Shown here piece by piece: positions 1 to 64,000 of a stretch of 64,000 nucleotides of DNA (its first letter is position 1; the number at the start of each line of letters is the position of its first letter). The notes under the pieces are model-generated. The model searched no databases. It was not told where the DNA came from and worked only from the letters and a program-made list of their open reading frames with translations. The position numbers were made by a program, and so were the translations under genes. Source of the stretch: an uncultured Pelagibacteraceae bacterium (GTDB taxonomy: Bacteria > Pseudomonadota > Alphaproteobacteria > Pelagibacterales > Pelagibacteraceae); NCBI GenBank assembly GCA_902562205.1, contig CACESO010000001.1:1-64000 (forward strand), read 5' to 3'.

Positions 1-405
1 ATTAATCAGAAAAAAGTCGAGGAAATCTGTAAAACAATTTTAGATTATGATATTAAAGCCGTAATTGTTTCCAACACCACAGATGGTAATCGCGACAGTT
101 TGAAAAATCACAAGAAATTTCAAAAAGGAGGACTTTCAGGAAAACCTTTGAATGAAATATCTAATAAATTAATAAACAATTTTTATAAAATATTAAATAA
201 TAAGATAGATATAATTGGTGTAGGAGGAGTAGACTCCGGTGAGACAGCTTATCAAAAGTTTATACACGGGGCAAAATTTGTCCAGCTATATACAGGTATG
301 GTTTTTCAAGGCCCAAAAATTGTAAACAAGATTTCACATGAGTTAAATAATATTCTTGAAACCAATAATGTAAAAAGATTAAGTGATATTATTGGAAAAA
401 TTTAA
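1..405 (+). CDS. pyrD: Dihydroorotate dehydrogenase (quinone), class 2, C-terminal part
   Basis: The open frame runs in from the left edge, so the 5' end is missing; the ORF track's start at a TTG (base 100) is internal. Upstream of it the same frame reads VSNTTDGNR, followed by GGLSGKPL and then IIGVGGV, and near the end FVQLYTGMVFQGP. These are the FMN/phosphate-binding and C-terminal motifs of class 2 PyrD, the membrane-associated enzyme that oxidises dihydroorotate to orotate in pyrimidine synthesis using quinone. About 134 codons are present, roughly the last third of the usual protein. Confidence in the family is high. Confidence 0.93.
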   Translation: MNQKKVEEICKTILDYDIKAVIVSNTTDGNRDSLKNHKKFQKGGLSGKPLNEISNKLINNFYKILNNKIDIIGVGGVDSGETAYQKFIHGAKFVQLYTGMVFQGPKIVNKISHELNNILETNNVKRLSDIIGKI

Positions 406-414
406 AATATCGAC

Positions 415-443
415 TTGACTGACAATTAAACTACATTTATACC
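415..443 (+). promoter_or_regulatory. Sigma-70-type promoter for rpmB
   Basis: TTGACT (415-420) and TATACC (438-443) are separated by 17 bp. They lie in the short gap after pyrD, with the rpmB ATG 12 bp after the -10 box. The leader would be very short. This is a consensus match seen by eye; no start site is known. Confidence 0.5.
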
Positions 444-455
444 ATTTTAATTATC

Positions 456-737
456 ATGACAAAAAAATGTGAACTTACCGGTAAAAGACCTTTAAAGGGT
501 CATAAAGTAAGCCATGCAAATAATAAAGTTAAGAGAAGATTTTTGCCCGGTATAAAAAAAGTAAATTTCAAAAGTGATATTTTAAATAAAAGTTTAAGAT
601 TAAACGTCTCAAATTCAGCTATGCGATCTATTGATAAAAAAGGTAGTTTTGATCAATTTATGAGGGAAGTTAAGTCAAAATATCTATCAGATAGACTTAA
701 AAAAGTTAAAAAAATTATTCTGCAAAAATCCGCATAA
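456..737 (+). CDS. rpmB: 50S ribosomal protein L28
   Basis: A 93-aa basic protein starting MTKKCELTGKRP, the L28 signature, with the HKVSHANNKVKRRF segment that follows in bacterial L28. The length is normal for alphaproteobacterial L28 (about 90-100 aa). It binds 23S rRNA in the large subunit. The TAA stop shares its last A with the ATG of the next gene (TAATG), so the two are probably translationally coupled. Confidence 0.97.
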   Translation: MTKKCELTGKRPLKGHKVSHANNKVKRRFLPGIKKVNFKSDILNKSLRLNVSNSAMRSIDKKGSFDQFMREVKSKYLSDRLKKVKKIILQKSA

Positions 738-1291
738 TGAGTAAAGTTTTTCTAACCCTCTCTTTTTTAATGGGTTTGGTAGTTCTAGCATCAAACTACT
801 TGGTTCAATTTCCAATAAAATATTACGGTTTGGATCAATTGCTAACTTATGGCGCTTTTAGTTACCCTATAGCCTTTTTAATTACAGATTTAGCAAACAG
901 ATCATATGGAAAAAATGCAGCAAGAAAAATTGTATATTTTGGATTTGTAATTGGTATCAGTTTCACGTTATTTTTCTCAACTAATTTTGATGATTTAATA
1001 TCAGTTAGAATTGCAATTGGATCAGGATCAGCCTTTTTAGTTGCTCAACTTTTGGATGTTCAAGTGTTTGATAAGTTAAGAAAAAAAAGATGGTTTATTG
1101 CTCCATTAACTTCATCTCTTATCGGATCCACAATTGATACCTTCTTATTCTTTTCAATTTCTTTTTATGCAACTGGTGTTCCTTGGGTTACTTTATCTTT
1201 AGGTGATCTAGCAGTTAAAATATTTGTTGCATTAGCAATGCTAATACCTTTTAGGTTATTATTAGGCACTTTGAAGCCAGTTCAAAGTTAA
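737..1291 (+). CDS. yhhQ: Queuosine-precursor transporter, VUT family (YhhQ-like)
   Basis: A 184-aa, strongly hydrophobic protein with about six predicted membrane segments. It carries VUT/YhhQ-family features: TYGAFSYPIAFLITDLANRSYGK near residue 40-60 and AQLLDVQVFDKLRKK near residue 105. Family members such as E. coli YhhQ import queuosine precursors (preQ0/preQ1) for tRNA modification; that substrate is assigned by family only. The start overlaps the rpmB stop by one base. Its 3' end overlaps the convergent agmatinase gene by 4 bp. Confidence 0.85.
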   Translation: MSKVFLTLSFLMGLVVLASNYLVQFPIKYYGLDQLLTYGAFSYPIAFLITDLANRSYGKNAARKIVYFGFVIGISFTLFFSTNFDDLISVRIAIGSGSAFLVAQLLDVQVFDKLRKKRWFIAPLTSSLIGSTIDTFLFFSISFYATGVPWVTLSLGDLAVKIFVALAMLIPFRLLLGTLKPVQS

Positions 1292-2163
1292 TACAAAAAT
1301 TTATAAGATAAAATTTTATAGACCAATTTAGCTGCAAGAAAATTATATGAATTAAAACCTTTAATAGGTGAAAGTTCATTTAAGTCTGCACCAACAATAT
1401 TTGAATTTTTCGCAGCGATTTTTAGAATATTCAAAGTTTCATCCCAAAACAACCCACCAGGCTCAGGTGTACCAGTTGCCGGCATAATACCTGAGTCTAA
1501 TCCATCAACATCAAAAGTAATATAAACATTTTTATTTTTTATCAATCTTTTAAATTCATTTAAGTTCCATTTATTTTTGTCTTTAGCCCAAAATATTTTT
1601 ATTCTTTTTGAATTTTTCCTTAAAAATGGAATTTCTTCTTTAGATATGTTTCTTATACCAAACGAAATAACAGAAACATTTGGATAATCTAAACATCTTC
1701 GAATTGCAGAGGCGTGTGAAAATTTTTCTCCATTGTAACTATCTCTTAAATCTGCATGAGCGTCAAAATGTAAAAGATAAATATTCTTAAATTTTTTAGT
1801 GAAAGGTGCAATGCATCCTGGAGTAATCGAATGCTCTCCTCCCAAAGTCATGGGAAAAAGTTTTTTTTCCAAAATCCCTCGATTAATTTTTGACATCACG
1901 CTAAGTGCTTTTTTAACGTTTTTTTCTATTTTAAAAGGTTTTAAAGTTTTAATTCCAATTTTTTTGAAAGGTTCACAATTTAGCTCTTCATCATAGAGCT
2001 CAACTTGATGAGAGGCTTTAATAATTTCTTTTGGCCCATTTCTGGTACCTCCACCATAGCTCACAGTTTTTTCTAGACCAAATGGAATAACGACTACTTT
2101 TTCTTTAAAACTAAATTTATTATCGATACCTAAGAAACCATTTTTATTTGAAAGATATTTCAC
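1288..2163 (-). CDS. speB: Agmatinase / arginase-family ureohydrolase
   Basis: A 291-aa protein with all ureohydrolase manganese ligand motifs: GGEHS (108-112), DAHADLRD (134-141) and DVDGLDSG (218-225). The PATGTPEPGG segment follows, as in agmatinases. The family hydrolyses a guanidino group to an amine plus urea; agmatine is the best guess because of the polyamine neighbours. It is the last gene of a leftward three-gene unit, 17 bp after the deoxyhypusine-synthase-like gene. Other guanidino substrates, such as a guanidino polyamine, are possible. Confidence 0.88.
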   Translation of the reverse strand: MKYLSNKNGFLGIDNKFSFKEKVVVIPFGLEKTVSYGGGTRNGPKEIIKASHQVELYDEELNCEPFKKIGIKTLKPFKIEKNVKKALSVMSKINRGILEKKLFPMTLGGEHSITPGCIAPFTKKFKNIYLLHFDAHADLRDSYNGEKFSHASAIRRCLDYPNVSVISFGIRNISKEEIPFLRKNSKRIKIFWAKDKNKWNLNEFKRLIKNKNVYITFDVDGLDSGIMPATGTPEPGGLFWDETLNILKIAAKNSNIVGADLNELSPIKGFNSYNFLAAKLVYKILSYKFLY

Positions 2164-2180
2164 TTTAGGATCCTATTTTA

Positions 2181-3224
2181 TCAAGAGAATATTTTAGAAA
2201 AATTTTTTCTCTCTCTCTTTTTCCACTCACCTTTATGATAAGCATCACTAGCAATTAAAGGCAGTACACTAGTTGCTTCAGCAAAAACCATCTGTTCTTT
2301 TGTTATATCTACTTTTCCCCAAGAACTAGCCTCTTTAAGAGTAGAACTACTACATGCCCCGTCTCTTGAGTCTGCGACAGTTATTTGAATTGCATATTTA
2401 TGCATATCCACTTCTTTACCTAATAATTCAGCACAAATAACTGTGTCTTGAATAAAATTTTTTGGAACACCTCCACCTATCATAAATAGACCGGAATTTT
2501 TTGATTTAATTTTAATTTCTGTTAATTCCCTAAATTCTCTAACTGAGTCTATGGTTATATGTTTTTTTGGATTTTTTTCTTGATGCATAACTAATCCAAA
2601 TCCAGCACTAGAGTCAGTAAAAGCAGGGCAAAAAATAGGAACATTATTATCAAAAGCAGTTTCTATTAAGGAACCTTTTTTTTTTGAATTATCTTTTAAA
2701 TATTTTCCCATCTCATATATAAATTCTCTAGAAGTGTATGTCTTTGGGGGTAATTTGTCAGCTATTTCGCATATAATTTTATCGCACATTTGTAATTCAT
2801 CTTCATCAATATAAGTGTCGTAAATCCTATCAATATAATTTTTTCTAAGTTCACTATCATCTTGAAATTGTGAACCTTGATAATGTTTAAAACCCAAACC
2901 CTCAAAAAAATCCATATCAACAATTGAAGCACCAGTAGCAACGATAGCATCCACCATGTTATATTTGACCATATCTTTATAAATATTCATGCATCCTGCC
3001 GCAGATGTTGATCCTGCAAGTGTTAAAAAAATTGTGCAGTTTTTATCCTTTAACATTTCATTAAAAATACTTGCGGCGTTTCCTGTTTCTCTCGAGACAA
3101 AAGACATCTTTTGCATCGATGATATGATATCTCGAGAGTCAAAAGAAGTTATGTCAATGTGTTCTACAGGTTTATTGAGAAAATTTTTTTTTGTATTGTG
3201 GCCTAAATTTTTCTTTTCTGACAT
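2181..3224 (-). CDS. Deoxyhypusine synthase-family protein (polyamine aminobutyl transferase)
   Basis: A 347-aa NAD-dependent enzyme of the deoxyhypusine synthase fold. ASSWGKV places Lys304 where human DHS has its catalytic Lys329 (VSWGKI). The GGGVPKN segment near 251-257 and FLTLAGSTSAAG near 66-77 also match the family. Bacteria do not hypusinate EF-P, so bacterial homologues move the aminobutyl group of a polyamine to a small amine or guanidine (homospermidine-type or bis-guanidino products) instead. Its start abuts the stop of the upstream decarboxylase gene, so the two are made together. The product here is inferred, not shown. Confidence 0.85.
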   Translation of the reverse strand: MSEKKNLGHNTKKNFLNKPVEHIDITSFDSRDIISSMQKMSFVSRETGNAASIFNEMLKDKNCTIFLTLAGSTSAAGCMNIYKDMVKYNMVDAIVATGASIVDMDFFEGLGFKHYQGSQFQDDSELRKNYIDRIYDTYIDEDELQMCDKIICEIADKLPPKTYTSREFIYEMGKYLKDNSKKKGSLIETAFDNNVPIFCPAFTDSSAGFGLVMHQEKNPKKHITIDSVREFRELTEIKIKSKNSGLFMIGGGVPKNFIQDTVICAELLGKEVDMHKYAIQITVADSRDGACSSSTLKEASSWGKVDITKEQMVFAEATSVLPLIASDAYHKGEWKKRERKNFSKIFS

Positions 3225-4403
3225 TTATGCGACTAGAGATCCTTTATTTTTATCTCTATCGTACATAGTCATTATTGGTTCATCTTCAACTTCATAAATC
3301 TCGTTAGAATAAAAGCCGTTAAATTGAGTTCTAAAAGTTAATCCATACGCTCCTAGTTGACCAAGTTCTATATAATCATTCTCTTTTACATTGTTAGGTA
3401 AAATAAAGGGTCCTTTCATATAATCAAGGCTATCACAAGTTGGCCCATAAAAATCAAAAGCAGTCATTTTTTTTGAAATCATTCTTCCATTTGTAATAAT
3501 CCTTGAGGGGTAAACTATATTTGGAACTCCACCATCAAATAAAGTTCCATAAGTTCCATCATTTATGTAAAGCTTTTGTTTTTTTCTTAAATTCACTTTT
3601 ACTATCGTTGATCCTGACTCTGCAACCAACGCTCTTCCTGGCTCACAAATTATTTCAGGCATTTTATTTAACTTCAATTTTTGAAGAGCTGTTTTAATCT
3701 CATTAAAGTAACTATCCAAAGATTGCGGAATTAGATCTGGATATATAGTTGGAAATCCTCCTCCAATATTTATTACATCTGGAATAATTTTTGTTTTTTT
3801 AATTATATTTCCAATTTCAGAAATACCCTTAGCATATGAAATAGGATGCATACACTGCGAACCAACGTGAAAACTTAAACCAATTTTTTTTGCATATTGT
3901 TTAGTTAATCTTAATAACCCGATTGCTTCAGAGCTTAATGCACCAAATTTTTTTGATAAATCAATCTCGGCGTGTTCATTGGAAACAGCCACTCTTACAT
4001 ACAACTCAAGATCCTTAGCTTGTTCTGTAGATTCAATAATTTTGATTAATTCCTCTTTTGTATCTAATGAAAAACTTTTAACATTATATTTAAAATACGC
4101 ATCCCTTATACTTTCTCTACTTTTTACAGTATGCATATAAGAACATTCTAAATCTTTGTTGATCTTTTTAATCATCTCTATCTCATTTATTGAAGCCACA
4201 TCAAAATTCTTAATTCCAGATTCTATTAGAGTTTTGACTACAAAAGGATGTGGATTAGTTTTAACGGCATATAGGATTTTGCCCGGGAAATTTTGTAAAA
4301 AAACTTTGGTAGCTTTTTTTATCGAGTTCTTTCTGATGCAGTAAACTGGATCAGAAGGTTTGATTACATTAATAAGTTCATCAACCGTTTTAAATTTTTT
4401 CAT
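3225..4403 (-). CDS. Ornithine/lysine decarboxylase-like PLP enzyme (fold type III)
   Basis: A 392-aa alanine-racemase-fold decarboxylase. YAVKTNPHP carries the PLP lysine (Lys48), HVGSQC and GGGFP follow, EPGRALVAESG binds the PLP phosphate, and YGPTCDSLD has the catalytic cysteine across the dimer interface. This pattern fits alphaproteobacterial ornithine/lysine decarboxylases rather than diaminopimelate decarboxylase. It would supply putrescine (or cadaverine) to the next two genes. A GGAG ribosome site lies about 9 bases before the ATG. It is the first gene of the leftward polyamine unit and faces regA across a 174-bp gap. Confidence 0.85.
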   Translation of the reverse strand: MKKFKTVDELINVIKPSDPVYCIRKNSIKKATKVFLQNFPGKILYAVKTNPHPFVVKTLIESGIKNFDVASINEIEMIKKINKDLECSYMHTVKSRESIRDAYFKYNVKSFSLDTKEELIKIIESTEQAKDLELYVRVAVSNEHAEIDLSKKFGALSSEAIGLLRLTKQYAKKIGLSFHVGSQCMHPISYAKGISEIGNIIKKTKIIPDVINIGGGFPTIYPDLIPQSLDSYFNEIKTALQKLKLNKMPEIICEPGRALVAESGSTIVKVNLRKKQKLYINDGTYGTLFDGGVPNIVYPSRIITNGRMISKKMTAFDFYGPTCDSLDYMKGPFILPNNVKENDYIELGQLGAYGLTFRTQFNGFYSNEIYEVEDEPIMTMYDRDKNKGSLVA

Positions 4404-4442
4404 TTTTTTAGCTCCGTAAAAAAAAATTTAACAAAAAAAATC

Positions 4443-4459
4443 TGCATAACAGCTATGCA
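4443..4459. repeat. Inverted repeat TGCATA-N5-TATGCA in the divergent spacer
   Basis: A perfect 6-bp inverted repeat with a 5-bp spacer lies 40 bp before the decarboxylase ATG, between the divergent polyamine operon and regA. Its position would suit an operator for the leftward operon. No regulator is identified, so this is only a candidate site. Confidence 0.35.
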
Positions 4460-4577
4460 AATTTCATTAAATTGAGCATTTAAGGGTTTTTTTACCTAGT
4501 GTAAAGAAAATAATTGATAAAAGTTGATGTCCACCAAGCCTCTTGAAATTTTTAAAATAAGCTCCATATAGATCTTA

Positions 4578-5138
4578 ATGAACGTCCAAAACGTAAAAAA
4601 TATAAGCCAATTTGAGGATAAATCTCTTCTAATTGTGGATGACGATAATCCTTTCAGAGAGCGCTTAGCTAGAGCTATGGAAAAGAAGGGATTTAAAGTT
4701 TCACAAGCTGAAGGTGTAAAAAAAGGAATTGAATCTGTCAAAACAAATAAACCCGCATTCGCTGTAGTGGACTTAAGGCTTGGTGACGGTAACGGATTGG
4801 AAGTCGTAAAAGAAATTCAAAATTCTAATACAGATAGTAGAATTGTGATGTTAACAGGTTATGGAAATATTCCTACTGCTGTTGCAGCGATCAAACAAGG
4901 TGCAATTGACTATCTTGCTAAACCAGCTGATGCTGATGACGTTGAAAAAGCACTTTTAGCGGATCCAAAAAGAAAAGCTGAACCACCCGATAACCCTATG
5001 TCTGCAGATAGAGTTAAATGGGAACATATACATAGAGTTTTTGAATTATGTAACAGAAATGTTTCTGAAACAGCTAGAAGATTGAAAATGCATCGAAGAA
5101 CGTTACAGAGAATTTTATCAAAAAGATCGCCTAGATAA
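4578..5138 (+). CDS. regA: Redox response regulator RegA/ActR/PrrA
   Basis: A 186-aa two-domain regulator. The receiver has the acidic triad DDD (21-23), phospho-acceptor Asp65 in VVDLRLGDGNG and the conserved Lys in YLAKPAD. The C-terminal Fis-type helix-turn-helix reads NVSETARRLKMHRRTLQRIL, close to identical to the RegA/ActR/PrrA family. These regulators control respiration, redox balance and electron-transport genes under the kinase RegB. No regB is present in this window. The gene's tail overlaps convergent bioY by 8 bp. Confidence 0.92.
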   Translation: MNVQNVKNISQFEDKSLLIVDDDNPFRERLARAMEKKGFKVSQAEGVKKGIESVKTNKPAFAVVDLRLGDGNGLEVVKEIQNSNTDSRIVMLTGYGNIPTAVAAIKQGAIDYLAKPADADDVEKALLADPKRKAEPPDNPMSADRVKWEHIHRVFELCNRNVSETARRLKMHRRTLQRILSKRSPR

Positions 5139-5682
5139 ACTTTTTAATAAAATCAATTCTTGAAGATATTATAACTAAAAGAAATATTTTAAACAATTCT
5201 GCTAGTAAGAAAGGTTTTGCTCCTAATTCAAAAATTGGTTTTTCCCAACCAATTAAAATTCCTAACCAAATAAGTCCTAATACATAAATTGGCAAAACTG
5301 AGAAAAAAATCTTAATAAAATTTGAAAGATAGTTTTTATTAAAATTAAATTTTCCAGCCACATAAACCGCTATTAAAAACCCCAAAAGGTATCCCATCGT
5401 TGGACCTGTAAAATAAATCATTCCAACACCTTTTTCTGGAGAATTAGAAAAAACTGGTATTCCAACAATGCCTTCAATTAAATAAAGCGTAACTGTAGCC
5501 AAACCCAATTTATAACCGAAACACATTCCTAAAAATATTACGACGAATGTCTGCATTGTCATTGGAACTGGGTAAAACGGTATCTTTAATTTTGCTGAAA
5601 TCGTCAACAAAATTGTTCCTAAAAAAACAATAATAGTGTTTTTAATTACTTTATTATTTTGAATTATCTTAACGGTTTCCAT
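5131..5682 (-). CDS. bioY: Biotin transporter BioY (S component)
   Basis: A 183-aa membrane protein with about six hydrophobic segments. It shows BioY hallmarks: KIPFYPVPMTMQTFVV near residue 33, then YFTGPTMGYLLGFL near residue 90. BioY binds biotin, alone or with an energy-coupling ATPase. The gene follows an ABC ATPase gene on the same strand after 32 bp, but that ATPase is of a different class (see its entry). Biotin uptake fits the vitamin dependence known for SAR11. Confidence 0.93.
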   Translation of the reverse strand: METVKIIQNNKVIKNTIIVFLGTILLTISAKLKIPFYPVPMTMQTFVVIFLGMCFGYKLGLATVTLYLIEGIVGIPVFSNSPEKGVGMIYFTGPTMGYLLGFLIAVYVAGKFNFNKNYLSNFIKIFFSVLPIYVLGLIWLGILIGWEKPIFELGAKPFLLAELFKIFLLVIISSRIDFIKKFI

Positions 5683-5714
5683 TTTCTGATAATATATTAA
5701 TTTTAGTTTTTAAT

Positions 5715-6632
5715 CTAGTTATTTGTTAAATTCACAAAAACGTCCTCTAAATCTGGGTCTTCAGATTTGATATCTTTAATCACTATTTCTTGATTTTCTA
5801 ATAACTTAATTATTTTTTGTATATTAAATTCCTGTTTATTATATTCTATCTTAAATTCGGAATCTGTGTTGGTTAAAATATTAAAGTCTTTATTGTTCAT
5901 ATCATTCAAAACTATTCTTTTATTAATTTCAAATTTAAGAGTTTTTGTTTGAATCTTATTTAACATATTTTCGGTTGTGTCTAATGCTATAAGATTACCT
6001 TTATGAATTATGCCGACTCTGTCGCACAATTCTTCAGCCTCTTGGAGATAGTGTGTAGTTAGAATAATTGTTACTCCAAGTTTTCTAAGGGATCTAATAT
6101 TTTCCCACAAATTTTTTCTTAGATCAACATCAACACCTGCAGTTGGCTCGTCTAGTATAATTATAGGTGGTTTATGAACTAAAGCTTTTGCTATCAATAG
6201 TCTTCTTTTCATACCCCCCGATAAATTTCTTGTATAACTATTTGATTTATCTTTTAAAGCGACTAGATCAAGCACGGTATCTGTTATCCTATCTTTTTTT
6301 TTAACACCAAACAAACCAGCTTGGAGATCCAATAGTTTTTTTGGAGTAAAGAAAGGATCAACGTTAATTTCTTGAGGAACAATTCCTAGCGAAACTCTAA
6401 CTTGGCGTGGATTTTTATCTAAATTAAACCCCCAAACAACTACTTCACCTGAAGTTTTATCTGTAACACCTGCAAGAATATTTATAAAAGTACTTTTTCC
6501 AGCTCCATTTGGACCAAGAAGTCCCAAAATTTCTCCCTCTTTCACCTCCAAGTTTAAATCTTTAAGTGCATGGATATTCTTTCGATAAATTTTATTTAAT
6601 TTTTTAACAGAAAGTACGTTTTTTTTACTCAT
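5715..6632 (-). CDS. ABC transporter ATP-binding protein, ABC-2/CcmA type
   Basis: A 305-aa ATPase with Walker A GPNGAGKST (40-48), signature LSGGMKRRL, Walker B IIILDEPTAGVD and the switch histidine in TTHYLQEAEELCDRV. The roughly 80-residue C-terminal extension ends in DPDLEDVFVNLT, as in ABC-2/DrrA/CcmA exporters that move drugs, polysaccharide or lipids. The usual next gene, an ABC-2 permease, is absent; bioY follows instead. The substrate is unknown. A link with BioY cannot be excluded but the domain layout argues against a biotin ECF ATPase. Confidence 0.88.
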   Translation of the reverse strand: MSKKNVLSVKKLNKIYRKNIHALKDLNLEVKEGEILGLLGPNGAGKSTFINILAGVTDKTSGEVVVWGFNLDKNPRQVRVSLGIVPQEINVDPFFTPKKLLDLQAGLFGVKKKDRITDTVLDLVALKDKSNSYTRNLSGGMKRRLLIAKALVHKPPIIILDEPTAGVDVDLRKNLWENIRSLRKLGVTIILTTHYLQEAEELCDRVGIIHKGNLIALDTTENMLNKIQTKTLKFEINKRIVLNDMNNKDFNILTNTDSEFKIEYNKQEFNIQKIIKLLENQEIVIKDIKSEDPDLEDVFVNLTNN

Positions 6633-6682
6633 TTAGATTTATAGGCTTATAACATTAAGGTAAATTAATAGTAATTTAATAA

Positions 6683-9454
6683 ATGGCTGAATTAAATAAA
6701 AAAAAACATTTTTATCTTATTGATGGCTCTGGGTATATTTTTCGAGCATATTATGCTCTTCCTCCTTTATCCAGAAAGTCAGATGGGTTACCAACAGGTG
6801 CTGTCGCAGGATTTTGCAATATGCTTTTTAAGTTGTTAGAGGATGCAAAATCAAGAGAAAACAAAGAGAAACCAACTCACTTCGCGGTTATTTTTGATTC
6901 TGCAAGAAAAAACTTCAGGAATGATATTTATGAAGACTATAAAGCGAACAGATCAGACGCCCCTGATGATTTGATCCCTCAGTTTGAGTACATTCGAAAA
7001 TCTGTAGAGGCTTTTAATATTCCAGCTGTTGAAATGATTAACTATGAGGCCGACGATTTGATTGCAACTTATTCAAAAAAAATTACTAAACTTGGGTCTG
7101 ATGTAACCATTGTTTCATCTGATAAAGATTTAATGCAACTTCATGATAAAAAAGTAAGAATTTACGATCCTATGAAAAATAAATTTATCAAGAAAGAGGA
7201 TATAATTGCTAAATTTGGAGTAACTTCAGATAAGGTTATTGATGTTCAATCTTTAGCCGGTGACTCAAGTGATAACGTGCCAGGTGTTCCTGGTATCGGA
7301 GTAAAAACAGCAGCAGAATTAATAAATAAATTTGGAAGTTTAGAGGAACTTCTCAAAAATGCAGAAACAATAAAGCAAAATAAAAGACGAGAAACAATTA
7401 TTGAAAATAAAGATAAAGCTTTAATAAGTAAAAAACTAGTAACTTTAAAAAATGATGTACCTGTCGAAAATAAATTAGATGATTTTTTATTGAAGGAAAT
7501 TGACAAAAAAAAACTTTTCAATTTTTTAAGAGATATGGAATTTAATAGACTGCTAAGCTCAGCGATTTCAACATATGGAGAAATAGATTTTGAAAACGAA
7601 AATAAAGAACAAGTGCAAAAGACAAAAGATAATCTCTCAAAATCAAAATATAATTTGATAAAGAGCGAGGACGAATTTAAAAAATTAATACACAAAATAG
7701 AGGAAGTCGGAGAACTTGCTATTGACACAGAAACAAACTCTCTTAACCCGCATCTTGCCAAATTGGTTGGAATATCTATATCTTTTAAAATAGGTGAAGC
7801 TTATTATGTTCCTTTAAATCATTCTAATGGGAAAAATTTGGATGAAAAAATTATACTTAAAATTTTAAAGCCATTATTAGAAGATAAAACCATTAAAAAA
7901 ATCGGTCAAAATATAAAATTTGATTACATAATTTTTTATCATAGAGGTATAGAAATGAAATTTTTGGAAGACACAATGTTGATGTCTTACGTTCTAGATG
8001 CTGGAAAAAATAAACACAATATGGATGAATTATCAAAAATACATTTAGATCATCAAACAATATCTTATAAAGATTTAGTTGGAACTGGAAAAAAACAAAT
8101 TACCTTTGATGATGTGGATATTGATCTAGCAAAAGATTATGCAGCTGAAGATGCTGATGTTACTTATAGGTTATACAAAAAATTTTTGAAAGATATCAAA
8201 GAGGAGAAATTAGTAAATATTTACGAGTCTTTTGAAAAACCAATGATTGAAATTTTGGCTAAAATGGAAATTAGTGGAATAAAATTGGATAAAGATTTCT
8301 TATTAAAACTTTCAAAAAAATTTGAAAAAAAAATAGCTGAATTAGAAAAAGACATTTTCAAAATATCTAAAAAGAAATTTAAAATTGGTTCAACAAAACA
8401 GCTTGGCGAAATAATGTACAATGATTTAAAAATTTCAACATTGAAAAAAACAAAAAAAGGAAGCTTTGCCACGAGTGCCAGTGTTTTGGAAGATCTGGCA
8501 TTTAAAGGGCATGAATTGCCCAAGTTAGTCTTAGAGTGGAGGCAAATTTCAAAGCTCCAAAATACATATTCAGACTCACTTCCAGAATTTATCAATCCTG
8601 TTTCAAAAAGAGTTCATACATCTTTTTTGCTGGCAGCTACAACAACCGGAAGGTTAGCATCAAGTGATCCGAATTTACAAAATATTCCAATTAAGTCTGA
8701 AGATGGAAAAGAAATAAGAAAAGCCTTTATTTCAGAAAGAGGAAATTTACTTTTATCTGCTGATTATAATCAAATTGAAATGAGAATACTTTCTGATTTA
8801 GCAGATGTGAAAGAATTAAAAAAAGCATTTAATAATAATGAAGATATTCATTCTTTAACAGCCAGTCAAATATTTAACGTAGAAATTAATAAAGTCACTA
8901 AAGAGATGAGGAGAAAAGCAAAGGCAATTAATTTTGGTATTATCTATGGTATTTCACAGTATGGACTAGCTAAACAAATTTCTGTTTCAACAGCTGATGC
9001 TGAAATTTTTCTAAAGGCGTATTTTAAAAAATTCCCTGAGATAAAAGACTACATGTCAACCACAATAAAACATTGTAGAAGGAGTGGATTTGTTAACAAT
9101 ATTTTTGGCAGAAAAACACACATTATAGGTATCAATGATAAGAATTTTAACATTAGAAACTTTCAAGAAAGGGCAGCGATTAATGCACCAATACAAGGGT
9201 CAGCATCGGAATTAATGCGAATAGCGATGATAAGAATTTTTAATAAACTTAATGATGATACAAAATTTAAAACAAAATTATTATTGCAAATTCACGATGA
9301 ACTAATATTTGAAATACCAAATAACGAACTAGATAGAATCAAAAAACTAATTAAAACAGAAATGACTAGTGTTAAATCAAGTGATCATCACACTTTCTCT
9401 ATACCTATTCTAGTAGATGTAAATATTGGGGATAATTGGGGCATGTTGCATTAA
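6683..9454 (+). CDS. polA: DNA polymerase I
   Basis: A 923-aa, full-length three-domain enzyme. The N-terminal 5' nuclease (1 to about 300) has YEADDLIA and GDSSDNVPGVPGIGVKTA. The 3'-5' exonuclease starts near 345 with AIDTETNSL, so the proofreading acidic residues are kept, unlike in some bacteria. The polymerase has TTGRLASSDPNLQNIP, DYNQIEMR (motif A), RRKAKAINFGIIYG (motif B) and LLQIHDELIFE (motif C). It works in Okazaki-fragment processing and repair. It is a single-gene unit facing the ABC ATPase gene divergently. Confidence 0.97.
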   Translation: MAELNKKKHFYLIDGSGYIFRAYYALPPLSRKSDGLPTGAVAGFCNMLFKLLEDAKSRENKEKPTHFAVIFDSARKNFRNDIYEDYKANRSDAPDDLIPQFEYIRKSVEAFNIPAVEMINYEADDLIATYSKKITKLGSDVTIVSSDKDLMQLHDKKVRIYDPMKNKFIKKEDIIAKFGVTSDKVIDVQSLAGDSSDNVPGVPGIGVKTAAELINKFGSLEELLKNAETIKQNKRRETIIENKDKALISKKLVTLKNDVPVENKLDDFLLKEIDKKKLFNFLRDMEFNRLLSSAISTYGEIDFENENKEQVQKTKDNLSKSKYNLIKSEDEFKKLIHKIEEVGELAIDTETNSLNPHLAKLVGISISFKIGEAYYVPLNHSNGKNLDEKIILKILKPLLEDKTIKKIGQNIKFDYIIFYHRGIEMKFLEDTMLMSYVLDAGKNKHNMDELSKIHLDHQTISYKDLVGTGKKQITFDDVDIDLAKDYAAEDADVTYRLYKKFLKDIKEEKLVNIYESFEKPMIEILAKMEISGIKLDKDFLLKLSKKFEKKIAELEKDIFKISKKKFKIGSTKQLGEIMYNDLKISTLKKTKKGSFATSASVLEDLAFKGHELPKLVLEWRQISKLQNTYSDSLPEFINPVSKRVHTSFLLAATTTGRLASSDPNLQNIPIKSEDGKEIRKAFISERGNLLLSADYNQIEMRILSDLADVKELKKAFNNNEDIHSLTASQIFNVEINKVTKEMRRKAKAINFGIIYGISQYGLAKQISVSTADAEIFLKAYFKKFPEIKDYMSTTIKHCRRSGFVNNIFGRKTHIIGINDKNFNIRNFQERAAINAPIQGSASELMRIAMIRIFNKLNDDTKFKTKLLLQIHDELIFEIPNNELDRIKKLIKTEMTSVKSSDHHTFSIPILVDVNIGDNWGMLH

Positions 9455-9469
9455 ATATTAGTGTATTGT

Positions 9470-9488
9470 CTAAATTGGGACAATTTAG
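9470..9488 (+). repeat. Hairpin CTAAATTG-GGA-CAATTTAG after polA
   Basis: A perfect 8-bp inverted repeat with a 3-base loop begins 15 bp after the polA stop. It is followed by a short T-rich stretch, so it could act as a weak polA terminator. It shares three bases (TAG) with the next inverted repeat, so the two hairpins could not form fully together in RNA. Confidence 0.5.
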
Positions 9489-9501
9489 TATTTTTATACT
9501 A
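9486..9501 (+). repeat. Inverted repeat TAGTAT-TTTT-ATACTA upstream of chvI
   Basis: A perfect 6-bp inverted repeat ends four bases before the chvI ATG. It could be an operator, a promoter element (it contains TATACT) or an RNA hairpin covering the initiation region. No good -35 element is seen at standard spacing from TATACT. Confidence 0.4.
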
Positions 9502-9505
9502 GGCT

Positions 9506-10204
9506 ATGACACAAACAATTGCACTAATAGATGATGACAGAAATATTCTTACCAGTTTAAGTATTGCATTAGAAAAAGAGGGTTTTAAAGTCCAAACTTA
9601 TTTAGATGGAGAGAGTGCGCTTATAGGATTGACAAGAACACCTCCAGACTTAGCAATCGTTGATATTAAAATGCCTAAAATGGATGGTGAAGAGTTGCTT
9701 AAAAAATTAAGAAAAAAAAGTTCATTACCAGTAATTTTTTTAACTTCAAAAGATGAGGAAGTAGATGAACTTTTAGGTTTAAAGTTAGGAGCAGATGACT
9801 TTGTAAAAAAATCTGGTGGTTTTTCAATAAAAGTTTTAGTTGAGAGAATTAGGGTTCAACTTAGAAAGAAAAATATTAGTGTAGATGATAGTAAAAACAT
9901 TATTGCTCATGGCAAACTAAAATTAGATCCTTCACAACTTGAGTGTGAATGGGATGGAAAACAGTTGCCAGATAAATTGACAACAACAGAATTTTTAATC
10001 GTTCAAGAACTCGCTAAAAGACCGGGGATAATCAAAGAAAGAGCACAATTGATGGATATTGCGTACAGAGAAGATACTGATATCGAAGACAGAACTATTG
10101 ATAGTCACGTTAAAAGAATTAGAAAAAAATTTAAAAAAATTGACTCGAATTTTTCCGCAATAGAAACAAGGTATGGAAGTGGCTATAGGTGGAATGTTAA
10201 TTAA
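9506..10204 (+). CDS. chvI: Response regulator ChvI, OmpR family
   Basis: A 232-aa regulator with a receiver domain (LIDDDRN, phospho-acceptor Asp53 in [11 protein letters not shown], and Lys in [11 protein letters not shown]) and a C-terminal winged helix ending [10 protein letters not shown] ... [12 protein letters not shown]. The [17 protein letters not shown] stretch is characteristic of ChvI. The family responds to acid and envelope stress through ChvG. Its stop shares an A with the ATG of the kinase gene (TAATG). Confidence 0.88.
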
Positions 10205-11742
10205 TGTTTTCTTCACTCATCAAAAACCTCTCTATTCTTAAAAAATTTTTATTCATCAATCTTTTAATCTTTATATTTATTGGTACATTAACCATAATCT
10301 ACCTTAATTACGTTCAACCAAACTTAATTAAAAAAAAAACATCTCTCCAAATTGAAGTTATAAATAATACAATTAATAATCTTAATAGACTAAATATTGA
10401 ATTTGAAAAAAATGAGGTAAAAAAATTTTTATTGTCGACAAGATTTTTATTTCAAAATCTTGATAGGGTTATTTTTTTTAATGAGTCATTCGAGATTTTA
10501 GCAGACACTGATACACTCGATCTTGACCCAAGATCCTTTTCATCTAGAATTGAAATAGTTGAATTTGATTTACAAAATAACCAAGATAATGAAAAATCTG
10601 CAGATCAATTAATTAATTCAGAAAAAAAAAGTGAATTTGAAGAAACACTTCAAGAATATTCAATATCTGATGATTATGGTAAGCCTGTTACTTTTACAAA
10701 TGAAACTTATAATAAATTTAAATTATCAACGATAAAGAATGTTTTGATTGGTGATGAAAATGTTGGGTATATTCTGATATCTCAAAACGCCAATGATGTT
10801 AAAACAGCAATCAATGAAAGAAAAACTTTTGTAATTCGTACGGCAATATTAATCGCAGTTGTAATCTTTATTTTTTCATTAGTGTTAAATAGATATTTTT
10901 TAAAACCAATTAAAAATCTTGTTAATTACACTGAAAATATAAAAGAAAAGAGTAAAAAGAAAATAGATATTAAAAGTTTAATAAAACGAAATGATGAACT
11001 GGGAACTTTGTCATTATCTCTAGATGAAATGACAAATGAATTACAAAAACGGGTAAATACAGCTGAAAACTTCTCCACAGATTTAGTTCATGAAATTAGA
11101 AATCCTTTAGCTTCACTTAAAAGTGCATCTGAATTATTAGAAGTTACTAACAGCAACCCTGAAAAGGAAAAATTAACAAAAATTTTGACTCACGACGTAG
11201 AGAGAATTGAAAGATTAATAACTGATTATTCCCAGATGCTTAAAGACGAAGTCGCGATCACAAGGGAAAGTATGAAAATCTTAGACTTAAAAAAAATTGC
11301 TGACTCAGTTGTTGATGACTTTAACGCCATATACAATACAAAACGGGGTATTAATATAGATTTACAGTTTAAAAATTCTGGTGAAAAATTTAGTATTAAA
11401 GGTATTGAAAATAGGATTGAACAAGTTTTAGCAAACCTTCTTGAAAATTCCATTTCATTTAGCAAAGATAATCAGAATATTGTAGTCAAACTCTCACAGA
11501 AAAAAGATGGGAAAATTTCTCTAAGTGTAATTGATGAAGGAATTGGGTTTAAAGAAAAAAATACGGACAAGATTTTTAAAAGATTTTATAGCAATAGACC
11601 AGATAAATTTGGTGAACACTCTGGATTAGGATTGAATATTGTTAAAAATCTAGTCGATCTTCATGGAGGTCAAGTAATCGCATCTAATAATGTTAATAAA
11701 AAGGGAGCAAAAGTAGAAATTATTTTTCCAAAATTAAATTGA
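10204..11742 (+). CDS. chvG: Sensor histidine kinase ChvG/ExoS
   Basis: A 512-aa membrane kinase. Membrane segments lie near 13-35 and 212-233 with a periplasmic sensor region between them. A HAMP region follows, then the H-box LVHEIRNPLASLK with phospho-acceptor His296, the N-box LANLLENSISFS, and ATP-lid motifs DEGIGF and GLGLNIVKNLVDLHGG. Kinase and regulator are adjacent and overlapping, as in other alphaproteobacteria. The hprK/PTS genes that often follow chvG are absent here; ahcY comes next. Confidence 0.9.
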   Translation: MFSSLIKNLSILKKFLFINLLIFIFIGTLTIIYLNYVQPNLIKKKTSLQIEVINNTINNLNRLNIEFEKNEVKKFLLSTRFLFQNLDRVIFFNESFEILADTDTLDLDPRSFSSRIEIVEFDLQNNQDNEKSADQLINSEKKSEFEETLQEYSISDDYGKPVTFTNETYNKFKLSTIKNVLIGDENVGYILISQNANDVKTAINERKTFVIRTAILIAVVIFIFSLVLNRYFLKPIKNLVNYTENIKEKSKKKIDIKSLIKRNDELGTLSLSLDEMTNELQKRVNTAENFSTDLVHEIRNPLASLKSASELLEVTNSNPEKEKLTKILTHDVERIERLITDYSQMLKDEVAITRESMKILDLKKIADSVVDDFNAIYNTKRGINIDLQFKNSGEKFSIKGIENRIEQVLANLLENSISFSKDNQNIVVKLSQKKDGKISLSVIDEGIGFKEKNTDKIFKRFYSNRPDKFGEHSGLGLNIVKNLVDLHGGQVIASNNVNKKGAKVEIIFPKLN

Positions 11743-11784
11743 TATATTGAATAAATTATCTTTTAATGTAAAAGATTTGCAAAA

Positions 11785-13071
11785 ATGAGTGATTATAAAG
11801 TAAAAGATATCAAGCTAGCTGAGTTCGGTAGAAAAGAAATTTCTCTTGCTGAGACTGAAATGCCTGGACTTATGGCATTAAGAAAAGAATACAAAGGAAA
11901 GTCTCCTTTAAAGGGAGCTAGAATTTTAGGTTGTCTGCACATGACAATTCAAACCGCTGTGCTTATTGAGACATTGGTAGCTCTTGGCGCAGAGTGTAGA
12001 TGGTCATCATGCAATATTTTTTCAACACAAGATCATGCGGCTGCAGCTATAGCAAAAGCTGGAATACCTGTGTTCGCTTGGAAAGGTGAAACTGAGGAGG
12101 AGTATTGGTGGTGTGTAAAGCAAACAATCGAAGGTAAAAAAGATTGGAAGCCAAACATGATTTTAGATGATGGTGGTGATTTAACAGCCCTAATGCATAA
12201 AGATTATAAACATTTAATGAAAGATATTAAAGGTCTGTCAGAAGAGACAACGACAGGTGTTTTGGCATTAAAAAAGATGGAGAGCGAAGGGACATTATTA
12301 GTACCGGCAATAAATGTTAATGACTCTGTGACAAAATCAAAATTTGATAATTTATATGGGTGTAGGGAAAGTTTAGTCGATGGAATTAAAAGAGCTACAG
12401 ATGTGATGATGTCAGGTAAAGTGGCAATTGTTGCAGGATTTGGTGATGTAGGCAAAGGCAGTGCAGCATCATTGAGACAATCTGGGGCAAGAGTTATGAT
12501 AACTGAAACTGATCCAATATGTGCCTTGCAGGCAGCGATGGAAGGTTATGAAGTAGTCTTAATGGATGAAATGATTAAAGAGGCTGACATAGTGGTAACC
12601 GCGACTGGCAACAAAGATATTATAACAGCAGATCATATGAGAGATATGAAGGATAGAGCGATACTATGTAATATTGGACACTTTGATAATGAAATCCAAG
12701 TTGAGGCATTAAAAAATTATAAGTGGGATGAAATTAAACCCCAAGTACACGAAATAGAATTACCAAGTAAAAAAAGAATTATTCTTTTAGCTGAAGGTAG
12801 ACTTGTTAACCTTGGATGTGCAACAGGGCACCCAAGTTTTGTAATGAGTGCATCTTTTACAAATCAAGTCACTGCTCAAATAGAACTTTGGAATAATTCA
12901 TCTAAATATGAAAAAAAGGTTTATGTTTTACCAAAACATCTTGATGAAAAAGTAGCTATGTTACACTTAGAGAAAGTGGGTGCAAAATTAACAAAACTAT
13001 CAAAAGAACAAGCTGATTATATAAGCGTAAAACAAGAAGGGCCATATAAGCCAGATGCTTACCGCTACTAA
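11785..13071 (+). CDS. ahcY: Adenosylhomocysteinase
   Basis: A 428-aa enzyme that hydrolyses S-adenosylhomocysteine to homocysteine and adenosine, keeping the methylation cycle running. Seen: [17 protein letters not shown] near residue 49, the NAD-binding [14 protein letters not shown] near 219, [10 protein letters not shown] near 295 and the C-terminal KPDAYRY, which closes the NAD site in this family. The length is typical of the bacterial form. The stop lies inside tsaE (17-bp overlap), which suggests co-expression. No SAM riboswitch was seen in the 42-bp gap upstream. Confidence 0.97.
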
Positions 13072-13519
13072 TCGTAGCAATATAAAAATTTCAAAAGAAA
13101 TTGAGTTAAAAATATTTTCTGAGAAAACTTCTAGATTTGTAAAAAAATTTAATACAATTTTTTTATACGGTGAACTTGGAGTTGGGAAAACTACATTTGC
13201 CAAATATTTGATCAATAACCTGCAAAAAAAGGAAAAAACCAAGATTTCAGAAATACCAAGCCCAACATTCAACTTAGTTTATGAGTACAAAATTAAAAAA
13301 TTTAGAATTCAGCATTTTGATTTGTATAGGTTAAAAAATAAAAAAGAATGTCTAAATATTGGTCTTTTTGAAGATGATAATGTGATTTCAATAATTGAAT
13401 GGCCAGAAAAAGTACATTTTAAACCCAAAAAAAGGATAGAAATTTATTTTAAGTATTTTGATAACTATAATTCAAGATTATTAAAGATTAAATTTTTTGG
13501 AAAAAATGCGATTAAATAA
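13055..13519 (+). CDS. tsaE: tRNA threonylcarbamoyladenosine biosynthesis ATPase TsaE
   Basis: A 154-aa P-loop protein with Walker [11 protein letters not shown] (39-48), [10 protein letters not shown] and HFDLYRL, the standard TsaE sequence landmarks. It works with TsaB, TsaC and TsaD to make t6A37 in ANN-decoding tRNAs. It overlaps ahcY upstream and amgK downstream by 14 bp. The tsaE-amgK-murU order is common in proteobacteria. Confidence 0.93.
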
Positions 13520-14435
13520 CAAAAAAGTAATAAAATTAGAAGGGGATGCTTCAGAACGAAAATTTTATAGATCAAAAAATTCTATAATAATTTTTTCAAA
13601 AAAAAATAAAAAAAAAAATTTATTAATCTATGATGCAATAAATAGAATACTAAATTCAGGGGGTATTTGTGCCCCTAGATTATTAAAAAAAAATTACAAA
13701 AAAAATTTAATAGAAGTAAACGATTTGGGAGATGTTACATTGCTCAGACTTCTCAAAAATAGAAAAAACAAAAAGAAAATTTTTATAAAAGTATTAGATT
13801 TATTATTTAAAGTTCAAAAAATAAAAAAATTTTATAATAAAGATTTTACAGGTAGAAAATATAAAATGGTGAGATATTCAAAAGATAAACTTTTAAAAGA
13901 GGCTTATTTATTTAACGAATGGTATCTTCCTCGAAAACTTAGTAAAAAAAAATTAAATCGATTTAAAAAAAAATTTAAAAACATTTTTTTAAGATTATCA
14001 AAGGCAATTAAATTACCTGATAATGTTTTTGTTCATAGAGACTTCCATGTTTCAAATATAATGCTTAAACAAAAAAAATTTTATTTAATAGATAGTCAAG
14101 ATGCAGTCATTGGAAATCCGGCTTATGATCTTGCTTCATTAATTGATGATGTAAGACTTAAAACATCAAATAGTTTAAAAGAAGAAATGTTTAGTCATTT
14201 TACAAAAAAATACTTAAAGAGAGATCTTAAAAAATTCGAAAATGACTTCTTAATTTTATCAGTATTAAGAAATTTTAAGATTCTTGGAATTTTTTCAAGA
14301 CTTGCAAAAAGAGATGATAAAAACAAATATCTTAAATACATTCCTTATACATGGAGTCTTATTAAATTAAGAACTAAAAACGGAAAAGTATTTGATGAGT
14401 TAAGGTTTATTTTAAATAATAATAAATTTATATAA
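13506..14435 (+). CDS. amgK: Anomeric MurNAc/GlcNAc kinase AmgK (aminoglycoside-phosphotransferase fold)
   Basis: A kinase-fold protein of 309 aa from the ATG at 13506, which I prefer to the TTG nine bases earlier. GDASERKFYR at the N-terminus is the AmgK form of the glycine-rich region. VFVHRDFHVSNIM and LIDSQDAVIGNPAYDLASL are the catalytic and metal-binding loops of the APH fold. It phosphorylates the anomeric carbon of MurNAc recovered from peptidoglycan. Its partner MurU follows after 11 bp. The protein is very lysine-rich. Confidence 0.85.
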   Translation: MRLNNKKVIKLEGDASERKFYRSKNSIIIFSKKNKKKNLLIYDAINRILNSGGICAPRLLKKNYKKNLIEVNDLGDVTLLRLLKNRKNKKKIFIKVLDLLFKVQKIKKFYNKDFTGRKYKMVRYSKDKLLKEAYLFNEWYLPRKLSKKKLNRFKKKFKNIFLRLSKAIKLPDNVFVHRDFHVSNIMLKQKKFYLIDSQDAVIGNPAYDLASLIDDVRLKTSNSLKEEMFSHFTKKYLKRDLKKFENDFLILSVLRNFKILGIFSRLAKRDDKNKYLKYIPYTWSLIKLRTKNGKVFDELRFILNNNKFI

Positions 14436-14446
14436 AATTTAATTGT

Positions 14447-15142
14447 ATGAAAAAAATTGAAGTTGCAGTGATATTAGGTGCTGGTTTTGGAAAAAGATTA
14501 TCTCCAATTACAAATGAAATTCCAAAACCTCTTGTTGAAATCGGAAATGAAACTATACTAGAAAAGACTATTAAACTTGTAAAAAAATTAAATCTAAAGA
14601 AAATTCTGATAAACACCCATTACAAACGAGACCAGCTTAAAAATTTTATTGAAAAAAAAAACTTTGATATTGATATAGAATTATTTGAGGAAGTCCCTGA
14701 AATTCTCAATACTGGTGGAGGCATTTTGAACATGATCATGGAAAACAAAAATGAATATTTTTTAACTTTTAATCCAGATACTTTATGGAACGAAAATTAT
14801 ATTGATGAAATCTTAGAAATGGAAAATCAGTTTTTTAGCTCAAATTTAAAAAATATTTTACTAGTGGTAAATAAGGACAAAAGCTTCGATCAAAATTTGA
14901 TAGGAGACTTTAATCTTGAAGTGGATAAGCTAAACAAAACTAAGCCCTTAAATTTTATTTACACAGGATGTCAGATACTAGAAAAGAAAATATTTAAAAA
15001 ATTTAATAATAAATCTTTCCCAATGTCGGAGGTGTGGAATGATTTATTATCAAGAAATGAATTGATGGGTTTTGAAAGTAAAGTGAACTTTAAACATGTC
15101 ACTAATTATGATATTTATAATAAACTTCTAAAAAGCAACTAA
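14447..15142 (+). CDS. murU: N-acetylmuramate alpha-1-phosphate uridylyltransferase MurU
   Basis: A 231-aa nucleotidyltransferase with the N-terminal loop LGAGFGKRLSPITNEIPKPLVEIG, a NTGGG segment near 87 and the metal-binding FNPDTLW near 107. Next to amgK this fits MurU, which makes UDP-MurNAc from MurNAc-1-P and so bypasses de novo synthesis. A general sugar-1-phosphate nucleotidyltransferase is the alternative if context is ignored. Its tail overlaps convergent gpmA by 15 bp. Confidence 0.85.
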   Translation: MKKIEVAVILGAGFGKRLSPITNEIPKPLVEIGNETILEKTIKLVKKLNLKKILINTHYKRDQLKNFIEKKNFDIDIELFEEVPEILNTGGGILNMIMENKNEYFLTFNPDTLWNENYIDEILEMENQFFSSNLKNILLVVNKDKSFDQNLIGDFNLEVDKLNKTKPLNFIYTGCQILEKKIFKKFNNKSFPMSEVWNDLLSRNELMGFESKVNFKHVTNYDIYNKLLKSN

Positions 15143-15847
15143 ATTTTTGGCTCTTTCTTTATCAAGATATGTTACAGATGAAATTTGAAGTTTGTCCTCA
15201 AAAATTATTAAGAGAGGATTTCCGGTTGGTATTTCCATTTTAGAAATTTCCCTCTCATTGATTTTAAAAAGATACTTACATAGAGCTCTTAAAGAATTTC
15301 CATGGGCTGAGATGCATACACCATTACCATTTTGAAGATCTTTTAAGATTAATTTATTATAACAATCCACTACCCTTTTATGGGTATCTTTTAAAGACTC
15401 AGTATCTGGAATATCAGACATTGGAATATCCTTATAAGTTTCTATGTTGAGCGGATGGTAGGGGCTTTTCCTATCTAAAGCTCCAGGTTTGACATCCCAT
15501 GATCTTCTAAATTGATGAATTTTCTCTTCTCCATATTTTTTCTTCATATCTTCTTTGTTTAAACCTGTAAGCTCTCCATAATGTCTTTCATTTAATTGCC
15601 ATTTTTTAGTAATTAAGTTTTCATCTTCATTTAATTCTTTCATTACAATTTTAAGAGTATCATTTGCCCTTTTTTGGTAGGAGCTATAAAAAGAATCAAG
15701 TTTAATTTTTTTCTCTTTTATTAATTCACCAGCTTTTTTAGCCTCAGCTCTACCTTTATCTGTTAATCCCACATCGACCCAACCAGTAAATCTTTTTTGT
15801 TGGTTCCACTCACTTTGTCCATGCCTTATAAGAATAAGATTTTTCAT
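15128..15847 (-). CDS. gpmA: 2,3-bisphosphoglycerate-dependent phosphoglycerate mutase
   Basis: A 239-aa protein with the catalytic RHGQSEWNQQKRFTGWVDVGLT near the N-terminus (phospho-His9), the ERHYGELTGLNK segment and AHGNSLRA with the second catalytic His. The length and sequence match the dPGM class. It interconverts 3- and 2-phosphoglycerate. It is a single-gene unit on the minus strand. Confidence 0.96.
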   Translation of the reverse strand: MKNLILIRHGQSEWNQQKRFTGWVDVGLTDKGRAEAKKAGELIKEKKIKLDSFYSSYQKRANDTLKIVMKELNEDENLITKKWQLNERHYGELTGLNKEDMKKKYGEEKIHQFRRSWDVKPGALDRKSPYHPLNIETYKDIPMSDIPDTESLKDTHKRVVDCYNKLILKDLQNGNGVCISAHGNSLRALCKYLFKINEREISKMEIPTGNPLLIIFEDKLQISSVTYLDKERAKNLVAF

Positions 15848-15892
15848 TGAAATATTTGATATATTAATTAATAAATAAAATAAATAAAATTA

Positions 15893-16285
15893 ATGAAAAT
15901 TTTTACAAATAATCTTCAATTAATTTTCAAATTATCCAATATATGTTTAATAATTTTGTATCTATATCCAGGAAGTATATTAGGTTTTTTTTTATACAAT
16001 GATTTTAGTAATCAACCTCAAATCACTAGAGATTTTTTTCAAATATCCTCAAATCACATTTACGCTTTTTCTCTGATTTCAATTCTTGGTCTTTTCGCCT
16101 TTAAAACAAAAAAAAGATTATTTGTATATTTGGTTTGTTTATCCATAATCCTTGAACTTTTCCATTTGGTCATACCAAATCGCAGCTTTCAAGCTGGTGA
16201 TCTAAATGGTAACTTACTGGGTGTAATAATACCTTTTTTGATTTACAAAGTTTATGAAGTCCTATTTAAAATTAAAAAACAATAA
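15893..16285 (+). CDS. VanZ-like small membrane protein
   Basis: A 130-aa protein with about four hydrophobic segments (near 14-34, 54-70, 74-90 and 105-122). The LELFHLVIPNRSFQAGDLNGNLLGV stretch resembles the conserved core of the VanZ family, with E and D/N residues in the membrane region. The function is unknown beyond the family. It overlaps the next gene by 32 bp. Confidence 0.6.
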   Translation: MKIFTNNLQLIFKLSNICLIILYLYPGSILGFFLYNDFSNQPQITRDFFQISSNHIYAFSLISILGLFAFKTKKRLFVYLVCLSIILELFHLVIPNRSFQAGDLNGNLLGVIIPFLIYKVYEVLFKIKKQ

Positions 16286-16778
16286 AATTATATATTTAAT
16301 TTTATTAATAATTTTTTTTTCCAAAACCAATTCTTATTCAGAGGAAATAACAGGATATGCAAAAGTAATAGATGGTGATACAATTAGAATAAAGGGAAAT
16401 AAAATTAGACTTTATGGTATCGATGCACCTGAAAACAATCAAATATGCTCTAAGCCTTGGTTGAGCCTGAACGTAATCACATTTAATAAAGATTATGAGT
16501 GTGGACTTAAAACTACTAGTTTATTAAAAAAGTTTGTTAAAAACGAAATAATAGTATGTAAAAAGAAATCCATGGATAGATATAATAGAGTTGTTGCTAT
16601 TTGCTTTAAGAAAAGACGGGATATTAATTCTTGGCTTGTTAGGAACGGTTTAGCTGTTGCTTACACTAAATATTCAAAAAAATATATTATAAATGAAAAT
16701 GACGCAAAAAAAGAAAAAAAGGGTTTATGGGCAGGAAATTTTGAAATGCCTTGGGAATGGAGAAAAAAACGTAAATAA
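16254..16778 (+). CDS. Thermonuclease-family (SNase-like) secreted nuclease
   Basis: A 174-aa protein with a hydrophobic N-terminal segment (about 11-25) that looks like a signal peptide, then a staphylococcal-nuclease domain: VIDGDTIRIKGNKIRLYGIDAPE, DRYNRVVAICF and a C-terminal KKEKKGLWAG. The Asp and Arg residues of the active site are in place. It probably cuts nucleic acids in the periplasm or is membrane-anchored. It starts inside the VanZ-like gene. Confidence 0.85.
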   Translation: MKSYLKLKNNKIIYLILLIIFFSKTNSYSEEITGYAKVIDGDTIRIKGNKIRLYGIDAPENNQICSKPWLSLNVITFNKDYECGLKTTSLLKKFVKNEIIVCKKKSMDRYNRVVAICFKKRRDINSWLVRNGLAVAYTKYSKKYIINENDAKKEKKGLWAGNFEMPWEWRKKRK

Positions 16779-16792
16779 ATTATAAATAAAGG

Positions 16793-17392
16793 GTGATTCG
16801 TTTTAAATTTTTTTTATCTTTATCAATTTTTTTATTTTTGCTGAGCTGTTCGTCTATTCCAAAAAATACCTCAAGTAGTTGCTCAATATTTTCTGAAAGA
16901 TACTTTTGGTATAAACATGCAAAAAAGACTGAAGAAAAATGGGGAACACCTATGCACATACAACTTGCATTTATTAAATTTGAGTCAGATTTCCATTGGC
17001 TTGCAAAACCTAAACGACAAAAACTTTTTAAAATAATTCCTTTTAAAAGACCCTCAAGTTCATTTGGATATTCTCAGGCTGTAAAGGGAACATGGAAACA
17101 ATATAAGGAGGAACAGAACAAACCATTAGCTCTTAGAACAAGATTTAAGGATAGTGTTGATTTTATTGGCTGGTATACAAATAAATCATCAAAACTTTTA
17201 AAGATTCCTAAAAGCGATGCATTCAAACAATACATTGCATATCACGAAGGGTGGGGAAATTATAAAAATTATAAAAGAAATGAAAAGGTTATTTCTTATG
17301 CAAAAAAAGTAAAAAAGTATTCAGATCAATATAAAGCTCAGCTTATAAAATGTAAAAAAAACCTTAACAGGAAAAAATTTATTGTTTATTGA
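16793..17392 (+). CDS. Lipoprotein with lytic-transglycosylase (SLT)-like domain
   Basis: A 199-aa protein starting at GTG. The hydrophobic N-terminus ends in the lipobox LLSC, so it is probably lipid-anchored. The body reads LAFIKFESDF, with the Glu where SLT enzymes have the catalytic acid, then SSFGYSQAVKGTWKQY and AYHEGWGNY. This resembles the SLT goose-lysozyme fold. The likely role is peptidoglycan cleavage or remodelling. The start is uncertain because the AAAGG ribosome site touches the GTG. It overlaps the convergent RND gene by 7 bp. Confidence 0.72.
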   Translation: MIRFKFFLSLSIFLFLLSCSSIPKNTSSSCSIFSERYFWYKHAKKTEEKWGTPMHIQLAFIKFESDFHWLAKPKRQKLFKIIPFKRPSSSFGYSQAVKGTWKQYKEEQNKPLALRTRFKDSVDFIGWYTNKSSKLLKIPKSDAFKQYIAYHEGWGNYKNYKRNEKVISYAKKVKKYSDQYKAQLIKCKKNLNRKKFIVY

Positions 17393-20300
17393 TGAAGTTC
17401 TTTTTCTAACTCTTTTTCAATATGATTTATACTTTTTGTATTTTTTCCTAATAATAAATAAATTATTGGAACTACATAAAGTGTAAAAAAGGTCGAAAAT
17501 ATCATTCCAGCAAATATAGTAATACCAACAGATAATCTACTCGCCTCACCTGGGCCACTACTTATTACCAATGGTAGAACTCCAATAATGGTAGATATAG
17601 AAGTCATTAAGATTGGTCTTAATCTTAATGCTGACGATTCCAAAATCGCAGTTAATTGATTTTTCCCCTCATCTCTTAACTGATTTGCAAATTCAACAAT
17701 CAATATTCCGTTTTTTGTTGCTAATCCAATTAGTATTATTAAAGCTACCTGACTGTAAACATTAATTGAGCTGCCGACGAGCAGCAGACCTATAATTCCA
17801 CCAAATATTGCTAGGGGGACTGTCAGCATTATTGTGAAAGGATGGACAAAGCTTTCAAACTGAGCCGCCATCACAAGATATGCTGTAACTAAAGCTAAAA
17901 AGAATATTACATAAATCTGAAAACTTATTTCTTTTAGTTGCTCACTTTCCCCTTTGAAATCAATTCTGGCATTAGGTGTATTTTCTTGAACAACTTTTTC
18001 TAAAAAAGTTAAGGCATTTTGAAGGGTATAATCTCCTACGATATTTGCAGAAATGGTAACTGCTTTTTGTCTATTGTACCTTGATAGAAATGGAGCAGTT
18101 CCTCTTTCATTAATTGTTACTAAATTTGATAAAGCAATTAACTGACCAGAGTTTTTTGATCTAACATAAACCTTATTTAAACTTGAGGGTTCATTTCTAT
18201 TTTTGATATCTCCCTGCAGGATAATTGAATACTCTTTACCATCCTTTGTAAATTTTGTGACACTTCTGGAGCCAAAGATAGTTTCAATTGTTCGACCTAT
18301 TTCTGAAGTAGATACGCCAAGATCTGATGCTTTTTTTTGATCGATCTTTACATTTATAATCGGTTTATTTAATTCAAAATCATCTTCGATATTAGCTAAA
18401 TTATTATTTTTTCTAGCCTCTTTTTTTATAGTTTCTTTCCATTGAATTAATTCTTCATAGGTATTACCTAATATTACAAATTGGACTGGTTTCTCTACAC
18501 CGCCGGTTCTTATTCCTTGGGGCATAACAGGGAATGATAAAACACCTGGAACTTTTGAAATTTCTCTAAAAGACTCCATCATTATTCTGTTACCTTTTCT
18601 GTCTCTTTTTTTCCAATCTTCCAACAATACAATTATAAAAGCTGAGTTGACTTGTTTGCTACTTTTTCCGAAACCCGGCACCCTTAAAATTAGTCTTCTA
18701 TACTCACCTTGCCCCACTTTCGGTAATAATAATTTTTCAATATCCTGAGTTTTTGAGGAGGTAAAGTCAAACCCTGAGCTTTGAGGTGCTTTCACTATTA
18801 CAAAGAAAGCACCTCTATCTTCTTTTGGTATAAGTTGTTTTGGAATATAAATAAATAAACCAATACTCAATATTAAAATTGATATTAAAAAAGTGATTAT
18901 ACTTTTTTTCTTTAATATCCAATATTTTAAAGTGTAAATATAAAATTCCTTAAAATCATTTAATCTTTTTTCAAATTTAAGAGTTAATTTATTTCTTTTT
19001 GATTTTGTGTCTAAAACTTTGCTAGCAATCATCGGGCTTAAGGATAATGCTACAAAACTTGATATTATCACTGCGAAACTTAAAGTTACAGCTGTTTCAG
19101 CATACAACACTCCAGCTAAGCCTTCTATAAAAATTAAAGGTATGAATACAGCAACAAGAACTAAGGTAGTTGCTATAATTGCAAAAGACACTTGTCTCGA
19201 TCCTTTATATGCGGCAACTAATGAACTCTCACCTTTCTCAACCCTTCGGTATATATTCTCCAACATTACAATTGCATCATCTACTACGATTCCTATTGCA
19301 AGAACTAATGCCATAAGAGTGAAAAGGTTTATTGAAAAATCAAAAAAATAAATTGCTAAAAAAGTTGATATTAAAGAGACCGGCAAAGCTACAATTGGTA
19401 CTACTAAAGCCCTGATGTTACCCAAAAAAAGATAAATAATGAGCGTGACTAAAACTAGTGCCACAAATAATGTTTTGTACACCTCTTTAATTGCATTTGA
19501 GACATAATTCGATCTATCAAAAGAAACCTCTAATGTAGATCCATCAGGTATAGAACTTTGTATTTCTTTAATTTTCTTTTTAACTTTTGTAGCTACCGCG
19601 ATTGTGTTTGCATCTGAGTTTTGATAAATACCAATACCTACAACTTTTTTTCCATTTCCTTTAAAAAGTGTTCTTGTAGATACTGGACCAAATTCAATCC
19701 TAGAAACATCTTCCAAAGTTGTCACAGAACCATCAATTGCCCTCTTCAAAGGTAGTTTTTTATAAGAGTCTAAATTCTCATAAGCGTTTTCAAGTTTAAT
19801 TGAAAGATCTACATCTTTTGACTCTATTCGACCTGCAGGAAATTCTAAGTTTTCTGAATTCAAAACTTGTTCAACATCTTGAGTTGTTAAATTTCTAGCA
19901 GCTAGTGAAAGAGGATCTAACCAAACTCTCACAGAGAGCTCCCTTTCACCACCTAATCTCACACGTCCTACTCCTTCTACAGTTGAGAAATAATCTACCA
20001 AATATCGATCAGCAAAATCAGTGAGCTCTAAATCACTCATAAAATCTGAGCTAAAACTCAACCACATAGTGGTTCTAAAGCCTGCAGATTGTTTGAAAAT
20101 TTCTGGAGCGCTAGCCTCTTTTGGTAAATTATCCACCACTCTTGAGATTGCACTTCTCACATCGTTAGCAACATCGTCAATATCAAGGTTGTCTTTGAAG
20201 GTCATATCAATTCTCGACCTTTCATCTTCACTCATAGAGTCAATTGAAACGAGACCAGGGGTGCCTCCAATAAAATCCTCAATCTTTTGTGTTATCTGAG

Positions 20301-20481
20301 TGTCAATAACCTGAGCTGAAGCTCCTTTGTAATCAGTTTGAACTGATACTACTGGTCGGTCAATATCTGGTAATTCATTAGTTGGTATTTCAAAAAAAAC
20401 TAAAATACCAAACATAACCATTACTATACTCATTACCATTGAGACGACCGGTCGTTTGATTGATAAGTCTGTTAAGAACAT
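17386..20481 (-). CDS. RND-family efflux transporter permease
   Basis: A 1031-aa AcrB/MexF-type inner-membrane pump. The N-terminus FLTDLSIKRPVVSMV, 12 predicted membrane segments in two halves, LALVLAIGIVVDDAIVMLENIYR with the proton-relay Asp pair, and the late GLATKNGILIVEFANQLR all match HAE-1 family pumps. It would export drugs or other amphiphiles with an adaptor and an outer-membrane channel. The adaptor gene lies 3 bp upstream. No TolC-type gene and no regulator are nearby. Confidence 0.95.
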   Translation of the reverse strand: MFLTDLSIKRPVVSMVMSIVMVMFGILVFFEIPTNELPDIDRPVVSVQTDYKGASAQVIDTQITQKIEDFIGGTPGLVSIDSMSEDERSRIDMTFKDNLDIDDVANDVRSAISRVVDNLPKEASAPEIFKQSAGFRTTMWLSFSSDFMSDLELTDFADRYLVDYFSTVEGVGRVRLGGERELSVRVWLDPLSLAARNLTTQDVEQVLNSENLEFPAGRIESKDVDLSIKLENAYENLDSYKKLPLKRAIDGSVTTLEDVSRIEFGPVSTRTLFKGNGKKVVGIGIYQNSDANTIAVATKVKKKIKEIQSSIPDGSTLEVSFDRSNYVSNAIKEVYKTLFVALVLVTLIIYLFLGNIRALVVPIVALPVSLISTFLAIYFFDFSINLFTLMALVLAIGIVVDDAIVMLENIYRRVEKGESSLVAAYKGSRQVSFAIIATTLVLVAVFIPLIFIEGLAGVLYAETAVTLSFAVIISSFVALSLSPMIASKVLDTKSKRNKLTLKFEKRLNDFKEFYIYTLKYWILKKKSIITFLISILILSIGLFIYIPKQLIPKEDRGAFFVIVKAPQSSGFDFTSSKTQDIEKLLLPKVGQGEYRRLILRVPGFGKSSKQVNSAFIIVLLEDWKKRDRKGNRIMMESFREISKVPGVLSFPVMPQGIRTGGVEKPVQFVILGNTYEELIQWKETIKKEARKNNNLANIEDDFELNKPIINVKIDQKKASDLGVSTSEIGRTIETIFGSRSVTKFTKDGKEYSIILQGDIKNRNEPSSLNKVYVRSKNSGQLIALSNLVTINERGTAPFLSRYNRQKAVTISANIVGDYTLQNALTFLEKVVQENTPNARIDFKGESEQLKEISFQIYVIFFLALVTAYLVMAAQFESFVHPFTIMLTVPLAIFGGIIGLLLVGSSINVYSQVALIILIGLATKNGILIVEFANQLRDEGKNQLTAILESSALRLRPILMTSISTIIGVLPLVISSGPGEASRLSVGITIFAGMIFSTFFTLYVVPIIYLLLGKNTKSINHIEKELEKELHQ

Positions 20482-20484
20482 CTT

Positions 20485-21348
20485 TTAATTAATGATTTTA
20501 ATTTTAATTTTATCTCTTACTTTTGAAATTCCTTCTTTTACTATCTTGTCGCCCACAGACAAACCATCAAGAATAGAAACTTTTCCATAATTTCTTTTTC
20601 CAATTTTTACTTCAATTTTCTCGATAGTATTATCCTCTAAAACTTTATATGCAAAAGCTGTATCACCCTGGATCAATAATGAGTTTTCAGGAACTCCTAT
20701 TTCTTTAGTTTCATTATATATAATTTGTATATCTAAAAGCATTCCCGGGACTAATTCTAAATCTTTGTTGTCCACTGTGATACTTGCAAGAACTGACCTT
20801 GTACTAGGATCCACACGAGAACTCACAGAGTCTATTTCGCCATAAAATTTTTTATCAAACGCATCCGATCTAACTTCAGCGATAAGACCGGGTTTTAAAA
20901 TTTTAAGATAAATCTCGGGAACTTTAATATTTAGAATAATCGATGAAGTATCATCTAGAGTTAGAATAAATGACTCTGTTCCTAGAACACCTTGAGCAAT
21001 TTCTCTTTTTCCCAAAACTCCTTTAAAGGGGGCAATTATAATTTCATTTTTTGTTCTTAATAAAACTTCACCTTCATTAAATACTTTTCCAATATGAATT
21101 TTTTCATCAAGTATTTCACTTTTTTTGACTCTAAAGTTTTTATTTTTTTTTGATAAAGCAGTTCCAAATGTTTCAATACTGTCAAAAAAATTGGATGATT
21201 GAACAACTTCCACAATTACTCCTGGTGGCGGATATTTAGAAAATTTCTTTTGAAAATGTTTTCCGACAAAGTGTCTTGCTACTATCACCGAAGCAATGAC
21301 AATTGCCAATATTATTAAAAATATGGTAATTTTTTTTGAAGTTTTCAT
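20485..21348 (-). CDS. RND periplasmic adaptor (membrane fusion protein), hairpin-less
   Basis: A 287-aa protein with one N-terminal membrane anchor (about 8-25), lipoyl-type halves, a beta-barrel region with VSSRVDPSTRSVLASI and a C-terminal membrane-proximal domain. Ordinary adaptors are about 350-400 aa. Here GKVFNEGEVLLRTKN runs directly into EIIIAPFKGVLGKRE, so the coiled-coil alpha-hairpin that normally sits between the lipoyl halves and meets TolC is missing. Its ATG overlaps the stop of sseA by 4 bp. The pair with the permease is clear from context. Confidence 0.87.
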   Translation of the reverse strand: MKTSKKITIFLIILAIVIASVIVARHFVGKHFQKKFSKYPPPGVIVEVVQSSNFFDSIETFGTALSKKNKNFRVKKSEILDEKIHIGKVFNEGEVLLRTKNEIIIAPFKGVLGKREIAQGVLGTESFILTLDDTSSIILNIKVPEIYLKILKPGLIAEVRSDAFDKKFYGEIDSVSSRVDPSTRSVLASITVDNKDLELVPGMLLDIQIIYNETKEIGVPENSLLIQGDTAFAYKVLEDNTIEKIEVKIGKRNYGKVSILDGLSVGDKIVKEGISKVRDKIKIKIIN

Positions 21349-22169
21349 GCTGGATATTTACCATATTCACTCCAAGAACCATCATAAATTTTTGGAATAT
21401 AATCGTTATTTACCATTTTATAGGCATAAGCTAGGACTGCGGCGGTAACACCAGATCCACAAGTAAAAACTGGATCTAATCTTTTTTCTATATTTTCATT
21501 TTGATTGAAAAGTTCTTTTAATTCTTCCACATTTTTAAACTCTCCGGTTTTTTGATTTATACAAAGATTAAAAGGTAAACAAAAAGAGTTTTGGATATGT
21601 CCACTTCTTAAACCTTTCCTTGGCTCAGATACTTTTCCCTCAAATCTTTCAAGGCTTCTTGCATCAATAACTTTAAAACTCTTACTTAAAATATTCTTTT
21701 TGATCTCATCAAGGCTTACTACTAAACTTTCTTTTATATTTGCAACATAATTACTCTCAATAACTTCTGTCGTACTTTTGGTTATAGGTTTATTTTCAAA
21801 AATCCATTTTTTTAATCCACCATCTAAAACATGTATTTTTTTTTCATCATGTCCAAAATATAAAAAACTAAACCAACATCTACATGAACTTTTTAAATTA
21901 GAGTTGTCATATATAAGAATATCATCACTATTATTTATTCCTAAGGAGGACATTATTTTCTCCCAAGTTTTTTGTTTAGGAAGCATATGTGGAAGGTCTG
22001 TATCCTTTTCAGAATTTTCGTCTAAATCAAAAAAAATAGAATTTGGGATATGACCTTTTTGATATTCTTCAGCAGGATTTCTTTTTTGAGCTGGCATGTG
22101 CCAAGAGGCATCTATTATTTTTAGACTATTTAAATTATCGAGAACCCAATCTGTCGTGACTAAACTCAT
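21345..22169 (-). CDS. sseA: 3-mercaptopyruvate sulfurtransferase
   Basis: A 274-aa protein with two rhodanese domains. The active loop CGSGVTAA (Cys237) is the mercaptopyruvate-type loop (CG[ST]G) rather than the CRKG loop of thiosulfate sulfurtransferase. RSGHIQNSFCLP and DARSLERFEG are standard rhodanese elements. It moves sulfur from 3-mercaptopyruvate to thiol acceptors or cyanide. It lies directly after msrA with no spacer (msrA ends at 22170, sseA starts at 22169), and overlaps the RND adaptor gene by 4 bp. Confidence 0.9.
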   Translation of the reverse strand: MSLVTTDWVLDNLNSLKIIDASWHMPAQKRNPAEEYQKGHIPNSIFFDLDENSEKDTDLPHMLPKQKTWEKIMSSLGINNSDDILIYDNSNLKSSCRCWFSFLYFGHDEKKIHVLDGGLKKWIFENKPITKSTTEVIESNYVANIKESLVVSLDEIKKNILSKSFKVIDARSLERFEGKVSEPRKGLRSGHIQNSFCLPFNLCINQKTGEFKNVEELKELFNQNENIEKRLDPVFTCGSGVTAAVLAYAYKMVNNDYIPKIYDGSWSEYGKYPA

Positions 22170-22616
22170 CTAAAATTTCTTGTCTAAATATTTTTGATGG
22201 TATTCCTCAGCTATGCAATAATTCTTTAGCAAAGATAATTTAGTGACAATTTTTCCTGAAAAATCATTGTTTTTTGATTTTAAGACCTTTTCAGCAATTT
22301 CTTTTTGTTTTGTGTTTAAATAAAAAATTTCACTTCTATACTGAGTTCCAAAATCTGGACCTTGAGAATTCAAAGTAGTTGGATCATGAATCTTAAAAAA
22401 AAAATTTAAAATTTCCTCATAAGTAATAATTTTTGGATCAAAATTTATTTTTACTACTTCAGCATGATTTGTTTCACCAGAACAAACTTCTTTATAAGTT
22501 GTGTTTTCAGTTTTACCACCACAATAACCTACCTCAGTTTTATAAACTCCATTGAGACTACCAAATTTTTTTTCAGGTCCCCAAAAACATCCACAAGCTA
22601 AAACTGCTATTTCCAT
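22170..22616 (-). CDS. msrA: Peptide-methionine (S)-S-oxide reductase
   Basis: A 148-aa MsrA with the catalytic GCFWG motif (Cys10), GYCGGKTENTTYKEVCSGETNHAEVV and EEYHQKYL. It is shorter than E. coli MsrA and lacks the long N- and C-terminal extensions, as many bacterial forms do. It reduces methionine-S-sulfoxide in proteins. It is the first gene of the leftward msrA-sseA-adaptor-permease run, which may be a single transcript. Confidence 0.93.
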   Translation of the reverse strand: MEIAVLACGCFWGPEKKFGSLNGVYKTEVGYCGGKTENTTYKEVCSGETNHAEVVKINFDPKIITYEEILNFFFKIHDPTTLNSQGPDFGTQYRSEIFYLNTKQKEIAEKVLKSKNNDFSGKIVTKLSLLKNYCIAEEYHQKYLDKKF

Positions 22617-22649
22617 TGATTATTTAAATTATATAACTAAGTTAAACTT

Positions 22650-23534
22650 ATGCTTTCTAAAAATCAATTAGGCTTTTTGTACATGTTTCTCTCTGTTTGT
22701 GCATTTTCATTAATGGATTTAATTGTAAAGTGGTCTGTCGATTATCCAATTGGTCAGGTTTTGTTTTTTAGGGGCTTTTTTGGAATAATCTTTTATTTAT
22801 TTATAATCCCTAGAGAAAGATTTCATAATTTTTATAAAACCCAACGGCCAGGATTACATGCTTTAAGGTGCGGCTCAGGGCTAATAGCACTAATTGCAAT
22901 ATTTATTGCTTTAAGACAGCTGCCATTAGCAACTGTTGTAAGCATATCTTTTGCTGCTCCAATATTCACAACTATATTGTCTATTTTTCTACTAAATGAA
23001 AAAGTTGGAATTTTTAGGTGGTTAGCAGTCATCATAGGCTTTTTTGGAATTCTTATAATTACAGAACCTGGGATCACTGAATTAAATATTTATTATATTT
23101 TTCCAATTATATTTTGTTTAGGTCTCTCCTATGTAGCGATAACTATTAGACAACTCTCAACAACTGAACCAGTGTGGTTGATTTCTTTTTATTTCTCTTT
23201 AGCAATTTTATTGTTAAGTTTTTTGACTATTCCTCAGGGCTGGATTATGCCTACTTTAAATCATTTTGTACTTTTATCATTGATAGGTATTTTTGGGGGT
23301 GCTGCGAACTTATGGTTAAGTCAATCATATAAATTTTCAGAAGTTTCTTTAGTAACTCCTCTCAAGTATTTGGCTTTAGTTTTTGCTGTTATATTTGGAT
23401 ATCTCATTTGGGACGAGATACCTTTGTTTAAAACACTAATCGGAGCTTTATTGGTAGTTGTTTCTACGCTTATAATTTTTAGAAGGGAAATTTATAAGAA
23501 AAAAATCATAACATCTAGACCAATTAATGACTAA
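22650..23534 (+). CDS. EamA/DMT-family transporter
   Basis: A 294-aa, ten-segment membrane protein made of two EamA repeats. Conserved elements include SLMDLIVKW, VLFFRGFFGI, LPLATVVSISFAAPIF and LVTPLKYLALVFAVIFGYLIWDE. The family exports or imports small metabolites; the substrate cannot be told from sequence. It overlaps the AlkA-type gene by 8 bp and diverges from msrA over a 33-bp gap. Confidence 0.88.
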   Translation: MLSKNQLGFLYMFLSVCAFSLMDLIVKWSVDYPIGQVLFFRGFFGIIFYLFIIPRERFHNFYKTQRPGLHALRCGSGLIALIAIFIALRQLPLATVVSISFAAPIFTTILSIFLLNEKVGIFRWLAVIIGFFGILIITEPGITELNIYYIFPIIFCLGLSYVAITIRQLSTTEPVWLISFYFSLAILLLSFLTIPQGWIMPTLNHFVLLSLIGIFGGAANLWLSQSYKFSEVSLVTPLKYLALVFAVIFGYLIWDEIPLFKTLIGALLVVVSTLIIFRREIYKKKIITSRPIND

Positions 23535-24162
23535 AATACCTCAATATTGGAATAAGGCAAAAAAATATTTATCCAAAAAAGATGAAACTATTTCTAAATT
23601 AATTAAAAGTTATCAAAGTCCTTCAGAAATTATCTTAACCACAAGGCGAGATATTTTTTTTTCGTTATGCAAAAGTATAATTGGACAACAAATAAGCGTT
23701 GCAGCAGCGAATTCAGTTTTTTTAAAATTTAAAAAGAAATGTAAAAATAAAATTAATGCAAAAACAGTATCTAAGTTGACCTTTACTCAATTGAAAAGCT
23801 GTGGATTAAGCAGACAAAAAGTATTAGGCATAAAGAGTTTAGCCAAGCAGACAATTGAGAAAACTTTTAACCCTAAATTAATTCATAAGATGTCCGATGA
23901 GGAGGCTATAAATTATTTATCACAATTGAGACAAATAGGAAGATGGTCAGCTGAGATGATCTTATTGTTCACATATAATAGATCAAATATTTGGCCAGTT
24001 CAAGATATTGGTCTTTTAAGAGCTATATCAAAAAATTATAAAAAAAAATATTTACCACCTGAAAAATTTGTATCATTATTAAAAAAAAGATTTACTCCTT
24101 ATTGCTCTGTTGCAACGTGGTATTTATGGAGATCAATAGATCCTGAACCAATTCAGTATTAA
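23527..24162 (+). CDS. DNA-3-methyladenine glycosylase II (AlkA-like, HhH-GPD)
   Basis: A 211-aa helix-hairpin-helix DNA glycosylase. SIIGQQISVAAANSVF, LRQIGRWSAEMILLF (the HhH element) and WPVQDIGLLRA, whose Asp is the catalytic residue, are all present. It has no iron-sulfur cluster cysteines, so it is not EndoIII/MutY. It removes alkylated purines in base-excision repair. It ends one base before the convergent GT17 gene. Confidence 0.88.
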   Translation: MTKIPQYWNKAKKYLSKKDETISKLIKSYQSPSEIILTTRRDIFFSLCKSIIGQQISVAAANSVFLKFKKKCKNKINAKTVSKLTFTQLKSCGLSRQKVLGIKSLAKQTIEKTFNPKLIHKMSDEEAINYLSQLRQIGRWSAEMILLFTYNRSNIWPVQDIGLLRAISKNYKKKYLPPEKFVSLLKKRFTPYCSVATWYLWRSIDPEPIQY

Positions 24163-24163
24163 T

Positions 24164-25057
24164 TTAGTCAAGCCAATCCTTAAACTTACTCTCATGACTC
24201 TGAACGTATTGTGGTAATTTACCTTTAGGATATAAACTTAATTTTCTTTTTTTTTCAGTAAATTTATTTTCTGTTTTGTCTGCATACATGTCATAAATAG
24301 TTTCATTATTTCTCATTAATCTTGATATTTCTTTCAGATCAATATTTTCAACTTCAAAATCTCTGTGGTGTAAATAAGATTTTAATTTGATCTCAATATC
24401 AGCTGGACTTTTCAAATTTGAAAAATGCCAACCTCCATCATTAATAAAAATTTTATTAATATATTTTGTCTCTGAAAAAATAGTATCGAGTCTCCAAAAT
24501 CCAAATTTTTTATTCTTAATGTTTCTAATCCATTGAGGTGATTTAAGATTTTTCTTTTTGCAAGCTTTTGTTCCATACCACTTAAAACCTTCAAGGTATC
24601 TATTCAACTTATAGTAAAAAATGTTTTGTTCAAAAATAACAATTTTATTTTGCACTTTTGCTACATTTAGATCTTTTAAATCTGGTATCTCATCTACATC
24701 AGATATCATTATCAAATCATCTTCGTTGGCTTTATCTAGCCCTTTATGAATTTGATTTCTTTGAAAATTTTCTCTTTTGTGAGCATTAAAAATAAATTTA
24801 TGAGATTTTAACGCTTCATCATCCTCTTTATTAACTTTTTCTAAGTTTGGAGGTTCATCATCTTGTACAATATAAATTATCTTATCTTTAAATTTGGGGT
24901 ACTTGTTAATATCAAATTTTAAATCTCTTTTTTTACCGTTGTGGTAGAATTTACTTTCAACGATAACGAAACAATCAACAGAATTTTTTAAAGAGTTCAG
25001 TCTTATGTCTAATACGGCCTCTTCATCATAAAACATAAAACAATCAAAGATTCGCAT
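24164..25057 (-). CDS. Glycosyltransferase family 17 protein
   Basis: A 297-aa protein beginning MRIFDCFMFYDEEAVLDIRLNSL, then FVIVESKFYHNGKKRDL, and MISDVDEIPDL near residue 115, the acidic metal-binding motif of GT17. The family was first described as beta-1,4-GlcNAc transferases; bacterial members probably modify surface glycans. There is no signal peptide, so it should act in the cytoplasm. It is an isolated gene among repair and purine genes, not part of a polysaccharide cluster. Confidence 0.85.
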   Translation of the reverse strand: MRIFDCFMFYDEEAVLDIRLNSLKNSVDCFVIVESKFYHNGKKRDLKFDINKYPKFKDKIIYIVQDDEPPNLEKVNKEDDEALKSHKFIFNAHKRENFQRNQIHKGLDKANEDDLIMISDVDEIPDLKDLNVAKVQNKIVIFEQNIFYYKLNRYLEGFKWYGTKACKKKNLKSPQWIRNIKNKKFGFWRLDTIFSETKYINKIFINDGGWHFSNLKSPADIEIKLKSYLHHRDFEVENIDLKEISRLMRNNETIYDMYADKTENKFTEKKRKLSLYPKGKLPQYVQSHESKFKDWLD

Positions 25058-25072
25058 AAAATGATTTCTAAC

Positions 25073-25092
25073 TTATATATCTTGATATATAA
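25073..25092. repeat. Perfect inverted repeat TTATATATC-TT-GATATATAA
   Basis: A 9-bp perfect inverted repeat with a 2-bp spacer lies in the 58-bp gap between the divergent GT17 and phosphoribosyltransferase genes. Its position suits an operator or back-to-back -10 elements (TATAT on each strand). AT-rich palindromes arise more easily by chance in this genome. Confidence 0.4.
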
Positions 25093-25115
25093 ATCTAAAA
25101 ATAGAACAATTTTTT

Positions 25116-25655
25116 ATGTCTAAAAAACTTATTATTGACTGGAATGAATACAATAGATCAATAGACGAGCTCGCCGTTCAAATAAGCGAAAGTGGATTTA
25201 AACCATCTTTTATTATCTGCATCGCACGGGGTGGCTTGAGAGTGGGGGATATACTCAGTAGAATTTTCAAAGTAAAATGTGGTTACCTTGGAGTTGAAAG
25301 CTATTCATCAGCTGGTGAGGGAAAAGTATCCGATGTTCAAAATGAACTTACATTTGCAAGAGACTTATCTACAACAAGTAAAATTTATGGGGAAAATATT
25401 TTAGTAACAGATGATCTTATTGATACTGGTGTGACACTTGAAAAGACTTTAGATTGGCTAAAAAAATATAAAGATTTTGAAAATAAGAAAATTATTTTTA
25501 AATCTGCTGTTCTTTACAAAAAAGAAAAATCTGAATTTAGATCAGATTATATTGTTCATAATCTTAAAGATAACCCTTGGATTGTTTTTCCTTATGAACT
25601 AAGAGAATTGATTTCAATAGAGCAACTGAAAAAAGAACTAAAAAAAAAGGGCTAA
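25116..25655 (+). CDS. Purine phosphoribosyltransferase (xanthine/hypoxanthine type)
   Basis: A 179-aa type I PRTase. The PRPP-binding motif is ILVTDDLIDTGVTLEKT (about 107-123), preceded by ICIARGGLRVGDIL, with the C-terminal NPWIVFPYE that stacks on the purine in Gpt/Hpt-type enzymes. It would convert a purine base and PRPP into the nucleotide. It faces an NCS2 purine permease gene, which supports purine salvage. Which base it prefers is not clear. Confidence 0.85.
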   Translation: MSKKLIIDWNEYNRSIDELAVQISESGFKPSFIICIARGGLRVGDILSRIFKVKCGYLGVESYSSAGEGKVSDVQNELTFARDLSTTSKIYGENILVTDDLIDTGVTLEKTLDWLKKYKDFENKKIIFKSAVLYKKEKSEFRSDYIVHNLKDNPWIVFPYELRELISIEQLKKELKKKG

Positions 25656-25678
25656 GATTTTTTATCTAGCCCTTTTTT
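25643..25678. terminator. Bidirectional rho-independent terminator
   Basis: AAAAAAGGGCTA pairs perfectly with TAGCCCTTTTTT across a 12-base loop, giving a GC core with A/T tracts so that a U-run follows on either strand. It lies between the convergent phosphoribosyltransferase and NCS2 permease genes and overlaps the phosphoribosyltransferase stop codon. It can end both transcripts. Confidence 0.85.
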
Positions 25679-25689
25679 ATAATTTTAAA

Positions 25690-27000
25690 TTAAGCAACTA
25701 CAAAACTTAAAACACTTAAAATAGCAATTATCCATATTGCTGGTGAAGTGGTTGTAAATTTTCCTGTAAAAATTTTAATTAAAGCATACGCCACAAAAGC
25801 AAGCGCTATACCATTGCTTATACTATACGTTAAAGGCATGGTAATCATCGCAACTATAGCAGGAGCAGACTCAGAAATGTCGTCCCAGGAAATATCCGTG
25901 ATATTTCTCACAAATAAAACTGCTACATATAATAATGCTGCTCCATCAATTTCTTTAGGCAAACTTGTTGCTAAAGGAGAAAAAAATAAACATGACAAAA
26001 ATAATACACCAATTACTAACGATGTCATTCCTGTTCTTCCACCTGCTTTTACTCCAGCTCCAGACTCGACATAACTTGTGACGGTAGTAGTTCCCATTAA
26101 AGCTCCAGCAACTGTACCAACACTGTCAGATAACATCGCCTTGTTGATATCTTGAACTTTACCTTTGCTGTCTACCTTACCCGCAACGTTTGCTACTGAA
26201 GTTAGTGTTCCAGCTGTGTCAAAGAAATCAATAAATAGCAAAGTAAAAACTACAGTGGACATACTTGCAGTCAATGCAGCTTTAAGGTCAAAGTCAAACA
26301 AGTAAGTCATAGGAGGCGGTGTATCAACTATACCATTAAACTTTGCAAGACCTGTTGCCCATGCAATTATACTAAATGCAATAATTCCAATTATAATATT
26401 ACCTTTAACTTTAAGTTTTTCTAAAACAACCATTGCTACAAAAGCTAAACATCCTAATAGCACTAATGGATTTTTAATATCACCTAAAGTAACTAATGTA
26501 ACTGGATGATCTCCAACCACACCCATAATTTCAAGACCTATTATAGCCAAGAATAAACCTATCCCAGCACCAATTCCTAATTTCAAACTTCTTGGTATAG
26601 AATTTATTAACCATGCTCTCAGCGGAGTAAGTGAAATTATTAAAAATAAAACTCCTGCAACTAGCACCGCACCAAGGGCCGCTTGTGGAGAGTAACCCAT
26701 TCCACCCACGACTCCGAAAGCAACAAATGCATTTATTCCCATTCCAGGAGCAAGTCCAATTGGCCAGGTTTTTCCATAAAAAGCCATTATGAAGCAAGCT
26801 ACTGCAGTCGCTAATATTGTTGCAGTGAAAACTGCACCAAAATCAAAAAAACCTTTTTCAGGACCGGCAAATTCTCCTGATAATATAAAAGGATTTAAAA
26901 ACATAATATAAGCCATCGTCAAGAAAGTTGTTACTCCTGCAATGACCTCTGTTTTAAAATTAGTTTTGTGTTTTTTGTATTCAAAATATTTATCTAACAT
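25690..27000 (-). CDS. NCS2-family purine permease (AzgA-like)
   Basis: A 436-aa membrane transporter. It starts LDKYFEYKKHKTNFKTEVIAGVTTFLTMAYIMFLNP and has GLAPGMGINAFVAF near 83, LLFIDFFDTAGTLTSVAN near 260 and TTTVTSYVESGAGVKAGGRTG near 305, the AzgA (guanine/hypoxanthine/adenine) branch of NCS2. It imports purine bases by proton symport. It pairs functionally with the facing phosphoribosyltransferase gene. A GGAGG ribosome site precedes the ATG. No purine riboswitch was seen in the 126-bp leader region. Confidence 0.93.
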   Translation of the reverse strand: MLDKYFEYKKHKTNFKTEVIAGVTTFLTMAYIMFLNPFILSGEFAGPEKGFFDFGAVFTATILATAVACFIMAFYGKTWPIGLAPGMGINAFVAFGVVGGMGYSPQAALGAVLVAGVLFLIISLTPLRAWLINSIPRSLKLGIGAGIGLFLAIIGLEIMGVVGDHPVTLVTLGDIKNPLVLLGCLAFVAMVVLEKLKVKGNIIIGIIAFSIIAWATGLAKFNGIVDTPPPMTYLFDFDLKAALTASMSTVVFTLLFIDFFDTAGTLTSVANVAGKVDSKGKVQDINKAMLSDSVGTVAGALMGTTTVTSYVESGAGVKAGGRTGMTSLVIGVLFLSCLFFSPLATSLPKEIDGAALLYVAVLFVRNITDISWDDISESAPAIVAMITMPLTYSISNGIALAFVAYALIKIFTGKFTTTSPAIWIIAILSVLSFVVA

Positions 27001-27126
27001 TTAACCTCCAATATTTATTACAATTATCAGATTCTTATTTTAATTACTTGAATTAGTTGTTTTTTATTAACAAATTTCAACTTGAAGTTTATTTTTTTTA
27101 TAAAGTAATTATAATAATTAATCTAA

Positions 27127-27432
27127 ATGATAAAAAAAATATCAATTATAATTCTAATGATGTTGATGTTTCAGGGATGCCAAACAGTCCAAAATAAAAC
27201 AAATAACATAGTTGAAAAAGAGGAAAAATACCTTGAAAAATTTATTAATAAAAAAATTGAAAAAGTCATTCAAGAATTTGGAGAACCAACGCAATATTTA
27301 CCACCAGATCCAGAAAGTGGTGGAGGAAAATTAATATACAATACAAAAAAATTAGGGATTAAATGTGTAAGAACTTTCGAAGTTGATGAGTCAGAGAGAG
27401 TTGTGGGATTTTCATCAAAAGGATGTTTTTGA
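27127..27432 (+). CDS. Small lipoprotein, unknown function
   Basis: A 101-aa protein with a short lysine start, a hydrophobic stretch and the lipobox FQGC at about residues 15-18, so it should be exported and lipid-anchored. The mature part has EKVIQEFGEPTQYLPPDPESGGGKLIYN, which resembles the fold of SmpA/OmlA-like small lipoproteins (a conserved FGxP followed by a beta-rich C-terminus). Two later cysteines (C-terminal half) could form a disulfide. I do not recognise a specific family. Confidence 0.7.
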   Translation: MIKKISIIILMMLMFQGCQTVQNKTNNIVEKEEKYLEKFINKKIEKVIQEFGEPTQYLPPDPESGGGKLIYNTKKLGIKCVRTFEVDESERVVGFSSKGCF

Positions 27433-27455
27433 CTTGTGGGGAAAATCCCCACAAG
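27433..27455. terminator. GC-rich hairpin CTTGTGGGG-AAAAT-CCCCACAAG
   Basis: A perfect 9-bp stem with a 5-base loop lies between the convergent lipoprotein and hsp20 genes. It is one of the most GC-rich stems in the window and fits a shared transcript end. Neither side has a U-tract, so it may act as an RNA-stabilising end structure rather than a classic terminator. Confidence 0.55.
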
Positions 27456-27466
27456 CAAGGTAAAAC

Positions 27467-27913
27467 TTATTTAATTTCTATAAGTTTTTTTTTCTTATAA
27501 TCAGGTATTACTCTTTCGCAAGCGATAGTTAACAAACCATCTTTTAACTCGGCTCCAATTACTTTAACATCATCTGCTATTGTAAATGATCTAGCGAATT
27601 GTCTTTGAGATATTCCTTTATGTAAAATCTCTCCGTCCTGATCTTTGTTTTCTGATTTATCTGTCTGTTTTGTTCTCACAGTCAGCATATTGTCTTCAAA
27701 TTCCACCTCTACATCTTTCTTAGTAAAACCGGCTAAAGCAACTTCAATAGAATACTTATCTTTACCTGTTTTTCTAATATTGTAAGGCGGGTAATTTGAT
27801 TGCATACTCATTCCTCCATTACCCAACATATTTTCAAATTGATCAAACATGTCGTCAAAACCAATTGAAAAGGGTCTTAAAGAATTGAATATTGATAGAT
27901 CCTTACTTGTCAT
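27467..27913 (-). CDS. Small heat-shock protein Hsp20 (IbpA-like)
   Basis: An alpha-crystallin-type chaperone. I place the start at the ATG at 27913 (MTSKDLSIFNSL, 148 aa), seven codons inside the track ORF, because AGGAGG lies just upstream of it. Core motifs: YPPYNIRKTGKDKYSIEVALAGFTKKDVEV, the GI motif in KGISQRQFARSF and LKDGLLTIACERVIP near the end. It holds unfolded proteins for refolding. Both a heat-shock-type promoter and a possible RNA thermometer precede it. Confidence 0.93.
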   Translation of the reverse strand: MTSKDLSIFNSLRPFSIGFDDMFDQFENMLGNGGMSMQSNYPPYNIRKTGKDKYSIEVALAGFTKKDVEVEFEDNMLTVRTKQTDKSENKDQDGEILHKGISQRQFARSFTIADDVKVIGAELKDGLLTIACERVIPDYKKKKLIEIK

Positions 27914-27963
27914 ATTATCCTCCTTTGTTAGCAAGAATTATAAAGGTCCCATTAGGCAACCTT
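27914..27963 (-). promoter_or_regulatory. ROSE-like RNA thermometer candidate in hsp20 leader
   Basis: On the minus strand the predicted leader has a 5' stem AAGGT/ACCTT (27943-27963) and then CTTGCT-AACAA-AGGAGG (27919-27935), where the ribosome site AGGAGG pairs with CTTGCT including one G-G mismatch and one U-G pair. A UUGCU anti-Shine-Dalgarno with a G-G mismatch is the hallmark of ROSE thermometers upstream of small heat-shock genes. The leader is shorter than typical ROSE elements. This is predicted by eye. Confidence 0.5.
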
Positions 27964-27968
27964 AACTA

Positions 27969-27998
27969 ATATATGATAACTATTTCTATTTTTTCAAG
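27969..27998 (-). promoter_or_regulatory. Heat-shock (RpoH-type) promoter for hsp20
   Basis: Read on the minus strand, CTTGAAA (27998-27992) is followed by 15 bp and TCATATAT (27976-27969). This fits the sigma-32 pattern CTTGAAA plus a C/T-rich -10 ending in TAT. The predicted start would fall near 27962, giving a leader of about 50 bases. The groES upstream region has the same arrangement. Confidence 0.55.
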
Positions 27999-28007
27999 AT
28001 GCTGGAA

Positions 28008-30083
28008 TTAAATTTTTTTTGCAATCTTACATATGAAAGCATAATCAAAAGCTATCTCCTCAATAATTCCATCGCGACCAGATTTACCTCCATGACCCGC
28101 ATTCATTTCAGTTTTTAAAAGTAAAAGATTATTGTCAGTTTTGTTGTCTCTTAACTTTGCTGTAAATTTTAGAGGTTCATCAAATAAAACTCTATTGTCA
28201 CTGAGGCTAGTGGTAATTAAAATGTTTGGATAATCCATTTTTTTAATATTGTTGTATGGTGCGTATGAGTAAATATAATCAAAGTGTTCCTTGTTGTCTT
28301 TTGCATTTCCAAATTCATCAAATTCTCCAATCGTCAAAGGTAAAGAATGATCAAGATTAGTTGTCAAACTATCTACAAAAGGGACAGCCATTATCATACC
28401 TAAAAATAGATCTGGTCTTTCATTAACTACCGCCCCCATAAGTAATCCACCAGCTGAACCTCCCATACCTATAATTTTTTTCTTTGAGGTATATTTTTTA
28501 TCAATTAAAAATTTTGCACAGGATATGTAGTCTTGAAAAGTATTTTTCTTGTTCAATAATTTTCCTTCTTTCCACCACTTCATACCTCTTTCCATTCCTC
28601 CCCTAATATGGGCTGTTGCCCAAATTATATTTCTATTGATTAAACTTAATCTGGTAGAAGAGAACGACGGCCACATTGAATTTCCGTAAGAACCATATCC
28701 ATATAAAAGTAAGTTTGAATTACCATCTAGTTTTGTAGTTTTTTTTCTTGTAATGGTGATTGGAATTATTCTTCCATCATGTCCTTCGCATTCAAGTCTT
28801 TCAACTATATAATCATTCGAATTGTGACCTGATGGAATTATTTGTTCTTTGACAAGTTTTTTTTCTTTTGTTTTTAAATTGTAAATAAAAGTTCTGGATG
28901 GTGTTTTAGGAGTAGAGTAAGAAATATATATATCATCCGTTTCACGATCTCTCTGCATAAGAGAAACGGATGAGTCATAAACAGTTTCTTCAGTAAAAAT
29001 TATCTCCTCCTCTTTATTTGTTTTAAGATTTTTGACGTAAATTTTATCAAGAGCGTTTTTAAGCTCTGACCTAATTTGCCAATTATTTAAGAATGTTAAA
29101 TTTCCAATCATGGTTTCTGATTGACTTGGAATATAAGTTTTCCATATTTTAGACTCGATATTACTTGAAATTAAAATTTTAAAATCCTCAGCATTCTCAT
29201 TCGTATGCATATAAAAATTTCCACTCCATGAATTCACACTATAAATTATCCCCCTTTTTCTTTGTTGAATAAGCTTAGGCTCAGGTTTTTTTTCATCTGC
29301 ACCAAAGTAATATTTCTCTGATGTATTATGATCTGAGCTATTTATAAAATAATACTTTTCGTCTGAACTTATCCCAATGTTTACCGTAAATGCTTTTGTT
29401 TTTTCCTCAAATATAAGTAGATCTTCATTAACAGATGATCCAATTTGATGTCTAAAAATTGATCTTGGTCTGTGATTTTCATCCAACTTAGAGTAAAATA
29501 TGTATTGGTCATCAAGACTAAAATTTATAGTGCCAGAAGTATTTTCAATTTTATCAGTAACTAATTTGCCAGTTTTAATATCCCTGACATAAATTGTGAA
29601 ATATTCTGAACCTTTTAAATCTAAAGAGTATGCAAGAAATTTATCATTATAACTTACTTCAAGATCGCCTACTCCAAAATACTCAGTCTTCAGTTTACTT
29701 TTTTCTTTATCGCCATTCCAAACTTCCTCAACTTCATCAGTTCCAATTTTCTTTCGGCATTTAATTGAGTAGTTTCCTTTTTTAGTTGTTTTCGTCCAAT
29801 ACTCATAATTTTTATCTTTAAAAGGAAGAGACTCATCATCTAACTTTATTCTTCCTTTGATTTCATTAAACAATGTTTTTTGAAATTCTTTAGTATCTTT
29901 TAAGTGAAACTCAGTATACTTGTTTTCCTCTTCTAAATACTTTCTTACCTCTGGTAAAAGCTTTGAACTGTCTTTCAAAACCTCCAATATATTTTTTTGG
30001 TGAACCCAGCTATAATCGTCTGTCCAGGTGACGTTATGACAGGATTTTGTTTCTGATTTTTTTGAAAGTTGTGGTATTTTCAT
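28008..30083 (-). CDS. ptrB: Prolyl-oligopeptidase family S9 peptidase (oligopeptidase B-like)
   Basis: A 691-aa serine peptidase with an N-terminal beta-propeller (about 70-400) and a C-terminal alpha/beta-hydrolase. GMGGSAGGLLMGAV holds the nucleophile Ser, SLSDNRVLFDEP the Asp and NAGHGGKSGRDG the His. RGGMERGMKWWKEGK and YGSYG are S9A/PtrB landmarks. No signal peptide is seen, so it should degrade peptides in the cytoplasm after basic residues, as oligopeptidase B does. It is a single gene diverging from the J-domain gene over 13 bp. Confidence 0.9.
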   Translation of the reverse strand: MKIPQLSKKSETKSCHNVTWTDDYSWVHQKNILEVLKDSSKLLPEVRKYLEEENKYTEFHLKDTKEFQKTLFNEIKGRIKLDDESLPFKDKNYEYWTKTTKKGNYSIKCRKKIGTDEVEEVWNGDKEKSKLKTEYFGVGDLEVSYNDKFLAYSLDLKGSEYFTIYVRDIKTGKLVTDKIENTSGTINFSLDDQYIFYSKLDENHRPRSIFRHQIGSSVNEDLLIFEEKTKAFTVNIGISSDEKYYFINSSDHNTSEKYYFGADEKKPEPKLIQQRKRGIIYSVNSWSGNFYMHTNENAEDFKILISSNIESKIWKTYIPSQSETMIGNLTFLNNWQIRSELKNALDKIYVKNLKTNKEEEIIFTEETVYDSSVSLMQRDRETDDIYISYSTPKTPSRTFIYNLKTKEKKLVKEQIIPSGHNSNDYIVERLECEGHDGRIIPITITRKKTTKLDGNSNLLLYGYGSYGNSMWPSFSSTRLSLINRNIIWATAHIRGGMERGMKWWKEGKLLNKKNTFQDYISCAKFLIDKKYTSKKKIIGMGGSAGGLLMGAVVNERPDLFLGMIMAVPFVDSLTTNLDHSLPLTIGEFDEFGNAKDNKEHFDYIYSYAPYNNIKKMDYPNILITTSLSDNRVLFDEPLKFTAKLRDNKTDNNLLLLKTEMNAGHGGKSGRDGIIEEIAFDYAFICKIAKKI

Positions 30084-30096
30084 AATAACTATTTAC

Positions 30097-30603
30097 ATGA
30101 ATTTTTTTTTTATAACACTTGTTATTTTTGTCGTAATATATTTGATATTAAATTGGTTTGCTAAAACCTCGAGTAGAAAAATTTCAAAGTTTATTAGATC
30201 ATTTGTAATTGTCTTATCTATTGTCCTTGCAATTGCTATGGTAGTTGCAGGTAGATATATATTTTCACTACCTTTTTTACTTATGGTGCTTCCTATATTA
30301 AAAACAAAAGCTGGTTTTACCCTTTTTCAATTATTTAGGTTCTGGGGCTTATTAAACGTTCTAAAAAATTCCGGAAGATTTAATTTCAATAACTTTAATA
30401 AAAATCTCAATACTAGCGAGATTACTCTGGATGAGGCGTACAAAATTCTCAATCTTGATCCAAAAAAAAAATACTCAAAAGATGAAATTTTAAATTCTTA
30501 TAAAAAGATAATGAAAAAAATTCATCCAGACATTAGCCCTGAATTGACTAGATTAGCTTCAATTGTCAATGAGGCTAAGGACGTTGTTTTAAGAAACATT
30601 TGA
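30097..30603 (+). CDS. Membrane-anchored J-domain (DnaJ-like) protein
   Basis: A 168-aa protein with two to three hydrophobic segments in the first 70 residues and a C-terminal J domain: TLDEAYKILNLDPKKKYSKDEILNSYKKIMKKIHPD, with the HPD motif that triggers Hsp70 ATPase. The layout (membrane anchor, then a short J domain at the very end) is like mitochondrial Tim14/Pam18 and its alphaproteobacterial homologues. It would recruit DnaK to the membrane. The client is unknown. It overlaps the convergent GT9 gene by 15 bp. Confidence 0.85.
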   Translation: MNFFFITLVIFVVIYLILNWFAKTSSRKISKFIRSFVIVLSIVLAIAMVVAGRYIFSLPFLLMVLPILKTKAGFTLFQLFRFWGLLNVLKNSGRFNFNNFNKNLNTSEITLDEAYKILNLDPKKKYSKDEILNSYKKIMKKIHPDISPELTRLASIVNEAKDVVLRNI

Positions 30604-31557
30604 CAAAATTTCTTCTAGTTTTTTTTGAATTTCTGAGGGACTTATCTTATCTTTCCCCAAAGTATCATGGCTGACTGTTTTCGCTCCCTCAGGAAGTATA
30701 GGGTGCATTAGAGAACTGTAACTTCCGTAAACTAGAGGTGTATCAGCCATAAGCACAATTGTCGGAATATTTAAAGCAGCAGATAAATGACTGAAACTTG
30801 AGTCATTACATATTGAGACATCACAATTTTTAATAATAGGAATTATTTTGCTAATATCTAAATTATTTAATGGTATACAAAATTCTTTTAAATCTGATTT
30901 TAAAATCTGATCCAAAATTTCAATTTCCTCCTTCGCATTTCCTGTTGCAATAAAAAATTTACATTTCCCTTTTTTTAATGTGTTTTTCATCACTTCTAAA
31001 AATATTTTCGAGGGAACTCTTTTTGTTTCACCTGACCCACCTGTTCCAAGAACAATGTTAGTTTCATCATTACTAATTGAGTAATTTTTCTTTTCTTGGG
31101 CAACAGAATCTGACCTAAGATTTATAGTAGGGTTTTCTTTGACATCAACTTTTAATGTATCTCTTATAAACTTTTTAGCTGTCTCAATAATATGCTGATT
31201 TTTTTTTCTAAGAAGTTTATAAGAATTTATATTCTTAATTCCACCTATTTTAGCAGCCATATAAAATCTAAGCGAAGAATTAAAAATAAAAACTTTATCA
31301 AATTTTTTTTTTTTAAAATCTTCTATAAGATTAAAAAACCCTTTAACACCGGCATGTCTTTTTTCACCCTCGCTTCTTTCGAGATAAATTATTTCTTTTA
31401 TATATTTTTCTTCATTTAAATATTCCGAGGCTTTAGTACTTCTTTTAACCATTAAAGAGACTTGTTCCCCATAATAATTTGAAATTGCTTTTATGAAAGG
31501 AAGAAACATGATCATATCCCCAATTCCCATTCGATTTTGAATAACAAGTATTTTCAT
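30589..31557 (-). CDS. Glycosyltransferase family 9 (heptosyltransferase-like)
   Basis: A 322-aa GT-B enzyme. The N-terminus IQNRMGIGDMIMFLPFIKAI and the C-terminal CDVSICNDSSFSHLSAALNIPTIVL are GT9 motifs (the nucleotide-sugar-binding region). GT9 enzymes mostly add heptose to LPS core; the donor sugar here is not certain because the window has no heptose-synthesis genes. It is a single-gene unit. Confidence 0.85.
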   Translation of the reverse strand: MKILVIQNRMGIGDMIMFLPFIKAISNYYGEQVSLMVKRSTKASEYLNEEKYIKEIIYLERSEGEKRHAGVKGFFNLIEDFKKKKFDKVFIFNSSLRFYMAAKIGGIKNINSYKLLRKKNQHIIETAKKFIRDTLKVDVKENPTINLRSDSVAQEKKNYSISNDETNIVLGTGGSGETKRVPSKIFLEVMKNTLKKGKCKFFIATGNAKEEIEILDQILKSDLKEFCIPLNNLDISKIIPIIKNCDVSICNDSSFSHLSAALNIPTIVLMADTPLVYGSYSSLMHPILPEGAKTVSHDTLGKDKISPSEIQKKLEEILSNVS

Positions 31558-31605
31558 AGATTCTTTGTATCTTTACTAAAAAAAAAATATTAGTTAAATT
31601 TAATT

Positions 31606-32493
31606 ATGGGAGAAATAAAAGGCATTTATGCGGCGGCTGTTTCTATACTAAATGATGACTTATCATTAGATGTTTACAAAACAGTAAAACACTGTGAAAA
31701 TATAATAAATGATGGTTGTCATGGAGTGGTTTTATTTGGGAGCACTGGTCAATCACAGTTAATACCTCTTAATGAAAAAATTGAGATGATTAATTTTGTC
31801 TCAAAAAATGACAAAATTAAAGAAAAGTTGATCATTGGAACTGGACTAAATTCACTAGTAGAAAATATAAATTTCTTAAAATTATCTTTGAATATTGGTC
31901 TTAATAAATTTTTGATTATGCCTCCAGCTTACTATAATTATGGAGATAAAGAGGTAATAGAATATTATACAAAATTAATTAAATCTGTTCCAGATGCGAA
32001 AGTAATTCTTTATAACTTTGAAAAACTTTGTGGATATAAATTTTCTGTTGGTTGTGTTGAAAATTTAGCAGCCAGATTTCCAAAAAATATAATCGGTGTA
32101 AAAGACAGCTCATACAATCTTATGGGAAACCTTAAAATCAAAAATTTTTCTATTTTACCTGGATCAGAATTGAAACTCCTAAGTGGGCTTAATAAAGATT
32201 GTTCTGGAATAATAACAGCCACATGTAATGTTACCGCCAAACTTGCGAGAAAAGTTTTTGATGATTTTGAACAAAATAAAGATCAAACTGTAAATGATAA
32301 ATTGTGTGAAGTTAGAAAAGCTTTTGATCAGTTTAATTTAATATCAGGCTTACATTCATTTCTTAGTTTAACTGATAAGCAGTTTTTAAATATATTACCT
32401 ACATGTTCCCTACTTAGTAAACAGGATGAGAAAACACTCATAGATAAACTTAAAGATTTAGACTTTTTAGGAAAGGATTTTAAAGCTGCGTAA
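31606..32493 (+). CDS. DapA/N-acetylneuraminate lyase-family aldolase
   Basis: A 295-aa TIM-barrel class I aldolase. The Schiff-base lysine is in IIGVKDSSYN (near 165) and the catalytic tyrosine in VILYNFEKL (near 135). The substrate-binding loop reads GSTGQS instead of the usual GTTGE of dihydrodipicolinate synthase, so a different keto-acid substrate is possible. It is followed after 1 bp by cfa. No diaminopimelate-pathway genes are beside it, so I do not call it dapA. Confidence 0.8.
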   Translation: MGEIKGIYAAAVSILNDDLSLDVYKTVKHCENIINDGCHGVVLFGSTGQSQLIPLNEKIEMINFVSKNDKIKEKLIIGTGLNSLVENINFLKLSLNIGLNKFLIMPPAYYNYGDKEVIEYYTKLIKSVPDAKVILYNFEKLCGYKFSVGCVENLAARFPKNIIGVKDSSYNLMGNLKIKNFSILPGSELKLLSGLNKDCSGIITATCNVTAKLARKVFDDFEQNKDQTVNDKLCEVRKAFDQFNLISGLHSFLSLTDKQFLNILPTCSLLSKQDEKTLIDKLKDLDFLGKDFKAA

Positions 32494-32494
32494 A

Positions 32495-33685
32495 ATGAAA
32501 CTAGTTAATTTTTTAAATGATTTATTCAAAGAAGATGGATTTAGATTAATTGATGCAAACAAAAGAGAATACTTAATTGGAAAACCAGAGAAAAAAAATC
32601 CTTTAATATTAGAACTGTTAGACTCATCTATGCATTATAAACTTTTGTTACTTCCTGAATTATATTTAGGGGAAGGCTACATGGATGGTAAAATTAAGAT
32701 ACACAATGGTAGTATCACAGAATTTTTAGAAATTACTTTAAAAAATCTTGGAAAAAGACATCCAAATAATTTGAGCAAGATTGTAAATAAAATATTAGGC
32801 ACATATAAATATTTGACCAATTTTAATTTCGCAAAACAATCAAAAAAAAACGTAGCTCATCATTACGATATATCTGAAAAACTATATGATTTATTTTTAG
32901 ATGAAAAAAGACAATATTCTTGCGCTTATTTTAAAAATGATAATGATACTTTGGAAGAAGCCCAAAATAACAAAATTGATCACATAATCAAAAAATTAAA
33001 TATTAAGGATAATCAAACAGTTCTTGATATTGGTTCAGGGTGGGGCGGAATGGCAATAGAAATTGCAAAAAAAACAAAGGCCAGAGTCCTTGGTATAACT
33101 TTATCAGAAAACCAACTCAAGTATAGCAGACAAAAAGCGAAGGAAATGAATCTTGAAAACCAAGTAGAGTTCAAACTAATTGATTACAGAGAATTAAAAT
33201 CAAAATTTGATAGAATTGTAAGTGTTGGTATGTTTGAACATGTTGGAAAAAAATTTTATAGAAAATACTTTAAATGTATCAACGATCTTTTAAATGAAAA
33301 TGGAGCTGCATTAATTCATACTATTGGTTCGATTGATGGGCCTAGAGATCCACAACCTTGGATTTCTAAATACATTTTTCCAGGTGGCTACACACCTAGC
33401 TTAAGCGAAATTGCAAGACCGATAGAGGACTCAAACTTAATTCTAAATGATTTAGAGGTTTTAAGGTTGCATTACGCAAATACTTTAAGAAATTGGAGAG
33501 AAAGATTTCTTAATAAAAAAGATAAAGTATTAGAAATGTTTGATGAAAGATTTTTAAGAATGTGGGAATTTTATTTAGCTGGTTGTGAGATGTCTTTTAA
33601 ATGGGGAGATCAGGTTGTATTTCAATTACAATTAAGTAAGGATAAAATCACAATACCACTTACAAGAGACTATATTTATAAATAA
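32495..33685 (+). CDS. cfa: Cyclopropane-fatty-acyl-phospholipid synthase family methyltransferase
   Basis: A 396-aa SAM-dependent enzyme. VAHHYDISEKLYDLFLDEKRQYSCAYF, VLDIGSGWGGMAIEIAK (SAM site near 177), VGMFEHVGKKFYRKYF and LRNWRERF are the CFA synthase landmarks. It methylates double bonds of membrane phospholipid acyl chains. Its length is like E. coli Cfa. It lies 1 bp after the aldolase gene and 26 bp before a coiled-coil gene, so the three may share a transcript. Confidence 0.9.
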   Translation: MKLVNFLNDLFKEDGFRLIDANKREYLIGKPEKKNPLILELLDSSMHYKLLLLPELYLGEGYMDGKIKIHNGSITEFLEITLKNLGKRHPNNLSKIVNKILGTYKYLTNFNFAKQSKKNVAHHYDISEKLYDLFLDEKRQYSCAYFKNDNDTLEEAQNNKIDHIIKKLNIKDNQTVLDIGSGWGGMAIEIAKKTKARVLGITLSENQLKYSRQKAKEMNLENQVEFKLIDYRELKSKFDRIVSVGMFEHVGKKFYRKYFKCINDLLNENGAALIHTIGSIDGPRDPQPWISKYIFPGGYTPSLSEIARPIEDSNLILNDLEVLRLHYANTLRNWRERFLNKKDKVLEMFDERFLRMWEFYLAGCEMSFKWGDQVVFQLQLSKDKITIPLTRDYIYK

Positions 33686-33711
33686 ATTACTGATAATTTT
33701 GAAATCCCCTG

Positions 33712-34869
33712 ATGAAAAAATATAAAAATAAAAGAAAAAAAAAGATCATAAAGAAAAAAAAATCTCAGAAAAAAGTCAAAAGAAGTTTTAGGCGAGCCAA
33801 AGTAAGAAAAAAAAGTAAAAAAAAAATAAAAAAGATCACCAAAAAAAGGTCTCAAAAACAGACAGGATTTTTAGCAAAATTCATTTTTTTACAAGAAAGT
33901 ATAAAAAGTAAACTACGTTTCAAAATTAACCTTAATCCTGAAAAAAAAATTCAGGGTTTTTTTGATTTAATTGAAAAGAAAATTATTGATACGAGGAAAT
34001 TAATTATTGAAGAAAAGCAGAAGTTTAAAATACGAGAGGTTGAGAGGGAAAGACAACAAAAAAGAGCGGTGAAAAAAGCTAAAATAGATTTATTAAAGAA
34101 ACAGGTTGAGCTTAAAAAAACCGAATTAAAAGAGGAAAAAAAGCTACAAATAGAGAGAGCAAGAGATCTTAAGAAATTTTTAAGACAAGAGCAGGCACTT
34201 TTAAGAGAAGAACAGGCACAAGTTCAAAGAAAGTTTCTTGAAGAAATTAAATTAGAAAAACAAATTGAAAAATTTAGAATAAGAGAGGTAAAAGAGCTGG
34301 AGACTCTAGAGCGAATTTCATTAAAAGAAAAAAGGGACGATTATAGCGAAATTCAAGAGAGAATAGATAAGTTAAAAGAAAAATATAGACTAATTAGAGA
34401 TCAAAAAATTCGTGAGCGACTAGAAGCTTTAGGAATAAAAACTCTAGATGAAGATGACAGAGAAACTTTATTAAAAAAGGAAAAAAATTATATTGCTGCA
34501 AGACAACTAGTAGAAACATCTTTAGAGAGCTTTTATAGAAGTGCCTCAAGTTTAGTTTTTCAATTAAACAAAAGACACCTTACAAGGGACATGTCTATAT
34601 TCAGATGTATTGATAGAAGGTTTGAAACAGGTGAGATATTTATAAAGTGGGATGAATCTAATGACGATGAGTGGCTTATACTGATTTATATTAAAGATAA
34701 TTCACCAGAGGGAAAAATAATTATTGAGGATAAATGCAATCATGAAAAATATTTTTCAGATGAATATCAGTCAAATGAAATATTTAAGGCATCGGATAAA
34801 ATGGTAGACTCACTCACTCAACTTTTGTATCGTGAGCGAAGTAAGAATGTTAATCAATCGCTTACGTAA
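33712..34869 (+). CDS. Lysine-rich coiled-coil protein, unknown function
   Basis: A 385-aa protein with no family I recognise. The first 50 residues are almost all Lys/Arg/Ser (YKNKRKKKIIKKKKSQKK) and could bind nucleic acid or phospholipid. Residues about 75-270 are a charged heptad-rich region with many REE, KEL and REVE segments, a long coiled coil. The last 110 residues look globular (SLVFQLNKRHLTRDMSIFRCIDRRF, then WLILIYIKDNSPEGKI). There is no signal peptide or membrane segment. The tail overlaps the convergent regulator gene by 16 bp. Confidence 0.75.
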   Translation: MKKYKNKRKKKIIKKKKSQKKVKRSFRRAKVRKKSKKKIKKITKKRSQKQTGFLAKFIFLQESIKSKLRFKINLNPEKKIQGFFDLIEKKIIDTRKLIIEEKQKFKIREVERERQQKRAVKKAKIDLLKKQVELKKTELKEEKKLQIERARDLKKFLRQEQALLREEQAQVQRKFLEEIKLEKQIEKFRIREVKELETLERISLKEKRDDYSEIQERIDKLKEKYRLIRDQKIRERLEALGIKTLDEDDRETLLKKEKNYIAARQLVETSLESFYRSASSLVFQLNKRHLTRDMSIFRCIDRRFETGEIFIKWDESNDDEWLILIYIKDNSPEGKIIIEDKCNHEKYFSDEYQSNEIFKASDKMVDSLTQLLYRERSKNVNQSLT

Positions 34870-36278
34870 ACAGACACACCTCTAGCATTTACATCAACAT
34901 CAAATTTTTTGTGAAGAGGAGGGAAAGCTCTTTGTGAACAATCAAGTCTATCACAAGTTCTGCAGGATACACCAATTGGAATTTCTGTTTTCTTGTCACT
35001 TAAACTTAAATTTTCAGTGTAAACAAAATCTTTGGCATACTTGGCTTCGCAACCTAGACCTATTGAAAGCATACTTTTTTTTTGTCCGTATCTTCCAACA
35101 CCTTTTTCAACAGTTCTTGCAATACAGACATATTTTTCCCCATTTGTCATTTTACTTACAGCAGCTTGTATTACGCCGGGTCTTGAAAATGCTGAATATA
35201 CATTCCATCTTGGACAAGCACCCCCATATCTTGGAATCTCTATACCAGACAAAGAAAACCTTTTCGAGATGTTTCCAGCAACATCTACCCTTAAAAAATG
35301 AAATGGAATACCGGGTAACTTAGGATCCTGCAAACTTGTTACCCTATGCGCGACTTGTTCAAACGAAGTTGCAAAAGTATTTTGAAGTAATTCTAAGTCG
35401 TATTTCAGTTTTTTACATTCAGAATGGAATAATTTGTAAGGCATCAAAATTGCTGCACCACAATAATTCAATAACGCAATTTGAGTAAGTCTTTTGGACT
35501 CCTCTGTTGGAAATTTAAATTCAGATAAATAATCATTTATTTCTTTCATTGCTCCTTCTTGAGCTATTTGAGCTGCCGCGTGTAATTTTTTAGTTTCTAG
35601 TGAATTATAATCACTTAATAAAAGTTCTTTTTTATTTTTATCAAAAATTTTTGAAAACGGCTTTCCCTCATCAGGAATTACATCTTTTACTGTAATAGAA
35701 TATTCTGTTTTTAAAAACTCACACAACGCAACGTATCTTGTACGATTATTCTTTTGAACTTTTTCAAAAACATTATTTGCAAATTCCTCTAATTTTGGAA
35801 AATAATTTTTCTTTTCTTGTAAAAAATCAGAAATTACTTCACCGGGGAAAGCGGTCTTTCTGCTATCAATAATCTTTCCAGATAAATTTTCTACCTTGTT
35901 AATTATTTCATGGTCTTTTTGCTTAAAATTATCTCCTAATTTTATCAGAGCTTTTGCAATTTTTGGATTTGTATTTACAAGGTCTTTAACCTCAGGTCCC
36001 ACAATATCTAAATCTTCAAATAACTTATCATCCAGCAATTCTGATATGTCGTTAACGAGGTTTAAGTCAGATTTATTGGTTAAATCTGAAAGCTCAATTT
36101 TTAATTCTTCACAAACTTTTAGTAATAAATCTCCGTCAATTTTTCGTTTTCCACTTTCAATTAAATTAAGATAGCTTGCAGAAATTCCTAATTGTTCTGC
36201 TAATTTATTCGCTTGAAGCCCTAATTGACGTCTAAATGACTTGATTTTTGGCCCTATTTTAAGATCAACTTGACTCAT
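34854..36278 (-). CDS. RamB/ScfR-type XRE regulator of carbon metabolism
   Basis: A 474-aa regulator. The N-terminal helix-turn-helix is KIKSFRRQLGLQANKLAEQLGISASYLNLIESGKR. The middle is the IrrE-like (peptidase M78) region with KKLHAAAQIAQEGA, and the C-terminal DUF2083-type domain has RWNVYSAFSRPGVIQAAV and the cysteine cluster VSCRTCDRLDCSQRAFPPL. This is the domain order of the short-chain-acyl-CoA regulators RamB, MccR and ScfR, which control isocitrate lyase or methylcitrate genes. It sits divergently from aceA, so aceA is the likely target. No ribosome site precedes its ATG. Confidence 0.85.
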   Translation of the reverse strand: MSQVDLKIGPKIKSFRRQLGLQANKLAEQLGISASYLNLIESGKRKIDGDLLLKVCEELKIELSDLTNKSDLNLVNDISELLDDKLFEDLDIVGPEVKDLVNTNPKIAKALIKLGDNFKQKDHEIINKVENLSGKIIDSRKTAFPGEVISDFLQEKKNYFPKLEEFANNVFEKVQKNNRTRYVALCEFLKTEYSITVKDVIPDEGKPFSKIFDKNKKELLLSDYNSLETKKLHAAAQIAQEGAMKEINDYLSEFKFPTEESKRLTQIALLNYCGAAILMPYKLFHSECKKLKYDLELLQNTFATSFEQVAHRVTSLQDPKLPGIPFHFLRVDVAGNISKRFSLSGIEIPRYGGACPRWNVYSAFSRPGVIQAAVSKMTNGEKYVCIARTVEKGVGRYGQKKSMLSIGLGCEAKYAKDFVYTENLSLSDKKTEIPIGVSCRTCDRLDCSQRAFPPLHKKFDVDVNARGVSVYVSD

Positions 36279-36286
36279 GTTTTCTA

Positions 36287-36303
36287 TTTGTAAACTTTGT
36301 AAA
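36287..36303. promoter_or_regulatory. Tandem operator TTTGTAAA-C-TTTGTAAA at regulator start
   Basis: Two identical 8-mers with a one-base spacer (period 9) begin 9 bp upstream of the regulator ATG. Related half-sites in the opposite orientation, TTTACAA (36310-36316) and TTTTACAA (36329-36336), follow. The arrangement suggests autoregulation. The motif resembles the TTTGCAAA core of the RamB site described in Corynebacterium. Confidence 0.6.
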
Positions 36304-36354
36304 TTATTATTTACAACAAATTTCTTTGTTTTACAAGAGTTTTATTTAATTTAA

Positions 36355-36383
36355 TTGATTTTGTAAATTTTGTAAATTATAAG
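36355..36383 (+). promoter_or_regulatory. Promoter of small gene and aceA, predicted leaderless
   Basis: TTGATT (36355-36360) and TATAAG (36378-36383) are spaced by 17 bp. The expected start site, about 7 bp past the -10, is the A of the ATG at 36390, so the transcript would have no leader. No ribosome site precedes that ATG, which agrees. The spacer is filled by the second TTTGTAAA tandem. Confidence 0.55.
36360..36376. promoter_or_regulatory. Tandem operator TTTGTAAA-T-TTTGTAAA in promoter spacer
   Basis: A second copy of the same period-9 tandem repeat, 17 bp long, sits almost exactly between the predicted -35 and -10 elements of the aceA-side promoter. A protein bound here would block RNA polymerase. 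The divergent RamB/ScfR-like regulator is the obvious candidate. Confidence 0.6.
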
Positions 36384-36389
36384 ATTTAC

Positions 36390-36551
36390 ATGGACAACAA
36401 AAACAAAAAAAACTACTTAAAAAGCCAAGAAAATACATCAGAGAATATGCCCTCGAACAGCAGCTCAGGTATTTATTTAAGAGATGATCACTGTGATTGG
36501 GGTTCTAGCGGGATGAACGAGTTCACTCAAGAATTTGGTGAAAATAACTAA
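36390..36551 (+). CDS. 53-aa small protein upstream of aceA, unknown function
   Basis: An ATG-to-TAA frame of 54 codons too short for the ORF track. It is hydrophilic: an N-terminal half rich in Asn, Lys and Ser (MDNKNKKNYLKSQENTSEN), then SSSGIYLRDDHCDWGSSGMNEFTQEF. There is no membrane segment or signal peptide. The second half has a more protein-like composition than random AT-rich sequence, with Trp, Cys, His and Gly. It begins exactly at the predicted transcription start and ends 39 bp before aceA. It may be a real microprotein or a regulatory leader ORF. Confidence 0.55.
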   Translation: MDNKNKKNYLKSQENTSENMPSNSSSGIYLRDDHCDWGSSGMNEFTQEFGENN

Positions 36552-36590
36552 TTTCGCTTAAATCTGACAACATCAACAAAGGGCAATTTA

Positions 36591-37868
36591 ATGGGTGCTG
36601 AAAAAAAGGTTTCTTACGACTTAAAAAGATTTGCAGGTATCAAAAGAGATTACAATCAAGAAGACGTTGAAAGATTAAGAGGTTCAATAAAAATTGAATA
36701 TTCAATATGTAAACAACAATCTACAAAGTTGTGGAATTTATTAAATTCTGAGCCTTACGTTAATACACTCGGCTCTTTATCAGGTAATCACGCAGTTCAA
36801 CACGCAAAAGCAGGTTTAAAGGCAATTTACTTAAGTGGATGGCAAGTTGCAGCTGACGCTAATAGTGCTGGCGAAATGTATCCAGATCAATCTCTTTATC
36901 CATATGACAGTGCACCAAAATTAGTTGAGGCAATGAACAATGCTTTGCTAAGAGCTGACCAAATTCAGCATATGGAAATTAAAGATGGTGATCAAAAGAA
37001 AGAAAAAAGAATAGATTACATGCTTCCAATAATTGCTGATGGCGAAGCTGGATTCGGGGGACCATTAAATGTTTTTGAATTGACCAAGAAATTCATAAAG
37101 GCTGGAGCAGCCGGAGTTCACTTTGAAGATCAATTAGCAAGTGAAAAAAAATGTGGCCATATGGGTGGTAAAGTTTTAATACCAACAAGCCAAGCAGTAA
37201 AAAATTTGAAAGCAGCAAGGTTAGCAGCAGATATTGCTGATGTACCTTTAATAATTCTCGCAAGAACAGATGCTAATGCAGCTAAACTTATTACAAACGA
37301 CCACGATGAAAATGATAGGCCTTTTTTGACAGGCGAAAGATCTCCAGAGGGATTTTATTACGTTAAATCGGGAATTGATCAAGCAATTTCGAGAGGTCTC
37401 GCGTACGCACCATATTCAGATCTTATATGGTGTGAAACTGCAACACCAAATTTAGAGGAAGCGAAAAAATTTGCTGACGCTATTCAAAAAAAATATCCTG
37501 GAAAATTATTAGCGTATAATTGTTCACCGTCTTTCAACTGGAAAAAACATCTATCCGATACTGAAATTGCAACCTTCCAGAAAAAGATTAGTGAAATGGG
37601 CTATAAATTTCAATTTATTACTTTAGCAGGTTTCCACACTCAAAATATTGCAATATTTGAATTGGCAGAAAAATACAAAGCTGAAGGTATGACAGCTTAT
37701 TCAAAAATTCAAGAACGTGAGTTTGCAAGAGAAAAGGATGGATACACTAGCGTTAAACATCAAAGAGAAGTAGGAACATCCTATTTCGATGCAGTTTCAA
37801 ATACAATAAGTTCTGGAAAAAGCTCAACAACAGCAATGGAAGGATCAACTGAGTCTGAGCAGTTTTAG
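36591..37868 (+). CDS. aceA: Isocitrate lyase
   Basis: A 425-aa glyoxylate-cycle enzyme that splits isocitrate into succinate and glyoxylate. The active-site hexapeptide region is [25 protein letters not shown]-type metal-binding sequence (here [15 protein letters not shown]) and [14 protein letters not shown] also match. Its length is that of the bacterial class (about 430 aa). AAAGGG lies 7 bases before the ATG. Malate synthase is not in the window. The next gene starts right after the TAG stop. Confidence 0.97.
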
Positions 37869-38162
37869 ATGATTACAAGTGGATTAATTTTAATCGGTTT
37901 ATATTTTTTGCTAATGTACGCTTTTGAATGTATTAAATATTTTAATAAAATAGATGATAGATTTGGAAATTCTTTATGGAGATGGTCTTACGATTATCCT
38001 GTTAAAGGAAAACAAGATATTTCAAATATAGATGATCCAGAATTCGTTGCGTTAAGAAGAAGAAGAAATACAGCTGTAACTTGCATGTATTGGATCTTCT
38101 TTTTAGGTTTTTTTGTACTAATGAATTTTATAAGCCAAGTATTATTAAAAATTTTTGTTTAG
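37869..38162 (+). CDS. Small two-segment membrane protein, unknown
   Basis: A 97-aa protein with hydrophobic segments near 5-18 and 70-93. Between them is a charged loop with YFNKIDDRFGNSLWRWSYDYPVKGKQD and DDPEFVALRRRRNT. I do not recognise a family. Its ATG follows the aceA stop with no gap, so it is almost certainly co-expressed with isocitrate lyase. It overlaps the convergent next gene by 4 bp. Confidence 0.72.
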   Translation: MITSGLILIGLYFLLMYAFECIKYFNKIDDRFGNSLWRWSYDYPVKGKQDISNIDDPEFVALRRRRNTAVTCMYWIFFLGFFVLMNFISQVLLKIFV

Positions 38163-38863
38163 TAAAATTTTTCTACATTTGTAACAATATATTCCCAATT
38201 TCCAAATTTAGAATAAGATACTTTCAAGATAATCTTCGATTTATCATCTAACCAAATATTAAATTCTTCTTTTTTTTTATCATCAATACTTTTCTTCATT
38301 ATAATTTTAAACTTACTTGTAATGTAGTTGTCATTTTTAATTTTTAGTGTTTCTTTAGATAAAAAATAAACTTCTTGAAATTTTAAACTTCCAGAAAGTG
38401 GGCTTATAATCATTTTTGACTGAAGAATGCCATGATTCCACCAATTTCCAACTAATGCAGTTGATGGAAGAGCACCCTTAAAAGAAGAGCCATTAATTTC
38501 AAAGGTTTTTTTGTCCTTATCTAAAATTAATTTATTATATTTTTTTTTCTTATTCTGAATTGTGTCAGAATTAAATTCAATTAATTTTCCATTCTTATAA
38601 GTTTCAGTGGATGAACCATTTACAACTAATAAATTAATACCCATAAATTTTGCGGCAAAATTAATTTCGTTGCTAACTATCAATAAATTATTTTGGCTTT
38701 TAAATAAATATTTATTATATCCTATTTTTTTTCCATTTCTTAAAACATCCATTTCAATCATCTTCAGTTTGCCATAATGATTTACATGCGAATAGGAGAA
38801 AAAGGGGTAAATAAAAAAAATTAAAAAAAGAATTGTTTTAGCCTTTTTCATTTTACTTCCCAC
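38159..38863 (-). CDS. Exported protein, possibly DUF6134 family
   Basis: A 234-aa protein with an N-terminal hydrophobic segment (about 9-22) that looks like a signal peptide. The mature part is beta-rich: EMDVLRNGKKIGYNKYLF, then GNWWNHGILQSKMI and a C-terminal IWLDDKSKIILKVSYSKFGNWEY. The pattern of a 'GxxxGxxxxxF' start and 'W.D....LKV.Y...G.W.Y' end resembles DUF6134 proteins. Function is unknown. Its start overlaps the upstream glycosyltransferase gene by 16 bp, so they are probably linked. Confidence 0.6.
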   Translation of the reverse strand: MGSKMKKAKTILFLIFFIYPFFSYSHVNHYGKLKMIEMDVLRNGKKIGYNKYLFKSQNNLLIVSNEINFAAKFMGINLLVVNGSSTETYKNGKLIEFNSDTIQNKKKKYNKLILDKDKKTFEINGSSFKGALPSTALVGNWWNHGILQSKMIISPLSGSLKFQEVYFLSKETLKIKNDNYITSKFKIIMKKSIDDKKKEEFNIWLDDKSKIILKVSYSKFGNWEYIVTNVEKFY

Positions 38864-40284
38864 AGACTCAACTTAAGCCCGCCCTCCAAAAGAGTTTCTT
38901 CTAAAATATCAGATTTATCTGGTGGTTTATCACAGGAGATAATGGTTAAACAGATATTCCAGATTTTACCTCCAACGTTTTTTGGACCATCTTTTAAAAT
39001 CTCGATTTCATAACCTTTTTTGTTTAACATAAACTGTGAATAGTTTGATATGACAGTATTAATAAAGTTTTCATTTTCATCGTTAACTTTGTTTGTGTAA
39101 AAAGTTAATTTTTTGATTTTAGATTTTTCAATGGTCGTAAATGCTTCCTCAAAATTAGGATTGAATCTTTGTCTTTCTAAAAAAAACTGTTTAAAGGTAC
39201 TCTCCGTAAAATGATTGGCGAAATTAATTAAAATCAAGAATGAGATCAATAGTTTTTTTACTGCTTCTCTCTCTATAAGAAAAACAAGAATAGAGATAAT
39301 CAGAATTATTGGTATTAAAACAAATATTATATATTTTGGAAAAATAATTGGTTTAATAAAATATCCATAAACTAACGGAATTAAGTATGAAAATGCCAAT
39401 AAAATAATTAGAAAAATAATTTCTTTGTTTCTTTCAATTTTTTTTCTTAAACCAATCAATAAGATGACTAAAGTTAATAAATGAATTAACCCCAATAATC
39501 GTGAACCAAAAAATTCTGAAAAATAAAAATTTGTAAAAAATTTAATACCTGGTTGTTCTATCCATCCGGCGTTGTGAGAGAGATAATTAAGATAATGATA
39601 TAAAAAACCAACTGTCAGAATGGATACAAGTATTAACGAAATATTTACTTTGATATGGTTTTTTAAAAAAAGGAAATAGTCCAAAATTAAAAAAACTATC
39701 ATTGATGCTAAAACAATTATAGCAAACGGGTGACTTAAAATAGCTATGAAAGTAAAAAGGGGGAACAGAACAAAATTTTTTGTAAATATTCTATTTTTAT
39801 CTTCTTTATAAAGATTTAAAAAAAAAATTAAACTTAGTGAAATTAAAAAAAAAGTAAAAATATAAACTCTCATCTCTTGTGAATTAACAATCAAAAAAAT
39901 GTTTAAACTTACTAAACAAGTAGCGAATAGATAGCTTTTGTCTTTAGTAAATTTTTTGCATAATATTCCAACAGAAAAAATACTTAAAAATCCAAAAAAA
40001 GCTGAAAAGCATCTACCAACTATTGGATCATAACCAAAAATTTTGTTGCATATTTTTACTAAATAGAAATATAAAAAAGGAATAGCTTCTGCAGATTGCA
40101 CTCTTAATTGAGTTTCCGCAAAACTTAAACTGGGATCTGTAACCCAAAAAGAGTAAATTTCATCCAACCAAAGATTTTCATAATTTATATTGTAAAATCT
40201 AAATATAAACCCAAATAATATTATTAGAAAAATTACAGAATAAAAAAGTAAATTATTTTCTTGAAACTTTAATAGTTTAAACAT
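38848..40284 (-). CDS. GT39-type membrane glycosyltransferase
   Basis: A 478-aa protein with about ten to twelve membrane segments. NYENLWLDEIYSFWVTDPSLS near residue 33 carries the acidic pair of the first periplasmic loop in GT-C (GT39/PMT/ArnT-like) enzymes. These use polyprenyl-phosphate sugars on the outside of the inner membrane. The acceptor may be a lipid or the exported protein of the next gene; neither is shown. Confidence 0.8.
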   Translation of the reverse strand: MFKLLKFQENNLLFYSVIFLIILFGFIFRFYNINYENLWLDEIYSFWVTDPSLSFAETQLRVQSAEAIPFLYFYLVKICNKIFGYDPIVGRCFSAFFGFLSIFSVGILCKKFTKDKSYLFATCLVSLNIFLIVNSQEMRVYIFTFFLISLSLIFFLNLYKEDKNRIFTKNFVLFPLFTFIAILSHPFAIIVLASMIVFLILDYFLFLKNHIKVNISLILVSILTVGFLYHYLNYLSHNAGWIEQPGIKFFTNFYFSEFFGSRLLGLIHLLTLVILLIGLRKKIERNKEIIFLIILLAFSYLIPLVYGYFIKPIIFPKYIIFVLIPIILIISILVFLIEREAVKKLLISFLILINFANHFTESTFKQFFLERQRFNPNFEEAFTTIEKSKIKKLTFYTNKVNDENENFINTVISNYSQFMLNKKGYEIEILKDGPKNVGGKIWNICLTIISCDKPPDKSDILEETLLEGGLKLSLWEVK

Positions 40285-40333
40285 ATCAAAAATAAATATT
40301 TGATTAATTTTTTTAATTTATAATTATATCATT

Positions 40334-40993
40334 TTGTCAAAATACATGTTTTTAACAATTAAAAAAATCCCTAAAAACTATTGGAGTTCAAAAAAACCCC
40401 TTAATCTAAAACCAAAGTCGCTAACAATTTTTTATCTTACTTTGGGATTAACAATTTTTGGTTTAGGCGAGGGGCTATTAATCGTATCTTATTCTGGCGC
40501 ATCACCTTGGAGTGTCTTTGCTCAAGGAATTTCATTAAATATTGATTTATCAATTGGCGTTGTGACTTTTATTGTAAGTGTCTGTACATTATCTTTATGG
40601 TTTTTTTTGAAACAAAAACCCGGCATCGGAACAGTTTTCAACATCATAATTATTGCAGCCATGATTGATTTAACAATTTTTCTGTTTGTAACTCCTGAAA
40701 CATACTTAGGAAAATTGCTAATGGCAGTATTTGCAGTTTTATTGGTTGGCTTGGGAAGTGGTTTTTATTTAATTGCAAATTTAGGTCCTGGACCAAGAGA
40801 TGGATTAATGACAGGAATTCAAAGAATAACAAATTTTCCAATAGCTGCAGTCAGAGCGGGAATCGAAATAACAGTTGTATCAATTGGTTGGTACTTAGGA
40901 GGCACAGTAGGAGTAGGAACTTTATTATTTGCTTTTGGAATTGGCCCTGCTGTAGCACTTGGTCTTTATTTAGTAGGAAAATTCTTTAATTGA
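40334..40993 (+). CDS. YczE/YitT-type membrane protein
   Basis: A 219-aa protein with about five hydrophobic segments. FGLGEGLLIVSYSGASPWSVFAQGIS and FYLIANLGPGPRDGLMTGIQR are the two repeated motifs of the YczE/YyaS family. Function is unknown in this family. The track start is TTG at 40334; the ATG at 40346, four codons in, is equally plausible. It has its own short upstream gap and runs toward two further membrane-protein genes. Confidence 0.75.
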   Translation: MSKYMFLTIKKIPKNYWSSKKPLNLKPKSLTIFYLTLGLTIFGLGEGLLIVSYSGASPWSVFAQGISLNIDLSIGVVTFIVSVCTLSLWFFLKQKPGIGTVFNIIIIAAMIDLTIFLFVTPETYLGKLLMAVFAVLLVGLGSGFYLIANLGPGPRDGLMTGIQRITNFPIAAVRAGIEITVVSIGWYLGGTVGVGTLLFAFGIGPAVALGLYLVGKFFN

Positions 40994-41024
40994 TTTTTCT
41001 CTTAAAAAAAACTATTAATTTTTA

Positions 41025-41483
41025 ATGTCATTGAAAAATTTTATGATCGAGTCGGCAAACATATTGTTTGATGATAGTAAAAATGATTTAAGAGCTCTAC
41101 CGAAAACTGTAAGACTTCAAATTTTATTAGTTTTAAGTTTTATCTGGTCTGTAGTATTTAGTTTATACATTTTTACATACACAACATTTATTTTTGGTTG
41201 GGCGGGAGTATTTCTTGCTCACCTAGGACTAATTTTTGCAGTTTATCATACTTTTAAACAGTTTCATAAAGCTGAAGAAAAGTCAGCAAGCGTTTTTGAA
41301 ACTAAAAATTTCAACCCTTTTAAAATAATGGCTATAGTTTTTGTGATAGTTTTTATATTTGTTTTTTCTAAGGGTATAGAGGTTCTAACAAATACGAATT
41401 CATATAAAATACCTTATGGAGGACCAGATAAGTCCGCTATTGAAAAATGGTTGCCATTTACCCAAAAAAAATCGAAAGATTAG
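41025..41483 (+). CDS. Membrane protein, unknown function (2TM-domain-like)
   Basis: A 152-aa protein. Hydrophobic segments lie near 34-50, 55-73 and 102-119. The end is hydrophilic (YGGPDKSAIEKWLPF). I recognise no family. It is 31 bp after the YczE-type gene and 39 bp before psiE, all in the same direction, which suggests a small membrane-protein unit. Confidence 0.65.
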   Translation: MSLKNFMIESANILFDDSKNDLRALPKTVRLQILLVLSFIWSVVFSLYIFTYTTFIFGWAGVFLAHLGLIFAVYHTFKQFHKAEEKSASVFETKNFNPFKIMAIVFVIVFIFVFSKGIEVLTNTNSYKIPYGGPDKSAIEKWLPFTQKKSKD

Positions 41484-41522
41484 TCATATATTTTAAGAAT
41501 AAAATCAGTTATATCTAATGAA

Positions 41523-41906
41523 GTGAAAAATCTTGTCAAAAATCTTCAGTTACTTTTACTAGGAATAATTTTGCTTAGTACAATTATAGCTGTAATTCTC
41601 GAGATAAGAACGATGTTTTTAAATCAAACTGTTACATTAGCTGACTTATTATTAATGTTTCTATATCTAGAAGTTATGGCAATGGTAAGAGTCTTCTGGG
41701 AAGAACAATCAATTAGTATTTCTTTACCGTTGTTGATTGCAATTACTGCGCTAAGTAGATTTATTATTTTGCAAGGTAAACAGATGGACGCTTCTCAACT
41801 TCTGTATGAGTCAATTGCAATAGTTTTAATCGCTCTCGCCATAGTAGTATTAAGATTAAGGCACAGTGATAAATTAGGCTTATCTAAAAAGAAAAAAAGA
41901 AAATAA
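41523..41906 (+). CDS. psiE: PsiE-like phosphate-starvation-inducible family protein
   Basis: A 127-aa protein with four hydrophobic segments, starting from GTG. TLADLLLMFLYLEVMAMVRVFWEEQSI and the following segments match the PsiE family core, in which an acidic residue follows the second helix. Function is unknown; E. coli psiE responds to phosphate starvation and cAMP. The C-terminus is lysine-rich. A 174-bp gap follows, the longest without a gene apart from the aceA region. Confidence 0.8.
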   Translation: MKNLVKNLQLLLLGIILLSTIIAVILEIRTMFLNQTVTLADLLLMFLYLEVMAMVRVFWEEQSISISLPLLIAITALSRFIILQGKQMDASQLLYESIAIVLIALAIVVLRLRHSDKLGLSKKKKRK

Positions 41907-42030
41907 ATATTTAATACAACCCAATTTATTGTTAAAATTTAATATGTGGTTTATCAGAATCAGGCTACATAAATTTGTAAGACTAACCTTTCATCCACCA
42001 TGAATTAAGCAAAGTTTTAAAAATTAGACA
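41907..42030 (+). other. Non-coding stretch with possible RNA structure
   Basis: Between psiE and the groEL terminator there is no ORF of note. GTGG and CCAC about 50 bases apart could close a structure with AGGCTA/TAACCT inside it, and the stretch is followed by a strong hairpin with a U-run. It may be a psiE 3' UTR or a small RNA. I saw no match to a known RNA family. Confidence 0.25.
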
Positions 42031-42060
42031 AAAAAAAACCCTCTTTCGAGGGTTTTTTTT
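42031..42060. terminator. Bidirectional rho-independent terminator after groEL
   Basis: AAAAAAAACCCTC-TTTC-GAGGGTTTTTTTT forms a perfect 13-bp stem with a 4-base loop. The A and T tracts give a U-run on both strands, so it can end the groESL transcript and anything coming from psiE. Confidence 0.9.
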
Positions 42061-42080
42061 AAATTACTTTTAGTGGAATT

Positions 42081-43736
<1,656 letters not shown>

Positions 43737-43755
43737 TCACTCCTTTATTTAAAAA

Positions 43756-44049
43756 TTATTTTCCTGTTGATATTCCTATTATGTCAGATTCTTTCATAAT
43801 GCTGTATTCTTTCCCACCAATTTTAACTTCGGTACCTGACCATTTGCCGAATAATACTTTGTCTCCAACTTTGACATCCATTGGAATGATTTTTCCATCT
43901 TCAGTTTTAGCTCCACTACCAACTGCAACAACTTTTCCTTCTTGAGGTTTTTCTTGAGCTGTATCTGGTATTATAATTCCACCTGCAGTTTTTTCACTGC
44001 TATCCAAAACTTCTATTAAAACTCTGTCATGTAACGGTTTAAACTTCAT
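43756..44049 (-). CDS. groS: Co-chaperonin GroES
   Basis: A GroES of 97 aa from the ATG at 44049 ([14 protein letters not shown]). The track ORF starts nine codons earlier, but AAAGGAG sits 7 bases before the inner ATG and all GroES proteins start there. [20 protein letters not shown] is the mobile loop that contacts GroEL. It is the first gene of the groESL operon. Confidence 0.97.
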
Positions 44050-44074
44050 AAAAACTCCTTTAAATATGGAATTC

Positions 44075-44103
44075 ATATAAAGACCAAAAGATAATTTTTC
44101 AAG
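44075..44103 (-). promoter_or_regulatory. Heat-shock (RpoH-type) promoter for groESL
   Basis: On the minus strand, CTTGAAA (44103-44097) is followed by 14 bp and CTTTATAT (44082-44075). This matches the sigma-32 layout also seen before hsp20. The leader to the groES ATG would be about 20 bases. No CIRCE-type inverted repeat was seen, so control by RpoH rather than HrcA is the simpler reading. Confidence 0.55.
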
Positions 44104-44172
44104 ACAAAGGATAAAATATATATTTTAAAAAAAACCAAGAAATATGCATCTTTTTGAGTTATATCATTAAAA

Positions 44173-44988
44173 ATGACTTCAAATTTAGATGAAAATGGAC
44201 TTAGATCAATCGTTGAGGAATACGACGTGTTCTTTATAGATATCTGGGGAGTGTTACATAACGGGCTTAATCTATTTGAAAATTCAGTTGAGGTTCTTGA
44301 AAAGCTAGAAAAAAATAAAAAACAATATGTATTGCTTACAAATGCACCAAGACCAAATCTTACTGTAATTGAATATTTAAAAAAGATGGGTTTAGATGAA
44401 AAAAAAGCTCAACAAGTTTATACGTCTGGTCAAGCTGCTTTAGATCAACTCAAAAAAATGAACTTTAAAAGTTTTTTTCATATAGGGCCACCAAGAGATT
44501 TTGATTTATTCAAAACGTTTGAGAGTCAAAAATCTGAAAAAATAGACAGCAGTGATTTTTTATTGTGTTCAGGACTATTTGATGATCATAAAACAGATTT
44601 AAAATTTTATGAAAAATTACTTTTAGATCATACAAAAAAAAAAATGATTTGCACCAATCCAGATCTTGTTGTTGATCGGGGCAATGTCAGAGAATTTTGT
44701 GCGGGCACCATAGCAAAAATTTTTGAAAAGTTAGGAGGCGATGTAAAGTATTTCGGCAAACCTTATCCAGAAGTTTATGAAAAAGCATTTAAAAATTTAA
44801 GAGGAAAAAAAGTGATTTGCATAGGTGATAATCTTAATACAGATATTAAAGGTGCAAATTTACAAAATTTTGACTCTCTTCTAATAAATAATGGAATTCA
44901 CAAAAATGAAATAAGCAATGGTATTAAAGAATTAACAAAAAAATACAATGTTAATATAAACTACACTCAAACAGAGCTTAAATGGTAA
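44173..44988 (+). CDS. HAD-superfamily subclass IIA hydrolase (TIGR01459-type)
   Basis: A 271-aa phosphatase-like protein. Motif I is FIDIWGVLHNG, followed by YVLLTNAPRP (motif II), FGKPYPEVYEKAF (with the motif III Lys) and VICIGDNLNTDIKGAN (motif IV). The D-x-W-G-V-L-H-N-G form is that of the alphaproteobacterial group usually found beside ribF. It may be a riboflavin-pathway or nucleotide phosphatase; the substrate is unknown. It overlaps ribF by 7 bp. Confidence 0.85.
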   Translation: MTSNLDENGLRSIVEEYDVFFIDIWGVLHNGLNLFENSVEVLEKLEKNKKQYVLLTNAPRPNLTVIEYLKKMGLDEKKAQQVYTSGQAALDQLKKMNFKSFFHIGPPRDFDLFKTFESQKSEKIDSSDFLLCSGLFDDHKTDLKFYEKLLLDHTKKKMICTNPDLVVDRGNVREFCAGTIAKIFEKLGGDVKYFGKPYPEVYEKAFKNLRGKKVICIGDNLNTDIKGANLQNFDSLLINNGIHKNEISNGIKELTKKYNVNINYTQTELKW

Positions 44989-45917
44989 ATAACTTTAGAA
45001 TTTATAAAAACTTTAATTTGTCCAAAAAGGACAAAGGAGCAATAATTTTGATTGGAAACTTTGATGGTCTTCATAGAGGTCATCAAAAACTTTTTAATAA
45101 AGCAAAAAGTTTCAAAAAAAAATTCAAGTTAAAAATAGGAGTAATTACTTTCGACCCAATACCAAAAATGTTTTTTAAAAAGCTTAATAATTATAGGCTT
45201 TCAAATTTTGATCAAAAAATTCAACTTTTAAAAAAAAATTATGTAGATTTTATTGTAAATCAAAAATTCAATATAAGATTTTCAAAAATTAGTTGTTACG
45301 ATTTTATAAAAAAAGTTTTATTTAATAAGATTAAGCCAAAATATATTTTTGTTTCAGACAATTTTAGATTTGGATACAAAAGAGCTGGAGACATAAAACT
45401 CCTTAAGTCATTAGAGAAAGATTATGATTATAAAATAATTAATCCATCACCTCTTAAGAGTAAGAAGTTTATAATCTCATCAACCTTGATAAGAAAAAAT
45501 CTTGAAATGGGAAACTTGAAAAAAGTAAAAAAATTTTTGGGTAGGAATTGGTGTATAGAGGGCAAAGTTGAGAAGGGGAGACAACTTGGTAAAAAAATTG
45601 GATTCCCAACATGTAACATTGATATAAAGAATTATAAAATCCCAAAAATTGGTGTTTATGCGGTAAAAGTATCTTCTAAAAATAGGAGAAAATTAAAAGG
45701 TATTGCAAATATTGGATACAGACCAACATTTAATCAAAAAAAATTAGTTTTAGAAGTAAATATATTTAATTTTTCTGGAAATCTTTATAATAAAAATTTA
45801 TCAATAGAATTTATAGAATTTATAAGAGGTGAGAAAAAATTTAATGGAATACTTAACTTGAAAAAACAAATTAAAATAGATTGTAAAAAAGCAAAGGCAA
45901 TATTATCAAATGAGTAA
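44982..45917 (+). CDS. ribF: Bifunctional riboflavin kinase / FAD synthetase
   Basis: A 311-aa enzyme. The N-terminal FMN adenylyltransferase has IGNFDGLHRGHQKLF and ISSTLIRKNL. The C-terminal riboflavin kinase has GRQLGKKIGFPTCNI and IANIGYRPTF. It makes FMN and FAD. Both domains are complete. It overlaps the neighbouring genes on both sides (7 bp and 8 bp). Confidence 0.95.
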   Translation: MVNNFRIYKNFNLSKKDKGAIILIGNFDGLHRGHQKLFNKAKSFKKKFKLKIGVITFDPIPKMFFKKLNNYRLSNFDQKIQLLKKNYVDFIVNQKFNIRFSKISCYDFIKKVLFNKIKPKYIFVSDNFRFGYKRAGDIKLLKSLEKDYDYKIINPSPLKSKKFIISSTLIRKNLEMGNLKKVKKFLGRNWCIEGKVEKGRQLGKKIGFPTCNIDIKNYKIPKIGVYAVKVSSKNRRKLKGIANIGYRPTFNQKKLVLEVNIFNFSGNLYNKNLSIEFIEFIRGEKKFNGILNLKKQIKIDCKKAKAILSNE

Positions 45918-48651
45918 AAGTTCAGTAAATCTTCCGAAAACATCATTTTCAATGAGAGCGAATCTTCCCTTAAAGGAACCTGATCTAATTGATTATTGGA
46001 ACAAAATATCGCTCTATGAGAAGCTTAGAGCAAATAGCAAGGGAAATGAAAAATTTGTTTTACATGATGGCCCACCTTATGCAAATGGAAATATACACAT
46101 GGGGACTGCTTTAAATAAAATTTTGAAAGATATCGTTACAAAGTTTCATCAAATGAAAGGAAAAGACTCTGTGTATGTTCCAGGATGGGATTGTCACGGT
46201 TTACCAATTGAATGGAAAATTGAAGAACAATATAAAAAAAATAAAAAAAATAAAAATGATATTCCAATCGTTGAATTTAGAAAAGAATGTAGAGATTTTG
46301 CAAATAAATGGATTGATGTTCATAAAAAACAATTCCAAAGATTAGGCGTCATTGGAGATTGGAAAGATTATTATTCGACTATGAGTTTCAAAGCTGAAGC
46401 TCAAATAGTTAGGGAATTAGCGAAGTTCCTGAAAGAGGGGAGCCTGTACAAAGGTTATAAACCTGTTTTATGGTCTACTGTTGAAAAAACTGCTTTAGCA
46501 GATGCCGAAGTAGAATATATGGATCATATTTCTGATACTATTTACACTTCATTTCCAATTAAGAAAACCACAAACAAAAGTCTTCAGGGTTGTGAAATTA
46601 TCATTTGGACCACAACTCCATGGACTATACCAGCCAACAAGGCTCTAGCTTATAATAAAGATATTAGCTACCAAATAATTAATATTAGAGATGATGGTGA
46701 TTTCAAAAATAAAAAAATTGTTATCGCTCATGATTTATTAGAGACAGTTTTGAAGGAATGTGAGATTAAAAAATTTGAGAAACTTGACAAGTTATTAGGT
46801 AAAGAATTTAAAGGTACAATTTGCAGCCACCCTATGGAAAAAGAAGGTTACACTTACGATATTCCAATGTTAGAGGCGAATTTTGTTACAACAGAACAAG
46901 GTTCTGGAATAGTTCATTGTGCCCCAAGTCATGGACCTGATGATTTTAACTTATGTATTAATAACGGAATTCAAGCAGTTGAAACAGTAGATGATGACGG
47001 AAAATATACTAAGAATATTTTGAATTTCGAAGGAACACATGTTTTCAAAGCTAACCCAATCGTAATTGAAAGTTTAAAAAAAAATAAAAAGTTACTTTAT
47101 AATGGAAAATTTAACCATACCTACCCCCACTCTTGGAGATCAAAGGCGCCGTTAATTCACAGAGCAACTCCTCAGTGGTTTATATCTATGGAAAGCCACG
47201 GACTAAGAAAAAAAGCATTAGTTGCAATTGATAAAACTGAATTTTATCCTTACAAGGGCAAGGATAGACTTAAATCGATGATAGAAACCAGACCAGATTG
47301 GTGTGTTTCTAGACAGAGAGTTTGGGGAGTTCCACTGCCTATATTTATTTCAAAAAAAAATGAGAAAGTTTTAGTTGATGATGAAGTCTTTAATAACATT
47401 GCCAATATTTTTGAGAAAGAAGGTTCAGATTGTTGGTTTGAAGATAACAAACAAAAGTTTCTTGGAAAGAAATATAATGAAAATGATTTTTACCAGACCA
47501 CCGATATAGTAGAGGTTTGGTTTGATAGTGGTTCTACCCATTCTTTTGTTTTAGAACAAAGAGATGATTTAAAATGGCCAGCGTCTCTTTATCTTGAAGG
47601 GTCTGACCAGCATAGAGGTTGGTTTCATTCATCTCTTTTAGAGTCTTGTGGCACAAGAGGTGAGGCACCTTTTGAAGCTATTCTGTCACATGGTTTTGTT
47701 GTAGATGGCAAAGGTTTAAAAATGTCAAAATCCTTAGGTAACGTCATTTCGCCAGAGGAAATATTAAAAAAATACGGTGCTGATATTCTTAGAATCTGGG
47801 TTGCTGCATCAAATTATGCTGAAGATTTGAGGATAGATCATAAAATTTTAGAGCAACATGCAGATGCTTACAGAAAACTAAGAAATACATTTAGATATTT
47901 ATTAGGCAATTTGAATGATGAATTAAGTGAAATCGATTTAGTTAAAATTAAAGTTGATACGTTACCAGAACTTGAGCAACTAATGCTTCACAAATTATAT
48001 AATTTGAATGAAAGCTTTATGAAACATTTTAATTCTTATAATATTCATCTAATTTATAAAGAACTATTAAATTTTTGCACTGTGGATCTTTCATCTTTTT
48101 ATTTTGATATTAGAAAAGATACTTTGTATTGTGATGAGAAAAATTCAAAAAAAAGGAAAGACTGTCAGTTACTACTTAATGTGATTTTAGATAGTTTATT
48201 AAAATGGTTCGCACCTATATTATCTTTTACTACAGAAGAAATATTTAAATTGGTAAATAAAAATAATAGTGAAAAAAGTATTCATCTAAAAAAATTCAAT
48301 TTATTTCCAAAGGCTTGGAATAATATTGATCTAGAACAAAATTGGAAAAAAATAGTTGATATAAGAAATGAAGCTAACTCAAGTATTGAAACTATGAGGG
48401 CTGAAAAAATTATTGGATCTAGCTTAGAAGCAAATATAGAAATAGAGTTGGATGAGGATAATTATAATTTAGGAAAAAACTATGATTTTTCAGAAATATG
48501 TATCACTTCATCAGCAAAAATAATTAATACAAAAAAAAAGGAAAACTTAATTAGAGTAAAGACTATCAAAGCAGAGGGGCAAAAATGCCCCGTTTGTTGG
48601 AAAATAAATAAAAATGGATGTGAAAGACATTCATGCTCTAATAAAAGTTAA
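45910..48651 (+). CDS. ileS: Isoleucine-tRNA ligase
   Basis: A 913-aa class I synthetase. HIGH-type GNIHMG is near 60, the CP1 editing domain has IWTTTPWTIPANKAL, EGSDQHRGWFHSSLL follows and KMSKS is present (LKMSKSLGN). The C-terminus ends in a zinc-ribbon-like GQKCPVCWKINKNGCERHSC. It is slightly shorter than the usual 930-960 aa. The gene overlaps lspA by 38 bp if lspA starts at its ATG. Confidence 0.97.
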   Translation: MSKSSVNLPKTSFSMRANLPLKEPDLIDYWNKISLYEKLRANSKGNEKFVLHDGPPYANGNIHMGTALNKILKDIVTKFHQMKGKDSVYVPGWDCHGLPIEWKIEEQYKKNKKNKNDIPIVEFRKECRDFANKWIDVHKKQFQRLGVIGDWKDYYSTMSFKAEAQIVRELAKFLKEGSLYKGYKPVLWSTVEKTALADAEVEYMDHISDTIYTSFPIKKTTNKSLQGCEIIIWTTTPWTIPANKALAYNKDISYQIINIRDDGDFKNKKIVIAHDLLETVLKECEIKKFEKLDKLLGKEFKGTICSHPMEKEGYTYDIPMLEANFVTTEQGSGIVHCAPSHGPDDFNLCINNGIQAVETVDDDGKYTKNILNFEGTHVFKANPIVIESLKKNKKLLYNGKFNHTYPHSWRSKAPLIHRATPQWFISMESHGLRKKALVAIDKTEFYPYKGKDRLKSMIETRPDWCVSRQRVWGVPLPIFISKKNEKVLVDDEVFNNIANIFEKEGSDCWFEDNKQKFLGKKYNENDFYQTTDIVEVWFDSGSTHSFVLEQRDDLKWPASLYLEGSDQHRGWFHSSLLESCGTRGEAPFEAILSHGFVVDGKGLKMSKSLGNVISPEEILKKYGADILRIWVAASNYAEDLRIDHKILEQHADAYRKLRNTFRYLLGNLNDELSEIDLVKIKVDTLPELEQLMLHKLYNLNESFMKHFNSYNIHLIYKELLNFCTVDLSSFYFDIRKDTLYCDEKNSKKRKDCQLLLNVILDSLLKWFAPILSFTTEEIFKLVNKNNSEKSIHLKKFNLFPKAWNNIDLEQNWKKIVDIRNEANSSIETMRAEKIIGSSLEANIEIELDEDNYNLGKNYDFSEICITSSAKIINTKKKENLIRVKTIKAEGQKCPVCWKINKNGCERHSCSNKS

Positions 48652-49129
48652 AGTGTATAAATTTTTACTAAACTTAATATTTGTTCTTGTTCTTTTTTGT
48701 ATAGATAGATTTTCTAAAATTTATATTATTGAACTTTATGAAAAAACTGGTGTTACAGAGATATATTTAACTTCATTTCTAAACTCATACTTAGTTTGGA
48801 ACACAGGAATAGCTTTTGGATTATTTTCACTTTCTGACGAATTAACTTACGATTTATTCACTGCACTAATAGCACTAATAAATTTAATTATCATTTATTT
48901 AGCGGTTGTAACCAAAGATTTCAGAAAATATTTCTTTTTGTTAATTTTAGGTGGCTCTTTTGGAAATCTTTTTGATAGGCTCTTTTATGGATCTGTGCCA
49001 GACTTTATTGATTTCCACATAGGCAATTTTCACTGGTTTATATTTAATATAGCTGATATCTTTATTACTATGGGTGTTACTTGCCTTATTTTAGCTGAAG
49101 TATTATATAAAAAAGAAACAAATGAATAA
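48614..49129 (+). CDS. lspA: Lipoprotein signal peptidase (signal peptidase II)
   Basis: A 171-aa, four-segment membrane protease. FLNSYLVWNTGIAFGLF, GGSFGNLFDRLFYGSVPDFIDFH (first catalytic Asp) and FNIADIFITMGV (second catalytic Asp) are the family motifs. It cleaves the signal peptides of lipidated prolipoproteins. The ATG start lies inside ileS; a GTG at 48653, just after the ileS stop, would give a protein 13 aa shorter and is also possible. It overlaps the next gene by 8 bp. Confidence 0.95.
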   Translation: MDVKDIHALIKVKVYKFLLNLIFVLVLFCIDRFSKIYIIELYEKTGVTEIYLTSFLNSYLVWNTGIAFGLFSLSDELTYDLFTALIALINLIIIYLAVVTKDFRKYFFLLILGGSFGNLFDRLFYGSVPDFIDFHIGNFHWFIFNIADIFITMGVTCLILAEVLYKKETNE

Positions 49130-49430
49130 AAATTATTTTTTTTTAATCATGTTGCTTTTTCTAAGTTCATGCCAAAATGTTAAAGATGCCTTATCCGGCA
49201 AGAAATATGAAGATAGTGATGAGTTCCTTGTTATCAAAAAAAATCCATTAGTTTTACCACCAAATTTTAATGACCTACCAACACCAAAAGACGTAGCTGA
49301 TACAACCCAAATCGAAAATATAGAAAATGAAATTGAAGATCTTATAAGCTCAATCAAAGATAGTGATGAGGTCTCAGAATCATCCTCTAATGATACAGAA
49401 AGTTTTGTTTTGGAAAAAATTAAAGATTAA
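49122..49430 (+). CDS. Small lipoprotein, DUF3035 family
   Basis: A 102-aa protein with a signal peptide and lipobox LSSC (about residues 14-17). The mature start has DEFLVIKKNPLVLPPNFNDLPTPK, the DUF3035 signature; in alphaproteobacteria such proteins are linked to the outer-membrane BAM complex (BamF). The acidic C-terminal tail is low-complexity (Glu/Asp/Ser). It lies beside lspA, which would process it. Its stop shares an A with the pgi ATG. Confidence 0.8.
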   Translation: MNKNYFFLIMLLFLSSCQNVKDALSGKKYEDSDEFLVIKKNPLVLPPNFNDLPTPKDVADTTQIENIENEIEDLISSIKDSDEVSESSSNDTESFVLEKIKD

Positions 49431-50590
49431 TGTTTTCTAAAAAAATAAAGATTACTTGTTTTAATTTTAAAAAAAAAAATAACCAAAAAATAAAAAAGCT
49501 TTTTTTTGAAATTTTAAAAAAAAAAAAATCAAGCTATAGAGTAATTGATTCTTTTTCGAATAACTATCAGTATTCTTATAATAAAAAAGATATTGCCAGA
49601 TTTAAAAAGTATAAAACATTAAGTGTTTTTGGATTAGGTGGCTCATCTTTATGCATAAAAGCCATTTATAATTTCTTAAGATTGAAGATTAAGAAAAAAG
49701 TATATTTTTATGATAGCCTAAATATAGCAGTTCCAAAAATAGATAAAAATAAAAATTTAGATATCGTGATTTCAAAATCAGGTTCAACTCTTGAGACAAT
49801 TGTAAATCAGAATATTTTCTCTAAGAGCAAAAAGTTGTTTATAACAGAAAATAAAAAAAGTTACTTGTACGATTTAGCTAAAAAATTGAAATCAGAAATT
49901 GTTGAGCATCGAAATTTTGTTGGGGGAAGATATTCAGCTTTATCTGAGGTCGGTATGTTGCCAGCAGAACTTTTAGGTTTAAAAAGTTTAAAATTTAAAA
50001 AGTTCGACAATCTTATAAAAAATAAAGAATTTATGAACACTTTGATAAACAATGTCGATATGATGCATAAATTTCATTCTTTAGGAAAAACTAATTCTGT
50101 AATACTTAATTTTGATAGGAGCTTAACTAGTTTACTCGAGTGGTATCAACAATTATTATCAGAGAGTTTAGGTAAAAAAGGGAAAGGTTTTTTTCCAATT
50201 ATTTCGAATTTACCTAAGGATAATCACAGCTTAATGCAGCTATACTTAGATGGAAACAAAAATAATTTTTATACAATCTTTGATATTGTCGATCACAATA
50301 CTCCAAAAATTAAGAATCAAAATTTAGTAAAGGGTTATAACTTTTTAAAAAATAAAAGTATAAAATCAGTAATGATTGCGCAGAAGAAAGCAGTTAAAAA
50401 AGTGTTTCAAAAACAAGGCCTGAAATTTAGAAATTTTGAAATATTTAATAAAGATGAAGAAAGTTTGGGGATAATTTTCACGTATTTTATGCTTGAAACA
50501 ATTTTATTAGGAAAATTAATGAAATTAAATCCATTCGATCAGCCAGCAGTCGAGTCGATAAAAAAAGAGACAAAAAAAGCACTTAGTTAG
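49430..50590 (+). CDS. pgi: Glucose-6-phosphate isomerase, short form
   Basis: A 386-aa SIS-fold isomerase. FGLGGSSLCIKAIYN, ISKSGSTLETIVN, FVGGRYSALSEVGMLPAELL, SESLGKKGKGFFPIIS and DNHSLMQLYLDG line up in order with Pgi motifs, including the catalytic His. It is much shorter than the usual 450-550 aa because the N-terminal region is trimmed. It links the hexose and gluconeogenic pathways. It starts at the TAATG junction with the lipoprotein gene and overlaps rsmD by 8 bp. Confidence 0.9.
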   Translation: MFSKKIKITCFNFKKKNNQKIKKLFFEILKKKKSSYRVIDSFSNNYQYSYNKKDIARFKKYKTLSVFGLGGSSLCIKAIYNFLRLKIKKKVYFYDSLNIAVPKIDKNKNLDIVISKSGSTLETIVNQNIFSKSKKLFITENKKSYLYDLAKKLKSEIVEHRNFVGGRYSALSEVGMLPAELLGLKSLKFKKFDNLIKNKEFMNTLINNVDMMHKFHSLGKTNSVILNFDRSLTSLLEWYQQLLSESLGKKGKGFFPIISNLPKDNHSLMQLYLDGNKNNFYTIFDIVDHNTPKIKNQNLVKGYNFLKNKSIKSVMIAQKKAVKKVFQKQGLKFRNFEIFNKDEESLGIIFTYFMLETILLGKLMKLNPFDQPAVESIKKETKKALS

Positions 50591-51152
50591 ATTTTCTCCC
50601 AAAAACGAAAGTTGATAAACCATAATTCTTTGTATCAATTATTTTAAACTTTTTTGGATAAGTATCTAAATCACCTTTTTTTCTATGAATAATGATTATT
50701 CCATTTTTTTCCAAAATATTCATTTCAATAATATTTTTTATTAATAATTCTATTTTTTTTTCTTTATAAGGTGGATCACAAAAAATTATCTGAAATTTTT
50801 GATCATCTTTAAATATACTATTATTTATTGTAAATGCATCAATATCTATTACTTTTGATTTATTTTCATATTTAAGATTTGAAATATTAATTTTTAAAAT
50901 TTCCAAAACTGGGGGATAATTTTCAAGAAAAAAAACAAATTTTGAACCTCTAGAGATACACTCTAGTCCAAACGAGCCAATTCCAGAAAATAAATCCAAA
51001 ACTTTGCTATCTTTGATATGAAAATTAATATAATTGGCGTGAGTCAAAATATTGAAAATTGATTCTTTGGCCATATCTTTTAAAGGCCTCGTCGTTTTAT
51101 CATTAGGCATAATTAGTTTTTTACCTTTATTTAAGCCTGAAATTATTCTCAT
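50583..51152 (-). CDS. rsmD: 16S rRNA (guanine966-N2)-methyltransferase RsmD
   Basis: A 189-aa methyltransferase. It starts MRIISGLNKGKKLIMP and has RPLKDMAKESIFNIL, VLDLFSGIGSFGLECISRG (the SAM site) and the catalytic FCDPPY motif. It methylates 16S rRNA during small-subunit assembly. It lies 2 bp after purD on the minus strand. Confidence 0.93.
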   Translation of the reverse strand: MRIISGLNKGKKLIMPNDKTTRPLKDMAKESIFNILTHANYINFHIKDSKVLDLFSGIGSFGLECISRGSKFVFFLENYPPVLEILKINISNLKYENKSKVIDIDAFTINNSIFKDDQKFQIIFCDPPYKEKKIELLIKNIIEMNILEKNGIIIIHRKKGDLDTYPKKFKIIDTKNYGLSTFVFGRKSN

Positions 51153-51154
51153 TA

Positions 51155-52414
51155 TTAAATTACCTTATGACCAATATCTCTTCTAAAGTAACCGTTCTCC
51201 CAATTTAATTTTTTAATCAAATTAATTGTCTCATCCCTAGATTTTGAAAAATTATCTGAGGTTGAAACAAAGTTTAGTACTCTTCCACCATTAGAAACTA
51301 TACCAGTTTTTGTTTTTAATGTACCTGCATGAAAAATATTTTGGTTTTCAAGTAGACTTATTTGGTCTAAATCTTTTATTTTAATATTATTCTCAAATTT
51401 TTCTGGATAACCTTTTGAACACAAAACAACGCAAATACTTTTTAATTTAGAAAAATTGATATTTATTTGATTTAATGTACCATCACAACATGAAATTAAC
51501 ACATCAAATAAATCGGTATTAAGAGTTGGCAAGATTGTTTGACACTCTGGGTCTCCCATTCTTACGTTAAATTCTATTAAAAAGGGATCATTATTTTTAA
51601 TCATTAGACCCACATATAGAAAACCTTTATAGACTCCTCTTCTCTCATTTATTGCATTTAAAGTAGGCTCGATTATTTTTGTTTGAATCTTAAATTCCAA
51701 GTCCTTAGTGAGAAGTCTTGATGGGGAGTAACAACCCATACCTCCTGTATTTTTACCTTTATCACCTTCGCCAACTCTTTTGTGGTCTTGAGCTGAACCG
51801 AAAAATTTAAAATTTTTTCCATCAGTTACTATAAAATAACTCATTTCTTCACCATCTAAAAATTCTTCAACTAAAATCTGATCGGCGCGTCCAAATTTTC
51901 CATTAAAAATTTCCTCGGAGGCTATTTTTGCGTCATCAAAATTTCTACAGATATAAACTCCTTTTCCTGAAGCTAAACCATCAGCCTTAATAACAAGAGG
52001 AAAATTACTATATTTAAGATAACTTATTGTTTCTTTTAAACTTTCACAAATTTTGAATTTTGATGTGGGAATGTTATTTTTTTGACAAATTTTCTTAGTA
52101 AAAATTTTTGAACCCTCAAGTTTTGAAGATATTTTATCTGGACCAAAAACTTTAATTGATTTTCCTTTGAAATAATCAACAATTCCATTTACTAAAGGTT
52201 TTTCTGGCCCAACAACTAATAGTTTTATCTCTTTCTCTATGCAATTTTTTTCTAGCTCTGAAAAATTATCAGGATTCAAATCTACATTCTGTGCAATTGA
52301 ACTAGTGCCCGCATTACCAGGAAAACAAAAAATTTTGGAAACTTTTTTTGATTTACTCAGCATATAGCAAATAGCATGCTCTCTACCACCACTTCCAATA
52401 ATTCCTACATTCAT
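51155..52414 (-). CDS. purD: Phosphoribosylamine-glycine ligase
   Basis: A 419-aa ATP-grasp enzyme, second step of purine synthesis. IGSGGREHAICYML opens it; LVVGPEKPLVNGIVDYF, FPLVIKADGLASGKGVYI (ATP lid) and FLIEFNVRMGDPECQTILP (metal ligands) follow. The length is the normal bacterial length. It is transcribed leftward with rsmD and diverges from the DUF2093 gene. Confidence 0.96.
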   Translation of the reverse strand: MNVGIIGSGGREHAICYMLSKSKKVSKIFCFPGNAGTSSIAQNVDLNPDNFSELEKNCIEKEIKLLVVGPEKPLVNGIVDYFKGKSIKVFGPDKISSKLEGSKIFTKKICQKNNIPTSKFKICESLKETISYLKYSNFPLVIKADGLASGKGVYICRNFDDAKIASEEIFNGKFGRADQILVEEFLDGEEMSYFIVTDGKNFKFFGSAQDHKRVGEGDKGKNTGGMGCYSPSRLLTKDLEFKIQTKIIEPTLNAINERRGVYKGFLYVGLMIKNNDPFLIEFNVRMGDPECQTILPTLNTDLFDVLISCCDGTLNQININFSKLKSICVVLCSKGYPEKFENNIKIKDLDQISLLENQNIFHAGTLKTKTGIVSNGGRVLNFVSTSDNFSKSRDETINLIKKLNWENGYFRRDIGHKVI

Positions 52415-52439
52415 CTATAATAATCTTATAACTTAAAAA

Positions 52440-52637
52440 ATGAAAAATAAATTAGCTAAATTAAAATACTTACCAAATAAATTTGAAATAATTCAACCAG
52501 GAGATCATGTTATTTGCGCGGTATCTAAGCAGAAAATATATCTTCAAAATCTCAATTATTGGAATGTTGAACTTCAAGAAGCATATTTCTCTTATAAAGA
52601 GGCCCAACTAAAAAGAGAAGAGAAAAAAAATGACTAA
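52440..52637 (+). CDS. DUF2093 family small protein
   Basis: A 65-aa protein. AKLKYLPNKFEIIQPGDHVICAVSKQKIYLQNLNYWNVELQEAY matches the DUF2093 pattern seen only in alphaproteobacteria (pGdhV.CAV, L.YW.V..QEAY). The function is unknown. It lies divergent from purD and its stop abuts the convergent lpxL gene. Confidence 0.85.
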   Translation: MKNKLAKLKYLPNKFEIIQPGDHVICAVSKQKIYLQNLNYWNVELQEAYFSYKEAQLKREEKKND

Positions 52638-53495
52638 TTATTTCCACCTATCGTGAGACCATATCCATTGAGAAGGATTTTTTCTTATTTTTTCTTCTAA
52701 CCATTGGTTTAATCTAAGACTAATAAAAGCATCATCTGCATTATCATCCATAGTTATTTGCTCATCAAAAGAAATTTTAAAGTTAATTTTATCATACCTT
52801 TCTATGTGAACTGGTTGAATTTTACATCCAAATTTCTTTACAAATTGTGCTGGTATAGTTGTTGTGTGTGCTGGATAATTAAAAAAATTTATTCTTTCTC
52901 CCTCACTTACTCTTTGGTCTATCATAATTGCAATACTGATACCTTGCTTAAAATATTTTAAAGCTTCTCTAACTCCGTTAAGCCCTTTTTTTATTTGTTT
53001 TTTACAAATATATTTTCTACGAAGGGGTTCCATTATTGAATTCACCATCTTATTATTTAAAGGTCTATAAATTGCCGATAAGTTGATGCCTGCCTTTTCT
53101 ATGGCCATGGCCATTAGCTCAAAGTTACTAAAGTGGGCTGAAACGAAAACTACCGGTTGACCTTTTTTGACTTCCTCTAATCTTTCTACATTTTCAATTT
53201 TAATATATCTATCTAAATCACCTTTTCTAAAATTTGAAATAAAAGGATACTCAGATAAAATCCTCCCATAGTTACCCCACATTTCCTGTGATATTTTTTT
53301 TATTTTTTCAGAAGTCAAAGAAGAATCAAATTTATTTAAATTATTTGTAATTATTTTTTTTGACCTAAATAATGGTCCAAATGTCTTTCCAAGTAAATAT
53401 CCAAGCTCTGATGCAATTCTATATCCCAGTAATTTAAATATGCTGAAAAGAATTTTAATTGCAATATATTCAAAGAAATATCTTATAATTCTCAT
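52638..53495 (-). CDS. lpxL: Lauroyl/myristoyl acyltransferase (LpxL/HtrB family)
   Basis: A 285-aa membrane-associated acyltransferase with an N-terminal hydrophobic segment. VSAHFSNFELM holds the HX4E catalytic motif, and IDQRVSEGERINFFNYPAHTT matches the family's second conserved block. It adds a secondary acyl chain to lipid A. It is the last gene of the leftward msbA-waaA-lpxK-lpxL run and overlaps lpxK by 4 bp. Confidence 0.88.
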   Translation of the reverse strand: MRIIRYFFEYIAIKILFSIFKLLGYRIASELGYLLGKTFGPLFRSKKIITNNLNKFDSSLTSEKIKKISQEMWGNYGRILSEYPFISNFRKGDLDRYIKIENVERLEEVKKGQPVVFVSAHFSNFELMAMAIEKAGINLSAIYRPLNNKMVNSIMEPLRRKYICKKQIKKGLNGVREALKYFKQGISIAIMIDQRVSEGERINFFNYPAHTTTIPAQFVKKFGCKIQPVHIERYDKINFKISFDEQITMDDNADDAFISLRLNQWLEEKIRKNPSQWIWSHDRWK

Positions 53496-54430
53496 AATTT
53501 CTGATTTAAATATTTATAAAATTGTTTTTCATTATCAATTGATAATTCAACCTTTAAAAAATTAATATTTTTTCTCAATGATTTTTTTATTCTAAAATAA
53601 TCTTTTTCAGTTGTTAACAATTCACAATTTTTTATTTTAGCTAATTCTTTTAATTTTAATAAATCCGATTCTTTATACTCGTAATGATCAGGATATTTTA
53701 CATACTCATAAAATTTTATTTTTAAATTTTTAAGAGTGTCAGAAAATGTATGTGGATTACCTATTCCACTGAATGCTAGAAACTTCTTTTTTTTTAACTT
53801 AGAATAATTTTTTGGAGTGTATTTACCCATAAAAATTTTTATATCCGCATTTATATTTTTAATCTTATTTATAAAATTTTTAGATTCTTTGTTAATATTT
53901 CCGTTAATTAAAACTATGTCATAACTTTTTATATTTTTTAAACTTTCTCTTAAAGGCCCAGCCGGAATTACAAGTCCATTTCCATCTAATTTAATAGAAT
54001 TAAAACAAACAATTTTTAAGTCATAATTAATCGTTTTTTCCTGTAAACCATCATCAAATATTACTATTTTAGCTTTTTCTTGTATTGCCTTTGCTAAGGA
54101 TAGTTCTCTAGTTTTTTCGAAAATTACTTTATGTCTTGATCCCAAAAGTTTTTTCTCGTCTATATGCGACATATAACTTTTCTTAATAATTAATGTTTTA
54201 AATTTTTTTTTAAAATAACTTGCCAAATTATTAACAAGTGGTGTTTTTCCGGTTCCACCAATATAAATGTTTCCTACACAAATTGTTCTAAAATCATAAT
54301 AGTTTTTTTTTATTTTACTATTTTCGTAATAATTTTTGATTATAGTTATCAGTGATAGTGGCAATAATAAAATTGAAAATATTGAAATATTTCCTCTATT
54401 GTCCCAAAATTTTGGTTTATGAATTTTCAT
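53492..54430 (-). CDS. lpxK: Tetraacyldisaccharide 4'-kinase
   Basis: A 312-aa membrane-bound P-loop kinase. VGNIYIGGTGKTPLV is the Walker A region, with IFDDGLQEKTINYDLKIV and FSGIGNPHTF also diagnostic. It phosphorylates the 4' position of the lipid A disaccharide. It is between waaA and lpxL, each overlapping by 4 bp, so translation is probably coupled. Confidence 0.95.
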   Translation of the reverse strand: MKIHKPKFWDNRGNISIFSILLLPLSLITIIKNYYENSKIKKNYYDFRTICVGNIYIGGTGKTPLVNNLASYFKKKFKTLIIKKSYMSHIDEKKLLGSRHKVIFEKTRELSLAKAIQEKAKIVIFDDGLQEKTINYDLKIVCFNSIKLDGNGLVIPAGPLRESLKNIKSYDIVLINGNINKESKNFINKIKNINADIKIFMGKYTPKNYSKLKKKKFLAFSGIGNPHTFSDTLKNLKIKFYEYVKYPDHYEYKESDLLKLKELAKIKNCELLTTEKDYFRIKKSLRKNINFLKVELSIDNEKQFYKYLNQKL

Positions 54431-55665
54431 GAAATAATTTTTCTTAATTCAGTTAAATTTTTCTTCAAAATTATATTTCCAATTTTTTTTAACTTTCTAA
54501 CTTTATTATAATTATTTTTTTTATTTTTAAATAAGCTTAGTGTTTTTTTTTCTAAATCTTTACTATTATGAACTTTTAAGGATAGTTTTTCTTTTTCTAG
54601 CATTTTGTATACATCCTTAAAATTAAAAGTATAATTTCCATGCAAAACATTACAACCAAACCTTAAGGCTTCCAGCGGATTTTGCCCTCCTTTTGAAACT
54701 AAAGAACCACCCAAAAAGACAACATTACTTATTTTGTAAAATGATTTATTTTCTCCATAACTGTCAACTATATAAATATCACAATTTTTGAAGTTTTTTT
54801 TATTTTCACTATGTTTATCATATCTCAATTTTTTTTTATCTAACATTTTTGCAATTTCATCAGTCCTTTCAATATGTCTCGGAATAATAATTGTTATTAA
54901 ATTAGGAATCTTTTTTTTATATTTAATATGCAGGTCAGCAAAAATTTCCTCCTCATTGTGGTGAGTGCTTGCGGTGCATAAAATCGTTTTATTCTTAAAG
55001 TATTTTTTATTTATCTCCTTAAATTTATCATTGTGTGCATCGATGAATTTAAGATTCCCAAGAAATTTAATCTTTTTTAATCCTAATTTTTTAAAATATA
55101 AAAATGTTTCTTTATTTTGAGGAAATATGTAATCAAATTTTTCAAGAATTTTTTTACCGAAATATTTTATAGAGGACCATCTTTTAAAAGATTTTTCACT
55201 CATTCTAGCATTAATTAATACAAGTTTAATTTTTCTTTTTTTTAATTCAGAGATCATTGCAGGCCAAATTTCAGACTCTACAAAAATGACAGAAGATGGT
55301 TTCCAATAATTCAGAAAGTTATTAATTATATAATTGTTATCTAAAGGATAAAACTGATGCAAAGTTTTTTTGAATTTAAATTTTTCAAATATTTTTGATG
55401 AACTTAATGTCGAGGTTGTAACTAAAATTTGTTTTAAAGTTTTTTTTTTTTCTAATTCTTGAATCAATGGAACAATACTTAAAAGTTCACCGACACTTGA
55501 ACAATGAAACCAAATTAATTTACCCGCCTTTCTTTTATCTTTTTTTAGAGAAAACTTCTCTAAAAATCTTTTGGGATTTTCTTTCTTTTTAAATATTCTA
55601 TAGATGATTATAAATGGAGAGATTATTAAAACTACATATACCAAAAAATTATAGATTACTCTCAT
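54427..55665 (-). CDS. waaA: 3-deoxy-D-manno-octulosonic acid transferase
   Basis: A 412-aa GT-B enzyme with an N-terminal membrane anchor. WFHCSSVGELLSIVPLI has the acceptor-activating Glu, then FVESEIWPAMI, CASTHHNEEEIF and GGSLVSKGGQNPLEA. It attaches Kdo to lipid IVA. It overlaps msbA and lpxK by 4 bp each. Confidence 0.94.
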   Translation of the reverse strand: MRVIYNFLVYVVLIISPFIIIYRIFKKKENPKRFLEKFSLKKDKRKAGKLIWFHCSSVGELLSIVPLIQELEKKKTLKQILVTTSTLSSSKIFEKFKFKKTLHQFYPLDNNYIINNFLNYWKPSSVIFVESEIWPAMISELKKRKIKLVLINARMSEKSFKRWSSIKYFGKKILEKFDYIFPQNKETFLYFKKLGLKKIKFLGNLKFIDAHNDKFKEINKKYFKNKTILCTASTHHNEEEIFADLHIKYKKKIPNLITIIIPRHIERTDEIAKMLDKKKLRYDKHSENKKNFKNCDIYIVDSYGENKSFYKISNVVFLGGSLVSKGGQNPLEALRFGCNVLHGNYTFNFKDVYKMLEKEKLSLKVHNSKDLEKKTLSLFKNKKNNYNKVRKLKKIGNIILKKNLTELRKIIS

Positions 55666-57404
55666 GAATTCTTTTGGATTTGTTTTTCGTAGAAATTTTT
55701 ATAAGTTTCAGAATTCTTTAAAAGATCTTCATGTTTTCCCTCACCAATGACTTTACCGCTATCTATTACATATATTTTATCAGAATTTAATATTGTTGAA
55801 AGCCTATGAGCTATCACAAGTGTAGTTCTCCCTTTGGTCAAAAAATTTATCGCATCTTGAATTTTGTTCTCAGTTTCAGCATCTAAAGAGGATGTCGCCT
55901 CATCAAGTAAAATAATCTTACTTTTCTTTAAAATTGCTCGAGCAATAGAAATTCTTTGTTTCTCTCCACCTGAAAGTCTGACACCATTTTCACCTATAAA
56001 AGTGTCAATTTTTTTTGGTAAATTGTCTATAAATTCTGAAGAGTATGATAATTTAGCAGCTTCGGTAATTTCATCGTTTGTAGCATCTAAATTTGCGTAT
56101 TTAATATTATTGAGTACGGTATCATCGAAGAGAGTTGTTTCTTGACTTACAAGTGAAATATTTTTTCTTAATGAAGAAAGTTTTTTTGTATAAATTGATT
56201 GATTGTCAATTTTTATATCACCATCTGAAGGATCATAGAATCTCGGAATTAAATTTAAAATTGTAGATTTTCCTGCACCGCTTAATCCAACTAACGATGT
56301 CATCTTACCGCCAGAAATATTTAAATTTATATTTTTGAGAACTATCTTTGTTTCCCCGCCATAATTGAAGCTAACATTTGAAAATTCAATGTTTGCATCC
56401 TTTAAATTGATATTATCTAATTTTTTATCCTCAAAAATTTTCTCTTTTAAATCAATAACTGGCAATATTCTTCTAGCACCTGCTAAGCCTTGATTGATAG
56501 TAATATTTAAAGTAGCAAGAGATCTTACTGGCTGGTAAGCAAGCATCATAGCTGCTAAAAATGAAAAAAAATTATTAATACCCAGCTCATCTTTTATAAT
56601 TAAATTTCCAGAGTAATATATTAGTATTGCGATCATGATACCTGTTAAAACCTCCATTATAGGAGAAGATCTCGCGTAAATTTCTTGAAGTTTTTTTGCT
56701 CTATCCTTATAACCCTCTAATGCATTATCCGCTCTTGAAGTTTCATATGTTTCTTTTTGAAAAATTTTTATTAATTTATGATTTTTAAAAATCTCAATTA
56801 GATATGTAAAAATTTCTGAAGCTTTATCCATCGATTGCGTAGTTACTTTTGAAATTCTTTTACCTAATAGTCTGGCAAAAAAACTAGCTAGAGGTATCAT
56901 AATGATGGCTACAATAGACAATTTCCAATTCTGATAAAACATAACCGACATAAGACCAATTAAAGTCAAAGTGTCTTTAAATAAATTTAAAATTGCAACA
57001 CTGACAAGACCCGTCATATAATTTACATCATTAAGAAGATTTACTATGATTTTTCCAGAATGTTTTTTTTCAATGAAATCTGTATCTGCTTTAATTAGCG
57101 ATTTCATCATATCCATTTGCAAAGTCTTACGAATTTCTTCAGAAATACCTATCATGATTACTTTTGCCCCATAAAGTGATATTCCCTTTGCTGCAAATGC
57201 AATAATTATTACAACTGGAATTATTATTATTAGAGTTCGATCTTTATTAATAAAAATTTTTTCTATTGCTGGATCTAATAAGTAAGCAATAGATGATGTG
57301 CTGCCAGCCAAAACTAAAGAAAACAAAAAAGCTATTAAAATTTTAGGTAGGAACTTTTTTGTATAGTCTCTATATAATCTCTTTAACATTTCAATGTTTG
57401 TCAT
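55662..57404 (-). CDS. msbA: Lipid A-type ABC exporter (MsbA-like)
   Basis: A 580-aa half-transporter with six N-terminal membrane segments and a C-terminal ATPase. Walker A GLSGAGKST, signature LSGGEKQRIS and Walker B IILLDEATSSLD are intact. The general sequence is of the MsbA/multidrug class. Its place in front of waaA, lpxK and lpxL supports flipping of core-lipid A across the inner membrane. It abuts ubiA. Confidence 0.88.
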   Translation of the reverse strand: MTNIEMLKRLYRDYTKKFLPKILIAFLFSLVLAGSTSSIAYLLDPAIEKIFINKDRTLIIIIPVVIIIAFAAKGISLYGAKVIMIGISEEIRKTLQMDMMKSLIKADTDFIEKKHSGKIIVNLLNDVNYMTGLVSVAILNLFKDTLTLIGLMSVMFYQNWKLSIVAIIMIPLASFFARLLGKRISKVTTQSMDKASEIFTYLIEIFKNHKLIKIFQKETYETSRADNALEGYKDRAKKLQEIYARSSPIMEVLTGIMIAILIYYSGNLIIKDELGINNFFSFLAAMMLAYQPVRSLATLNITINQGLAGARRILPVIDLKEKIFEDKKLDNINLKDANIEFSNVSFNYGGETKIVLKNINLNISGGKMTSLVGLSGAGKSTILNLIPRFYDPSDGDIKIDNQSIYTKKLSSLRKNISLVSQETTLFDDTVLNNIKYANLDATNDEITEAAKLSYSSEFIDNLPKKIDTFIGENGVRLSGGEKQRISIARAILKKSKIILLDEATSSLDAETENKIQDAINFLTKGRTTLVIAHRLSTILNSDKIYVIDSGKVIGEGKHEDLLKNSETYKNFYEKQIQKNS

Positions 57405-58271
57405 TTATAAAATTTTTCCTATTAAGATATTTATAAAAACCAAGAAGCCCAAAATGTTATTGCTTTTAAACTTTTTAATACAATCCTCAGGTTTATCCAC
57501 ATTTAAGGAGTAAGCTTGAAAAAAAAATAATTGCAAAAGCAATATCAGCGAGAAAATAAAATAGTATTTACTAAATGCCATTAATAATCCAACTAATATA
57601 AGAGACAAGTAGAAAAAAAAGTAACATGAAAATATAAAAATTTTTGGGTTTTTTTTAAACTTAATCGATGTTGATTTTACTCCTATAATTTCATCATCTT
57701 TAATATCCTGAAACCCATAGATTGTGTCGTAACCTAGTGTCCAAAATATGGCCCCTAGATAAAAAACAATTGGATAGTAGCTTAAATTATCATTTAATGA
57801 AACCCAGGCCATAATCAATCCATAATTAAATGTAAATCCGAGAAATAATTGAGGCCAATATGTAAACCTTTTCATTAATGGATAAGAAAAAGCAAAAGGC
57901 ATTGAGGCTAAACCTAAAATTATAGTTTTCTGATTAAATTGTATCAAAATTACTAAGGCGAATAAGCAAAGCACTGCACTTAATACCAAAGCTGTTTTTA
58001 CAGATACTTGCCCAGAAGCTAAAGGTCGATTTTTAGTCCTCTCAACCATTAAGTCAATTTTTCTGTCCAAAATATCGTTTACTATACAACCAGCTGATCT
58101 CATTAATATTGCACCAAGAAAAAATAAAAAAGAGAATTTGTAAAATACTAAATTATTTTCTGAAAATTCGTAACCGATTGTTAAACCCCAAAGGCATGGC
58201 CAAAATAACAACATAAAACCTATTGGTTTGTTGAGTCTTGTTAGGGTCAAAAAAATTTCAAAATTTTTCAT
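57405..58271 (-). CDS. ubiA: 4-hydroxybenzoate polyprenyltransferase
   Basis: A 288-aa membrane prenyltransferase with about eight to nine segments. The two Asp-rich motifs are NDILDRKIDLMVERTKNRPLASG and GYDTIYGFQDIKDDEIIGVKST. It attaches the polyprenyl tail to 4-hydroxybenzoate in ubiquinone synthesis. It is first in the leftward run that continues into msbA with no spacer. Confidence 0.94.
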   Translation of the reverse strand: MKNFEIFLTLTRLNKPIGFMLLFWPCLWGLTIGYEFSENNLVFYKFSFLFFLGAILMRSAGCIVNDILDRKIDLMVERTKNRPLASGQVSVKTALVLSAVLCLFALVILIQFNQKTIILGLASMPFAFSYPLMKRFTYWPQLFLGFTFNYGLIMAWVSLNDNLSYYPIVFYLGAIFWTLGYDTIYGFQDIKDDEIIGVKSTSIKFKKNPKIFIFSCYFFFYLSLILVGLLMAFSKYYFIFSLILLLQLFFFQAYSLNVDKPEDCIKKFKSNNILGFLVFINILIGKIL

Positions 58272-58324
58272 GATAATTTACTTGTAAATAACAAAGCATC
58301 GTTTCATAATCAAATTGATTCGTT

Positions 58325-58732
58325 ATGGATATCGATTACACAGTTACAGCGCTAATGTTTCCCGCAATACCACTTATAATGGGCGTTTACAGTAATAGAT
58401 TTCATACATTAAGTAATCTGATAAGAAAAATACATGACGAGCATGTATTTGAAAAGCACACTCCACCTGAATGGAAAAACCAATTAATAAATTTAAATAA
58501 CAGAATAAGTGTTTTGAAGCTTACAATTATGTTTTCAGCATTTGGCTTCTTATTCAATATGTTAACAGTGTTTGCGCTTTATTTAGATAAAATACTAGTC
58601 GCAAGAATTATTTTTGGATCTTGTTGTCTGTCAATGATGATCTCTATCGTTTTTTTTATAAGAGAAATTCAAATTTCTACAAAAGCTCTTAAATTGCATA
58701 TTTCAGATATGGATGTACAGTTTAAGGAGTAA
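58325..58732 (+). CDS. DUF2721 family membrane protein
   Basis: A 135-aa protein with three hydrophobic segments (near 8-20, 58-80 and 89-108). ALMFPAIPLIMGVYSNRFHTLSNLIRKIHDE matches DUF2721, where a short helix is followed by a basic cytoplasmic loop. Function is unknown. It diverges from ubiA and overlaps the convergent oxidoreductase gene by 11 bp. Confidence 0.8.
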   Translation: MDIDYTVTALMFPAIPLIMGVYSNRFHTLSNLIRKIHDEHVFEKHTPPEWKNQLINLNNRISVLKLTIMFSAFGFLFNMLTVFALYLDKILVARIIFGSCCLSMMISIVFFIREIQISTKALKLHISDMDVQFKE

Positions 58733-59693
58733 TTATTGCAGGCCCCAAAATTTTTCTTCCTTCTAAATCTTGATGAGCAATTGATGCATCTTTCAAAGCA
58801 TATTTTTTAAATATTTCAACCTTTACTGCTCCTGATTTAACCATTTCAAAAAGCTTATTTGATGCTTCGTCTAATTCTTCTCTTGTAGAAGTATAGTGTG
58901 CAATACTAGGTCTTGTTAAATATAAGCCTTTTGGTGCAATAAGTTTTCCAACATCAACAGGATCTAATTTTCCAGATGCATTTCCGAATGAGACCATTGT
59001 CCCACGCATTTTTAAACACCCCAATGAGTCCTCTAAAGTGTTTTTTCCAACCCCATCATATACTACCGGCAAACCCTCGTTATTGGTTAATTGTAAAACT
59101 ATATCTTTAAAATTTTCTTTATTGTAATTTATTACTTCATGACATCCATATTTTTTTGCTAGTTTGATTTTTTCATCTGATCCAACTGTTCCTATTACTT
59201 TGCAGCCCAAACTTTTAGCCCACTGGCAAAAAATTTGACCAACTCCACCAGCTGCAGCGTGGAATAAAACTGTTTGACCTTTTTTAACTGGATACGTTTT
59301 GTGGAGTAGATAAAAAGTTGTTAAACCTTTGGTCATTAAACAAGCTACAATCTCAAGATCTATTCCATCTGGTACTTTAACTAAATTTTTTGTTGGATAA
59401 ATTCTATGTGTTGAATATGAACCAAGAGGTGCAGCTGCGTAAGCCACTTTATCACCTTCTTTAAAATTTTTAACACCTGGCCCGACTTTTTCTATAATCC
59501 CCGCACCCTCAAGTCCGATTCCTGATGGAAGAGGAACAGGATATAATCCCGATCTATGATATGTATCTATAAAGTTTAAACCTATAGCTGAATGCTTTAT
59601 TAATACTTCACTCTCTTTAGGTTCTGGGATTGATAGCTTTTCATATTTTAAAACCTCAGGACCACCAGTTTTTGAAAAATTTACAGAATACAT
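58722..59693 (-). CDS. NADPH:quinone oxidoreductase (zinc-independent MDR)
   Basis: A 323-aa MDR-family enzyme. GPEVLKYEKLSIPEPKESEVLIKHSAIGLNFIDTYHRSGLYP opens it and the Rossmann motif is VLFHAAAGGVGQIFCQWAK. It lacks the zinc ligands of alcohol dehydrogenases. It reduces quinones or related carbonyls with NADPH. The pirin gene ends at its first codon (1-bp spacing). Confidence 0.93.
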   Translation of the reverse strand: MYSVNFSKTGGPEVLKYEKLSIPEPKESEVLIKHSAIGLNFIDTYHRSGLYPVPLPSGIGLEGAGIIEKVGPGVKNFKEGDKVAYAAAPLGSYSTHRIYPTKNLVKVPDGIDLEIVACLMTKGLTTFYLLHKTYPVKKGQTVLFHAAAGGVGQIFCQWAKSLGCKVIGTVGSDEKIKLAKKYGCHEVINYNKENFKDIVLQLTNNEGLPVVYDGVGKNTLEDSLGCLKMRGTMVSFGNASGKLDPVDVGKLIAPKGLYLTRPSIAHYTSTREELDEASNKLFEMVKSGAVKVEIFKKYALKDASIAHQDLEGRKILGPAIITP

Positions 59694-60536
59694 TTAATAT
59701 TTTGCGAAAGTACCATTTTGATAATCATTTATTGCCTCAATAATTTCAGCTTTAGTATTCATAACAAATGGACCCCCTCTAGCTATTGGTTCTCCGATTG
59801 GTTTACCTGCAATAAATAAAAATTCACTTTCTTTTTCAGCTTTGACTTGAAGACTCTTTCCTTGTTTTAATAGTATTAAATTTGAGTCATTTGTTTTTTC
59901 ATGATCAGTTTCACCGACTTTAACTTGACCTTTAAGTAAATATATAAATGAATTATGTCCCTCTGGAACCTCGCAAGAAAATTCCTTTCCATTCTTTAAT
60001 ACAATATGAAAATAGATTGGTTCAACATTATGGTTTTTTTCAGGACCTTCAATATCTCTATACTTACCTGCAATTACTTTAACTACTTTTTCATCATCAC
60101 TATAAGTTCCAAGCTCATTGTTTTTAATATAAATATATTCGGGTTTATTTTTTTTTAATTTTGCGGGCATGTTAATCCACAATTGAAACCCAAGTAATTG
60201 ACCATTAGACATGGCAGGCATTTCAGAATGTATTATTCCTCTTCCAGTTTTCATCCATTGTACATCTCCAGATGACATTATTCCTTTAGCACCAGTGCTA
60301 TCCTCATGTTCAAATTTTCCTTTAAGCATATAAGTGACTGTTTCAATACCTCTGTGAGGATGAGGCGGAAAACCTGCAACATAATCATCTTTATTTTCTG
60401 AACCAAATTCATCTAACATTAAAAAAGGATCAATATAATCTGCCTCTGGTGTTCCTATACTTCTTTTTAGTTTTACACCCGCTCCATCTGATGTTTCAAT
60501 AGATTTAACAATTTTTTTGATTTCAATATTTGACAT
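59694..60536 (-). CDS. Pirin family protein
   Basis: A 280-aa bicupin. FPPHPHRGIETVTYMLKGKFEHEDS gives the metal-binding histidines and QWMKTGRGIIHSEMP the rest of the N-terminal site; KPIGEPIARGGPFVMNT is the typical C-terminal end. Bacterial pirins include quercetinase activity and regulators of pyruvate dehydrogenase; the role here is not known. It lies between the haloacid-dehalogenase gene (20 bp upstream) and the quinone reductase gene. Confidence 0.9.
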   Translation of the reverse strand: MSNIEIKKIVKSIETSDGAGVKLKRSIGTPEADYIDPFLMLDEFGSENKDDYVAGFPPHPHRGIETVTYMLKGKFEHEDSTGAKGIMSSGDVQWMKTGRGIIHSEMPAMSNGQLLGFQLWINMPAKLKKNKPEYIYIKNNELGTYSDDEKVVKVIAGKYRDIEGPEKNHNVEPIYFHIVLKNGKEFSCEVPEGHNSFIYLLKGQVKVGETDHEKTNDSNLILLKQGKSLQVKAEKESEFLFIAGKPIGEPIARGGPFVMNTKAEIIEAINDYQNGTFAKY

Positions 60537-60556
60537 GTTTTTAGTTTAATTATGTT

Positions 60557-61216
60557 TCAAACTATTTCAAGTAGTCCTTTTAAATTTTTAATTTCTTTTT
60601 TTGGTTTATAATCAAGATTATCAAAATGAGAGTTATTACGATTTACCCAGACAGCATTGTAACCAAAATTGCCACCACCTGACACATCCCAAGTATTAGC
60701 ACTCAAAAAAACAACTTCTTTGGGTTGAATTTTATATTTATTAACCGGGAGATCGTAGACCCTTGAGTCAGGCTTATAAATTTTCACTTCCTCAATTGAA
60801 AAAAGATCATCAAAAGTAGTGTCTAATTTATTGTTGTTTACTAATTCATTAATCAAATGCGGAGTGCCATTTGAAAGTATCGCGAGCTTAAGGTTTTTCT
60901 TTTTTAAATCTGTTAAAACCCCTTTTACCTCTGGGTAAGGGGATAAAACTTTATAAAGGTTAAGTAATTCATTTTTCATGCTTGTATCTATGTCAAAAAC
61001 ATTCATAGATTTATCCAAACTATCTTCAGTTATTTGCCAAAAGTCTTTATGTCTTTTCATTAAACTTCTCAACCAAGTATATTCAAGTTGTGTAGTTCGC
61101 CAAAAATTTGCAAAGGCTTCCCATTTATCTCCTATTTTATGTTTACATTTCTCTGCCGCTGAATTTACGTCAAATAATGTTCCATAAGCATCAAATACTA
61201 TTGCTTTAAAATCCAT
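60557..61216 (-). CDS. Haloacid dehalogenase type II
   Basis: A 219-aa HAD hydrolase. IVFDAYGTLFDV (nucleophile Asp), LSNGTPHLI, KIYKPDSRVYDLP and FLSANTWDVSGGGNFGYNAVWVNR are the four motifs of L-2-haloacid dehalogenases. FANFWRTTQLEYTWLRSLM matches the substrate-binding helix. It would hydrolyse 2-haloacids, though related HADs act on phosphates. It may be co-transcribed with pirin and the quinone reductase. Confidence 0.88.
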   Translation of the reverse strand: MDFKAIVFDAYGTLFDVNSAAEKCKHKIGDKWEAFANFWRTTQLEYTWLRSLMKRHKDFWQITEDSLDKSMNVFDIDTSMKNELLNLYKVLSPYPEVKGVLTDLKKKNLKLAILSNGTPHLINELVNNNKLDTTFDDLFSIEEVKIYKPDSRVYDLPVNKYKIQPKEVVFLSANTWDVSGGGNFGYNAVWVNRNNSHFDNLDYKPKKEIKNLKGLLEIV

Positions 61217-61251
61217 ACTTAAATTTAATTTTTTATATTATACTATATTTT

Positions 61252-61962
61252 ATGAATATTAGATTATATCACCCAAACAGTATAGTCGAAAATACAACCA
61301 AGTTGCTTTCAAAGGAACATGGTCATTATGTATCAAACGTAATGAGACTTAAATTAGGCTCTCGTATAAATCTTTTTAATAAAGATGGAGAGTGGGAAAG
61401 TGAAATAACTTTAATTCAAAAAGATAAGGTTGAAGTAAAATTTAGAAAAAAAATAAAACAAGCAAGCAATGTATCTAAAATTGAACTTGCAATTTGTTTA
61501 GTCAAAAAAAATTCAATGGAAACAATTTTACAAAAATCTACTGAACTAGGTGTGAGTAAAATAATTCCAATTGTTTCTGAGAGAACAGAAGTTAAAGACT
61601 TAAATTATGAAAGAGCAAGAAAAATAGTTATTGAAGCTACAGAACAATCCAATCAATTAAATCCTCCAGAAATTTCAGAAGTCGAAAAACTTAAAGACTT
61701 TCTAAAAAACTTAGATAGTTCCACTAAACTATTATTTGCCGATGTGAATTCTCAAACTATTTTAAAAAATGATAATATCAAAAAAGGAGAAGCTTTAAGT
61801 ATTTTGATAGGACCCGAAGGTGATTTTTCACCAGCTGAACGCGAGTCGATTTTGACAGTTCCTGATGTGAAATCTTTTACTATATCAAAGAATATTTTAA
61901 GGTCAGATACTGCCGTTATAACCGCTATTTCATTAGTGAATTTCGTCTATTTCAATTCGTAA
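61252..61962 (+). CDS. rsmE: 16S rRNA (uracil1498-N3)-methyltransferase RsmE
   Basis: A 236-aa SPOUT methyltransferase. The C-terminal knot has LSILIGPEGDFSPAERESI and LRSDTAVITAISLV; the N-terminal PUA-like part has GHYVSNVMRLKLG. MEtILQKSTELGVSKIIP is also typical. It modifies U1498 of 16S rRNA. It diverges from the dehalogenase gene and precedes the cytochrome oxidase operon. Confidence 0.94.
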   Translation: MNIRLYHPNSIVENTTKLLSKEHGHYVSNVMRLKLGSRINLFNKDGEWESEITLIQKDKVEVKFRKKIKQASNVSKIELAICLVKKNSMETILQKSTELGVSKIIPIVSERTEVKDLNYERARKIVIEATEQSNQLNPPEISEVEKLKDFLKNLDSSTKLLFADVNSQTILKNDNIKKGEALSILIGPEGDFSPAERESILTVPDVKSFTISKNILRSDTAVITAISLVNFVYFNS

Positions 61963-61980
61963 TTGTCGCATTAATTGAAT

Positions 61981-62008
61981 TTGTTAATTGAATTAAAAAC
62001 TGTATAAA
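61981..62008 (+). promoter_or_regulatory. Possible sigma-70 promoter for ctaC
   Basis: TTGTTA (61981-61986) and TATAAA (62003-62008) are spaced by 16 bp, with the ctaC ATG 12 bp after the -10. The leader would be only about 5 bases. In AT-rich spacers such matches can occur by chance. Confidence 0.35.
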
Positions 62009-62020
62009 AACGAAATAAAA

Positions 62021-64000
<1,980 letters not shown>

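Follow-up and report, generated by a model that had tools for sequence, protein, structure and literature searches.

How is translation of the hsp20 gene controlled in a SAR11 bacterium, and does the short leader in front of the gene sense temperature? SAR11 bacteria, which rank with the most abundant cells of the ocean, possess few transcriptional regulators, and RNA control of the only small heat-shock gene detected in such a genome therefore bears on their response to warming. The window considered here, by which we mean the whole stretch of 64,000 nt that was analysed, contains an hsp20 gene for which the original prediction had proposed a ROSE-like RNA thermometer.

The hsp20 gene, its leader and its promoter

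The hsp20 gene (27467..27913, minus strand) encodes an IbpA-like small heat-shock protein of 148 aa, which matches PF00011 with 67.4 bits (E 1.3e-18) and scores below the NCBIfam IbpA cut-off. It is the sole HSP20 match detected in the genome, the assembly of which is about 89% complete. The leader (27963-27911, minus strand) reads AAGGTTGCCTAATGGGACCTT-TATAATT-CTTGCT-AACAA-AGGAGG-ATAAT-ATG, with the start of hsp20 at 27913, and the letters given for its downstream part in the original prediction, from CTTGCT to ATG on the minus strand, match the sequence exactly. For comparison, hsp20 leaders were gathered from the genus and the family, and 139 Pelagibacteraceae leaders were examined; the relatives found by way of hsp20 are members of the Pelagibacteraceae, i.e. 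SAR11.

Upstream of the leader lies a predicted RpoH (sigma-32)-type promoter (27971..27998, minus strand), in which CTTGAA (27998-27993) is separated by 16 nt from TCATAT (27976-27971). A YTTGAA box is present in 129 of 137 leaders, and in 120 of these 129 a CCATAT-like -10 box follows it after a spacing of 16. Since the end of the -10 box is most often found 14 nt before the bulged G of hairpin I (described below), the transcript is predicted to start at the base of this hairpin and hence upstream of CUUGCU. The genome moreover contains rpoH (TIGR02392, 356.6 bits), and the leader would, as far as can be told from its sequence, share with the ROSE class the promoter for a heat-shock sigma factor.

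Two conserved hairpins

The first hairpin (27943..27963, minus strand) has the form AAGGUU-G(bulge)-CC-UAAU-GG-GACCUU. RNAalifold, given no structure, predicts it, and in an alignment of 57 diverse leaders (alignment A1) compensatory changes are found in 8 of its 9 pairs. Its covariation amounts to 53 cells as compared to 13.2 in shuffled alignments, and none of 500 shuffles reaches this value. The second stem AAGGT/ACCTT that had been proposed for the 5' end of the leader is therefore real but was described as too short, as it actually comprises 8-9 pairs, a UAAU loop and a bulged G. This unpaired G stands after (A/U)(U/C) in A1, and it does so in the consensus of Rfam ROSE_3 as well. We further observe that hairpin I (UUGCC..GGGA) resembles hairpin II (UUGCU..AGGA) and that a bulged G occurs in both, in SAR11 (window 27911-27963) as well as in Rfam ROSE_3, a likeness that perhaps goes back to an old duplication or reflects a shared tertiary motif.

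Hairpin II is made up of the anti-Shine-Dalgarno CUUGCU as its 5' arm (27930..27935, minus strand), which corresponds to the ROSE motif U(U/C)GCU, and of the Shine-Dalgarno sequence AGGAGG as its 3' arm (27919..27924, minus strand). The motif is found in 139 of 139 leaders, as CUUGCU in 136 and as CUCGCU in 3, and is followed by (A)GGAG 5-10 nt later; these are exactly both forms of the ROSE signature. The original prediction was to fall if the CUUGCU/AGGAGG pairing proved unconserved among close relatives, and this is clearly not the case. What does not hold is the register with a G-G mismatch that it had assumed. Pairing with AGGAG in the order C-G, U-A, U-G, G bulged, C-G, U-A accounts for 97.2% of the cells as opposed to 94.4% in the G-G mismatch register, both figures being slightly low because MAFFT misaligned a few rows of the leader alignment, and the three CUCGCU leaders retain every pair in the bulged-G register only. 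The G-G mismatch register was rejected on these grounds. The G of U(U/C)GCU is invariant in A1 and remains unpaired in the best register, in which the pairing of AGGAGG is kept. Double changes in the Shine-Dalgarno helix are absent among the A1 leaders, as is to be expected where one arm is the ribosome site, and the covariation for which the original prediction had called thus cannot prove this helix, the conservation of which is seen in the maintained pairing instead. The energy of hairpin II at 37 C averages -2.8 kcal/mol in SAR11 as compared to -2.6 kcal/mol for a ROSE_3 member.

In a second family of the order (L098-L107, L326-L329) the hsp20 leaders have the form UAAUCGCUUAAGGAGGAUUA, in which the ROSE motif and the ribosome site are fused into a compact, almost loopless hairpin. 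An upstream hairpin such as GCCUAGCUUUAUAAGUAGGC is found in these leaders, and it contains a bulged G there too.

Relationship to the ROSE elements

The model R1, a covariance model built solely from SAR11 leaders, scores 65.2 bits at the window site, the next best place in this genome reaching 16.9 bits. Over 190 alphaproteobacterial genomes R1 yields matches with E values of 1.2e-8, 2.6e-8 and 4.8e-8 in three genomes from two other families. Every match outside the family at E<1e-7 lies directly 5' of hsp20, and weaker matches (E 0.005 to 0.23) are located 5' of hsp20 in three more alphaproteobacterial families. Among 299 Pseudomonadota genomes four matches have E <= 0.1, one of which is a Pseudomonas-type leader of an hsp20 gene (L273, E 0.014), a leader that is ROSE_3 by Rfam (67.1 bits); the other three are not beside hsp20 and were treated as chance.

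In the reverse direction, Rfam ROSE_3 (RF02523) matches the SAR11 leaders over its full length and in place, with 18.8 bits at the window and 19.7-28.3 bits in relatives, and it also matches one intermediate alphaproteobacterial leader. Out of 4227 Rfam families, only ROSE_3 and ROSE_2 match SAR11 leaders repeatedly at the right place. The Infernal search that had been suggested as a check thus returned the expected element, but at scores short of the ROSE_3 gathering score of 43 bits, and we therefore assign the leader to the broader ROSE class rather than to RF02523. Neither RF00435 nor RF01832 gives a gathering-level match in the window; ROSE_2 (RF01832) aligns weakly, over its full length, with the leader of one relative, L088, at 22.8 bits (cut-off 65). 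The SAR11 hsp20 leader element is not in Rfam. As to the searches themselves, the weak ROSE matches were removed by the filters of cmscan when loci of 3 kb were scanned and reappeared with short loci. A filtered ROSE_3 scan of the genome missed the window site and produced chance matches in each of 14 control genomes, and no argument is based on it.

The motif U(U/C)GCU is present within the last 45 nt of 26 of 29 alphaproteobacterial hsp20 leaders (L276-L304), as compared to 1.4 expected; these 29 belong to the best protein matches across the class, and among those without the motif there are a few wrongly called starts. In many of the same genes the AUG is followed by CGNA (ATGCGNA), which hints at a further constraint on the start region.

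The ROSE-like identity proposed for the leader is thus upheld by reciprocal model matches, a family-wide motif and a covarying hairpin I. Judged by sequence, the leader possesses features of the broad class, namely its position in front of a small heat-shock gene, an unpaired G opposite the Shine-Dalgarno sequence, and two hairpins with the Shine-Dalgarno sequence in the 3' one, and the SAR11 element is most simply regarded as an inherited, short form of ROSE. It had been described as a minimal version in a streamlined genome; two hairpins it does have, yet the form is not peculiar to such genomes, since two-hairpin ROSE elements are proven thermometers in Pseudomonas (PMC3669281).

Complementarity between the start and the end of hsp20

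A feature that the original prediction missed is the conserved match between the start of hsp20 and its 3' end. Codons 2-5, ACAAGUAAGG (27901..27910, minus strand), which are frozen at synonymous sites and are complementary to the anti-Shine-Dalgarno too, are complementary over 10 nt to a 3' element, CCUUGCUUGU (27451..27460, minus strand), just past the stop codon. This 3' element overlaps a 3' hairpin, CUUGUGGGG-AUUUU-CCCCACAAG (27433..27455, minus strand), the only copy of which in the genome is found here and for which relatives show compensatory GCGGAG/CUCCGC variants. The 3' hairpin is GC-rich and is situated between hsp20 and a convergent 101-aa lipoprotein-like ORF (27127-27432) that has no Pfam match. 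It has no T-run in the window and is terminator-like in distant genera.

We consider it an even chance that the start of the coding sequence indeed pairs with the 3' element, be it as a latch in cis or in autoregulation by a 3'-derived sRNA, and so provides a second lock besides the ROSE hairpin. This reading supplements the ROSE thermometer and does not replace it. In its favour, the match is kept in 163 of 163 close relatives, including variants that preserve the pairing, and in distant genera both sides differ yet still match, mostly over 8-13 bp, as in the pairs CUUUAUCUAUA with UAUAGAUAGAG, CUUUCUAUA with UAUAGAAAG and CCUAUCUAUCU with AGAUGGGUAGG. When the 3' ends are permuted among 17 lineages the sum of helix lengths drops from 170 to 133.6 (sd 7.3), and none of 20,000 permutations reaches the observed value (P < 5e-5); for the ten distant lineages alone the sum is 102 as opposed to 88.9 in permutations (P 0.0012), both P values ignoring shared ancestry. 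Moreover, three pairs carry changes on both sides among 18 distinct distant sequences, and 0 of 500 shuffles attain the observed score. By energy, hsp20 ranks first among the 59 ORFs of the window (-14.3 kcal/mol, mean -5.5, sd 2.9). Helix length by itself is not significant among these ORFs, as 7 of the 59 reach at least 10 and such lengths are common in AT-rich ORFs, and the case was for this reason built on energy, permutation and covariation.

Other observations weigh against a second lock. In the genome L360 complementarity extends over no more than about 6 bp, and the codons of a distant clade are not unusually frozen. Folding of the full mRNA favours the cis helix in L002, L010 and L352 but not in L056, L357 and L368, because the 3' hairpin competes; as a general fold of the full mRNA the cis helix was accordingly rejected, being supported in part of the lineages only. 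In full-length folding of the window mRNA the 3' element is predicted to return the anti-Shine-Dalgarno to the ribosome site, the probability of the Shine-Dalgarno sequence being unpaired amounting to about 0.3 with the element and to 0.45-0.72 without it.

What, then, might the match do? It may serve as a latch in cis, a 3'-derived RNA may act through it in trans (cf. PMC7398697), or it may play a part in RNase action or stability (cf. PMC3868564). We tentatively entertain the possibility, which we would put short of probable, that the hsp20 mRNA combines a ROSE thermometer with a long-range lock, formed in cis or by a 3'-derived RNA, that in the main clade this lock keeps the first codons from the anti-Shine-Dalgarno, and that both act together.

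Frozen start codons

In 136 distinct hsp20 genes codons 2-4 are ACA AGT AAG in 100%, even though in those genes AGT makes up 11% of the Ser codons and AAG 20% of the Lys codons. Codon 5 is GAT at 89% and codon 6 is CTA at 90%, although CTA accounts for only 9% of the Leu codons. No comparable codon freezing is seen in the neighbouring permease gene in the same 40 genomes. The conserved CTA at codon 6 lies outside the 10-nt helix and is not explained by it (window 27910-27893, minus strand).

But could the frozen codons serve the anti-Shine-Dalgarno rather than the 3' end? The bases AAGUAAGG are able to pair with the anti-Shine-Dalgarno over 7-9 bp, and CUUGCU might form a bistable switch with two alternative partners, the ribosome site and codons 3-5 (AGUAAGG), such that warming shifts it onto the coding sequence. 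The freezing of codons 2-4 at synonymous sites would fit such a switch, as would the capacity for 7 bp with codons 2-6 in 113 of 139 leaders and for 9 bp in 8. Furthermore, in models that include at least 30 nt of coding sequence heating lowers anti-Shine-Dalgarno/Shine-Dalgarno pairing and raises pairing of the anti-Shine-Dalgarno with the codons, and recoding of codons 2-6 leads to lower exposure of the Shine-Dalgarno sequence. However, 4% of shuffled codons reach 7 bp or more, and with 10 bp the 3' element is a better partner for the frozen codons. The codon complement is lacking (3-6 bp) in distant genera and in the order's second family, even though CUUGCU or CUCGCU is retained there together with AGGAG, and the CUCGCU lineages show no matching codon change. 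Pairing with codons 3-5 is therefore rejected as a general arrangement and as the sole cause of CUUGCU conservation, since it is absent in distant genera, and we regard a bistable switch as unlikely.

Probable temperature sensing

We conclude that the hsp20 leader is very probably a two-hairpin RNA thermometer of the ROSE type. In the mechanism that we propose, RpoH would transcribe the hsp20 mRNA from the base of hairpin I, as its promoter suggests, and hairpin I, the fold of which is given by covariation, would by analogy be a stable and temperature-insensitive structure. In hairpin II U(U/C)GCU would pair with the ribosome site, as indicated by conservation, and leave its G unpaired, which would make for a weak helix that presumably hides the ribosome site in the cold. 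By analogy with ROSE elements tested in other bacteria, warming would melt the SAR11 leader at hairpin II and allow the ribosome to enter.

Folding of the leader across temperatures, which the original prediction had put forward as a check, turned out to be uninformative. ViennaRNA predicts no sharp melting for the SAR11 leader, and for the leader alone the computed Shine-Dalgarno pairing is almost constant between 5 and 45 C, but the profile of a ROSE_3 member is equally flat, so that melting curves cannot decide the matter. With 15 nt of coding sequence included, the predicted partner of the anti-Shine-Dalgarno becomes codons 3-5 and no longer the Shine-Dalgarno sequence, which counts against a thermometer.

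The near constancy of computed pairing would also be in line with a conserved fold by which hsp20 translation is reduced or adjusted, for instance through mRNA stabilisation or protein binding, but which does not sense temperature. We consider this quite improbable in view of the reciprocal-model homology to ROSE, the ROSE-specific U(U/C)GCU with its unpaired G and the association of the element with hsp20 only, the flat profile of the ROSE_3 member again speaking against it. Finally, the notion that CTTGCT is coding and that an in-frame TTG (27934), open in the window and giving a product of 155 aa, starts a longer Hsp20 can be dismissed as next to impossible, for no more than 43 of 139 relatives have this TTG in frame, 4 of those 43 contain a stop, and the spacing varies freely.

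Comparison with known regulatory RNAs

More than 40 ROSE elements had been predicted in alpha- and gammaproteobacteria in 2005 (as reported in PMC4166951). The closest counterpart of the SAR11 leader is ROSE_3 (Pseudomonas ibpA, PMC3669281), with which it shares two hairpins, a small heat-shock gene, a sigma-32-type promoter and a similar hairpin II energy, bulged Gs at the same places, and the arrangement of a hairpin I (UGCC..GGGU in ROSE_3) followed by a hairpin II formed by U(U/C)GCU and the Shine-Dalgarno sequence. It differs from ROSE_3 in its AT-rich stems, its shorter length (about 50 nt), a Shine-Dalgarno core devoid of flanking G-C clamps and a score below the Rfam cut-off; in turn, complementarity of the coding start and the 3' end is undescribed for ROSE_3. 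Like rhizobial ROSE (RF00435), the SAR11 element precedes an alphaproteobacterial hsp gene and has U(U/C)GCU with a conserved unpaired G opposite the Shine-Dalgarno sequence, but it contains a single upstream hairpin, whereas rhizobial ROSE has three to four hairpins. As compared to ROSE_2, the E. coli ibpA type, it likewise has fewer hairpins, its one weak match being far below the cut-off. Since two-hairpin ROSE elements are already known, the SAR11 leader extends the ROSE kind and does not constitute a novel kind. As it is found throughout the family, the element is a ready test object.

With regard to SAR11 itself, the main text of a study of structured RNAs in P. ubique (PMC2704228) mentions neither a thermometer nor heat shock. 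For the SAR11 strain HIMB5 another study (PMC6429828) speaks of a single 'possible RNA thermometer', which is unnamed in its main text and may be the hsp20 leader.

A conserved match of this kind between the two ends of the gene is unreported for any known thermometer, and the literature searched contained no ROSE element in which the coding start has a partner at the 3' end. Its nearest parallel is icaR of Staphylococcus aureus (PMC3868564), in which the 3' end of the mRNA pairs with its own translation start region, and hsp20 resembles icaR in the conserved complementarity of initiation region and 3' end. In icaR, however, the Shine-Dalgarno sequence is paired by UCCCCUG, whereas in SAR11 the complementary stretch is formed by codons 2-8, and there is in addition a probable thermometer in the leader. 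The OppZ and CarZ autoregulatory sRNAs of Vibrio (PMC7398697) are derived from 3' sequence complementary to their own transcript and offer a model for a possible trans version, from which the SAR11 case differs in being known here from sequence and not from a processed sRNA. The conserved match suggests that thermometers can be coupled to the distal end of the mRNA in which they reside. A complementarity of 8 nt at this very position is likewise seen in another alphaproteobacterial family (L242, G593), between the hsp20 start codons, CCUAUCCG, and the 3' end of the gene, UGGAUAGG.
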